Shown one piece after another: positions 1 through 64,000 of a DNA stretch of 64,000 nucleotides. The number at the start of each line of letters is the position of its first letter. Positions within the stretch are counted from its first letter, which is position 1. The notes below the pieces were generated by a model. The model saw nothing but the letters and a program-made list of their open reading frames with translations, had not been told where the DNA came from and ran no database searches. Source of the DNA: Caenorhabditis elegans (Eukaryota > Nematoda > Chromadorea > Rhabditida > Rhabditidae); assembly GCF_000002985.6 (NCBI RefSeq), contig NC_003282.8, positions 17,422,001 to 17,486,000 on the forward strand, in the 5' to 3' direction. Position numbers and translations under genes: made by a program.

Positions 1-3000
1 ATTTTTGAGAACAGTCTGAAATATTGAAAAAAAAACCGGTTAGAATAGAAAATGAGACATTCTACAACGGGAACAAAACGTTTTTATAGACCAAGAAAAC
101 GTCGAAACTTCTATACGGAAGAATAACAGGTGTTAACACTTCTCCTCGACTAAATTAATTGTTGACCCAGCTATTTAGAGAATTAGAAACTTGATTATAT
201 TCATTTTCTAAGAAGCCCAGGTGTTTTGGAAAGAAAATTTTAAAATTTAATTTGCTAAGGCTTTGTTCTTGTTTGAAGTGTCAAGCAACCTGTACAAAGT
301 AACTGCAATACGTACATTCTCCTAGTTATAATTATATTAAGAAACCTTATAAAAGATAATCTTCTAGAAATCAAATTCGAGCATGCAAATAATAATAATA
401 TCTATTAGTAAGAACTTTAGTCGTAGCGCAGTCTCTTTTGTTGATCTTCAGAAAAAATGTTGCAGCCTTGTATTGTAGTTCAAAGTTATAAAATTTTCAG
501 TATAATTATTTTTTGAGGGTGAGCAAAGTCACTTTGACTAATCAAGTAGTTAAAAAAGGAATCAATAAACAAAAAGCCAAAATCTTCGGAAACCGAATGC
601 CAGAGAAATTGAGAATATTAAAACGACAATATTGGTTTAGAAAACACGTTTTCTTATCCATGAATGTTGTCAAATTTTCATAGATCAGATTTTCAAATCA
701 TCAAATAATTGAAAACCATGTACCACTAAAAATGTATCAATAATATGTATTTTTATTAAGGAAAAACGAATTTGATTAAATTTTGCTGTCGAAATTTTGA
801 ATACTTGTCCAAAAAAACGAGAGTGGCGCTTAGTTCTGAAAATCACAGTTTTTGACAGAAATAACAAAACTAAATTTCTTGAATTTGCATAGCAGGACTG
901 TATTATTATTGTAAGCCTCAGTAAAAAACAAGACAAAAATACTGTTTCTGAACGGCCGAAAAAAAAAAAGAAAAATAGAGAAAACAAAATCATAAATGGA
1001 TTATTGGCATGATGTGAAATTTGAATCTAGTTTGTGTAGCTAATGGTGCAGTCAGAAAGCATGTAATAATAATAATAATTATATATCAGGAAGCCTTAAA
1101 ACAAAAACTAAAAACAGAGATGTTTCGAGTTTAGTTTAGGTCTCTGTTCATATATTTCATCATTATATTTGGCTGAACACAATTTTTCAAATTGTTAACA
1201 GTAATACAATTTAAATTTCATAGATTTTTTAAATTATTTATGTTCGGCAACCTAAACAGTTGTTAAACTATTATAACACAAAATAAATATAAAAACATTA
1301 TAAAATGTTACTCTAATACAAAGCATTTTACTCGTAAAATATCAATACTGAATATCCTATTAACTGAAGTTTCAAAATCAAAAAAAATTAAAAAGAAGCG
1401 TCATGTAAAAACAAAATATGAATCACTTCGGTGTTTGAAAAGCGTTCGACCAAAGCACATTATTTATTTCTATCACGAATCCAGTCGCTAATGAATTATT
1501 CTAAAAGTTAATTTAATACTAACGTTGACTCAATATTTACTTATACCAAAACTTGTGTTTCCACCAAAATAAAAAGTACCTATTTCTACAAAAAAGGGAT
1601 ATAAGCGAAATTTGAGATTCTGGGAAAATTTATGTGTGTTTTAAGTTACTGAAAAGTTGGACCACAAGCTTGTACGTTGACACTTATTTATAGTTTTTTT
1701 GCGGAAAAATGTCTTGAATTTTGACAAAAATGTTTAAGATTAAAGTCAAACCGTTTGTTTTTTTTTGCTGTACAATTGAAAAAATTCATCATTTTTTGGA
1801 AAACCCTAAAATTTAAATAATATAAATGATCAAAGCTGAATAGATCGATACTTGCAAAAAACTATTCCACGTCAATGAGTCACAAAAATCCCTGCCATTT
1901 CAATTTTATATTCTAGTTTATTTACACATTTAGGTTCTTACATGACAATAAAAAGGCAGAGAGGAAACATGTGAACAGCAAAAACAACTGCGAAAAAACG
2001 TGTATGCGTAACACCCTAACTATTCATAAATAATTAAGTATCAACAATGTGGAGAAGGAAGATGCATGTGCCAAAATGAGGACATTAACTGAGAAACGAA
2101 TAGGTCTCAAATTGATGTTATTAGGTCATGTAGAGAGAACAAAAATTGATATTGAAATAGAGAGAGAGAAAAATAAATGTGGTTGAAAACTGGGGATTAA
2201 GTTGGGCAGAAAACAGAAGAAAGGCGACGGCAAAATGATTCAAAAGCAGAAGAAAATAGACACTAAGACAATAGGAATGCACATTTTTTCATTCAGGTAG
2301 TCACAAAACGTAGGTACGAGTTAATGGATGTAGGCAAATATTGAAACATGACACCATAAAATTTTATGATATATATATATCAAGGAAAAAATAATGTTTT
2401 GAAATGTTTTTATATGTTTTTAAACCGAGGATCTTACAATTAGTTCAAGTAGTGCTTTCTTGTCTTATTTTTGTTGAATTCCGGCGTAGTTCACTTCACA
2501 GAAGGTCATAAGCGTGACTCAGAAGCTTAATATATCAAACTTTCTTGAATAAAATTTTGTCAAATAGCACATAGAGCTGAGTTTGTAATTATGAAAAAGC
2601 AGATAGGAATGTAGAAAAAGTGAGTGATTCTCTTTCTCTTCTCTCGTTTTTCATGTGCTAAAAACACGCATGTCTAGACAGTTGAGAAAAAATGAGCGAA
2701 CTATTTTGTACTACTTTTCAACCAAATTAACACATGTTTTATTCAAAACCTTTTGCTTTTGAAATGCACGTAATAATTTGTAGACTCTATTAGGGTTGCA
2801 CCTCTACGGCCCAATCAAAAATCAATCTTGCGGCCTCTATTAGCATTGAATGTTCTAATAGTCTTGCAGCTTCTATTAGCATTGAATGTTGTTATAGTCT
2901 TGCGCTGACTTTTTTGTACTTTTTGAACAAATGAAATTGGAATATAATAATGACGGTCAATTTTCCAAAGTTCTGGGATATTCGAAAAATAGTCTTACAG

Positions 3001-5700
3001 GCTTCTTATAATCTTGCATCCCTTTGGACTAATTGAATTTTACTCTTGCATGCACGACTATTAGAGGAAATATGTACATACGTATTCTGATTTGTTTTCC
3101 AATTAATATTTTGTATGCAAAGCTCACTGAAAAAAACAATTTAAAAGTTTACGTAGTTTACCAAGACAATTTTTAAAATATGTACTATGAGTTTGTTGTT
3201 TACACACAATATCTAAACATAAAGATGACACAATTCATAGAAATGTTTTTGTGTTTCCTTTATATTCAACCGCAACAAACAATGCGTTATAGTTTTATTC
3301 TGAATGATTTTCCACTTTACCACACAGGAAAATTAACATTATAAGGAAAATGAAAAGAAATTCATTTTTAAATTGGAAAGGGTAATGTCTCAAATACAAG
3401 CTATAATATCTCAAAGGATATCAAATCAATCCAAAATCCTAAACAACACACTGTATACGCGTTTTAAACTTCCTCTTTTAAGATTTATGTAACGCGCTCC
3501 CCTGGTTTAGAAGCATATTACCGGCTGAGAAGCGTATGTATAAGTTTTTTACCACAGTGCATAACAATAAAAGGTACCTTAATTGATTAAAAGTTCTAGT
3601 CTTATAAAAACAATGGGTGGTAAATTATAAACGAACACTCAAAAGCTATATTTTTAAATCAATGCACGAGACAAGAGGGTGGAATAAACACGTGTGAGTT
3701 TTAATTTCAACTGACACCTACAAAACTAACGTCAATCAGACTTCAATTCATCATTCTTGAAATGATCTCTGATAACATATTCATCAGATAAGAAAGATTA
3801 ATCTTTCAAAAAATTTTCTTTTTTAATTTCATATAAATATCTAATTTTTTATTCTTTATTTGTAAGTAAGAGGTACATTTTTTCCACAAAAATGATTCAA
3901 TTTTGTAGCTATATTTTTAAAAATATTAACGGGATTATAACTGCAAAAAAGAGAAATGTGCAAAAAAATTTGGAAAAGGAAAAAAGAGAAAACTAGCAGA
4001 GATGAGGATTTGAACCCTACATATTAAATATGGGTGTGACAAATGTTTAGTGCGTTTTCAAACCTTTAGAACCAAAGCTGATGAAACTTTGGAAATTTAT
4101 TTCTTTTAAGTTTGAAGGGTTATTTTGATTTAGTTAAAAAAATGTAGGATTATGCAGGGAATAATAATATTACAAAGTTTACATCTTGTTAAATACCAAA
4201 ACTCTAAACATGATGATACGGACGGAGCAAAAATTTTATCGAAAAAAATACGAAATAGGATATATTTGCAGGAAAACGGCAATTAGCACCACGAATGGAA
4301 TTGCCTAATTTGAGATGCGTCGACGAAGCAGCTGTTTTTCCTTTTTCTAAAAGAGTCGAATTTTCAAGATGTTATGAGCAATGGCAGACTGATGAAAGAT
4401 ACGCAGCATCTGAAAAATTGATTTAAGATTCAATCCGTGCAGTTTTTCATTGACGATGTGCTTTTGTAAAAGCATTCTCACAATAAGGTTTCTCGAGGAA
4501 CCATTTCGGTTCAAAACATAACGATTTTTTTAAATTGAATGCAATGAAAAAATGCTTGTTTCTTTTATTCTATCCAATTGCTTGTTGATTGAAAAAAATT
4601 TGACAAAACAGGTCAATTCTGGTTCTTAGAACTTCTCATATATGTCAAATTTAACATTAAGCTCATTTTTTTCCAAAATTTAAAAAGTTTCAGCGTTGGT
4701 GGCGTTCAAAACCAAAAAAATTAACAAAATCTGAGGAATTAAATAATTCCAAAATAACTCCTTATAAAATCAAAAAAAAATGCAGCAGAACTTTTAGAAT
4801 TATTTGATTTAGCGTTAGCAGTTTTGCAGTTACGAAACCCCTTCCATTTTTTGATTAGCATAATACCTCGCGCACAAGCATTAGAATCAGTGATTATTTA
4901 TTGATTCACAAGTTCCCGAATTGAATGATATTCATTAATTTTTATTATCGTTTCGAAATCTTTAAGTTCAATATTTGAACGGCTTCATTGTTATTACTTT
5001 AAGTTTTGCCTTCCTGCTGGTTTCTAAAAACAAGTGTTCTCAGTCTCACTGCGTTTCGTAGTCTTGTCATCTCCACTTGGAGTAAGCCAGTGTAAACGAG
5101 CCTGCGTCTCTTCGGATGTAATGTTCTATCCGATTCCAAAGAATATCTGCCCTCCGGCTCTTTCTCTGCATCTCGCATTGTTTCATAGTGTCTCTTCCAG
5201 TTTCTCACAACTCACTCAACTTCTCTCTAAGCTGGGTGTCATTTTTATGTTTTCTTTCATTCCTTTCTTCCTGCTTCCACAATTATTTTTCAGGAAAAAA
5301 TTTGAATTTGAACGGTCGTTTTTTTTACTCGTATTTTTTACTTCAAATTTTTTAACAGCTGGCCTCTTTCCTTCAGACAACTGACAGGACAGAGAGAGGA
5401 TAGAAAGTTGTGATCAGGTTTCCCGCATGAGCAGCTAACGGTGTTTTTGTATTGTTTGGTCACTTTTTTCCGTTTTATGTTTAGCATCGGGGTTTGTACT
5501 AAAATCTTTTGGTAGTTTAACTGCGGCTCTGAAATTATAACTACAAGAGAAACTCACATATACAGTTTTCTTCACGTAGCTTGAAGCTCTCGCTATGAAC
5601 CAATTAGATTTTTCCTAAAATATTTCATTGCTAATAGGTTTTCACCAAACATTTGATTCTTATATTTATTTTTAGTTCTACGATTTTAAACATAAAAAAT
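1..5700. other. Gene-free stretch upstream of the GSKIP-domain gene
   Basis: No spliced gene or RNA gene could be supported on either strand. The open frames are short, A/T-driven and lack splice signals or recognisable protein. A 36-bp imperfect direct repeat lies at about 2834-2905. The stretch 5000-5230 is richer in C and T and may be promoter sequence for the gene starting at 5728. Confidence 0.5.
2834..2906. repeat. Two imperfect 36-bp direct repeats
   Basis: A unit beginning CTTGCGGCCTCTATTAGCAT is followed at once by a second copy beginning CTTGCAGCTTCTATTAGCAT. The motif 'CTATTAG ... CTTGC' recurs singly nearby (2790-3060), at 30357-30375, and in related form at 57900-58200, so this looks like a piece of a dispersed repeat family. 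Confidence 0.6.
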
Positions 5701-5727
5701 TCAGAAATTAGTATACGTTTAGAAACA

Positions 5728-7484
5728 ATGTCCACGCCTATCCCGCCATCTTCACCTCCCAGCACTCCAACTACAAGAGCCAATAATAGAACAAAATCAT
5801 TCTCAGGGACGGGAACTGTTGCGACTACGGCATGCATTTGTGGAAACGTGCCAATTGGTAAGTAATTATGAAATATTACAAACAAAAAAATTACCAACAT
5901 TCTTTCAAATTTTCAGCATTATCTGCAAACACATTAGCCGACAGTTTGAAGGTTTCACCGCTCTATAAGCAACAAGAGTGAGTTTTCTTTATTGATATAT
6001 CTAAAAGTGACAATTATTTTGTGAAAATGCTAAAAAATTATTTACATTTCGAAAATAAAATTACTTTTTAACGCCACGTCTTCTTGTGCTGGCAAATAAG
6101 ATTAAGGTTCAACTAACAATGAGATGTTTTTCTGTTGATATGGATTTTACTTTGTCATTTAAACTTTTCGGTCAGAAATTAAGTACATGTTATCCAATCA
6201 TCTATAACTTTCGAAACATTGATAAATCAAACATCAATATTCGTTTTCAATTATTTCTCATCTGCTCTCCAATATTTCCCATTCAATGCAACGCCAATTG
6301 TTATTTTGTCATACTTTGTTTATCAATCTCCTGCATAACTTTCATTCTTTTGTTTATTTTCTTATGTTCCATTGTTTGAAGAGTGCTGTTCTTTTTCTCA
6401 ACATCTAATTTTTAACAATTCATTTTCAGTTCTGCTCGTTGGAACGCGGCCGCTCAAGTGTACCGGACGTCTCGTGCCGTCTCACCAACGTTGGAAGAAA
6501 AAGAGAAATTTGGGTTTGACAATGCGTATATAAATCAAATGATTAGTCCGAAAATGTCAATCCCAAAGTGAGTTGTTTTGTTTTGTAAAATATTTTTTTA
6601 AACTTTTGAAAAAATTGTTATGCACCTAAAAAAAATACATATTGCATTCTTAAAAGCAATATTCGATAAATTAAATAATTAAATTTAAATTTTCAGGACC
6701 CCAATTTCACTCGAGGAAATCGCAGATATGAATAGAAAACGTCACGAAGTGGTGAGTTTTTATTGAAACAAAGGGTGGGCGGCAATTGCCGTTTGATATT
6801 CCAAATTTTATGCAGTTTGGAAAATCAGAATGTGCCAAAATTTTTCGATTGTCGCCCACCGCTGATTCAAACTCAATATTTTCAAGAAATGAGAACTAGT
6901 AATTTCATCCGGTCGAGAGCCCCTCTTGCCCACTTTTTACCCACTTTGTTGAAAAAACTTTTTGTTTTCAACATTTTTCATGATATTTGTCTCAAAGGAT
7001 TTCATTAATAATTTTAGGAAGGTGGAGTTATTCCGTCAGATGATGACGTTGGACCGCTGGAACTGGAAGCAATTGCTGCAGTCCACGAATTAGCACATGA
7101 AGTTCAAGACATCAGTGTTTCGGAAATGCTCCCCAGAACTAGTGACCTGATTTTTGTTAATGTGAAAACTCAGGAAGGAAGCCCATACACTTTAGAGCTG
7201 ACTATGAAAGGATGGAGAATTGCTTCGTCCCATACTGATTGCATGAACGGGGATTATACGAAAGTATGCACTTGATTTAGAAATAACCGTATAATGTTTA
7301 GCTTTCAGATCTCCCTTCACACTAAATACTATCGAAATGCTCGTGAACTTTTGAAATTCATATCACCTGACCATGCAACACGATTTAATGAGTGTGTTGC
7401 TCAGAAACTCAGCAAGTTAGCTGAGGTAAAACCACCACTATTGACTCTACAGAATTTATTTTGTTTCAGGTGGCGGTTCAATAA
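5728..7484 (+). CDS. GSKIP-domain (GSK3-interaction) protein
   Basis: Seven exons (5728-5857, 5917-5977, 6430-6567, 6697-6751, 7018-7263, 7309-7425, 7470-7484) join in frame to 253 aa. The first ~75 residues are Ser/Thr/Pro-rich (MSTPIPPSSPPSTPTT). The last ~120 form the GSKIP/DUF727 fold, with landmarks VQDISVSEMLPRTSDLIFVN, YTLELTMKGWRIASS, a YYRNARELLKFISP stretch and a C-terminal FNECVAQKLSKLAEV helix. In vertebrates this domain binds GSK3-beta through the C-terminal helix and PKA through an N-terminal helix. Here the domain is fused to a longer, probably disordered leader than in the ~139-aa human protein. A TTCAG about 24 bp before the ATG could be a trans-splice acceptor. AATAAA-type signals follow the stop at about 7580. 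Confidence 0.85.
6774..6862. repeat. Intronic inverted repeat, GTGGGCGGCAATTGCC type
   Basis: GTGGGCGGCAATTG on the left is mirrored by CGATTGTCGCCCACC on the right, inside intron 4 of the GSKIP-domain gene. Related GGCAATTGCCG(CCCACC) pieces occur at about 13085-13142 and 53060-53085, which indicates a dispersed repeat family. Confidence 0.6.
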
Positions 7485-7799
7485 GGACATGAACATTAAA
7501 TTGACAATAAATAATCAATTTTACTCAATACTACATACTTTCGAGTTTTTAGCCAATTCGTTCTGATACTTGTCGATAAAATAAATAAATGGGTTATATC
7601 TGAGACATTTTCATAAAAGGTAGAGTTAATATTTGGAAGTTAAATATTCATGTCACGCGAAGGAGCAAGGCATTGATGAGAAAAGGTTGAGATCATATAT
7701 TTGACGAATTAAGCATTGTTGTGTTGTTTTTTTTTAAATATACAAACATGAAAAGAAGTGAGGTAACTGTTAGAAAAATGAAACTATATTCTCTTCAGA

Positions 7800-9377
7800 T
7801 TATATTCTCCTCAAACTATTGTATACTTCGTTCAGTAATCTCATATATGTTCCGCAAAGCTCTCCAGTGCCAGTTTTCAAACCATTTGATAAATATGTAA
7901 TTGAAATTTGAGATTCTGGATCCATGTGAACAAACTGTCCACCGTAACCTGGATGGCCAAATGTGAAGGCTTCCTAAAGCATTGTTCTATTATTTTTCGA
8001 ATTACTACAATTTCAACTTTCTTACAGGTATCAATGGGTGTTTTTCATAGAAGAACCCATGCCCTTTGATAACCGGCCAGATAGTTACTTTTTCGAAATG
8101 CCAGCTGTTTAACGTAGGCCGGGAAAGTTCGAGGAGTGTGGTATTTGATATTAGCTCCTGTAAAAACTATTTTTCAAGTCTGAGATTCAATGTTCCAATT
8201 ACCTTTTCAACGATCATTGATAACAACCTTGAAACATCTCTCACATTTCCAATAGCGGTTACAGCGGGAAGATTTAGAGAAACAATCTCGGGATCGTTTA
8301 ATACCATAGTATCCTAAACAGTTTCAAATTGTGTTTCCTGTTCAACAACATTAAGAAACACTTACGTAATTAACGAGTAGCCAATCTGGATTTGATCTCA
8401 TTTTATGAACAAGTGTATCAAAGCGGATATACATAAGTCCAAGCATAATAAGAATTTTTGGGTCCTTTATTATATCACGCGTGAATTCCCATAAAGACGG
8501 TGTTGTGAGACGAGCGAGATATGGAGCCTCTGATTTTTGGGCACCGATTTGAATGTCGAGATCTGAGAAAAAAATTCAATATTTCTAGTGTTATAGTGAC
8601 TCACCGTTTGGTCTAGCAATTTCCTCCTCAAAAAATCTCTTTATATTTCTGCCACGTGGATCTGCTTTTCTGACCAATCCATCTAAAATGAACCCAAAAG
8701 TAACCGCATGATAACCGGACGCGGTGCCAGGAGTCCAAGCTGGAACAGAGTTTTCTACTTTTTCCATGATTTTCAATCCATTTTTGACGTCTTCTATTGA
8801 GATATCTTCACTGAGATACGGAAGTCCTGCTTTGTGAGAAAGTACGTCTTCTATGGTAGTCGCGTTTTTACCATATCGCCCGTACTCTGGCCAATAATCT
8901 ACCACACGATCTGCATAGTTTAGAAGACCCCTGTCAACCATTACAGCTATCACAATAGAACAAACGGCCTGAAAAATTGTGTGCATAATACAAATTTTCT
9001 GATGAGCACTCACCTTTGATGCAGAAAACATCACACTTTTGGTGTTTTCTGACCATTTTCTTCCCGACTCTTTGTCAGCATATCCACCCCATAGATTTAC
9101 TACTTCTTTTCCTTTGTAATAAACTGCAAACGCAGCACCTTCACGTTCTTCTCCTTGTCCAAAATTTCGTCTGGAACAAAAATAGTTTTTGATAGTAAAT
9201 CAAAAAAGTTTTTCATTACCGGAATGCTTCTAAAACGGTCTCAAACCGCTCGTCCACATAGCCATTAACATTATCGTCATTAACATTTGGCGTTAACCAA
9301 CACGAAAGAAATGGTTGAACCACAAATGGAATTACAAATAGATATAAACATCCAAACGTATCAAAATCAAGTCGCAT
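7800..9377 (-). CDS. Serine beta-lactamase-related (LACT/EstB-type) protein
   Basis: Seven exons (9377-9220, 9170-9014, 8968-8605, 8562-8366, 8313-8203, 8157-8026, 7973-7800) give 430 aa in frame. The N-terminus has a hydrophobic segment (CLYLFVIPFVVQPFLSCWL) that should act as signal peptide or membrane anchor. Penicillin-binding/beta-lactamase landmarks follow in order: FSASK (SxxK nucleophile motif), SGYHAVTFGFILD (the YxN-like second motif as Tyr-His-Ala), and HPGYGGQ near the end (the third motif in family VIII esterases and LACTB-like proteins). DVLSHKAGLPYL is the usual helix between motifs 1 and 2. Bacterial relatives are esterases or carboxypeptidases. The nematode LACT family is multigene and its substrates are unknown. 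I cannot say which lact number this is. Confidence 0.85.
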
Positions 9378-10976
9378 ATTTCACTCTGAAATATTTAATG
9401 GTTTTTTTTAATTCTTTAAGCTAAAAGTATTTATAAAATGTTTTAAAACTGTTTCAAAATATGAACACTTTAAAGAATGATGAGTCCGAAGATGAAAACA
9501 AGTTTCTAAAGAAACAGAAGATGTGTGGCAGAAAATAAAAACATGATATAATCTTCGTTTCTTTTTGTACCTCCCTCCTGTTCTCGTGGAGACTCGTGGT
9601 ATAAAGAGGGTCGAACAATAAGTAGGTGGAGTTTTGACAAAACGTTGAAACCAGCCACAAATGTTTTGCAAACACTACAAATATGTTGTGCCACCTTTTG
9701 AAACAATATGAATTACATTAGCAAAAATAACATAAGGGGTAGTACATATTATTGTTGTTTGAAAAGGTGAGGACGTACCGAACTTCAAAGTTGTCTGTAT
9801 TGTGTGCTGGACACTATAATGATAAGATAGAAAAATTCAAGTGACAAGTGATATAAGGGACAAGAGAAAGTTCCCGGTTAAATGAACTGTTAGAAAATGG
9901 AGCATTTTTCAATGAAATCAGTGGTGAAAATTCCTATTGAAAAATCACCTTTTGATATGGAAAAGTACACATAAATATTTATTTCAGCACTACAAAAATT
10001 TTAGCGTTACATAACTAAGAACAACACCGAATTTCAAAATCCAGTTCTATATTTTATTAATTCATATCCCGGCTCAATAAAAAATTATTTGCAAATGTTT
10101 CATTGCTAAATAATAAATAAAAAATCAAGCTTTTGGATATCTATAATTGTTTAAAAAAACAATACAACGGATATAAATACCTTCAGAGTTAAGAAATGTT
10201 GGGCAAGATTACCATATAAAATACCGTATTTAACTATCAATTGATTACCTGAGAGAACACAAATACAACACGTTGAAACAAAAATGTTATTCAATCATAA
10301 AAAAACATGTATTATTCTCAGGGAGGTATATATATATATACGACCATCTGAGTTATCAGTCAAACCTCATAGGCCAGTGCACCCTGAACTCGTTCTGGTT
10401 CTTGCCCATATCATCAATTCTTATCAAACCATGTTTTAATTGAGTTTACCAACTACTATTCTATGATTTAACTATGCCTCGAAAAGAAAAAAAATCATGA
10501 TTTCTGCTAATGTTTATTAGTAGAGCACCGAATGATTGTTTTTTATTTAACATTGGACTAGGAAAATATGGAAGAAAAATAACACATTATAGTTTTCACA
10601 TATTTTTAAAGTTTTACACACTTCAAACTTTTACAATTCTCCAACTTCTGGCCTTATAGTTTGTAGTGTCCGTTTATAACAAACTCTAGTTCTCTTTTAT
10701 GTTTTTCTGAGCAAATAATTAACCACTTGTCACCGTCTTTTCGTTTTCAACCTTTTACTTTTAGTTTTAAATTTTTGCGCATACAAACATCGGTGGACCT
10801 TGGAAAAATAGTTGGATGATCTTCAAAATTCAAAGAATTTATTTGAAAAACTATTGTTATTTCGATATGTTGTCATAAAAGGCTTTTTTTTTGTAAGAAA
10901 ACGCTTTTGCAAAATTATTTAAACGTTCATTTTTAGAGAAACGTATATGAATTAAAAAAATAGATTTAAAAAATTT
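9378..10976. other. Intergenic, no gene seen
   Basis: The space between the beta-lactamase-like gene's start and the guanylate cyclase 3' end is AT-rich. Three overlapping minus-strand frames at 9408-9706 share the same bases and match nothing recognisable. A short (TA)n tract lies at about 10327-10340. Confidence 0.5.
9449..9456 (+). promoter_or_regulatory. CTGTTTCA, possible 21U-RNA upstream motif
   Basis: CTGTTTCA sits in AT-rich sequence (TTTTAAAACTGTTTCAAAAT). In C. elegans this octamer about 40 bp upstream marks type I 21U-RNA (piRNA) loci, which concentrate on chromosome IV. A single octamer can arise by chance. Confidence 0.2.
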
Positions 10977-13900
10977 TCACGACTCTAAGGGATGGGATAT
11001 TGTGCCCGATTCCTCGATTTCTTCGTCCTTGTGTATGTGCTCGTTAAGCCAGTAGCAATTCACTTCACCTACATAGAAAAACAAAAATATTTAAAAGTTT
11101 ATATAAAATTGTGTTTGACATACCTTTTCCTTTGACATGAACTATCCCTCGTTTCACCAGTTTATACTCATGAGTGGCCAATAGCATTCTTGCTGTAATT
11201 TCGCTAGTTTGAATTTGCAGGGGAGGACAGTTTGATTGCATTCTGGACGCGAAATTTACAGTGTCACCAAAAAGACAGTAGCGAGGATTTTTAATTCCGA
11301 TTACACCGGCAGCAATAGGACCTGCGTGGAATCCTATTCGAACTCGAAGCTGAAACGAATGAATTATAATTAATCGCAGTGCTTTGCCTTATATTGGGCA
11401 ACTAAATTTTAAAATATTATGTAAAAACTTGTTTTCATTTTAAAAATGCATTGTATAACCCAATTATAAGATATTTTCCCTTGACAATAACCTTGTAGTT
11501 TTTGTCATTTTCTAGTGTATATGACAACGATATAGCACGAATTTCCAAACTCATTTCCGCGACTTCGAATACATGCCGTCCTTCATTCTCGTTGGGTACA
11601 CCGGATGCCACCATGTAGGTTTCGCCAGTAGTTTCAACCTGAATTCACATATTGGGGAACGAAATGTCACTGAAAACTAATCTTATAAGCGTCATGCCTT
11701 TTGATTACAGTATCAAACTGATCAAAAATGTCATTGAGAAAGCCAATTACCTAGAAAAATAAACATTATTTAACAACTTTACGGAATCCCAACTTCTTTT
11801 GGAGGACGTCGCTTCAAAATTACAATGAAGTCACATATTTGGACAAACATAACCGTTGCCGATGCATAACTTCTAGCGGGAGCGATTACTCCGTTTTTCA
11901 AGTCTTTTGCAATACTCCTGTAATTTTTAAAACAATTTTATGTCTTATAATGAGATAATACTGAATGTCTCTGTTTTATTTTTGTTATTTGCTTATCGAT
12001 TTCTGTATTTTCTGCAATAACTTTAATTTACAATTTACTTCTACGAAAGTTTTTAAAAATATTGAAATGTTTGTAGTGATGTTAATGATATTCGGTTATG
12101 TTGGACTATTGTAGTTACAATCAAACAAAGTCGCAGTGACAATACTAGTTTTGTTGGGTAAACTAGATTTCTTTGTGAATACAAGCACTGTGAAGTTACT
12201 TCCGAAAAAGCTGTGGAGCCAGTCAGCCGGAGGTCGGTTGTAAAAGCAAACTATAATGGTGATAAAATAATGTTCTTACGCTGGCAGCATCTCATTTAGC
12301 AATCTCATTGTTTGCATCTGTGCAAGGGCCAAATCAGCAGACCTTGCCGCAACTAGGGTTTCGAGCTCATCGGCATACTTCTCATTCATTCTAATCATTT
12401 GATCGATTAAATTTCCTTTTCTGGAAATTTTCCTGTATAATTATTTGAAAAACAAAATGTAATTCTTTAAAAAACATACGAATCAGCGTAACATATTGCA
12501 ATTGCGTTTCGTAGATTTTCAATTGTCGGTCGCTTTTCCGGATCTCTATTCCAGCATTCTTTACATTTATCCAGCAGAGTGTCCTCTTGTGTTTCATTGT
12601 TTGAAATGAATGGCATGAGATTGTGATCAAGAATTTCCATCATGAGACCTTAAGATAAATTTCCCTGATGCTTTTCTAGACCAAGCATAAAGGTGACAAA
12701 GCTCTTTGAGTTAGGCATATTAGCAAGGAGGTTATATTGCGGCAAGTCAAAGAACATCCTAGTTTGTCATATTTAACGGTCCTCATTTGAGTTTCATTTG
12801 ATTTGGTCTTCATTTGTTTGCGAGTCGACTCATTTTGACCCATTGCAACTTCTCAACTAACTTACCAGAACCCGGTCGCTCAACTGAGTGAATCAGTCGA
12901 TATGGATCTTCACGTTCGATCATCATATAAAAAATCATTCCAACGCAATAAATATCGCCTTGTTTACTGCCTCTTACAAATCTGGTTGGCAGTTTTCCAG
13001 TAGCATCATATTCTCGAATATGCTCCGGCGGAAAACACACATACTGCGCGTAAGATACTGAAAATAAGAAAAGAAGGCATATATTCTTGGGGTAGGTGGC
13101 AACCAAAAATTTTCGGTCATCGGCAAATTCGGAAATTGCCAAAATTGTTGTTTTTCGGAACTTTTAAACATTATTTTTCAAAAAATAAAAATATACTTTG
13201 TTTTTCAGTGTAAATGTTGTGGTTGAAGTAACGGCGTGAACAGGTAAAACAGTTTCTGATTGAAAGATACAAATTTTTCAAGAAAATTCAAGTCAAATAG
13301 GTGTAGAAATTGATAATTGTAGATTTCCGGCTATTGTCAGCTTCCAATTTTTCCCGCAATCAGCTATTTTAGAAATTGTTGTCTGGCTTTTTTGCACATT
13401 GTTTTGAATTACTCACTAGTATAGTCACTTCTATCTGGCATCGTTATATTTTCTGCGTCGAAGTTATCACACACAAAGTTTGTGACCCCATATAATGCAA
13501 TTTTCAGTACCCAATTTATATCTATTAGGCAAGTGGCTGCGTGAAGATGACCGTGATACGCAACAGGAGATAGGTGAAGATATTGAAGACCCTTGAATTA
13601 ACAATCGATTTGTGATTTTTATTATAGAATTATTTTTTTTAATCTTCAGTTGTTCATGGAGTCTAATGAATAACGCAAAATGTTACCTTCAAAATATCTC
13701 TCATAAATGCGGATTTGAACGTTTCATCCATACCGAAATCTCGATCCAAACAAAATTCCTTGAATTAGCCTGATTTTCTAATTACTGAGAAATGTAAGTC
13801 TTGTACCTCCAGTGTTCCTCGTTCCACTAATGCGTGTAAAATTGTCATTGTGTTGAGATCATCATTCAATTGAATACCATAGAAGTTTGCCAGATTGTCA

Positions 13901-14219
13901 TGTTTCAGTTGCTTTAAGTTATACAAAAAGTCTAAAGAAGCATTAGTGATATCGATATGTTTAATTTGTCGAAACTGAATAAACTCTGCTCTTTGGGTGC
14001 CAATTAGAGCATATGAGCCAAATACCCTTCGTCGTGATGTTAAAGCATTTGCTTCATCTTTTGCTGTTCTATTTTCAAGTTCACGTTGCATTCTCTAAAT
14101 TTAAAGACGCATTTACTGGTAATTTGAATTTTATTACCGCATCTGCATTCTTGTTAACAATAATTTTCAAAGATTCCTTTGGAACTTTCCATGTCATCTT
14201 GTACTTCCGAGTATTTTCC
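10977..14219 (-). CDS. gcy-27: Receptor-type guanylate cyclase, kinase-homology plus cyclase domains
   Basis: Exons 14219-14138, 14094-13807, 13758-13687, 13591-13417, 13057-12866, 12648-12480, 12420-12280, 11917-11794, 11750-11682, 11638-11492, 11349-11124 and 11068-10977 give about 591 aa. The kinase-homology domain is clear ([53 protein letters not shown]), followed by the dimerisation helix ([14 protein letters not shown]) and the cyclase domain ([43 protein letters not shown]). Guanine-contacting Glu (VETTG) and Cys (YCLFGD) are kept. The usual metal Asp of GDAYM is Glu here, and the first metal region reads [10 protein letters not shown]. No extracellular or transmembrane exon is visible upstream; an in-frame ATG lies at 14197. 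The 11750-11682 exon is followed by AT, not GT. The symbol is from memory of the chromosome IV gene order. Confidence 0.75.
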
Positions 14220-15458
14220 CTGAAATATTAAATGACTTTCAAAGGGAACAAAAACGTTTTGTTTATTAAACTCCTCAAAAATATAATTATTTTATGACTT
14301 TATCGATAAGGCAGTTCTTTTAAAATTTTAAAAAACTCGTTCGCAGTAGCGACAACTACACTTGATGGAGTATACTGACGAGAAAAATATTACAAACTTT
14401 CATTCATACTATCAAGTATAATGGACATACCTGTTAATAGAAAAACTATTCAGTTTATTACTTAAATTTTTTAAAGTTTTTTGGAACCTGCTACAGTAAG
14501 AAAATTAAAGAAACTTTTTTTTGTAACGTTTCAGAAGATCATGAAAATGAAAATTACCCTATTACAGTTTCGTAGCACCAATTATAAACACTATATGAGA
14601 AATCTCGGATGACAGTGATAAGCTTGTTCATTTGGTAGAAAATAAATAAAATGAAAGTTGTATCTCGAGAAAGACTCTGAAATGTGTGAGTTATTTTTCC
14701 ATGGCAACCGATACTTGATGAGTATGTTCACAACTACTCATTAACAAGAAAAACTTGTGAGGAGGCAAAGACAAAATAAAAGTGCAACCTAACGGGCATT
14801 AAAACTTGAGGAACATTTGATGATAGTATAGAAAAAAGTGTTCTAATTGAAAACTTGTCTCATGCCAATTTTGGTTTTGGTATTGGCCTAGATTTCAAAC
14901 AAACAACATTATGATTTCGCGAGTTAATTTATGAAAGTTTATCAAACATGTAACTAAAACCTATTTGTACTCGAAAAAAGTGTTTATAAAATTTTTAATA
15001 TCGTTTTAGTTTTCAGGAGAAGAAAACTGTAATTCCTACAAAAAACTGTACCAGCTGAAAAGGATAATGTTTTGTTCCCCAAGATTTACTTTCAAAATTA
15101 CATTTTGAAAAAAACAGACGAGCATGAGAATATAATTTGCCAAACTTTTATCTGATTTTTTCAAACACTAGTGTTTCAGCGAAAGGTATCAATGCACAAA
15201 TATTATTTTTTTAAAGTTTCATAAAATTTCCAAGTTTTGCCCAGAATTATTAAAGTATTTGTTCGCATCTTTCAGTTTCTTCATATTTTTCTCTTCTTCT
15301 ACGTCAATTGTCAAGAAAAAACTATTTACATCTTTAGCTGATCGCGGACAAATAAAATTATCATATCAATAAAACCTTTGAATTTTGTTTTGTTCGCCTC
15401 AATCAAAGCTGCACCTAAAACCGACAGTTTTCTGACTAAAACTTTTCATTCAACATCA
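14220..15458. other. Upstream region of the guanylate cyclase, no ectodomain found
   Basis: I looked on the minus strand for signal peptide, ligand-binding and transmembrane exons of a receptor cyclase and found none convincing. A 23-codon frame near 14560-14640 starting MNKLITVIRDFSYSVYNW could be a leader exon, but its phase does not fit the first recognised exon. Otherwise AT-rich. Confidence 0.4.
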
Positions 15459-16155
15459 ATGAAGTTTGGTTGTCTATTCGGTTTTACCATCTTGTTTTTC
15501 ATTGTTCTTTTCCAAAGTATCGAAAAAACTGTGAGTTTGAAAAAACGATTATTAAATTTTCCAGTTATTTTATAGACGGCTTATGTTGCAAGAAATATCA
15601 CGGTAGACCGAGCAATTGACACAATGCTTATGAAAATACAGTCTGCTGTCCGGAAAAGAAATATGACAGAATTTGAAAAATACTTTTCTGCTAAATTCGA
15701 TTCGGAATGTATGTGGAAGTTTGTTAAGTTGAAAAATGGCTCCTGGAAACAATGCGAAAAATACGAGCTTTGAAGCTTGTAACACGAATAAATTATTTGT
15801 TCTTTTTTTTGAGATGCGAGAAAAAAAAGAAAGCTCGGTCATCTATTATGAACAGAGGTTTAAAAATTTTTATAATTTTCCAGCTTGGTTTGACCGTTAC
15901 TATTCGGAACTTTCTGAAAGACAGTTGGGCTCATTTGTGGTAGTTTGCGTCATCTCCCATGTTATTTTTGAACGCTGTTTTCAGCTTCGCCGCTTTGGAC
16001 ACGTAGATGCACGTGGCAAGGATTTCAAGTTCAAATTTTCGGAATCTCATGACGTTCCTGGTCATCTACTTCTCCGGTCGTTTATCGCATGGACCAAGCG
16101 ATCCTTCACTAATGCATTTGCAATTCAAACAATTCGATATTATGGAGAGTATTGA
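15459..16155 (+). pseudogene. NTF2-like secreted protein, 3' half broken
   Basis: Exon 15459-15530 encodes a signal peptide (MKFGCLFGFTILFFIVLFQS). Exon 15576-15773 encodes VDRAIDTMLMKIQSAVRKRN, then FSAKFDSECMWKFV, which has the look of the first helix and strand of the secreted NTF2-like family common in nematodes. It stops at TGA 15771. Family-like strands continue to about 16155 but alternate between frames (LTVTIRNFLKDSWAHLW; then DARGKDFKFKFSESHDVPGH), with no splice sites that join them cleanly. I read this as a frameshifted pseudogene. An alternative is a gene with one or two introns I failed to place. The family assignment rests on pattern memory. Confidence 0.4.
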
Positions 16156-16814
16156 AAATTTCATCAGCCAAAAAAATTTTACTGCTTCAGTTGTATTAAT
16201 GAAAAAATAATTACTGAGAACAATATAATGCAAAAAAAAGCAACACATCCTTTCTTACTTGAAGAAACTTTACGAGATAAAGTCTATAATTTGAAATATA
16301 ACTAGATACGGTAATGAAATCTTGGTCTAATTGAATAGACATTGATAATTCAAAGCCATAAGAAAAAATCATTTCGATATACATTGAAAAGCAATTGTTT
16401 TGTAAAAAAAAGTAAACTTTAATAAAGCAGAATGATACTGGTTTTTTTTTGAATGATTGTAGTTAACTTCACTCGTATCAAAATTTCTTCACTTGTAATC
16501 TTAGGCTTTATCAGAACAGAACACTCAAAGTTTTGTAAATGCAATACATAACTAGTGAGATAATGTATAATATTGCATTCATAAGGCACGGGAAGAATAT
16601 ATAATTACTGCACCATCCACACCAGGCAACAATTGTGAAACATCTAAAAAAGAGCCAGAATCGATCTGAAAAATTAATATGTATTAGATTTTTTTTCAGT
16701 TTTCAACTCACAAAAAAGCTATAATCAAATGAAACTTGATTGCTTTTTGAAGAAAAATGCCTATTTCACCAGAAAAATCGGCCGATGCAGAAGTTCGTTT
16801 TTGTAAATAAATGG

Positions 16815-16823
16815 ACAAATAAA
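16815..16823. repeat. Left target-site duplication of the retrotransposon
   Basis: ACAAATAAA, identical to 17669-17677 on the other side of the insertion. Both copies belong to the host exon sequence. Confidence 0.7.
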
Positions 16824-17668
16824 AAATAGAAAATAGTCCAATTACTCGGAGTACTCTAGGATTTCAAATTGAACCAAACCTTAGCTTTTCAATGCATTGG
16901 AAAAAATCAGTAATGAAATCTAAGTTTATGATCCATCAAATATTTTCGAACTATTGTAGTAAGAACACAAGGCTCCATACATTACTTTACAAAACTTTTG
17001 TGAGACCCATACTTGAATATGGTACCGAAGTAAGTAGTCCGTTGAAAAAACAAGATATTAAAGCAATTGAATCCGTACAAAACTCGTTCACTAGGAAACT
17101 ATACAGCAGGCAAAAGGGAAAATACATCAGAACAGATGACCCCGACTATAAGAGCGCTATTAAACGTAATGAACTATTTAACTTATCAACTTTAGAGGCT
17201 CGGCGTAAAGCTATTGATAAAGTTTTCTTGTCGAAAATGCTAGTGAACAAAGTTGATATTGACTCTGACCAATTTTTCAAAATAGACAAAAATAGTAAAA
17301 CTCGTACCAAAACCAAGTTCCCCTGGGGGAAATGCAAAACCAAACTACGTAGGCACTTTTTCACAAATAGAGTATTAAGTTCTATAAAAAATTAGCGCAA
17401 TGAATCTTATTTTGGCACCTCATGTCCTATGCTTGTTTAATACTTTTATGTCCACTACTTTCATGTTACCCATTATTCATCTCCCTGACACCCGCAAATT
17501 CATGTACCAACTAATCAACTTTTCAGATGATAATTCATTTTCTGTATGTTTATTATCAATTTTTGTGATTATTATCAATCTCTCTATGATGTTTGGGCCT
17601 TAACTTATTCATGTCTATTCACTATTTATTCTTGATCACGATTTAAATCGTAATAAATACAATACAAT
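16824..17668 (+). mobile_element. 5'-truncated non-LTR retrotransposon (CR1/L2-like) fragment
   Basis: The open frame 16892-17395 encodes the end of a LINE reverse transcriptase: TLLYKTFVRPILEYGTEVSS, then IESVQNSFTRKLYSRQKG, the conserved stretch after the RT thumb, and runs to a stop at 17393-17395. A 3' untranslated part follows and ends in an (AATAC)n-like tail at about 17655-17668. The same 9-bp sequence ACAAATAAA flanks it at 16815-16823 and 17669-17677, a target-site duplication. The 5' end is truncated and frameshifted, so this copy is dead. It is inserted opposite to the host exon. The clade is inferred from motif style only. Confidence 0.75.
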
Positions 17669-17677
17669 ACAAATAAA
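17669..17677. repeat. Right target-site duplication of the retrotransposon
   Basis: ACAAATAAA immediately after the AATAC tail, matching 16815-16823. Confidence 0.7.
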
Positions 17678-18726
17678 GCAATTCAAAAGTCATCAATAAA
17701 CCTGTCAAAATCATATAAGTTTGCAGAAAAGGAAAACGGTAAGAGTTCGATGCTCCATTGATTGTCCAAATAGCAACAACTACAAAATAGATAGGCACCG
17801 GTAAAGTGCAAATAATAAATTGTAAATTCACATCTAAACGTTAACATATTATGTTTTGAAAATTTATAACTTTTTATTACGTACCTCTCCAACCCCAACT
17901 TCCCAACTTCCCAGTCGAATTTTTTTCGAAATATGCTTCTCCGTCTATCATTCCTTCAAAATCTTGAATAATATTCAATTAATAGTTTAATATTACGTAG
18001 ATTTTTAAGAACAATTGACAAAAAAATTTAAAAAAAAACTGTGAATATTGAAGTTGAAATATTGAAGTTGAATATCAAACCAACATGAGAGACGAACAAG
18101 TGCAAGAAAAATCATTACTCATAAAAAAGTGAACAGGTGGTGTGTAGGATTATTAAATAAACCGGAACAACAACCATGCAAGTTTAAAAAATCAAATCGT
18201 CATTTTTAGTTAACAAAGATTTTTCTATACTCTGAAATTGTGGTCTTTGTACCACGAAAGTCCTGTAGAACAGTTTGTCAAAGGCTTCTCCATTAAAAAA
18301 AAGTGATTTTGGAGCTCCAGTTTCCTACAAAAGGGACGCCGGAAAAAGCTCTCAAAAATCGAGAGGGATGTCCCCCGTCGCCCAACCATAACAGTCCTAC
18401 CCAGAGCAATTTTCGAGTTCATTTCTTCAATTTTTTTTTAGACATTTAAAGTTCAACCAAATTACTGCAAATCAACTTTAACATACAATGTTTTATGGTC
18501 TCATTTATATAATTGTTTGCACATGATGAAAACATAAAACTACTTCCATTTGTATAAGATTATTTATAATACATTTTTGATCAAAAAAAAAATTTCAATT
18601 TTATTGCATAATCAGCGATGAAAATGTGATTGTGCTCTTATCAGTCATACGAGTTTTTAGCCGACTGCCCTCTCCTCCGAATATTTCTTTTAAAACTGTC
18701 GTCGCATTTTTTTTATGTAACCGAAT

Positions 18727-20125
18727 ATGCCATCAGATATTCTTGATCTAGAAACATTACACACACCAGAAGTCAAAGAAAATGCAATTGAAACAAGCAG
18801 AAAAAGTCGAAAAATGTTTTGTGAGTACTTTATTTGGCCATTTCACAATAAATATGATTTCTATCGGCGGTAAGAATAAAACATTTATATAATAATTTTA
18901 TCTTCAACATTATATTCAGGATCTTTAAAATGTTTTAAAAAGTTTTCAAACTATTCAAATTATCAAACCCTTTGTTAATTGTATAACGCGGAAATATTAT
19001 AAATTATTTTTCAAGCATTCATCTTCATCCTTACAACATTTCTTTTGCTCTTCTCTGCCACAACATTTCTCATTCTTGGATTCACGAACTACAAAAGCTG
19101 TTCCGTGGAACCGCGCATTCACATTTGGATGATTTTTGTTGGCGTTTTGCTGATTTCTGAAAGAATTATAGCAATAAGATCTCAGTTAGCTCGAATCAAT
19201 TTCAGAAGAAAACGTTTTGAATATATGAATCAAGAACAGTGGCTTGCATGGAAAACAGAAAAAAGAAGACTAAATTCAAGACCTCTTTCACAAGGTTTTC
19301 TTTGGCTTATGCTGGTACTATTGTGGGTTTTTAGATGTTTTGAAATTTGAAGGCGTATCAACTATCTTGTTTTCCAAACAGTCTTGAATAACAACAGGTA
19401 TAATCTCATACACTTTAGCACGTGGTTTCGACGTCATTTTATTGTGAAGAACAGGTTTTCTTTGTTTCCCTCTATAATCCGCAACTGACTATTGTATTGT
19501 GAATGGGTTGAGTTAAATTTTGAAAAATATGATAACTAGTGTGTACTTATCTACAAAACATTTATCCAAACAAACAAAGAGGGTGGAATAAATTATCAAA
19601 ATGCACAGAATAGTGGACTAACAAAATTAGAGTGAATTTAGGCCTCAAAACAAATTGGAAAAAAACTGTGATTTTTGCCTACTTCTTTTTTGATTATTTT
19701 GAGGTAGTTCAAAGTTTTTTGTCCAATTTGTGTTTGGATACACTCTCTATCTTTCTATGGTGTGGTTTTCGCTCTTATAATTTTTTGTTTTGTGACATTG
19801 AACGAGGTTCCATCATATTTAAAACACATCTTTCTAAAAAATTAAAACATATAAATTCTTAACTCGTAAAAATGCCTAGCTTCATTCAAATAAAAACTTT
19901 TCCACGTTACATAACTGCAAATTTTTCAGATCAATAATTGGTTTCGTATGGCTATTTGGTATTCCAGTTAGTGATGTGTGTGACGATCTCATTTTCTATC
20001 CGTCAATAGCATTTTGTATTTGTGTATTATTCTCAAGCTTTTTAGCTATGATCTTGTGTTTTTGTACATGTTGTTGTTGCAATACCATAGAAAAAACAAA
20101 GCGTAGTAATAAACTTGAATCTTAA
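18727..20125 (+). CDS. TMEM272-like membrane protein, copy 2 (reading frame uncertain)
   Basis: Exon 18727-18820 (MPSDILDLETLHTPE) joins exon 19016 onward: a hydrophobic helix (TTFLLLFSATTFLILGF), CSVEPRIHIWMIFVGVLL, then a basic loop (RKRFEYMNQEQWLAWKTEKR). A third exon from 19930 encodes SIIGFVWLFGIPVSDVCDD, a last helix and a Cys-rich tail ending at 20125. This layout (C..EP, WMI.(A/V)G, SIIGF, C-terminal helix) is that of TMEM272-like proteins and of the paralog at 20947. The SIIGF exon needs a phase-2 donor. The preceding exon offers GT only in phase 0 or 1 before its stop at 19348-19350. Either splicing is unusual or the copy has a frameshift. No function is known for the family. Confidence 0.5.
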
Positions 20126-20946
20126 AAATGAATGATGTAACAGATCTGCTAGTAAATCACAAAAAAGTTTCAAACTTGTAGATAATGTGAACTTGGTCTC
20201 TAAAGTACAAAAAGTTACAATAAAACATCCCATAATTATGTTCTGTTTTCCTGTTCAGGTAAAACATATTGTTTTAATTTTTTGAAATTTATGAATTTTA
20301 TAATTTCCAAATAATTCAAGGAGATTATGAAATACATTTTTATTCCAAAATAGCTCACTTGCAAGTTTTACGAATTGAAACTCAATGTTCCAATAACTTT
20401 TTTACCCGTATTCTAAAGCCTTATATGAATTCAACCTAATCCGAAGTAATTTCGAATCAAAGTTTATTTCAATCAAGTGGTTTGCCAACATTTTTAAATT
20501 TTTTAAATTTTTGGTATTTTTATTTTTCAGAGAGGCAGTTTCATGCAGAGTTATTGATGAGAAAACGTGTTTCTCAGTTTACCAAATTGTTTTATTTTTA
20601 GAGAACGGCAACCTGTTACACTCCTTGATATCACCAATATCATCTTTTGATGTATCTCAAAAGAGACTGATGAACAGTTTTCTCAGTCTCATATTTTTAA
20701 TAGAGCATGTAAAGTCATGTGATATCCTTCCTTCAGTGACTAGCATGATAATAGGAACATACTTTTAGAAGTGCACTGTCAGTCAGACAATCAGCATTTA
20801 AAACACAAAAATACTTGCATGACCTTCACCTTACCTCATAAAAATTCTCGTTTACTCCCATTTTTAAATAAATTGACTTTAAAATTCTGTCCATTCTGTT
20901 TATATTTTTTTTACTCTTCTTCTCAATTTTAGCAGCAATCTATAAA
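20126..20946. other. Spacer between TMEM272-like copies, no gene seen
   Basis: AT-rich. An 85-codon plus-strand frame at 20511-20768 has no recognisable domain and is not supported further. Confidence 0.4.
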
Positions 20947-21709
20947 ATGTACTTCTGGATAAAGAATGCAACACTTTCAAATTCAACTCATACAAACAAA
21001 TTAAAATCTCCTGTGGAGTCAGGAGCTTACACGACGGAAAAGCAGAACAAACATAACTATTGTGAGTTTAGGCAGTGATAAAACTATTTTTTGTATAAAG
21101 GAAACAAGTTTGGAAGTGTGTGGAAATTTCCAAATTTAATTGTCAACAGTAGCGGAATTTTTTTTATTTTCAGACTTCACTCTTTTCATTTGCCTTTTGC
21201 TGACACCATTGTCTTTTTATTTTGTTGTGGCCGGCATTTCAAAATCTTTGGACTGTCAAGCAGAACCTAACCTCCTATTTTGGATGATTCTCGCTGGTGT
21301 TGGTATTCTTTCAGACGTGGTGATCACTTTTATTAACCTCCACAGAAAAATCAAGTATTCTCAAGACATTGAAAAGGATATCGAACAAACTACAAAAATT
21401 AAAGAAGAAAAAACAGCTCTTTTGTCAATCTTTCAGAAGTCAATAAGATTATCAATGTTTGGACTGTAAGTCAAAAAATTAAGTTTTAGACTTTCATCAC
21501 ATATTTTCAGATCAATAATCGGTTTTTTTCGGAGTTTTTCGGTGTTTTTTAATGGAAGTATAATGCCCGATTGCTCTTATTTAGTAATATGGCCTACATT
21601 TGTTTTGTCATTTCTCATTTTATTGCTCTCAATTTTTGTGATTATTTATTATTCTTGTATTGCGTGTTGCACAATTTTAGATCGTTTTGATGAAAATTAT
21701 AAGCATTGA
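20947..21709 (+). CDS. TMEM272-like membrane protein, copy 3 (intact)
   Basis: Three exons (20947-21061, 21174-21465, 21511-21709) with GTGAG/GTAAG donors and TTTTCAG acceptors give 201 aa. A hydrophilic N-terminus is followed by helix 1 (FTLFICLLLTPLSFYFVVAG), a loop with CQAEPN, helix 2 (LLFWMILAGVGILSDVVITF), a charged segment (KIKYSQDIEKDIEQTTKIKE), helix 3 (SIIGFFRSFSVFF) and a long final helix (FVLSFLILLLSIFVIIYYS). Four membrane passes and the P..YFVV / C..EP / WMI.(A/V)G pattern resemble TMEM272-like proteins, whose role is not established. Its neighbours at 16.5-20.1 kb are degenerate relatives, so this may be the only working copy of the local cluster. Confidence 0.7.
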
Positions 21710-25441
<3,732 letters not shown>

Positions 25442-27558
25442 CTGGTATGCAAAAACAGTTAGGGATGAAAAATTTCAGACAAACATTTGAGAAATGAAAA
25501 TCATGAGGGAGAGCACAAGAAGAATATAATGAGTTGTCATAAAAAAAACACATTTTTCAAATTTAGCATCTAACCGTACTATGTCTACAAATTTTTATTA
25601 ATTTCCAAATGCGATATGTATTAAAAGAGTTTTGTAATTCTCATCACCTCGTCAGCACGGAATTTTCATTGATGTTTCATAGTTTTTCTCCACAATGTTA
25701 AGTTTTTCAGATTGTCTTCGCTTGTTTCATTTTAGTTTTTCAATAAAAAACAATTATTTCCATTGAAAAATGTTCTAAAAGGGGTGCTTATGTATTATAA
25801 CTGCACATTTCGAATAAACTGATGGAAATTCCGCAGAGAGAGAGAGACATGGAAAAATTCAACACTCTTTAAAAATTTACCACAGCATCTATTAGTTAAT
25901 TAATTTGTCGTATCAAAATTACAAACCAAATTTTAGAGCAAGATTGATAAAATTTTGTATCTGTGTAATATTGAAGAAAATTAAAGTTTGTGATCAACGA
26001 ACTTTTTTTTTAACTTTATTTTCACGATCAATTTTTCAATAAGGGAAAAGTTGGGTTTGCTTTTAAAACAACGACGACAAAAAGTGTACATACATATTGT
26101 TGTATTGCAGGAGGGCATGCTATATATGCCGCCACATATATATCCTGAAAAAAACTGCGATTTCTTCTTTTTCGCCCATTTCCTCTGTTTAGGTAACCAA
26201 TGGTAACTTGAATTGTCGTTATTTAGATCGGTGAATTTGTGAATTAAATTTAGAAAAGTGATATTTCAAGTATTTTTATTCTTTAAAAGTTTTTGAACAG
26301 TGATAAAATATTTTCGATAAAAAATTGTTTTTTTTTTATCAAGAAAATCAATTTTGTTGAAGGTAATTAAAATAGTTTTCGAACACACAAAGGTGTTTGA
26401 AAAGAAGTAAAGAAAATGTTTGGCAAAATTATCATGTCAATCTCATGACTGCAGCTTTCCCTCGCCGCCACATATACACAAAAGTGTGCTGCTCACAGTT
26501 ATACACACACAAGAGTCAGTGTCTCCAGACAGTCTCAGTAGACATGAAAAGAATAGGAAACATTGGGAAAAATAAGAGATTTCGAGATGCAGATCTGTTG
26601 GGCGCGCGAGGGGCTCCTGTAAGCGCACACAAAGCATCCATAGGTGCATTTGGAGCACACATTCTATACAAAAGAAGTGAGCACATTTTGGAAGGAAAGA
26701 CGCGGAGGAGCGGACGTTCCGACCGACGCCCTCCCAGAAAGTGAGAAATATGTCACTGTTAAATTTTTGAACAGAGTTGAACTAGTTTTGGACGAGTTAT
26801 CGGTAAATTTAAAAGTTTTTAGCACAATCAGCTAAAATTTAAGAAAAAAAACATTAGGCATAATAATGTTTTTTTTTTAATTTAAATTTCTTTATTTTCT
26901 TTGAATAACTTTCAACCAATCCATTACGCATGGTTTGAATATTTGGATATTTTTCAGTTTTAAATATTTTCACCCTTACATACTTTGTGGTAAAGAGTGG
27001 AGAGGCAAGCGAGCGGTAAACTAGCTACTACGTAACACATTATACGCGCTTCGACAAAAATGAAAGTATCGAGGTTTAGAAACTAATGACTTGGAAACAT
27101 TATCATGAAAACATATTTCTAATGGGCTTGAAGAAATCAAACGTTAAAAACAGAGAAATGAATCACTCGAGTGTTTTAAAAACCGTGGTATTTGACTCTT
27201 GACTTGGAAAGTCGTCAGGACGTTGGATGAAGCCGCCCCCAAAGTCAAGAGCTCAAAAAAGTAGGCGGAGACTTCAATAATGGACGAACCTAGTAAAAAT
27301 GCTATACATGGTCAGCGGATGAATGGAAAACTGATAAAATTAGATGTGGGGCAGAGTGACTGGTGTTAGGAAAAAAGAGCACTTGAGAAAGTACATTGTT
27401 TACTCAATTACTTAGATTGTGTTCGACTTTCATTTTTGAAGCACCAAATGAAATGCTTTAACAATTTGCCCATTATAAAAAAAAACCGTATAACTTTGAT
27501 CGATACCCAAAATTGACGTAATGCGAAAACTTTTCAGATCTAACTTTCACAATCTCAC

Positions 27559-28480
27559 GAACCGGTACTACATGTAGTCCACTGTGACGGAGAAGTAGAG
27601 AATGACTTGGGTGAAATGGCTCCGGCTCCTAAGCCTCCACTGTTTGTTCCTTTCTGACAGTGGTATTGGACGAGAACAGCAAGCAGTGCAACTGTCAGAA
27701 CTACTAACTGTAAATTCACAAATAAGATTTGAAAACATTACTGCTAAGTTTTGTGAAAGTAATTTTTTAATTCTATCAAAAGTGAAAATTCAAAAAAGTA
27801 TACTATCATTGTTGAATTTCTCAAGTAATTTCTTTAGTTGATTTTGTTTATTTGTATGTTTCAAGAAACAGTCTCCTATCGTTTCAGTCAACTTACAAAA
27901 AGTGCGGCTATCAGAGCGAGAGAGTGTTCAGCCAGAAAGTTCAATGGAATTTCTGCAGCAGATTTGTTTTTTAAAATTGCAGATGATGAAGTCGTTACCT
28001 GAATAAACGAATTAAAGTGGTTTAATAGGACCTGGTCAATATTGAATGATGACAACAAACCAATTAAATATTTAAACTATTTTCGAACAAATATTATCTC
28101 TTGTTTTCTCTTGAATCTTGTTTTTAAGGTTGATTTCAAAATTTGGAAACTATTTGCAATTTTAATCTTTTTTTTGAACTTCACAGAATACACAAATGGA
28201 ACCAGCAACTGCCGTTGCTGTGAATACATTTAGGTCCTTCAAGTACTTCTTTGTTCTTTAGGATGAAAAGAAAGAAAATAGGAAGGTCTGACGGTAAAAT
28301 GGGTTTGATGATTCTGTTTGGATTAACTGCTACGTTCTGATCAAAATGTATCATACTTTTACTGTTGGATGTATTATTCCCGAGTTCTTTCGAATAGGGC
28401 TTATTAAAATTTACCTCTTTCGGAAAAAGCCATTCGAGTTCGGGTCGTAATTGTGATGGTGGTAATGTTGTCAGCCCCAT
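27559..28480 (-). CDS. Candidate 5' exons of the kinase receptor: short ectodomain plus transmembrane helix
   Basis: Exons 27998-27897 and 27707-27559 join in phase and create a single hydrophobic span across the junction (SLALIAALF + [17 protein letters not shown]) followed by QKG, the arrangement of a type I receptor membrane crossing. Upstream, an open frame with ATG at 28480 ([19 protein letters not shown]) contains NNTS and SNGS glycosylation sites and could be a short ectodomain; a GTACTT donor after its FILKNKE would join in phase 0. The 27559 exon ends in phase 2 and does not join the 25441 exon without a stop, so at least one further exon, or separate transcripts, must be assumed. 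Confidence 0.4.
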
Positions 28481-28483
28481 CAC

Positions 28484-31400
28484 TTGTATTTTATTCGCAT
28501 ATCTTTAGTGAGGATTATATTAGACAAGTATGTCGAGATATGACTGAAATTGTGAAGGATGAGTTTGAATTTCGAATACATACGAGTTGAAACTTGGGCA
28601 AAAGAAGGATTGATTATTTTTAATTTTAGCAAATAATAATAACACGTAAAGGGTGTTTAAAAAAATAGTTATCGAGTATTTTACAATTTCAGGAAAACAA
28701 TGATTAGAATATTACTTTTTTAAAAAGAACTGGTGTTCTGTATGTCCATGATAACTTTTTAATAAAAAAGGAACAGCGAAGTAAATTCATTCACAAATCC
28801 CTCCTTGTTTTTTCTTCAAAATTTGAAAAAAAAAACGATCCACTTTAGATCTGACCTTCCTCTTCAATCCTCTCTAATCTATACCAAACACACGCACAAA
28901 TTACATAAAAGATGGGAACAGAGCGAGGGCAAGTGGAAGTCCGTTAGCGAGTGTGAACCGAACGATCTGTGAAGGGCATAGGATTGAAAGAAAAAAGCAC
29001 TGAACGGGACAGAGGATAGCTTAGCATTCCGAGGTATTTTAAATTAGTGTGTATGTGGTTACTCTATTATAATGGTATGGAAGGAGTTGACAGCAACAAC
29101 TGCATCAGCTTTTCAAGGTTATGAGACTCTGAATAAAATTGGTATACAATAATTATTTTTTGAACAGGAAGAATAGACAATAATCGAATTGCAAAATTAA
29201 TCATTATTTGAGAGTAATCTTTAATTTTTAACGTTTACCAGATCTGAAGATATTTCATTTTCAGCTCCAAATTTATATGCGTTGAATACAACATTTCAAT
29301 ATTACGGGAACAGAAAAAAAGTAAAAACTTATATTTAAATGAACGTAAACTACCTAGATCAAAAACAAATTGAATTTTTTTTTTCGAATAGTAAACTTTT
29401 GTAAAAAATTCTTGACTGTAATTAATGTCACGTCATCTAATAACTTTTGGCTGTGAAACGCACAGCTAGGAAAAGCAATCAAGATCCAAGAAATGAAAAA
29501 GAAGGAAAGAAAAAGAGACGTAGATATCTAGACACCTAATCATCGCTTGGTGTACTTTTTTGGAGAGAAGAAAGAAAAAGAAAGTGGTCGGTTTATGGTT
29601 TGGAACGGCGGGCGCAATGGGCAAAAATCTGTCCGTTGAAAAAGCTGATTAGCCACTGTCACCTGAAGCCGAAAAAGAACCGCTTCTTTTGTAAGAAGAA
29701 AAGATATAAGGCGAGGGGAAAACACCTGAAAAGTGAACCGGTGATATGATGGTTTTCTATTCTTTCAGTGAAATACAGAATATCCATACTTCAGTATTGA
29801 ACTTCTTGCAAAAAAGCGTTGAGCAAACTAAGTAGAGCAAATTTAAAATAAAAATGTAGCAAAAATAAAACTCTCAAGAAATACAAAATTCCGAACAACT
29901 CTCTGGTGTGCAGAATCGCACCACATAATACAGTGAAGAGGATCAAATAACGAATAATTGAACACACACAAAACAAAATCGAGTATTCTTCGGAGGAAAA
30001 AAGTCCTTTTGTGTTGAATAGTCTCTTCGACTGTTTGCAATGTTTATGTGTTAGTTGTATTTGGGAATAGGAAGAGTAGGAGGTAAAGCAACTAGCCGCC
30101 TACGACTTCATGCACTGCTGCACACTTATACTACTCACAGCCGCCCATCGCTCTCATATCGGACCGTTTTGGTACGTATTATGCCAACAACTAGATTAGA
30201 CCTACGGAAGGGTTTTCTCGTAAAACATAGTATTAGAGATGGCCTGACACTCGTTATTTTCCGTAGCATTAATAATATTATCAAATGAAACAAATTACAT
30301 ATTTTACATAGACATATTTTTTTTTACATAGACATATTTTACATAGATAATGTACTTCTTCTATTAGTCTTGCATGGAAAACTATTATCGGAAGGGGCAA
30401 CACTACATTTCAAACGCCACAAAGTAAAAAATATGACTGTTAAATTTTATCGGCACTTTGAACGCTTGTAAATTTATTTCACTCCAGAAAAGAGAAAATT
30501 ATAAAAATTTTGACACGGCTTGTGACAAAGCATACCAAATTTGTGCAAGACTATTAGAGACTCTAGAAGAGGAAATACCGTAGTTAACATAAATGAAAGA
30601 CTAATCATTTTGTAATCTTTGAAATACTGCAATACCAAAACCAATTTTTGAAAAATGTTCAAAAGTTTGAATTTAAAAAGAATTTCATAAACAGTAAACT
30701 ATAATTTTGTCCCAAACATTTTATGTTTTTAGTTTAGAGCTCATATTATTTGGGTACTTTTCTACTTTTGGAGTTTTGTGGCACATTCTGATAAATGGTG
30801 CATTATAAGGGAATAAATGAAGTGCATAATGAAAAAAAACACGAAAAACCCCCGAAGGGAAATGTTCCTCTCCAATCCAAAACTGTAGGTCACGAACATT
30901 TTTAAGTTTCGTAATAGGAAAGTTCAATAGATTAATTGAAGTTTGTTCAATTGCTGTAGCGCAACATGCTTTGGACTACAATTTTGAAAATATCGGAATT
31001 TGGTTACAAAACAAAAAGGTGATATACCTATTTGTTTGACCACCCATAAGCATGCCGTTTATTCATCCACCTTTGAATAAAAAGGAGTCTTCAAGTCTCC
31101 ATCACAAACAAATCGGACGGATAGTATTAGTTTGTCCCCCGCTCTGTGTTTCCATTCCCTTCGCGGGCAGCTAAAAGCCTAAGAGAAGCCAAGAAAGAGA
31201 GGCTTTCCAACTTTCTCTCGTTTCATTTCTATCTCTGGACCTCTTCTGATCCTGTAATCTTTTTTAATTCTGAATAACTGATTGCGGAAGTGAAGATAGT
31301 ATTAAATGAGATGAAGAGTAGAAATGAATCTGAGAAAATAAGATTCAAAGAATAATAGATAACTAACATCTGGAATTTGAACTTTTAATCGTGTTTCAGT

Positions 31401-32850
31401 TTTCATTTACATATAAGTTCTTTTCTTATATTCTTATCAAAACATTAAAACAAACCCCAGGCAACATTTTAGTTAAATTTTAATTATTGTAAAAACAATC
31501 AACCGGGTTTTCTAATAAATCAAACAGAATCCAAAAAGAGAAAGCTATAAATTTTTTGTGATCTCAGCGCAATGCACAAGTTCACGCTTGCAACCCTTAG
31601 AAATCGGGTTTGAATTCTCAATAAATAATGTTACAACAGTCATAACGAATAAATATGTTAATATATTGACACCCGAAACACACTATCTCATAATCTATAC
31701 GTTGGAAATCATCAGATAAATGATGGTACACGCGGGAGTATAGAAATATTGTTTTGGGTTTTAAAAATTAAGACGTTTACGTAAGTTAGAGAGAGTAGAC
31801 CATTTTTGAAAAAAAGAAAGCTTTCAGACACATACATATAGATGAAGAATGTCTAGCCCCACACTGCGTAATAGCTTCTTCCCGCAAATTACCGTAATCT
31901 TTAAGAGACAACCATTTAGTTGAGAGACGCAGCAGTTTTGACAATTTCTCCCATTACCACTTTCCAGTATAATCGCTTTATTGCTTTAGCTTTGAACAAG
32001 CATTTAAGATTTTGATTAGAGATTAAGTAGATCAAAAATCAGTGTCGCCTATTTTTTAGTTTATGTAAAAATACCATTTGTACTAAAATGTTGGAAATGT
32101 TGGAAAATGGAAGTCGACGGGGAACCTCACGAAAAATGACGGATAGCTACAAAAAAACCAAACAAGACAAACTCCTTTTATTCTATTTCAAACGGAAGCT
32201 TTTTGCAAAAATGAAAACTTACATAGGTTGCTTGTATTTTGGTACCAATTCAGTAATCGTACCCCAAAAATACAATGCGAGTATTAAAAAAATTACCGCG
32301 GCCTTTCTTTTCTTGGAAGGCTTAAAAATAGCGCTTTTCTGAGCCTAAATATGGAATCAAAGTTACGTTTTGATTAAACTGTCATTGTACTTGTAACAGC
32401 TTGTATCTCGGCCCAGTCAGAAGAAACATAATGAAAATATGACAAAAACAAAAATATACAATATTTTACAGGTTTTCACTCAACTTTTAACTGTATGTAT
32501 TTTTTTATTTATATGCCAAAAACAAATACAAATCATACTAAGTGAGCTTATAAAAATATACAGTTAATATAATAGTAGTAACACCAATACTTTATACACA
32601 GGAAAAAGTAAAATAGATGAAACAAGTGGATAATATGCGCGTCTAGTACATATACATAAACAACACGCCAAAAAAGTCGACTTTTCTTTCTTTTTTTTCG
32701 CCCGTCATCTCTAACTTGTAACGCATCGAACCGGTAATGCTTGCATTCTAGAGGACTAGTCGAATCATGGTTGCATGTGTTCTAAGTTAAAGTAACTTTT
32801 GCAAAAAAAAAACATTGCTTCAATTTTTCACCAAAGTTTCATCAAAAAAC
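28484..32850. other. Long region without supported genes
   Basis: Many short A/T-driven frames but no domain or consistent splice chain. G/C-richer purine/pyrimidine patches at about 28920-28990 and 31130-31230 could be promoter segments. Triplicated TTACATAGACATATTTT-like units occur at 30297-30345. Confidence 0.4.
30297..30345. repeat. Short tandem repeat, (ATTTTACATAGACAT)n
   Basis: Three near-identical copies of TTACATAGACATATTT are separated by T-runs, with partial copies at each side. Confidence 0.7.
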
Positions 32851-33158
32851 CCTATGAGACTGATTGTGAGTGCAAAAAATATTTAAAGATACTTGAAAAT
32901 GACCTTGTATTCATTTTTCTTCAAGAACGGATTATGAACACGTCATACGTCATAATTAAAATTAGAATTTGTTTAGTTTTCATGTTCTTCTATTGTATTC
33001 ACGATAACTTATTTGAAGGATTGTGTTTATATATTCAAAATACAAAAGTTACCTCAACAAAAAATTTCACATTTTTCTTACAGGCTAAGGAATCGTTAGA
33101 AAATTACAGAAACACAGTATTTAATCTTATGAAGAAAGACGTTGAACATTTGTTTCAG

Positions 33159-33492
33159 GTCATGGTGCTAAACAAATAGATATTCGTGTGAATGAGGAAG
33201 ATGAAAAAGAAAGAATAAAACTTCATTTGTTCAAATTCCGTGAGTCTTCAGAAGTATTGATTTCAGTTGGAAGAAAAATACTACCGATGGAATCTGATTC
33301 ACTTTATCTTTTGAAAATAAGACCACAACTTATATTTCCCAGAGTGAGTAATCGGGGGCGTCTTTAATGGAAAAATATGTGACAAATTTAAAAAAAAACC
33401 ATTAATTATTGTAGAAACTTTATGGACTGCTCAAAAATCACAAAGTCTTGAAAATGAGCAGCATAGAACTTTTTGGAAAAAAACTGCAGTAA
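33159..33492 (+). CDS. Unidentified 3' exons of a plus-strand gene or gene remnant
   Basis: A TTTCAG acceptor opens exon 33159-33343 (HGAKQIDIRVNEEDEKERIK, then ISVGRKILPMESDSLYLLKI). A GTGAGT donor follows, and TTGTAG opens exon 33415-33492 (KLYGLLKNHKVLKMSSIEL), which ends at TAA in phase. A small upstream exon ending at about 33116 would leave a 42-bp intron. The coding look is good: mixed codons, clean splice signals, in-phase stop. I do not recognise the family and could not find a convincing start. It may be an orphan gene or the tail of a duplicated one. Confidence 0.35.
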
Positions 33493-34514
33493 TCCGTTTG
33501 CATTTCTACTCCCGCTTACCTTGCCGATAATCTCCCGCGCGGACGTTAACCGGGATGAATGAAAGAAAAGTTACCGGTCTTGGTGGGTAGTTGACAGAGG
33601 AGCAAACAAACATTGAAAACCTGCATGTTACCTTTAACCTATGTGGCTTCTCTTCTGAGCTATTCGACCGTTCAAATGAACCGATGGGATTTTTTAAGCC
33701 ATTGGCGCGCAGGCTTCTGACGATCCAAAAAGCAATTGGGTTCAGGTTCGCGCCTTTTCTCGGCCTTTTCTCTATTTTCATACACGATTTATACGTTTGT
33801 ATCTAGTGTTTACTCAAAGACTTGAAATTTATGAATTTTTCCTGTTGCGAGAATAGAGAAAGAAGGAGAACTCCAAATTTTTGAAATCATGACAGTTCAA
33901 TTTAGTCTAACAAAGCTGTCTTTTTGAATTTCTCACAAATGAGAACTGCAAGACCGGCCAATCAACAATTCGAACCTCCCATATTTGCACCAATCAGAAG
34001 ACGTCTACGGAGATCGAAGTCCCTGATTGAAACTGAAGTAGGCATGTCTTCCTATTTTGAAAAAAATTTTAAACAAGCAGCCGATTGGCCAAAATCGCGT
34101 GTTTAGAAGTTGAATTTTTTCACGATTGTTAATTTTTTCAAGATATCGTGAGGTAGAAAAAATGACACATATTAATTAATACAATCCATCATAAGTGGTT
34201 ACATAAACAAAAATGGTACAAAAATTGAATTTAATTTATATAAAAATAAAGAAGAGAAGAGAAAAAATACTGGCTACATTGAAAATGACATAAGACACAC
34301 AAAAAAATGGATAAGAGTGAATGAATAACTGATGGATAGATGTTAAGATAAGCTAACATTAGCTTTAAAAACTTTTTTTTTTTGAAAAGGGAAAGTAATG
34401 CACAAGTACCTGAAAATGTATTCGCATCTCCAAAAAATTTAAATATTCGGATGCAGTTGCCGTACCAAATTTCGAAAAAAAGTAATACACTAGTATTATG
34501 AGAACAAAAAATTC

Positions 34515-34783
34515 TGAGAATGCGTATTGCACAACACATTTGACCCGCAAAATATCTCGTAGCGAAAACTACAGTTACTCTTTTAATGACTACAATTTTC
34601 TTTTGTTTTCTAAATTTTAATTTTCTGTCGATAAATCAATGACCAGTAAAAAATGTATTTTAATTAATATTTTAAACAAAACTAGCCCGTAAATCGACAC
34701 TACAGTAGTCCTTTAACGAATTACTGTAGTTTTCGCTACGAGATATTTTGCGCGTCAAATATGTTGTGCAATACGTATTCTCA
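34515..34783. mobile_element. Palindromic repeat element (MITE-like)
   Basis: The left arm TGAGAATGCGTATTGCACAA (continuing through AAAATATCTCGTAGCGAAAA) is mirrored by a right arm reading TTTTCGCTACGAGATATTTT and ending TTGTGCAATACGTATTCTCA. Arms are about 60 bp with few mismatches and enclose about 150 bp. No coding capacity. The form is typical of the palindromic non-autonomous DNA elements common in Caenorhabditis. Confidence 0.7.
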
Positions 34784-35495
34784 AAGTTTGCAAATATTCA
34801 TAACATTCGACACTTAAAAAATGTGCTCATTCTTTTAATGGAATTACTGAAAAAAGTGAACCAAGCTAATTTTTCTTGTCATCACTAGTCCAGATTTTCA
34901 AGAATATTCATACAAGGTAAATTAAAATGACCAAACAACAAAATAAAACAAACTGAAGAGAACAAAATGCCTCCCATCTTATTTGATACAAACGCCAAAG
35001 ACTGGATCAGCTGAGCGGCAAGAACGCACATTTTTCTACAGAAAGTCGAAAAAAGACTGAACCCCGCAAAGAAGCTTTAGATGGTGATGCTCTTGACCCG
35101 TAGAAAGTTCCAATTTTGGAGCGAGAGAGGAAGAAAGAAGGAAGGTGATGCGTCTGTGTATTGAAGTGAGAGTGGATAAAAGATTGAGAGGAACAGAAAG
35201 GTATATAAATAAATACTTTTTTCGGTCAAAGGTGAGTGAGAGAGCACAATATGCGCACTCCTACACAATAGGAACAGTCTCCCTCGTGAATTTGAATCTA
35301 TTTGATATCAAAAACACAACCAGAACTGTATTGTTCTTCTGATCTTGCTTTTTTGACATTTCTCGTAATTTGTCGGCTTTTGTTATGTGACCGTGAAAGA
35401 GAGAAAACTCGGTCACTCTCCAAAAATGAATGGTAGCTTACGTGTTACATTCTGGTTAGTCCTCGCATTACGTTAACCTATGGTAGGAGCGGTTT

Positions 35496-35503
35496 GACGT
35501 CAT
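35496..35503. promoter_or_regulatory. Full CRE palindrome TGACGTCA
   Basis: A perfect TGACGTCA, the consensus for CREB/ATF bZIP factors, lies 78-131 bp upstream of the two small overlapping plus-strand ORFs at 35581 and 35627. Confidence 0.3.
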
Positions 35504-35626
35504 CACTGTGTTTTTACATACAACAACAATAAGTAAACAGTGAATTTAAATTTTCTAACATCGAATTTCGAGATTCAGGCATGTCTTCTCAAAGGCCCCA
35601 GATCTCGATTGATTCTTTTTCTTTGA

Positions 35627-35767
35627 ATGTCACCGGAACCTCTTCAACGAAGCATCACCGCAATGCTTAACCATCTGAAGAGACTATTCACATATTCAAA
35701 CAAAGAGATTGTTGATTGGCATACTGTTGAGGAAAAAGTCAATGGCATCATCGAGATTATTCTTTAG
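35627..35767 (+). CDS. Small 46-codon ORF, unknown
   Basis: Starts MSPEPLQRSITAMLNHLKRL and ends VEEKVNGIIEIIL. It overlaps, in another frame, a 29-codon ORF at 35581-35670 (MSSQRPQISIDSFSLNVTG). Composition is less A/T-driven than surrounding frames, and an ATTCAG-like acceptor precedes 35581. It could be a genuine small protein, an exon of a gene with other exons unseen, or a remnant. No family recognised. Confidence 0.25.
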   Translation: MSPEPLQRSITAMLNHLKRLFTYSNKEIVDWHTVEEKVNGIIEIIL

Positions 35768-35975
35768 ACTTTTTGAATTACACAAGGAATGTGTGAAACA
35801 ATCGGGAACGCGCGTTTTAAATATAAACTTTTTAAATATATTGAGAATTTATTATGTCAAATCAAAAGATATGGTATTACGCACAGAGTTTTTCCGTAAA
35901 AATGTCACAAAGTGAAAATGATTAATAATGTAATGGGAATGATTAAAATGATATTAATGTTTCGATATAAAATTG

Positions 35976-38900
35976 TTACATACTTCCTTTATTTGGGGCT
36001 CTCGTAAGAAATATACTTTCCAACAGACACGCTGCTTCGTTAACACATTCCATGACACTTCTCCATGGAAGATTATTAGCCATGGGTGACGTGTGATGGC
36101 GTGAAAATCGTTTGTAAACTGCTACAAGAACATCAACGTCAGTTGCCACATCACTTTCGGCAGTTGACAAATCATCATTTTCTAAATCCGTGTCATCCCA
36201 ATCGCCGGCGCCGCGTGTTTGTACCAGATTCTTGAAAAGTATTGAAGCCTTGTTGATGTTGGACAGAAGTTTGGACGAATTTTCACTTGGCCAATGATTT
36301 TGTGTGTGAGCGTTTGATAGACTGACACAGATTCTATGCAAAACGCGTCCATCTGAAAATAAAATATTGATGATCTGTCTCTTTGGAAAATATATGACAA
36401 CTTACCTTCTACGAAAGACTTCTCCGCATCCTTCGCCTTTTCACATTGTTTTTGTGGACACAGTTGTTCCTTTTTGAAATTTTTCAGCCCACCACAAAAT
36501 ATTGGCGCCAAATTTTTGCGAGAGAGAACAACGGACAGGTCTTTTTGAACAGGAGTGGGATCGACAGTGAAAGTAGATGATCCAGTATTTGAAGAAATCG
36601 GACTTGCTGGAGATTGCGATGCTTCAGGAGTCTTTTGGACGTTTAGTGCTGGTTGTGTTGACTCCACCGAAGGAGTGTTGGATATTGGAGAGGCTTTTGG
36701 TAACTCTTGAGCAATAACTTCATTTGCTGGAGGCGAATTGTCTTTAGTCTCCATAGGAACCGATTGCGAATCTTTTGATGAAGGCGAAACAGCTTCTATT
36801 TCAGGTGGGATAGCATCAGCGACATCCATTGGTTTTTCTTCTGAGCCATCAACAATTTCTTCTCGTCGTTCTGCATTACGTGTTTTCTCGTACTGCATCA
36901 ATACGTTCCTAGCACCAACAACTCTTCCTTTGATCCACGTGAACTTCTCAATGTCAGATTTTGAGAGCGACGCAAAGTCTCCAACGGTCTTAACTCCCAC
37001 TGCCGATAAGGACCGTTTTGCAGAGTCCAGGACAGTTTTCATACAGAGCGTAACCAAATTTGGCAGGATGCGGTCAATCTTGTCGCGACAGTCCGCAAGT
37101 GTTGGATAGAACGAAGAATCGTTTGTAGAGCTTTGAATATCTGACAGATTGCTGTTACTGGCAGCCACAGTCGCTTCCACGAACGGATTTTTTGCTGCTT
37201 CGGCTAGTGGACGTCGTCGTGGTGTGAGAGGAGACGAAACCACATCCACAGGAAGAGACTCTTCTCCGAAATGAACTCGGTTTCTCTGAAAAAATATATT
37301 CAAATTGACAATTATTAATATTAAAAATATAATACCTTTCTTTCGGTCATTGGAGAGCTAGACGTGCTCATTCTTTTACCAACGCGGAGAATAGATGGAG
37401 TTCGTGGCGTTTTCGGTGGTGACTTTACAATATTTTCTTCAATCGCCTCTTCAGTATCAGATAACCGTTTATCGCTTATAGTGGTATCAACTTCCTTCTT
37501 TTCTGCAGCTTCTTGTTCTGGAATATTTTGCACGCTTTCTTTCTTGTCGTCAGTCTTCTCAACATCGCCAGTTTCGTTGGACATTGACGATTCTGACGTT
37601 ACACACGCGTTGTTCTGAATTGCGGACAGTCTCCCACTTTTTCTAGTTGTTTCTGAACGATTTCTCGAATTCTGAAAAATATACTTCTTTTAGAACTAAA
37701 GTTAAAAAATAATAATGTATGATTTTCACGTACCTTTGGCCGGCCTGGCTTTTTTCGAGATTTTTGTTCTACAGCATGTTCCTGTTGAGTAATGATTGTT
37801 CGGCTATCATTTGATTTCATAGAATCAGAAATGTCATCAGATGTTTCACAACTTATCGCTGAATCCTTTCTTCCACGCTTTTGTTCCGGTGATTTTGTCG
37901 ATGCGTGTTCTGGCAACTTTTCCAGAATTTCTCCAAGATCGTTGTTGGCAATTTCAGGTTTTCTCGATGATTCGGTAGCAAATGCAGAGACTGGTTGATC
38001 GTGGAAAAGGCGTCTTCTCTTATTAGTCTTTTTCACGGGTTCCGGAGTTTTATCACTTTTCGCAGACTCCACATGCACTGTGGGAATCTCATCAATTGGC
38101 AAAATTTCAGGATTTTCCGAGTTCTTCGAAGTTGGAGCACTAACGCTCTCATCTTCAACTTCGAAATTCATGGCGGTCAGCGCCTTTTTGAATTGTTCTG
38201 TTTTCACAAAACCATTCTGTGACTCTTCGTCCATGTAATTGATCGTGGTCCGCGGTCCAGAAACTTCCTCCAATTTTTCTTTCTGTCGGTCCGTCAGACG
38301 ATTCTTCCGAGTGGCAGGGGATGTCAAAATTGCCACGAAATCACAACTGTCTTCATCTATCAGAGCCATTCTAGACGTACGTCGTCGAGATGTCTCAGTG
38401 GAAGACGTTTTTGGAGATTGAGTCTCTTCAGCTTTCAGCTTCTGCTCTTTAAGAAGCTTTTCAGCTACTTCATCCGCAACGGGCTGTTGAGAAAATTGAA
38501 ACGAGCTCTGGCTTTCAATAACTTCCGTCTTGATTTTAGGAAACTTAAAATTGTTTCCGGCACCAGCAGCAGAAGAGGTTGGTAGTCCATCCATAGCTTC
38601 ATCATCAGAAAAATAACCATCTGTCTTGGACGACGTGGATTGCGGCACAGAAATCGCATACCTTTTAGGCATACTGTCGAGGATTCCCCTGAAATAGATA
38701 GTTTAATCTTTCGATTTATTATAAACTAATTCACCTCAAGTCTTCAGGACAGATGAGATTGTTCTTCACAGTTCCAAATGTTTTTTTCCACAACAAAGCT
38801 CCATTTTCTTTCAAAGCACTGTGTTTTCCAGTTAAAAGCGATACGAAAATCGGTGCCCATTCCTTTAATACATCTGAATCGAACGGTTTCGTTACGCGAT

Positions 38901-39270
38901 CTGCGATAGTTTGAATAAATTGATTCAATCTTCGGAGTAGGCTGATGAATGATGCTGTTCTCAAGTCTTCTGGCTTTTTTTCACCGAGTACGGAAACACA
39001 TTTTGGGAAAGATGCAACAATCTCAGAAATAAGAGATTGAATCTGAAATTAATTAATGAATAAGCGAACTAATAGAATGAAAATAATTACCGCCGTTTCT
39101 GGTATGTTCTTCGCAATCTCTGTTAGCCGTTCCAGGGTTACAGTTAGGCCTTTGACGTCTTCTATCTGCTTAACAGATTTCGAAGTAACTTGCTCCAACT
39201 GTAACTTCAGCTCTTTCAGATTGGTTTCATGATTTCCGAAGGGGTTGAATTGTGTGTTTGACACTGACAT
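35976..39270 (-). CDS. RIF1-like protein with PP1-docking motifs
   Basis: Six exons (39270-39091, 39042-38735, 38688-37734, 37671-37336, 37285-36406, 36352-35976) give 1011 aa. TTTTGCAG two bases before the ATG suggests trans-splicing. Residues 1-~165 are helical (IKSLISEI-like and DSDVLKEWAPIFVSLLTGKH). About 165-540 is acidic, Ser/Pro/Lys-rich and probably disordered. PRTPSILRVGKR followed ~20 residues later by RNRVHFGEES is the SILK-plus-RVxF PP1-binding pair of RIF1. Next comes a RIF1 C-terminal (CII)-type segment: DKIDRILPNLVTLCM, VGVKTVGDFASLSKSDIEKF, and VVGARNVLMQYEK. A helical C-terminal region ends the protein. RIF1 recruits PP1 to restrain replication origins and acts at telomeres and breaks. 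The long HEAT array of other RIF1 proteins is missing or reduced. Confidence 0.65.
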
Positions 39271-40552
39271 TTCTGCAAAATCCGAAGATGAGATAAAACA
39301 TTTCAGAGAATAAAGGGAACGATAATCCTGTGGGATTAGCGTGTTGAGATTTAATAAAAGGTTTTTGTCGACACAGACATTTAAGTTCCAAAAATAAACA
39401 CTCAGTTTTTAACGATTACCTGAGCAGAATACACACAAAATGATAAACTAAACACAAAAAACAAACAAAGGAAATGTGCGCGAAAGGCAATCAATTTTGG
39501 GTTTCGCGCGCTCGTTCAAACGCGTACGCAACCACCGTCACGTCAGATTGCACACATTTTCCAACCGTACTTTCATGCCGAATGCAGTATTCGTAGTTAT
39601 CAACAAATCATCACAATTTCTGGAAACTGCAATTCATAAATAGAAACTCATATAAACTGTTCACAATATAACCGGATCCAAACCGAATTTACCTAGACGT
39701 AAGCCGAATTTGTACAGATTTGAACCAAATTTGTGTATATCCAATTCGAATTTGCCTAAATGTACATAGCCCGAATTTTTGCCAAAATGTGAAATTTGTG
39801 TACATAGATAACTTCATAGAATAGGCCAGTACGTTTTAAATTAGTTCCACACAAATTCAGTTTTTGATTCGGTTTATCTGAAAACAAAACATACCAGTAT
39901 AAACATCACATAATTCATTGATTTATTTAAAATTACAACGTATTTGGCATCAACAACTTGATAATTATGGGGGAAAAATTAGAATGATTAAATTTGATCC
40001 TCCTCAGAGACCGACGTGATAAGTCGAACAGGCATTAAGAGTCCGCATTCGGCGCGAGATTTTCCAAATTCTCGTTCAAATTTGCTTTTAATAAGCAGAC
40101 GGTACTGAGCTTGGGCAGAGTTGCGACGAAACGACTCGGGTCTCAAATTATTTTTATTGATTTTCTATAATTATTTTTCAATTTTTTAAAAACTCGAAAA
40201 GAACCGACTCCCAACTATTTAGACCTACCCCGGTGTTGTAGGTCGTGGAATCGGAAATTCTTCTTCCTCGCACAAAATATGTTCAAAAACGAGACTTCTT
40301 GTACACAAACGTCGATATACATACATCATGAAGATTACTGCAAACATTCATTACATATGTCCTGTCTCAAAACTTTCTTCCCTTTTTTAAAATAGTGGTC
40401 ACGAACTTTGCCGATTTTCTTCACGTACTATAAATATAGTTATCAAAATAATATGAACAAAATATTAAACATCAACAAGTAAAATATTCGCTCTCGAGAA
40501 TCTGCGGAACTGTACAGCCACCGTACCTGTGTGTATTCATCATCCGCGATGT
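39271..40552. other. Intergenic upstream of the RIF1-like gene
   Basis: No gene seen. A degenerate series of CCGAATTT / GAATTTGCCTA units at about 39680-39790 suggests a decayed tandem repeat. Confidence 0.4.
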
Positions 40553-41158
40553 TTAATCTACTTAAAAAAAGAGATTTACAAAAAAAAATAACACTATTTC
40601 TTTATCAAACAACTATTAGAGTTACATAGCTAATAAATTTTGTGCTAGGTGGAAAGTCTTTTTGTATTTAATACTACTTTAAGGTACTTGCTAATTTCAT
40701 TTGTTGGTCTCGCAACGATCTTTGGCATTTCAGTTGTCACTAATATTTAACAGAATGTATTTTTTTTTATTCTACACGAACGGAATTTTATAATACTGAG
40801 TTTCCTAAAGTCCACAGAGAAAGATAGGATTTTTTGGTTTTTAAATCAAAAATTCAGTAGACGTCCCCGAAACGACTGAATAATTTTGAATGAAAAGTTT
40901 GGGCACCTAGTTTTTGGTTTTTCACGATACCTATTATACATATAATCTTTAAAGTTGCCACTTACCAATGCCAAACATTAAAAAAAAGCAAAACACAGGT
41001 ATGATGACTGAGATCACCGTTTGTAAGCTGAAGAATGGTGTATAATCTGGAGGAAAAAATACATCTTCATCAACTGGACCACCACTTTCAATGTTGTCTT
41101 TTGGATTCCACATTTTCACACGAACTCGGATACGTTCTAGCAGCTTGAGTGACGATAA
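40553..41158 (-). CDS. Possible tiny single-pass membrane protein
   Basis: Exon 41158-40966 has a TTTTAG acceptor and GTAAGT donor. It contains an ATG at 41113 (MWNPKDNIESGGPVDEDVFF) and a hydrophobic helix (SVIIPVFCFFLMFGI). The only short continuation I can find is VD-stop at 40553-40560, using a TTTTTTTAAG acceptor, which is unusual. The product would be about 51 aa. The frame is also open upstream of the ATG (LLERIRVRVK), so an earlier exon may exist. The exon itself looks real; the ends are uncertain. Confidence 0.35.
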
Positions 41159-42554
41159 CTAAAAGTTGAAAACTAAATGTTAAATGGTTGAAAATTTGAA
41201 AGCTGAGAAAATAAAAACGGTTATGATATGCGAATGTTCTCCACAGCTAGATTGAGATAATCTTCGCCGACCACACCAACGCTAATCGCCCAGCTGTTTG
41301 AGTCTCTTCACATTTGACACTCTGTCATCGTAGATTTAAAGGCGCATCCTTGTGTCTTCTAATCTGCTGAGCTCACTTTATGCTATGTTTTGGCTCTCCT
41401 TCTCTTTCAAAAGGATAGCTTAATCTATGGCACCACTACGTCTTCTGAGAATGAAAAAGATTATTGCTATATTTGTTGGAAACGTGTGCAAACAAAAAAA
41501 TCATTCGTTTTCAACAATACTTTCCAATAAATGATTTTTCAATAAACAAACTTTCTTGGACACTTCTTCAGATCAAACAAACTGCCAATATCTCATAAAT
41601 TCGATGTGAACTTAGATATGAAAATAATCTTATAGTGGACAATATAAGTGTTTTGTTCATTTTTACAACTTTCCTTTAAAAAATTGACAAACAATTCTGC
41701 CACGCCAACGGAAGTTTTGCACATTAGGCTAACATATTGACCATATCCTCATTCAATGAGACACAAACAGCTAGAAAACGCGTGTTTGTTCCGCTGTAAA
41801 AACAAAAAAAAAAGTCAGATTTCACGCTTTTTGAGGGAAGTCTTTTGTTGTTTGGACAATAACCTTTAAGCCTCGTCTTAAAATTGGTTTTTTAAAATTT
41901 TGTTTTATGGTGTAAAAACAAGAATATGAATTAAAAAAATAAAGCTTCGATTTCATCTCTCGAAAAAAGAGCTTATCTTGAATAATGTCTGAAATAAATA
42001 GCTGTCTAGAATAAAATCTTCAGGAAGTTTGCAGAAAAAGATTCAAATTACAACACAGGAGTGAGGCAAAACTGTATAATAAAATTGTAAACAGAGTAGA
42101 ACGGAAATTTAGCATACGATTGTGCAAAGGGTTACTTTTAATATTAACTACCTTCATACATTAGTTGTGTCAGTAAAATGTCCGAGTCCGCCATTCGTTT
42201 TTTTGTCAGCTAAAGAGTATGATTTTTTCCTTATTTTTAATAATCATTCTGTAGGGACAGTTTCAGCAAACTTGCGTCAAAACAAAAATATTAATCCGCT
42301 TTCAAATTGAAAGGAGCTACCATATTGACGAAATATATAATCACACAAAGACATATTCTAATCTACAGAAAAAAAAACGGAAAAGGTAAAAGTTTAAACT
42401 ATGACGTAGTTAACATAGATCTATGGTTTTGATGCTGAAATTAGTGTTTTCAAAAGGTTTTTTTTTATTTTTCAAAAATTAAAGTTAAAATTTATAACGC
42501 TTCAAATTTTTTATGAGAATTCAGAGAATCTACGGAAACCGAATCCAGAAATTG
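41159..42554. other. Intergenic, no supported gene
   Basis: AT-rich. A short minus-strand open stretch at 41229-41300 looks protein-like but has no splice support. Confidence 0.4.
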
Positions 42555-43927
42555 CTATTCAATATTATTGTTCATCATATCATCATCATTATTCTCGTTC
42601 TCCAAAATAGGTGTGTTATCGGCTTCGTCAGATCTCACAAAAACGACCTTCGGAGAGTGAAGATATGAGAACCGAAGCTCGATGAAAAACGTGATGATGA
42701 AAACGTGGAAGCATACTGAAAGTTTTTTTTGATGTGTGAATTGAAAAAGTTTTTTTTGATGTGTGAATTGAAAATTTTGCTTACTTGCAATAACCCATAG
42801 ACTTGCTTCTAGAAGCCACGGAGGGGAAAGATTCACATCATCTTTTACAAAGCGATCTGAAAAACTCTTTGAACATTATGGGCCACAGAAAATATTCCCT
42901 TTTGAAACTGACATGAAACGCTTATTAAAAACCTCTCCGCTCCAAACTATCAATTTCGTTTGTTATTCCGCAGTAAAAACCGTAGCTCAAACGTTTTTAA
43001 TTAGTTTCATTTTGCCAGTTTTCAAACATTTTTCGTCGTTTATGTGATCTGCTTCGTTGTTCCGTTAACTTTTATTCAAAAATCACATCAATAATTTATA
43101 TAAATTAATCAAATAAAATTCAAAAATATATGAAAAAAAACCGTATCTATTTGTCAACTTCACATGCATTTTTAGCAGTACTTCGCCATCACGCCCTCAT
43201 CACAAATTGTGATTCACAATGTGAGGTGACGACGATCCAATAAGTTTTGGAACTTACAAAATATGAAGGCCACGGTTTCTATTAGCGCTATTGTGAACCG
43301 AAATATGCAAACTTTGAGAGTGCACATACGTGGAACTAGAGCCCAAGTAAGTACTGCTTGAGACCACGCATAAAGTAACCCTGCACTGAAAGCTATAGTG
43401 TCCGCCAAGTCATGCACAATTGCAAGTTGAGGATCCTGAAAACATATTTTTAAAAAATCTTCCAAATGGTCTAAAATACCTCACAATGTGCGATTACGGT
43501 AATACAAAGAGCTGCAAAAAACCCGATTCCCGCTATTATTGTGGACATCAGACGCCAGACGGAGTTCTCCCATCCAAGCCGATGAGCGTAATATTCAACA
43601 GTTTGGCGATGCCGTATGTAAGCGATCAGCATTACTTGAATAAAATTTGAGGTTATTTGAATCCTTCGGTCTAGAGACTTACACATAAACGCAGAATAGC
43701 TGACAAGATGAGCAAATACGCATTCACCAAATAGTGATGCATCACGGGACGCAAGAAACGGTAGAATATGAGGATATTTCTTAAGAAGAGAAACAAAAAA
43801 ATATCTGAAATTAAATAGTTTTCGTTCATCAAACTATCTTCAAATTAGAAATGTACTTTGTTGCAGTGGCGGAAATTGCACACAAACCGTAAAATATTGG
43901 TATAAGCCAGATTTTTGTGAGAACCAT
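42555..43927 (-). CDS. DRAM/TMEM150 (Frag1/DRAM/Sfk1) family membrane protein
   Basis: Six exons (43927-43857, 43804-43683, 43634-43480, 43435-43258, 42856-42785, 42715-42555) give 252 aa in frame. TTTTTTAG one base before the ATG could be a trans-splice site. The family pattern is present: helix 1 (KIWLIPIFYGLCAISATA), the loop HILPFLASRDASLFGECVF where DRAMs have P.IS..G..PP...FG, helix pairs including YIRHRQTVEYY, AGIGFFAALCITVIAHC, the VHDLADTIAFSAGLLYAWSQ signature, and RFTIALIETVAFIF. A short acidic tail (EADNTPILENENNDDD) is cytosolic. DRAM proteins are six-pass lysosomal membrane proteins linked to autophagy. The nematode protein's role is inferred only from the family. Confidence 0.8.
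42721..42774. repeat. Perfect 27-bp tandem duplication in last intron of the DRAM-like gene
   Basis: Two adjacent identical units beginning AGTTTTTTTTGATGTGTGAA lie just upstream of the last exon's acceptor, so they set the 3' part of a 69-bp intron. Confidence 0.85.
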
Positions 43928-44264
43928 CCTAAAAAATCCATGTAAATTATCCAAAAGATGAGTTGCTACTCGTTAAAAGTATTTAGAACCGGGAAAAATG
44001 TGAAATTGCGAAACTAGTGTGGTGAGTGCGAGTAAATAGTGATAAGCAACACGCTGAAGAATATGGTTATCAATTTTATTGAAGGCTTTTTTTTGGAAAA
44101 AGACAATTATTAGAAGTTACAATGAAAAATAAATTTAACAAAGACATGCCCGTAAGAGTGGAATTAATCTAAAGTTGAAAAAATGATGAGTCAGAAAAAC
44201 AAGACGGAGACAAAGAGAAAAATCTCATTTTGCAAGAAATTTTTGAAGTTTTCACAATGTTTAT

Positions 44265-45399
44265 CTACTCCTGCTTGCTGGTTTTGGTTGGTGAGCGTTT
44301 TTGAATGTAGGCCTTGTAGAAGAACTTGGCAAAAAGGAACAAATAACTGATGTACATGAGTCCTCCGATCGATAGCACATTCCAGCTAAAATTGTATATT
44401 TCATCTTCAAAGATTTTGAAATGTTTTTTTTAAATAGACAATGGCATGTCAGAAATGTTGCGAATAGTTGTTTTTTTGAAAATTGAAAAACGAGCTTGTC
44501 GACGTACCTAACAGCGCAACCAGGAACAGAATCAGCAGACTTAATGAATACCAAATGCCCAAAAATGTAGCATGAGATGACAAATTGGACAATTTGAATA
44601 GTAGTGATGAACTTTGCCACTGGGCGTGGAGTTTGGATGTTCAAGGCGCGAACGGCGAAGTAGCTATAAAAAAGATTTGAATGTATTAGATACTTTTAAC
44701 TTTATAGGTATTTATTGAACTCACAAATACATAACAGTGTGGACGGCAAGGTTGAGAGCCAAAGACCAACGAGCCCATGCCTGATGCTCAGAGTATGTGA
44801 CTACTGCGTAGACAAATGTGAGGGCATGATGATACCAGTGCATGAAGATAACTGGTTTTTTACGAAGGACCAAGAACATAGTATCCCCTAGTTCTGGAGC
44901 TTTCGACATCACAAAGGCCCAGCCCCAGAATCCAGTTGATGCATCGGTGTAGTAGTTCTCGTTTTGACAGTAGGAAGCTAAAAATGGAATATTTTATATA
45001 AGCTTGTAAAGTTCAAGATAATATCTTACCGACAAACCCGTCCTTCATGAAAACTCCGAATAGTTCTGGAATAAGCTTATAGGCGGCGATTCCCGAGAAC
45101 AGTGAAAACCCGAAGTTCCAGAGAGCAAGTGTATTTTGGAGATCGAATGGTTTTCTGTGAGCCATTAATTTTTGCCCGAAGTAGATGGTGACGAGATAAC
45201 CAATCATGATCTGAAAATTGATACATTTTCAAACTTTGAATAGTTTTGAATTTGAGATTTGTAGTGAAATTAATCAAAATCTTACTTTATAGGATAATGG
45301 TACAAATGTAGACATGTAAGAATCAGTCTGATCCAGACTCCATGGTTTTGTCAAAACATCGACGAGCGTGGCTGCTGGACTTGTTTGTGCTGCTGCCAT
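44265..45399 (-). CDS. elo-2: Very-long-chain fatty acid elongase ELO-2
   Basis: Five exons (45399-45286, 45210-45030, 44977-44725, 44663-44508, 44385-44265) encode 274 aa. ELO landmarks: KAPELGDTMFLVLRKKPVIF, the HWYHH histidine box, the YxxHxxxY-like NLAVHTVMYFYFAVRAL, and IQIVQFVISC. Six to seven hydrophobic spans and a basic C-terminus (QKRSPTKTSKQE) fit an ER membrane condensing enzyme. In C. elegans ELO-2 elongates palmitate to stearate and is needed for normal PUFA composition and growth. GATA-type sites upstream fit the intestinal expression known for this enzyme. The symbol rests on family, length and neighbours (gba-3, MET-like kinase). Confidence 0.9.
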
Positions 45400-45500
45400 T
45401 GTGATTACCTGCAAATTTCCACGATATATTCAAGAATAAATTAGCAAGTGATAGAAAATGCGGGGTGGAATTTGAATTAAATAGAAAATGCGTTTCAACA

Positions 45501-45530
45501 TGATAAAAGGACACTCGAATTTTGCTTATC
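45501..45530 (-). promoter_or_regulatory. Two GATA-factor sites upstream of elo-2
   Basis: TGATAA at 45501-45506 and GATAAG (as CTTATC) at 45525-45530 lie about 100-130 bp before the elo-2 start. This is the spacing and type bound by intestinal GATA factors such as ELT-2. Inference from motif only. Confidence 0.35.
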
Positions 45531-47496
45531 TTTTTTCGCACCGGTTCTTTTATTTGCTGGTCTCACGCCATTCCGACAAAGTGATAGCAGACCAAATTTG
45601 GATAAAATGTAAATGAATTGATAGTTTCTTGAGTTTTACGATAAAAAATGAATGGAAAACAGGTGATAGGAGGGCAAAGTGTATTTTTTAAATGATTTTT
45701 AAAAATTTTCACAAAAATTATTTAAAAAAAAACATATAATGTACTTCACTGCAGACAGTTTTGCGCACGCGATCAATTTTCAATTTTAGTTGGAATTTAC
45801 CTATTGATTTCTAAAAAAGTAAGCTTTAGTTGAATACAGAGAAAATACTATTTTATCAACCATTTTCATACTCTTCAATTCATATAATCTCCAGATTTTA
45901 AAACAGATAAAACAGATGTTGAAACTCAAAATAAAAGTTTTTTCAACATTTGAGTACACGCTTATTTGCACTAGCACGAGCGAGAGGTTCTAGAGAAAAA
46001 TATAATTTCGAATGTAAATTTTGAGAGAGTGTAGAAAGTAGAGGAGAGCGGGAGAGAAAGAGGGTAAGCATATTTGTTTGAAAAAGTGCATTGTGAAAAG
46101 GTGGGTAACAATGTTTTAAAAAATAAGAACAACGTGAAAATTATTTTTTCAGTTCAATTTAACTTTGGCGACAATTACAATAGAACGCTGCAAGAAAATA
46201 AAACTTCTAACAAACCACAAAACTACATATATAGGTTAGAAGGCTCCTTCAAAAGTGTTTGTTTTCCCCTCTGCACTCTCCAAGATTCCATAGATCTCTC
46301 GATAAAACTTTCTTTTTTGCCTCTTCAACCTAGTATCTATCAGCTTGAAAAAATAATCGTACGAGAAGTGGTATGATAAGGAAGATGGCGTGTTGAAAAG
46401 AATTAAAGACCTTCGCCCCTTTAAATGAGGTTTCAAAGGATGCGGCATTAGAACATCTGAAAATTTATATTAGAGACAGAAGAAAAATGTAAATTATTAT
46501 TGGTACTTGTGTATTATTTCCCCTCATTTTAATATTATCCATTTTAGTAAAACGTGATGTCCATTTTCCATCTTTAGGCTTAGAAAATGGTTATTTCCAA
46601 AGCCTAAAAATGCAAAAACTCCACACATTTTTATTTGAAAATTTATTTAAAAAAATGAGAGGAAATAATACACAAGTACTTTATTATTTTTTTAGTACAC
46701 TTCTTAACGATGTAAGATGTCGTCAAAAAATTTTTGATTTTTGGATCTTTCGTAATTTTCCGAGAAAATCGAGCAGCGAAAACCTTGCCGATTTTCGAGA
46801 AATTGGAGAAACATTTTTATGATCAAAACAAAGCTAGGCATATTTCAAAATTAAATTTTAAAAAAGGCATCTGCTGAAATTGCGGATTTTGGAGTATTTC
46901 AACTGTTGGTGTCCAGATTTGATTTAGAACATATTTGTCTCTGACCATGCCATTATTTATGTGTTGCACCTCGCTTTTTCAGTGAACCTATTGATGTTTT
47001 TATTTTTATTTTCAATTTTTAAACAAAAACTCGGTACCAATTAAATTTGTTAGGAAGAGTTATACAGACGGTGAAAAATGAAATGGTCAAATTTGTTGAA
47101 GCCGAGAAAAAATTAAAATTTAGAAAATGGAGCAAAAAATACAACAATCTGCCTTAAGTTGGTTGAAAAAATTTAATATAGTTGAGATTGAAAATTGATC
47201 AAAACCCAAGAGAGGTATGAACAATTTACCCGTTAAATACATCAACGCAAAGATTCAAATCTGGCGATAACCACCAATTCACTTGAAAACCAAATTTTAA
47301 CCACATGAAAAAAGAAAAAAAAAATTGAATGATGTTATCAATCACTGCAGTTTTTCATTGGTGTTTATTCATTTATACACATTTGGTCTCACCAATGCCA
47401 CAACCATAGGAGAAGATTGTAAAGGGGAGAAATAGTTTATCAACAATGGCATATTTAGTAGTTTTTTGTAGTGATGATCTTCGATAATATTTTCAT
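45531..47496. other. Intergenic between elo-2 and the secreted-protein cluster
   Basis: No supported gene. A GA-rich stretch at about 46020-46070 and a TTCTAGAGAA heat-shock-element-like decamer at 45988-45997 are the only patterns seen. Confidence 0.4.
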
Positions 47497-47577
47497 TCAT
47501 CCTCTAGACGATCCACAATCACCAGCTGCACACGCAATACCAGCTTTCATTCCCATGAACACTCCATCACTTAGAAG
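47497..47577 (-). CDS. Candidate terminal exon, unknown gene
   Basis: An ATTACAG acceptor opens a 26-codon exon in phase 0 (LLSDGVFMGMKAGIACAAGD ... stop). Upstream at 47786-47895 a second protein-like frame (EIDRKGLIRTDWYLGSLILY ... ITLDET) ends at a GTGAAA donor also in phase 0, so the two can be joined. That frame overlaps, in another register, the 3' end of the small secreted protein ending at 47884. It could be an alternative 3' end of that gene or a separate one. No family recognised. Confidence 0.25.
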   Translation of the reverse strand, partial: LLSDGVFMGMKAGIACAAGDCGSSRG

Positions 47578-47883
47578 CTGTAATATACCTAGTTATGAAT
47601 TTTTAAATTTCTTATGGAGCATAAACTTTTTTCAAATACGGTCAATTACTAGTTAGTTTTTGAATTAATGTACGGAATAAATCGACTATTTATGAAAAAT
47701 GAGCAACATAATAAATTTCCAATACATTTACTTCCAACTGATCGATTTTACCACTTTCTTTGGAAAAACATGCCTTCTTTCACCGTTTCGTCCAGTGTTA
47801 TAATTTGCGGGAATGCGAGAAAATAGAGAATTAAACTTCCTAAATACCAGTCGGTGCGTATAAGGCCTTTTCTGTCTATTTCT

Positions 47884-48339
47884 TCAAACACGAAACTTCT
47901 TTAAACCACACAGAGTGCACAATTTTGAACGTACTACATAATTCACATAACCAAAGCCCTCGATAAACGCTTGGCTAGAACCGCATGGTTTATCTCCTAG
48001 TTTCGGATATGTTTTGTATGCCTGTAATAATACAAACTGAAAAAAGAAAACATGATATAATCCACAACTTACATCGAGTCTGGTAGGTTTCATGTTGCAA
48101 AATGTTCCAGTTATATGGACCGTTTTCATTTCTCCGTCCTGATTGAATTGGTAGCTGAAACCATTGAAAAAAATTGCTGAGTGATTTCAAGCCTCTTACA
48201 CAGGGCTTCTGGTTTCATTATGGAAGGTGAATTGAGCGTAAACCAGATGGTAAGTCTGTGAAGTCATAGTTGCAGTAATGTCGCATGCAGTTATAGAGAA
48301 TGGAATTGCAAAAAATAAAGCGAAAAATTTAGAATACAT
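47884..48339 (-). CDS. Small secreted nematode protein, paralog A
   Basis: Three exons (48339-48200, 48154-48073, 48021-47884) give 119 aa. I start at 48339 because it opens directly into a signal peptide (MYSKFFALFFAIPFSITAC); an in-frame ATG at 48390 would place 17 residues before it. The mature part has CDITATMTSQTYHLVYAQF, an N-glycosylation site (NETR), VHITGTFCNMKPTRL, PKLGDKPCG and a C-terminal CTLCG. The same skeleton (VxAQFTWFNKT, ITGTICNLSPTIL, PKKGVNPVG) occurs in the gene at 52448-53334, so the two are paralogs. The form suggests a small disulfide-bonded beta-rich extracellular protein. Function unknown. Confidence 0.65.
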
Positions 48340-48668
48340 TCTTGTAATAGACCATGAAGTGAAATAATCACTTCGAGATTGTTTGCGCATTTATATAGGC
48401 CGCTTTGCAATTGGTCAATGGTTTGTGACCGGAATCTACCCGGTCAATACATCTTGCAATATATTAGAGATAATCAATGATGAAATGTAGAATTATGAAT
48501 AATGATGAATAAGAATTAATTTTTTATTACAATCTGTTCATAGAAAAGCCTAAAACTTGTGGCAGTGAGATTTAAGTAAAATGGAAAATATAGAAACAAG
48601 AAAAATATCGCTGAGAATGTGGTGTTGTGGGAAGAACTTTGCACTGTACCCGTTGTCCAGTTTCCTTC

Positions 48669-49914
48669 TTAGGCTCTGTACCCAGCGTCTTGAGCTGGGG
48701 CCTCTGGAGCTGTCTCTTCCTGAGCAACTGGCTCGGCAGCTTGCTCTACTGGTTGTTCGGCAGCTGGGGCAGACTCTTCAGCAGCTGGAGCAGCGGCGGC
48801 TTCATCTCCATAGGAGTTTTGGGCTTGTCTCTTAGATCTGTATCCAGCGTCTTGAGCTGGGGCCTCTGGGACAGCCTCTTCTTGGGCAACTGGCTCGGCG
48901 GCTTGCTCTACTGGTTGTTCGGCAGCGGGGGCAGACTCTTCAACAGCTGGAGCAGCAGCGGCTTCATCTCCATAAGAGTTTTGGGCTTGTCTCTTAGATC
49001 TGTATCCGGCGTCTTGAGCTGGGGCCTCTGGGGCGGCCTCTTCTTGAGCAACTGGCTCGGCGGCTTGCTCTACTGGTTGTTCGGCAGCGGGGGCAGACTC
49101 TTCAACAGCTGGAGCAGCAGCGGCTTCATCTCCGTAAGAGTTTTGGGCTTGTCTTTTAGATCTGTATCCGGCGTCTTGAGCTGGGGCCTCTGGGGCAGCC
49201 TCTTCTTGGGCAACTGGCTCAGCAGCTTGCTCAACTGGTTGTTCGGCAGCGGGGGCAGACTCTTCAACAGCTGGAGCAGCAGCGGCTTCATCTCCGTAAG
49301 AGTTTTGTGCTTGTCTTTTAGATCTGTATCCGGCGTCTTGAGCTGGGGCCTCTGGGGCAGCCTCTTCTTGGGCAACTGGCTCGGCGGCTTGCTCTACTGG
49401 TTGTTCGGCAGCTGGAGCAGATTCTTCGACAGCTGGAGCGGCAGCCTCATCTCCGTAAGAATTTTGGGCTTGTCTCTTTGATCTGTATCCGGCATCTTGG
49501 GCTGGGGCTTCTGGGGCGGTTTCTTCTTGAGCTACTGGTTCTGGGGCAGTCTCGGCTGGAGCTGATGGCTCAGCTGCGAAAGATTGTTCAGGAGCAGCAG
49601 CAGCTGGAGCTGGAGCAGCCTCATCTCCGTAAGAGTTTTGAGCTTGACGTTTCACTAAAGTTAGCTCTTTAAGTTTTGATAGTAATATACGTTTCAATGT
49701 TCTTCTACGTTCTAATTATAAAAATCAGTCAGAAGCCTAAAAAGTTTTAGTTTTGAGTTAATGAGTAATTAAACGAATAAATTTTATTTGATGAAAAATT
49801 TGTATTAAACAAATAATAACGGTTTACTATCTTCGGTTTAAAATAGTTTCAAGAAAACTCACTCGGATGGGCAAGAGCCAAGGCGATAAGACCAGCAACA
49901 ATGATTATTCTCAT
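48669..49914 (-). CDS. Secreted Ala/Glu/Pro-rich repeat protein with KR-punctuated units
   Basis: Exon 49914-49863 encodes a signal peptide (MRIIIVAGLIALALAHP). Exon 49654-48669 encodes the rest of a 345-aa protein. It contains six units of about 54 aa, each starting KRQAQNSYGDEAA and ending EAPAQDAGYRS. The four central units are nearly identical at the DNA level (162-bp period), and the first diverges most. Each unit begins with RSKR or MKR, a candidate furin/EGL-3-type cleavage site, so the precursor could release six similar acidic Ala/Pro/Glu-rich peptides. No amidation glycine is present, so this is not a classical FMRFamide-type precursor. A low-complexity secreted structural role is equally possible. 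Codon use is strongly biased (GCT/GCC, GAA/GAG), suggesting high expression. Confidence 0.75.
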
Positions 49915-50048
49915 GGTTACCTAAAAATATAAAGCTCTGATATGATTGTAACGAAGAGAAGAAATGCAAGGACTAAGAAAACTGTAAAGAAGAAGAAATG
50001 AATTTGCAGAAGAATTTATGTTTGTGCCGATTCAACCATGACCCGTCG

Positions 50049-50063
50049 TCCTTATAAACGGTT
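50049..50063 (-). promoter_or_regulatory. Possible TATA box of the repeat-protein gene
   Basis: TTTATAAGG on the minus strand lies about 140 bp before the ATG at 49914 in a locally G/C-richer region, consistent with a highly expressed TATA promoter. Motif-only inference. Confidence 0.25.
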
Positions 50064-52447
50064 GGATGGTGCCGTCGTTGTCATCGCCAATTTCGTCGAG
50101 GCCGATCCCTCCCACCCGTTTTTGTTGGGGTTTCTGTTTCCTAGAACTTTTCTTCATGTCTTTCCTTCCTTTCTCGATTCTTCACTTTTTCAATCGCTTT
50201 TTGGGGTTGCCACCGATCACAGAAAAAGTTTACGGCGTTGCGCAACCGGTTTCAAAGGTCGAGATGAAGAGGTCAGGCGACGTAATAGCGAGAAAGATAA
50301 TGAGACGCAAACACGGAACAGTAGTGGACATAGGAAAGACTGTTTACGTTTGTTTTTTCGAAACATCAGGTAGATCGGATAAAAAAACGATGCACCCGGA
50401 ACTGTTTGAAAGCTGCTAAAATTTATTATGAAACTGTTCAAAGGAATTGTGAAACATGGTAACAAGGACAAAAACTACTTGAAACTCACTATAACCCCAA
50501 AACCTTATAACTTTCAACTACCTTTGAGGTGAAATAAGTTATATGGAGAAGAACTATATAAACCAAAGACTAAGTAACATCTGGTTTCTTTTGAAAAAAC
50601 AGGAGTGAGAATTCATCGGCTTTTCAAACTTTCAAAGATCGTATTGATGTTTGTAAAAAATATTTTTTTTCGTTTTGAAGATATTCTGAATTACTTGTCG
50701 GTGAAGCACATGCAAATGTAGATATTTCCCTTTAAAGATAATATATTTTTTGACGCCAAATGCCACAAAAAATTTTAGCTGCAGAAGATTATATTGAAAA
50801 GACCATACATTAATCCGCCTTCATAATGGTTACTATCTTTACTGGTTATAAAGAAATCATTTTCCTAATTATAAATCATCAGCATCATGCGATTCTCATT
50901 TTAACATCATATAATATCACAACAACACAGACTAGAAGAAAAGAGTATAACAATTGTCAACAATTTTGTATTAGAGGTTTAAAACTGTTTTTACGATTTT
51001 TAAACTTGTTTATGTTATGCAAATAAAAAAAATTTCAATTAATAATTCATTCTTACACATTTTTCTAATATAAAACCACAGTACCATGATCAACCATTTT
51101 ACAATTCCATCGTTTCTCTCTACTCAATCTTAAGTCAGCATCTGGTTTTTTTGTTTATCAATTTATCAGAATTTTTTTAACTTCTTATCTTAAATCAAAA
51201 AGTACATTTTGAAACAAATTCAGTCTGAACCAATCTCTATTTCTTCAAATTTCATTTACTTAACTTCAATCTTTTACAGTTTTGCACTTGTTTGTTCTTC
51301 TTTTTCAATTTCATTTTCATCTCAAGAAGATGGATGGCCTTCTTCAGTGTTCGTTCCAGTAAAATAGTATTCGGACTTGAGAGGTCTGAAGAAAAAGGTT
51401 TGTGATCATTGAGTGATTTTTTTTTGTGGTTTTCCATCCAATTTTCATTTGCCAATGTCCTAAACTGTTTATGATTCCAAGGTCAATTTTGATCTATTCC
51501 CGATTAAAATTTTCGGGCCATCGAAAACCAAAAGAAATCGGCGAACTGAACTGTTTTCTAAAAAGGAAGAAGCGATATGAAGATATGTTAGTCTCAATAA
51601 TTGATAAGATTAAATCATCAACAAAAAAAGTCAAATAGTATATCTACGATGACGTTTCCATATATAGATTCTTGCTTAAAATTTGACAAAACCAGTGGAG
51701 TGAACTCATATTGGTAACCTGGAATAGTGTGCTCAATTATGATACTTGACAGATGAATCAATTTCGATATTTAAAAAAAAATATGTATAGGTTTATTTGG
51801 ATTTGAAAATATTAGATTTTTCAAGTTTTTTTACACTGTTTTATGCCATTAAAAAAATCAAATATCACACCACCTCTGCGACACAGAAGTGTTAACAAAA
51901 TTTGAGGTTTTCCTAAAATTTTGAAAGGTCATTTAAATTTTTTTACAGATTTTTCAATATGTTTCGGGAGAATTTTCGTTTTTCCGATGCCATTTTGATT
52001 GAAGTAATCAATATAATTTAACTTTCCCAGCTTTACGGCTAATGAATACTCATTTTTGTTTTTTTTTTCTATTTTGAAATACTGCAGAGCCAAGAGTTGA
52101 TTGTTTTTGGTTTCTAACCAGTTCCATTTCAACTTTTTTTCTTTTTTCTGCCATTAAAAAATAACTGTCACAATCACCCACTCTGCCGACAATTAAAATA
52201 CCAATTGGTTTCGCTTTTTGGGTCATGTGGAAACATATTGGAAGTTTCGAGATCATTTATTACACAAAACTTTTTTTTGAGGGGCGCCCAATGTTGAACG
52301 TGAAAAGCAATTAAGAAGAGACTGTGCGGAAAAAAAAGACGGAACGGAAAGAAGATAGATAGTAATTCGATTTAAAGTTCAATTTATATACTTTTTGAAT
52401 CATAAAGAACGGTTTAAAATAAGAATATGATAACTTGATGCTTGAAA
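50064..52447. other. Intergenic with small lysine-rich frames
   Basis: Frames at 51252-51455 (-), 51426-51638 (+) and 51929-52256 (-) overlap one another and are dominated by AAA codons. I could not link any to splice sites or a family. The 50040-50420 segment is open in several frames at once because of its higher G/C content. Confidence 0.35.
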
Positions 52448-53334
52448 TCATTTTCCAAGACGGCACTGACCCCAGGAACATAGCATTCCTTCGGATCTAA
52501 CAGCAGCTGGTCCATCTTTCGGGAATACTTTATAGTATATTGTGCCGCCCATCCCTTCCAGATGAGCCGACGTTTGTCCAACTGGATTTACTCCTTTCTT
52601 AGGAAACTGTTCCCACGACTGAAAAGTTAAAATTGGCATGATAAAAACATATTTCACATTTCACGCAACTGTTCTAAAAAATCGTCAAGTCAAAAATTCA
52701 TGATTGATCTATTATATGTGTACATTTTTCTTTTTTCTTCAACTTTTTCCACGTCTCCTCGCGAGCGTAAATAAATTAAATTAAATAACACTGTAACGTG
52801 TTATTTTTTCTTGCATATTGTTTGTTACTGAAGTGTAAAAAAAACTGACTATGAGACAACAACTGCTGTGGTATAATAACTAAACAGAAAAATTTGTAAA
52901 ATACAGAAAAAAAAATGACGAAAATTGAACGTAAAAGGAAGTATATGTAGTAAGTGTTTTTGTCGTAGAGATATATAATTTTCCAACCCGCGAAAATTTT
53001 CATAAAGGAGAATTGAATTTTTTTTTGATAATTTTTGCGGATTTGATAATTTTTTCTTGATAATTCGGCAATTGCCGCCCACCCCATATACACTAGCGGG
53101 CATTAAACTTACTTTTAAAATTGTTGGAGACAAGTTGCATATAGTTCCAGTGATTGTAAAATTCTTTGTTTCCCCATACTTCGAAAATTTAAAAATTTCG
53201 GAATCCGTTTTGTTGAACCAGGTGAACTGGGCCCATACATCCCTATCTGTTTCCGATCTTACTTGAGCGTTGAATTTGCAACAATCCATAATAACAAAAA
53301 CAGAAATGAATGAAAAAATTCGCAAAATTTTCAT
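52448..53334 (-). CDS. Small secreted nematode protein, paralog B
   Basis: Two exons (53334-53113, 52618-52448) give 130 aa: signal peptide (MKILRIFSFISVFVIMDCC), then VWAQFTWFNKTDSEIFKF with an NKT glycosylation site, FTITGTICNLSPTIL, FPKKGVNPVGQTSAHLEG, and a C-terminal CSWGQC. This matches paralog A (47884-48339) in order and spacing of its conserved blocks, with cysteines near the mature N-terminus, in the TGTxCN block and near the C-terminus. The 494-bp intron contains a GGCAATTGCCG dispersed-repeat piece. Function unknown. Confidence 0.65.
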
Positions 53335-53484
53335 CTTAAAGGTGCGTGGTATAAGTCAAAATTGGTGTGAATGACGAGAAACAGAAACGAATAAATATAT
53401 AGGTTTGTAGGTCATAATGATATCACATGTACGGAAACAATGATAAAATACATCAAAATCAAAGATTAAATGTAAATTTAGTAG

Positions 53485-53838
53485 CTAAAAGACAATTGCA
53501 TGACACCTGAAATTTGAAACTCTAACAGAACAGTATCTGTGATTTGTGAAATCAGGAAATTGGAAGTTTCGATCGGTACAAATACATCCCATACTTCTTG
53601 CCAAAGGAAACACATTTTGCATTGTGTCCATTGAAGTTCTTCGTATTATTACCGGATCGTCAGTCTTTTTGGAGGCCTAAGAATACGGAATAATTATTTT
53701 AAAACTGTTTCAACCCACCTTTTTTATAATATCATACAAAATAACGTCATTACAACGTTCACCTTCAAAATTATCATCTTGGCATGATGCCAGAGTGAAA
53801 AACATGACAAGTACTAACAATAATAATAAAGAAGACAT
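53485..53838 (-). CDS. Small secreted cysteine-containing protein
   Basis: Two exons (53838-53719, 53676-53485) give 103 aa. A clear signal peptide (MSSLLLLLVLVMFFTLASC) is followed by EGERCNDVILYDIIKKASKK and then GCICTDRN, YCSVRV and FRCHAIVF: six cysteines after cleavage if the one at the signal end is counted. No family recognised. It sits tandemly upstream of secreted paralog B and is transcribed in the same direction, about 150 bp apart, but shares no visible blocks with it. CTGTTTCA occurs in its intron. Confidence 0.6.
53705..53712 (+). promoter_or_regulatory. CTGTTTCA, possible 21U-RNA upstream motif
   Basis: The octamer lies in an AT-rich context (TTTTAAAACTGTTTCAACCC), preceded by the same TTTTAAAA as the one at 9449. 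It may be chance. Confidence 0.2.
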
Positions 53839-54656
53839 ATTAACTTTAAATGACCTCTGTTCCTGGAGACCTTTTTACTTTTATAGGTAGTTTAATTGGT
53901 TGCAGTACCAATTTTTGTTTTTATTAGTTCACGGGAAAGTATTATTTTCAGCTAAACGTGTTTTTCAAGTGTTATTTTATGAAAAAACATTTGTGTGTCA
54001 CGTCCAAATTGATACGATTAGTTGTAAAAACTGTTGGTTTATTATTAAAAAATAAAGGGTTAATTGTAAACATTCATCGATTCTTTAATAGTATTCTATC
54101 GATTTAAAAAAATGATTCAACCAAAGAATGTCTGAAATAAGTTTGAATTCCTGACTATGAGTAAATGAATTACCAGTTGATTTTTTTCCAGTTGAAGCAT
54201 CTTTTTTTTTGATTTTTAGACACTTTTCAATAAACCTTGATACTTAATACTAACAAACATCGTTGAAACTTAAAACTTTCACTATAAATTGATAGTTTTT
54301 CTTCTTATTTAAAATTTTTGCAGTCTCGGAAAATTTGAAATAGGTTGTTAAAACCATGTAACAGAGCAAAAACAAAAAAAACCGTATAATATAATCGGAA
54401 TTGAAATTTTTTATGAAAAGTTTAATAAATCATAGGAACATTGTGAAATACACTTTTACAGTTATAATTTATTAATATAATCCGTTTCCTATCAGAGCTA
54501 AGTTTATAATTTTGTTACTATAACATGTTAAACATTGCCCCAAACACAAGAAAAGTTACACAATGGTCATCTTGGCCAAGAAATTGATAAGATAAATCAT
54601 GGGAAGTAAAGAGCAACTGTTCATTCGAGCCCTGCAGTCGTCAGTAGTTTCCAATA
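53839..54656. other. Divergent promoter region of the secreted protein and gba-3
   Basis: AT-rich spacer between two divergent starts (53838 on the minus strand, 54657 on the plus strand). A TTGATAAGATAAATC block at about 54582-54596 contains two GATA sites and lies 60-75 bp before the gba-3 start. Confidence 0.35.
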
Positions 54657-57372
54657 ATGTCAAGATGGAAGGTCGTTATTTTGTGCCTATTAAGTTTTAT
54701 GTTTGAAATCGGTATGTTTATATTTGGTTGATTTACAATCAGCGTTTTTTTTCTGTTTGAATGAAAAATGTGAGAAATTCATGAAAGAAAATCTCTAGTT
54801 TATTAAAAAAACTAGATCATAAAAAAATTTAAAAACAGGTTTCACTTGGACTATTCTTTAAAAAAAACGTTCTAAGGCTAAATTGCTTTGGATTAAATTT
54901 AAAAAAAAACCCACACTGACTAAAAATTGCATTCCCTAATGAGACTTCATAATAAGTTTTCGGTTTTAATGGCTCCAAAAAATCATAGATAAATTTTTGA
55001 GAAGTCTTTTAATGATATTCGGTTTTAGGTGTGGGGAGGTAGTTTTGAGTTTCCCAAACAATGAATAAAGTGAGAATGATTTACCGTTCAGTATTAATAT
55101 TCTTTTAGGTCATGCTTCTTTTCAATGCAACCCAAAAACCTATGACGGCGCGTTTCTCAACATTGTTTGTGTTTGCAACGCAACGTTTTGCGATGAAATT
55201 GAGCCAATAGGAGAGATAGCTGAAGGGAAGGCAATTGTTTATAGATCAAGTTTGGACGGCGATAGATTGAAACGCATGAGTATGAAAATGAAAGAGAAAT
55301 TGAGAAAAAATGAATCAGGTAAGAATACTTATCTAACACATTTCCGAGGTGCAAATCATCCTCCAATTATTAAATGTTTTATAGTTAATGTGACAATTAC
55401 AATAGATGCCAGTGAAAGATTTCAAAATATTTTTGGTTTTGGAGGAGCATTTACTGATTCTGCCGGCGATCAATTTGTTTCCTTATCGGAGACACTTCAA
55501 AATTATATCGTTGATTCATATTTTGGAAAAAATGGATTAGAATATAATATAGGAAGAGTTCCAATAGCCAGTTGTGATTTTTCTACTCATGAATATAGCT
55601 ATGATGACGTTCATGATGATTTTGAATTAAAACATTTTGCATTACCTGATGAAGATTTAAAACTAAAGGTAATTTTAATAAACGGCAAAACTTCAAAAAA
55701 AAGACTGAAACTTTCAGATTCCATTTATCAAGAAAGCAATTGAAAAAACTGAAGGAAACATTCAATTATTTGCCAGTCCATGGTCAGCTCCTGGATGGAT
55801 GAAAGTTACTGGACGCATGAGGGGCGGAGGAGCTATGAGAAATGATAAGCGTGTTTATCAAGCGTACGCTGATTATTTTTTTAAGTAAGTTTTTGTGTTT
55901 ATTCGAAAACACTGAATTATTATTTTTAAAAGATTTTTCGAAGCCTATTCATCTCATGCAATTACCTTTTGGGGACTAACAATTCAAAATGAGCCATCAA
56001 CAGGAGCTGACATGGCATGGAGATGGCAGACTATGAATTATACAGCAGAAACGATGCGAGATTTTCTAAAAAAATATCTTGGCCCAAAACTGAAAGAAAA
56101 TAAACTAACGGAAACTTTGAAAGTTATGGTTTTGGATGATGGAAGAGGATTACTCCCTGGATGGGCTGACACTATTTTCAATGACCCGGAAGCAACCAAA
56201 TATGCAGATGGTGTAGCAGTTCACTGGTATGGTAACTTGTATTCTCCTGCTGTTCTTCTTGATATTACTCAAAGGCATCATCCAACCAAATTTATTTTTG
56301 GAACCGAGGTAAGATTGAATACCATGAATATGGTTATTCATGAAAGTATTGATGCAAAAAAAAATGACTGTACATTCTTAGTTTTCAAGTTTTCTGCAGG
56401 CATGCGCGGGTTACGCTATTCATCATGGCCCATTAATGGGTGACTGGTTTACGGCAGAAAATTATGCATCTGATATTATCAGTGACTTAAACCACCACTT
56501 TACTGGATGGACCGATTGGAACTTATGTCTGGACGACATGGGCGGCCCGACTTGGGTTGATAACTTTGTTGATTCTCCAATTATTGTAAATCGTACAGGG
56601 CAAGAGTTCTACAAACAACCAATGTTCTATGCAATGGGACATTTTAGGTATGTTAAGATGTTATGCTGCCATGATTTGATGATTACAAATTATTATAATC
56701 AAACTTAATACAAAAAGTGTCTAATCCAAATGCCCGTTGCACTTGAACCTTGGTTTTTGTAAAACTCATCAGCACCTAGCTTTGCTTGTTATCAGCGCAT
56801 ATTTAGTTCAAACTCAGACATCCTGGAGAGTATATTTCAGCCAGCTTGTTTCAGGCATGTGCTGGCTACTTTGGACATCATGGTCCAATAATGGGAGACT
56901 GGTTCCGCGCAGAAAGTTATGCAGATGATATCATCACTGATCTTAATCATCACGTTACGGGATGGACTGACTGGAATCTTTGCCTTGATGAAACTGGTGG
57001 GCCAAATTGGGCCTACAATGTTGTAGATTCCCCAATCATTGTCAACCGAACTGCTCAAGAGTTTTACAAACAACCAATGTTCTATGCATTGGGCCACTTT
57101 AGGTTTATTAACCTTATGATTCTGAAAACATACTTTTTTTTAGTAAATTCCTTCCACGTGGATCTACTCGTGTGTTCACAAAGATCGAGGGAAACCTGGC
57201 TGTCTCAGCTACAAGTGTTGTGATTGAAGGTGGAAGACGAGCTACAGTTATTTTATCAAAAGCGTCCAACTCATTATTGACACGTATAGTTGACAGTTCA
57301 ACAGGATTCTCTATTGTGCTGAATTTGCCCCCAAGATCCATTCATACAGTGATTTGGAAGAAAAGAAAATAA
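54657..57372 (+). CDS. gba-3: Lysosomal glucosylceramidase (glucocerebrosidase) GBA-3
   Basis: Exons 54657-54711, 55109-55318, 55385-55668, 55718-55884, 55933-56308, then either 56400-56647 or 56855-57102, then 57144-57372, give 522 aa. Glycoside hydrolase family 30: signal peptide (MSRWKVVILCLLSFMFEI), N-terminal CNPKT...VCVCNATFCD, FQNIFGFGGAFTDSAGD, YNIGRVPIASCDFS, ASPWSAPGWMK, acid/base Glu in TIQNEPSTG, VAVHWYG, nucleophile Glu in FIFGTEAC, GWTDWNLCLD, FYKQPMFYA(M/L)GHF and the C-terminal beta domain. It cleaves glucosylceramide to ceramide and glucose in lysosomes. The nucleophile Glu is the last codon before the duplicated exon, so the alternative exons supply the residues right after it. 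AATAAA at 57378. Symbol from memory of the locus next to elo-2. Confidence 0.9.
56400..56647 (+). other. gba-3 alternative exon, version A
   Basis: 248 bp, TTCTGCAG acceptor and GTATG donor, phase 0 in and phase 2 out. Encodes ACAGYAIHHGPLMGDWF through GHF. It reads GGPTW where version B and human GBA read GGPNW. Confidence 0.85.
56855..57102 (+). other. gba-3 alternative exon, version B
   Basis: 248 bp, GTTTCAG acceptor and GTTTA donor, same phases as version A. Encodes ACAGYFGHHGPIMGDWF through GHF with about 80% identity to A. Including both exons, or neither, shifts the frame, so one must be chosen. Confidence 0.85.
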
Positions 57373-57377
57373 TCTAC

Positions 57378-57383
57378 AATAAA
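57378..57383 (+). terminator. gba-3 polyadenylation signal
   Basis: AATAAA six bases after the stop codon. The following downstream stretch is T-rich. Confidence 0.6.
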
Positions 57384-57648
57384 GTTACTTGAAAGTTTTT
57401 CATTGTCTGAATTCATGGATCAGAGCACAAAATCCACAGTTTCTAGTATATTGGTACATAGAATTCATGAAAATCAACATAATCCCGTTTATTCCAAGCG
57501 GTTGAAATCTTGAAAACATTGAGAGTGTAATTAATACCCTAAACCCATAATAAGCATATCAAATTGAATTTGATTTCTGACGCGACAGATGGTGTTCTCT
57601 AAAACTAGTCTTCTCGAATATTTAAAAACTATTTGTAACTTTCCTACG

Positions 57649-57865
57649 TACTTTTCCTTTTCTACCCCGCATTTTTAAAAGAATATTCAAAACATTGAAT
57701 TATTCAAATTTAATTCTCATTAACGTTTATTTTAATACTATTTTCATTTTTAGGCTTACTATTAGAAAGCAACATTACTAGTAGTAAGCCTAAAATAAAG
57801 AAAAAGATCACGTTTTTATCAAAGAAAATGTTCCAGAAAAAACGCGGGGTAGAAAAGGAAAAGTA
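57649..57865. mobile_element. Inverted-repeat (MITE-like) element
   Basis: The left end TACTTTTCCTTTTCTACCCC is mirrored by GGGGTAGAAAAGGAAAAGTA at the right end. A second nested palindrome (TAGGCTTACTATTAG / CTAGTAGTAAGCCTA) lies in the middle. No coding capacity. Confidence 0.65.
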
Positions 57866-57889
57866 TCCTTTCCTATTTTAGATCAAATC

Positions 57890-58215
57890 TTACCGTAAAT
57901 TCTCTATTAGTGCTGCATGCAGCACTAATTTCCTAGAAAAAAGAGTGTATCAAGAAACCATGAGATCATGAGAATGCCTACCGTTTTGGCGCGGGAATAT
58001 GTCGTAGCGAAGGCACCTAAATCTCTCTTCACCACAGGCTCTCTCTGCTGCCGCTATTTTCACGCCAGAAAGTAGGCATTCTCATGAACTGGTGGTTCCC
58101 AATAGCACTAATAGAGACGGCGGCACTAATTTTCGGGCCTTTTGTGAACGCAGAACTATTTGAGACTGCAGAACTACTGGAAATGCAGCACTAATAGACG
58201 ATATACGGTACGTTC
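57890..58215. repeat. Cluster of GCACTAATAG-type repeats with a flanking inverted repeat
   Basis: Several forms of AGTGCTGCA/GCACTAATAGA recur (57905-57930, 58104-58135, 58185-58200). ATGAGAATGCCTAC at about 57968 is mirrored by GTAGGCATTCTCAT at about 58072. Related motifs at 2790-3060 and 30357 indicate a dispersed family. Confidence 0.55.
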
Positions 58216-58370
58216 TTTGGAGTATCTTTACTCGCTCGTTTCTGAGATTTCGCCGCACCTAAAGTGACAAAATAATGGTATATGAATTAAAGGTACATCG
58301 TTTTGAAAAAATCTTTAAATCATAAAATGCGAAAAATTGTTTTGTCTTCTTAGACAGCTACGAACATGTT

Positions 58371-61330
58371 TTAAAACAGTGAAACCCCAATCATATCAAA
58401 TACAGCACCAGCTCCTTTTTTTATAGTTCGAATTAATGTCCAACTTCAACGCTTCTTCTAAATGGTTGTCTTCGCGCCGCTGAAGGTTTCTGCAAAGAAA
58501 TTATGGTTACGAGAAAAAAAAATAGAACTAACTCTGCCATCTGACGCATGCAAGTGTCAATTCCAAACCCAGTGTACGCACTTGTTTCGAAAAACGGTAT
58601 TTTAAATTCCTGAAAACATTTTGTCAAATTTTAGAAACTCTATTTTCTTTTTTAGTATTGCGTGCAAATTTAATTTTTTTAGTTTCATAGGAAAGTGTTC
58701 AATTTACCTTACATTACTCATATTACATTTCATATTTTAAAAACCGGAGAAACATATACTATGCAATAGGGCTGCTAAAATAAACGAGTTAGGACATCCA
58801 TCGTCCTTGCCGGCAGGACGAGAACGCGCCCACGTCCTTCGTGTCTAGACGTCCTTATAGTTAATTTTCATTGTTGAAATTTTTAGAAACGCGCAGTGAA
58901 AGGACTACAAAGCAACCAATAACACACAAAACTCACAAAAAGAACTGAATCGTTAAGGTATTTAGTTCATAGGAAGTCGAAAAGCAATTTAAAAAAACGG
59001 CAAATTTTTTTCTGAAAGGTACTGCAAATCTAAAAAAAACTGCAACTGTAACAGGGAGTGCCAATCTATTTTTCGATAGATCATATTTTAAAGGCAAGTT
59101 TAATTGATAGTTTTAAAACCAGAAAATCCTTCACCATTTATTCATAAAACATCTAACTTACCACAGCCAATTTTTCAGCAGCTCGATAAACGGCACTCCT
59201 AGCTATGTCACTTCCAAAAAGATCCATTTTATTTCCGACCAGGCACATTACAGTTGCATCGTCAACTCCAGCTCTCACGGAATCTATCCAATTTCTAACA
59301 TTTAGAAAACTCTGTTCTGACGTTACATCAAACATTAGCACAACTCCATCTGCCTTCCGGAAATATTGTTTTGTGATTGAGCGGAATCGGAAAATGGGAT
59401 TTGAATTGAAAGATATAAAAACAATGAATAAATGGTGACTAATAAATACATATCATTTTCACCTTTCTTGCCCTGCTGTATCCCATAACTGCATTGCAAT
59501 TGCTCTATTTGGTGGAATTTTCATAGTTTTCACAGTGAAATCAACACCAATGGTAGCGTTGAATAAAGGCTTGAAACGGTTGTGACAAAATCTAAAAAAG
59601 ATTCGAGTCAATTGACTTATTAATCAAAAAGTTCACCTATGTAGAAAACAAGTTTTTCCAACAGCCGAATCACCAACAAAAACGACTTTGAAAATTCGAT
59701 CCGGTTGTGTAACTTCCTCTTCAATTTCTTCTTTTTGTAGAACTTTTTTTCCAATTGCATTCAGTTCTTCAGCTAATGACGATACTTTTGGAATACTCTG
59801 CTCTGGTTGAATTGGACGATACAGCGGTTTTTTGATGATTATGTTATCAAGTACTTGTTCATTTCTAACTTGAAAATCTTCATAGTTTTTAATCTCTTCT
59901 AACTCTTTCCTATAATAAAATAAGTAATAACATATTTTAATAAACTATCGTATTTAGACTCACTTCAAAATTTTGGTCAATGGATCATCCAGGTATGATT
60001 TGTTTTGTTCAATTTCCCGCATTTCATCCTCCAAACTCGACTCTTCCAAATATTGACTTTTATCAAGAATGCAAGGAATCTGGTCAAAACGATCAAATAA
60101 AAACAACTACTAGTTTAAGTTGAACTCAAAAAAAAGAAGCCGTTTTACTTTTTCAGATAAATGATATATTTAGTCTTAATTACTGGAAAATTCATTCAGT
60201 AGGTGGCATTAACAATTTCTTTCAAAAATACATTTTTAAGTTAAGAAGAACACTCCTTTAAATTAACGTCTCAAAAAAATAATTATTTGTTTTGTACAAA
60301 ATTCTTACCTCAACTTCATTTTTGGCCATATTTTGTTGGAGTGACTGATTGACGATAGCTTCTGAAAAAAAAGAAAAGGGAAGTAGTAAAGATATTTGTA
60401 TCATTTACTCAGAATGCGACAAAATGCTTGCTCGTTCACTTTCTGGTCACCAATAAATCGTGCAATTTTGTGAAGATCGTCTTGCGGGATTAGGTCAACG
60501 AGTGTTTCAAGATCTGACTGAAAAGTTCTTGAATTAACAATAACTGTTTACAATATGAGATTATGCCTTAATAAAATTAATTAATTTTTAAAAGAAATTT
60601 TTCGAATAAACAAATATTTTATTAACATTTAACATTTACAACGTAGCCAAAAAGCCATGTCGCATTCTATAATTTATCATTGATTTCGCTAAGGATATCT
60701 TTCTTGTTAAAAATGATTTCAGATGGAACTTTTCCAATAACATGAAAACTAAAAAAACATGTTAATCCTGAAAGTTGACCAAATGAGGTTGGCTTCAAAA
60801 TAATATAACAAACCTGCTATAATAACTTTGAAAAGAAAATAAAAAAAATTCAGTTGGAAATGATAACTTGTTTACATAATAGTACTTCGCCTATAATATT
60901 TCCTAAAAATCGTTCGTCCGACAAAGAACTAACCTGCCCAATTAGTCCAATGTGCTTAGTGTCACATAAGCGGAATAATTTTCGTGTCTGAAAAGAAAAA
61001 ATGTCACAAACTAGGCAAAAGTGGTGTATTATATTCTATCCGACAAGAAAAAAAAGATGCAGTGTATATCTGAGTATAATCACATTTCACTCAAGAAAAC
61101 CAAAAAACAACTGACAGCTCAGGAACATGAATATAGCTGACTCGTTAACAAAAAGTTAAAAAATTGGAAAGTGGGAATTTTAATCAGAAAAAATTCTCGA
61201 CACAAAAGGAATGGAAGAGATTTCAGTTGCCTTTTCACATGTAAAAAACAATTACACTTAAAAAAAAACTTACTTGTTCATGGAAAATAGACTCCTCGGA
61301 TGACGAATTCGTCGCCGACTCTACTTCCAT
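58371..61330 (-). CDS. RASEF-type GTPase: EF-hand, coiled coil and Rab domain
   Basis: Exons 61330-61274, 60987-60934, 60517-60409, 60361-60309, 60079-59964, 59909-59637, 59591-59463, 59389-59162, 58609-58533 and 58489-58371 give 404 aa. A partial EF-hand ([17 protein letters not shown]) and a second helical hand-like part ([16 protein letters not shown]) are followed by an acidic helical/coiled-coil linker. The Rab domain has [15 protein letters not shown] (P-loop), [14 protein letters not shown] (switch I), [10 protein letters not shown] (switch II), VGNKMDLFG and ETSAYTG. This is the layout of RASEF/Rab44-type large Rabs; the locus is 4R79.2 in C. elegans from memory. Recovering QER-F requires a splice acceptor ending CG at 59390-59391. 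The C-terminus ([16 protein letters not shown]) has no prenylatable cysteine. Confidence 0.85.
58795..58858. repeat. GC-rich hairpin in a RASEF-like intron
   Basis: CGTCCTTGCCGGCAGGACG forms a near-perfect stem. Further CGTCC/GGACG words follow (ACGTCCTTCGTG, GACGTCCTTATAG) in an otherwise AT-rich intron. Confidence 0.5.
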
Positions 61331-64000
61331 CTAAAATGAGAAAAAATTGAAAGAGAAAGAAACGAAAATTGATGGGCAGAGGTTCGAAAAAATAAAGGTT
61401 TTCGGCGCCATAGGGAATAAGAGAAAAATTGAATAATTAAATTGAAAGAGGTTTGGGCTATTGCTATTCTATAAGAAAATTTGTTCAAATAATTGTGTTT
61501 TTTACTGTTCGATTGAAAAGTTCTCTCTAAATCACTAAACTCTGAAATTTTCAATTCTCCAGAAAATTTGTTTTCGGCATTTTTTTGAACCATATCTATA
61601 AATCAGTGAGATTTTCATTATTATAAAATAATAATACTAAAGCACAAGGTGGCGTTTTTTAAACTTTTGACAAACAGTTTAGGTTTGAAAATAGCCTAAA
61701 ATGTTCGGCAAATAGCAATTATGACTATTTCCGATTGAAAAAACTCCCAACAGTGAAGAGCTATTGTTTGTTGAACCCGTCTAGTATTCGAAAATATTCA
61801 AAACCTGAATAATTCATTAAATTAGAAACAGAAAATAATTCATTAGGTCATCTTCTAAAAGTAGTGAAAAACTAAAGTAATTGAAAATTTTGGGTCTTGT
61901 GTGAATAAAACAATTAAGAAAATTTTGAAGTTAAGCTGCCATTTAAAACAGCGGCAGCGATGCAACCCACTGAAAAATCAATGTAAAGTAGAAAAAACAC
62001 ATTTGTTCTAGAATAAGCTAGAACGTACACAAAAGCCACATGGAAATTCATTGAAAAATCCATAAAATACTTTTGCACACCACAGAAACAAACAAAACAG
62101 TAAGAACAAGGATAGAAGCTGTTTACACATTGAAGCATAGCAATTTTTGTAAACGTAGTTATTCAGATAGAAGAATAGAACAAAGATAAAATAAATAGAA
62201 GTATTGATCGAAAAAATATAAAAGCAGTGATGGAAAATATTTCTACCAAAACTCCCATGGAATATTGTTTTCTGCGTCTCATCTTTGACTGTTTTTTGCT
62301 GTTACTTTCTCTTTTCATACTTTTATGTGTTTGTTCATAAAATAGCAAGCCGCAAAAATGAAAATCTTTTGGCTATTGGCAGATAAAAAAGTGTTCAACG
62401 GTGTTATAAAAAATTTAATTTTCACTTCACTACACATATATATGTAAGTAAAATTATTTTAAGTTTTGTCTAACGAAATTGTAAAAAAGAAGTGCCTTTT
62501 TGTGTGAAGTGATTTTATTTTGATTTTTCTATAATTTCAAATATTTTTCCACATCAAGTTATAGTCAAATTCTGAAATTTTTGTCATTTTTGAAGCCTAT
62601 TCCTAAAATAGCCATAAAAAATCAAGACCTAATTTTCAAAATTCGAAAAAAAATTTGGGGTACAGCTATTTCATAACTATTTGTTCTATGTGGTATTTTG
62701 TTGGGACACGACGATGTAAATATTAACATTTTCAAGTTATCAAGCTGACGACTGTCGTTTCCTTAATATATAATTTAGGTTAAATACGATTCCGTCAAAA
62801 AAATATGCGTTCTGGCATTCTGACGATTTATTAAATTTTTTCAATAAGCACTAGTCAAAAGCGAATAAGTTTTATACCTATATCCAAATTTTCTGTCAGT
62901 GCTATCAACTCCCATGTGAAATAAGTTGAAGCTGGGCGAGTTCATTTGGAAAATTGCTAATGAGACGAGTGAAACTCAAGAAGAAGGCTTTATTATCTTA
63001 AAATTAGTAATTGAGTGTTTTAAATGTATTAATTCATTTTCATAAATAATTGCAAAACTCTAACTATCCGAGGGATACCAGTGAAAAAGGTTCAATCTTA
63101 TGTTTTTCTGAACAATGAATATTGTCAAGTTATTCTGGTAAATAGACTCCGACCGACGTCCAAGTCAGTCCAATCGACGTCTTGTCGATGATTGTACTTA
63201 AAAAAAAAAGCTTCAAAGCTTCCTTTTTGTACTTAAATGCACCATGTTTTATTTGTTTCTCTTGCGATATGTGTTTCAGTTGAAGTGACAAAAAATATTC
63301 AAGTTATTTAATTCCTAAAATTTTGTCCTTAAAAATTATTGTTTTTATATTATCGGCGTTTCAAGATAATTTATCAAAAATGGGCCCGGAAAATATTTGC
63401 TGATAAAACACTTTTTACACAGTTTTTACACAGTAAAATTAATATCAGTTTTTCAACAGCAAACATTTTGGCAGATTTATACCAAAAAACCTGATTGTGA
63501 AGCAATACACAAATATCAAGAGCTCTGACAACTTTCCAATATGTGCTAACCATTTTTTCCAAGTAAAAAAATCGAAAAGAAAAATAACATGATTTTTGAA
63601 GATGTAAATGAATGACATAAATTGAAATTCACAGTAGGGGTGCCCTCCTCTCTGTTATATTGCCAACAAAATGAAAAACAGGAGAGGGGAAGAGGGTGGT
63701 TGCATCAAACAAAATTAACAAAAACGGATTTAGCACTACTATTGACTACCATTCTCTTTTTTTCAATTGATTTTTATGAAAAAAAGTGTAGAAAGTATGA
63801 ACTTAAAAAAAGGCTTGTTCTAACATGCACATTTATGTAGGCTGAAATGCTGTTATTCTTCATTAAATGTTTTGTGTTGCCCAATTTTCCATATTTTACA
63901 ATTGGTTCAGTGTTAAAGAACGTTTGGTTATTATTTAATTAATTTTTTGCTGAAAGGAAAAAGTTGTTGAAAGTGAAAACGATAATCGAAAACTCTCAAT
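61331..64000. other. Gene-free end of window
   Basis: Presumed upstream region of the RASEF-like gene. No gene, RNA gene or long repeat could be supported. A patch with CGACGT/ACGTC words occurs at 63150-63190. Confidence 0.45.

Follow-up and report, generated by a model that had tools for sequence, protein, structure and literature searches.

Glucocerebrosidase (GCase) is the enzyme deficient in human Gaucher disease. In a putative Caenorhabditis elegans gene for this enzyme, two exons of exactly the same length lie side by side, which raises the question of whether they are alternatives to each other, what their exchange would change in the protein, and how one of them could be chosen. The gene lies at positions 54657-57373 of the window, i.e., the whole stretch of 64,000 nucleotides analyzed here (contig NC_003282.8, 17,422,001 to 17,486,000, forward strand), and we take it to be gba-3 (F11E6.1). 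Matches to PF02055 (GH30) span the gene (contig 17477432-17479103, window 55432-57103) and identify a GH30 catalytic domain, and the genome holds three further GBA-like loci besides this one. Both observations agree with the assignment, given the gba-1 to gba-4 family described in a recent report (PMC11823175). The in-silico gene model has eight exons, including both members of the pair, here called A and B (Table 1). Residues are numbered as in human GCase after alignment with 1ogs_A, in which residue 342 is the second residue of the alternative exon.

Table 1 Features of the putative gba-3 locus (window positions)
Feature	Positions	Strand	Basis
Coding exon 1 with start codon and likely signal peptide	54657..54711	+	In-silico model, open 522-aa frame
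Coding exon 2	55109..55318	+	In-silico model
Coding exon 3	55385..55668	+	In-silico model; GH30 match
Coding exon 4	55718..55884	+	In-silico model; GH30 match
Coding exon 5, last codon GAG = nucleophile Glu (human E340)	55933..56308	+	Model; 1ogs_A alignment
Intron preceding exon A, 91 nt	56309..56399	+	Model; fold z -1.56
Alternative exon A, 248 nt, entered in phase 0 and left in phase 2	56400..56647	+	
Candidate exonic selector S_A, complementary to E	56604..56644	+	Predicted helix to 56645, adjoining donor A
A-B intron, 207 nt	56648..56854	+	Model
Element E in the A-B intron, candidate docking site with complementarity to both exons	56728..56774	+	
Alternative exon B, 248 nt, entered in phase 0 and left in phase 2	56855..57102	+	
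Candidate exonic selector S_B, complementary to E	57052..57094	+	
Intron following exon B, 41 nt	57103..57143	+	Model
Last coding exon, contains stop codon	57144..57373	+	Model

The preliminary description of this DNA had proposed two 248-bp exons that start right behind the nucleophile Glu and cannot be used together or both omitted without breaking the frame. All of this was borne out: each exon is preceded by AG and followed by GT, is entered in phase 0 after ...FGTE and is left in phase 2. Splicing in silico with A alone or B alone gave 522 aa in either case, whereas joining both exons led to a stop early in B (458 aa) and omitting both placed TAA directly behind the nucleophile Glu (364 aa). 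Only single inclusion keeps the 522-aa frame, as expected of exclusive exons. The spliceosome would thus join exon 5 to either A or B and then to the last exon, and the two mRNAs would encode GCase isoforms with the same catalytic acid/base and nucleophile but with 16 of 82 residues different, some of them in the loops around the active-site entrance; mRNAs carrying both exons or neither would have early stops and should be removed by nonsense-mediated decay. Judging from frame and conservation, A and B are very probably both used, and in a mutually exclusive manner, and we consider it likely that the pair as a whole represents tandem-duplicated exclusive exons through which gba-3 makes two GCase isoforms. 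The pair has possibly been catalogued before: Kassiopeia predicted 389 exclusive exons in 138 C. elegans genes (PMC3923563), and a 2026 survey describes worm exclusive exons as frame-preserving throughout (PMC13247117). The article passages on gba-3/F11E6.1 covered here do not mention the pair.

The splice sites of both exons had been called good; AG and GT are intact, but the sites are uneven. Exon A has the acceptor ttttctgcag and the donor gtatgt, and exon B the acceptor cttgtttcag and the donor gtttat. An extra AG is located upstream of each acceptor. The one 18 nt before acceptor A (56382-56399) would, if used, add FSSFLQ in frame behind the nucleophile Glu; 14 nt before acceptor B (56841-56854), TATTTCAG looks comparable in quality to the true site, and its use would cause a frameshift and an early stop. 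Both exons open with GCATG (56400 and 56855), the core of the FOX-1/ASD-1 motif, at a point where it is fixed by Ala-Cys codons.

Exons A and B are identical at 187 of 248 nt and 66 of 82 aa. A search of the whole genome with the exon A protein returned six matches, namely A, B (80% identity) and four weaker ones in the three other GBA-like loci, so the likeness of A and B stems from tandem duplication and not from chance. The gba-1/gba-2-like genes have exon borders at the same points (behind the nucleophile Glu, and in phase 2 behind HF). Differences between A and B number 11, 10 and 40 at codon positions 1, 2 and 3, and 16 of 24 fourfold sites differ; dN was 0.109-0.125, and dS was 1.5 by LWL85, 2.0 by ML and saturated by NG86. 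At first and second positions 21 of 164 sites differ, whereas neutrality of one copy from the duplication onward predicts about 50 (P=7.5e-8); this comparison would miss a copy that fell out of use during approximately the final third of that time. By these substitution counts the duplication is old and protein-level constraint has been kept in both copies. Human GBA1 structures (PDB 1ogs and others) matched exon A over residues 351-423 (E 2.2e-24) and exon B over residues 342-423 (E 1.2e-26), and at the 16 differing sites the human residue is found in B six times and in A twice. The protein comparisons suggest that A is evolving somewhat faster than B and, for this reason, may be the minor form, B being by a slight margin the better conserved of the two.

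A simpler reading of the pair would be that one exon works while the other is rarely or never spliced in, so that no second enzyme arises from it. Donor B (gtttat) and acceptor A (ctgcag) do look weaker by eye than their counterparts, and A stands slightly further than B from both human GBA1 and gba-4, as such a reading would have it. Yet the deficit of first- and second-position differences described above speaks against a copy out of use, and both exons are free of stops and indels, with their AG and GT intact. We therefore regard a single working exon as improbable and retain mutually exclusive use of both.

What would the exchange change in the enzyme? In human GCase, loops 2 (345-349) and 3 (394-399) cap the active site, and the glucose site is lined by, among others, C342, S345, W381, N396, F397 and V398 (PMC3226326). 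The alternative exon carries both loops and all six of these positions. The proposed link of the swap to the N396 region did not hold, as N396 and W381 are both identical in A and B; C342 and V398 are likewise kept in both when aligned with the human enzyme. The difference between Thr in A and Asn in B and human is real, but it had been attached to the wrong site: it aligns with human N392, and N396, which we discarded as the varying residue, is present in both exons. Among the six glucose-site residues only 397 differs, being Phe in A, as in human and gba-4, and Val in B. The contrast between AGYAIHH and AGYFGHH was found as described and gives Ala-Ile in A and Phe-Gly in B at 347-348 of loop 2, where the alignment includes a one-residue gap of uncertain placement. 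From the alignment, positions 397 and 347/348 are better candidates than the N/T site for an effect on the enzyme.

The differences between A and B are concentrated in loops 2 and 3 (differing at 5 of the 10 loop sites but at 11 of the 72 remaining sites, P=0.021). The same concentration was found between gba-1 and gba-2, whose divergence is similar (5 of 11 loop sites against 11 of 70 others, P=0.036), and among 15 pairwise comparisons three gave P<0.05, the third being B with gba-2 (P=0.011). Loop clustering was accordingly rejected as a sign of A/B specialization; loop variability is a property of the family and by itself no argument for two activities. The change in substrate or pH preference first proposed is a conjecture, and a real enzymatic difference between the isoforms has a little less than an even chance.

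According to the report on the family (PMC11823175), deletion of gba-3, alone among gba-1 to gba-4, abolishes GCase activity, and gba-3 is used to model Gaucher and Parkinson biology in worms. In the two gba-1/gba-2-like genes, which lie next to each other (C2:2178000-2186000), W381 is replaced by Arg, C342 by Ser and N396 by Asp or Gly (GWTERN, GGPSW). On account of these residues their products are probably not ordinary glucocerebrosidases, which fits the reported survival of activity after their deletion (PMC11823175). The gba-4-like gene (C4:5341500-5348500) has no introns at either border of the gba-3 alternative exon. W381, N396, F397 and the nucleophile are all retained in it, but according to the same report activity is unchanged when this gene is deleted (PMC11823175). 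If gba-3 does make two active-site versions, rescue or inhibitor work with one cDNA covers half of the gene, and the pair would constitute a natural experiment on how loop residues tune GCase.

How could one exon be chosen? The intron between A and B contains a stretch, named E, that is complementary to the 3' ends of both exons. The reverse complement of E aligned with S_A with 35 identities, 4 mismatches and 3 gaps, and with S_B with 36 identities, 6 mismatches and 2 gaps, corresponding to antisense scores of 43 and 44. Neither score was reached in 3000 dinucleotide shuffles of the intron (maxima 30 and 37) or in 5276 real 207-nt windows taken within the 64-kb window (maximum 29). Since A and B are homologous, the match of E to both of them does not amount to two independent facts.

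Predicted duplexes were -43.6 kcal/mol with 39 pairs for E:A and -44.2 kcal/mol with 35 pairs for E:B. In the predicted fold of 56309-57143, E was paired with A (35 pairs); barring S_A from pairing cost 15.1 kcal/mol and shifted E to B (35 pairs), and barring E itself cost 24.0 kcal/mol. The ensemble gave 26.0 expected pairs of E with A and 8.0 with B, and the E:A pairing appeared in all six 3'-truncated transcripts that were folded. The same nucleotides of E are involved in both pairings, which are thus incompatible and would form competing structures. The predicted E:A helix stops two bases short of the exon end, beside donor A, and the predicted E:B helix loops out acceptor B together with most of exon B. 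No special masking of one splice site was seen in the predicted fold, the mean unpaired probabilities being 0.38 for donor A, 0.42 for donor B, 0.29 for acceptor A and 0.46 for acceptor B. The fold of the whole region had a z of -3.92 (20 shuffles), against -1.68 for a stretch of the same length in the same gene. The middle intron alone folded no better than its shuffles (z +0.74), and 90%, 93% and 41% of shuffles did as well as or better than the best intron-intron duplexes. With these values, and a z of -1.56 for the intron leading into exon A, neither local folding of the introns nor pairing between them was retained as the basis of the choice. A short perfect inverted repeat in the intron ahead of exon A (56323-56342, CATGAATA/TATTCATG) can form a hairpin.

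Complementarity of this strength was also sought in other parts of the genome. Among pairs of open frame and flank in 264 kb, 38 of 1776 (~2%) reached a score of 43, under a crude open-frame filter whose codon score was trained on 3895 codons; the counts were 157 of 5952 for unfiltered neighboring pairs, 32 of 1774 with another spacing and 7 of 517 for frames of at least 450 nt. Local inverted repeats are thus common in the C. elegans genome. The flanks of five distinct control loci had at least 185, at least 44, at least 280, 6 and 2 genomic matches (L022, L010, L021, L017 and L014, respectively), and the two matches of the L014 flank were itself and its own inverted partner. Four of these five flanks are therefore members of repeat families, and the fifth is an isolated local inverted repeat. 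A genome search for a second copy of E matched only E itself; the same search missed both exon stretches, so short diverged copies of E might escape it.

The sequence of E bears on its age and in some respects speaks for a function. Had E been neutral since the exon duplication, about half of its bases should mismatch, and we observed 4 of 39 and 6 of 42 (P 4.9e-8 and 4.3e-7). Of seven columns in which A and B differ, E agrees with A at two and with B at four, and has a gap at one. Synonymous differences between A and B affect 4 of 14 codons in the paired part and 29 of 46 elsewhere (one-sided P=0.025), and differences at all nucleotides 7 of 48 and 54 of 198, respectively (P=0.046). The synonymous depletion in the paired stretch is suggestive; it comes from few sites, and a later exon change or gene conversion could mimic it.

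Two other accounts of E and of the choice have to be weighed against a role for the pairing. E may have no function and be an inverted copy of one exon's end, produced by a local copying mistake later than the A/B duplication and decaying neutrally since; its match to both exons would then stem simply from their likeness. Its mismatches, taken as neutral, amount to 0.13-0.19 of the one-branch age of A and B, which a young copy would explain, and the lone local inverted repeat in one of five control flanks indicates that such events occur in this genome; furthermore, the exon pair taken for coq-2 does without such an element (best score 23). The mixed agreement of E with A and B argues weakly against this account, as E does not simply duplicate either exon in its present form, and so, weakly again, do the fewer synonymous differences in the paired stretch. 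We lean towards this account of E. Separately, exclusion could come from the reading frame and nonsense-mediated decay only, with protein splicing factors rather than RNA pairing making the choice. Every wrong product carries an early stop, and a precedent exists in that about half of the C. elegans exclusive clusters reportedly depend on decay for their fidelity (Kuroyanagi 2014). A scan of the exon-pair region for TGCATG and for CELF-, SUP-12- and EXC-7-like motifs gave no match, which counts slightly against such factors; on balance we give this explanation somewhat better than an even chance.

If E does have a function, it would pair with the end of A, placing a helix at donor A, or else with the end of exon B, in which case acceptor B would be looped out; either pairing would bias the choice. 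Such an action of E in exon choice is possible but rather unlikely. The full proposal, in which coding exon ends double as selectors and a central E switches lysosomal glucocerebrosidase between two active-site versions, is about as unlikely. Should the pairing be repressive, the order of transcription would favor E:A first, and B would be the predicted default. The full proposal, if true, would amount to a switch by competing RNA structures whose selectors are exonic and whose docker is central, with RNA pairing coupled to synonymous-site constraint, and nematodes would offer a short, editable case with selectors in coding sequence.

Human GBA1 has, to our knowledge, no alternative exon. It shares with gba-3 the nucleophile, W381 and N396 and differs in having N370 where both worm exons encode Asp, and the worm loop 2 is one residue shorter. 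Within C. elegans, exons 6a and 6e of coq-2 are mutually exclusive exons of the same length that change the core of an enzyme (PMC7434440). Like that pair, A and B of gba-3 are homologous, would be used one at a time and would exchange part of an enzyme core; the coq-2 exons have 134 nt and a substrate switch proven by experiment there (PMC7434440), whereas the gba-3 exons have 248 nt and are known here from sequence. In the coq-2 pair, which we assigned by its UbiA match and exon length (134 nt), no antisense element scored above 23, unlike E in gba-3, so an element of this kind is not general for C. elegans exclusive exons. Competing RNA structures of the docking-selector type have been described for Dscam exon 6, 14-3-3zeta, Mhc and MRP1 (PMC6071210; PMC10790352). 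They resemble E in that one element is complementary to a site at each alternative exon and only a single pairing can exist at once. They differ in the location of the parts: their docker is placed in the cluster's first or last intron and their selectors are intronic, whereas E sits between the exons and has coding sequence as its partners. Duplication of a stem arm has been proposed as a way to obtain two selectors per docker (PMC6071210), and the anatomy of gba-3 fits this idea, with the duplicated arm inside the exon.
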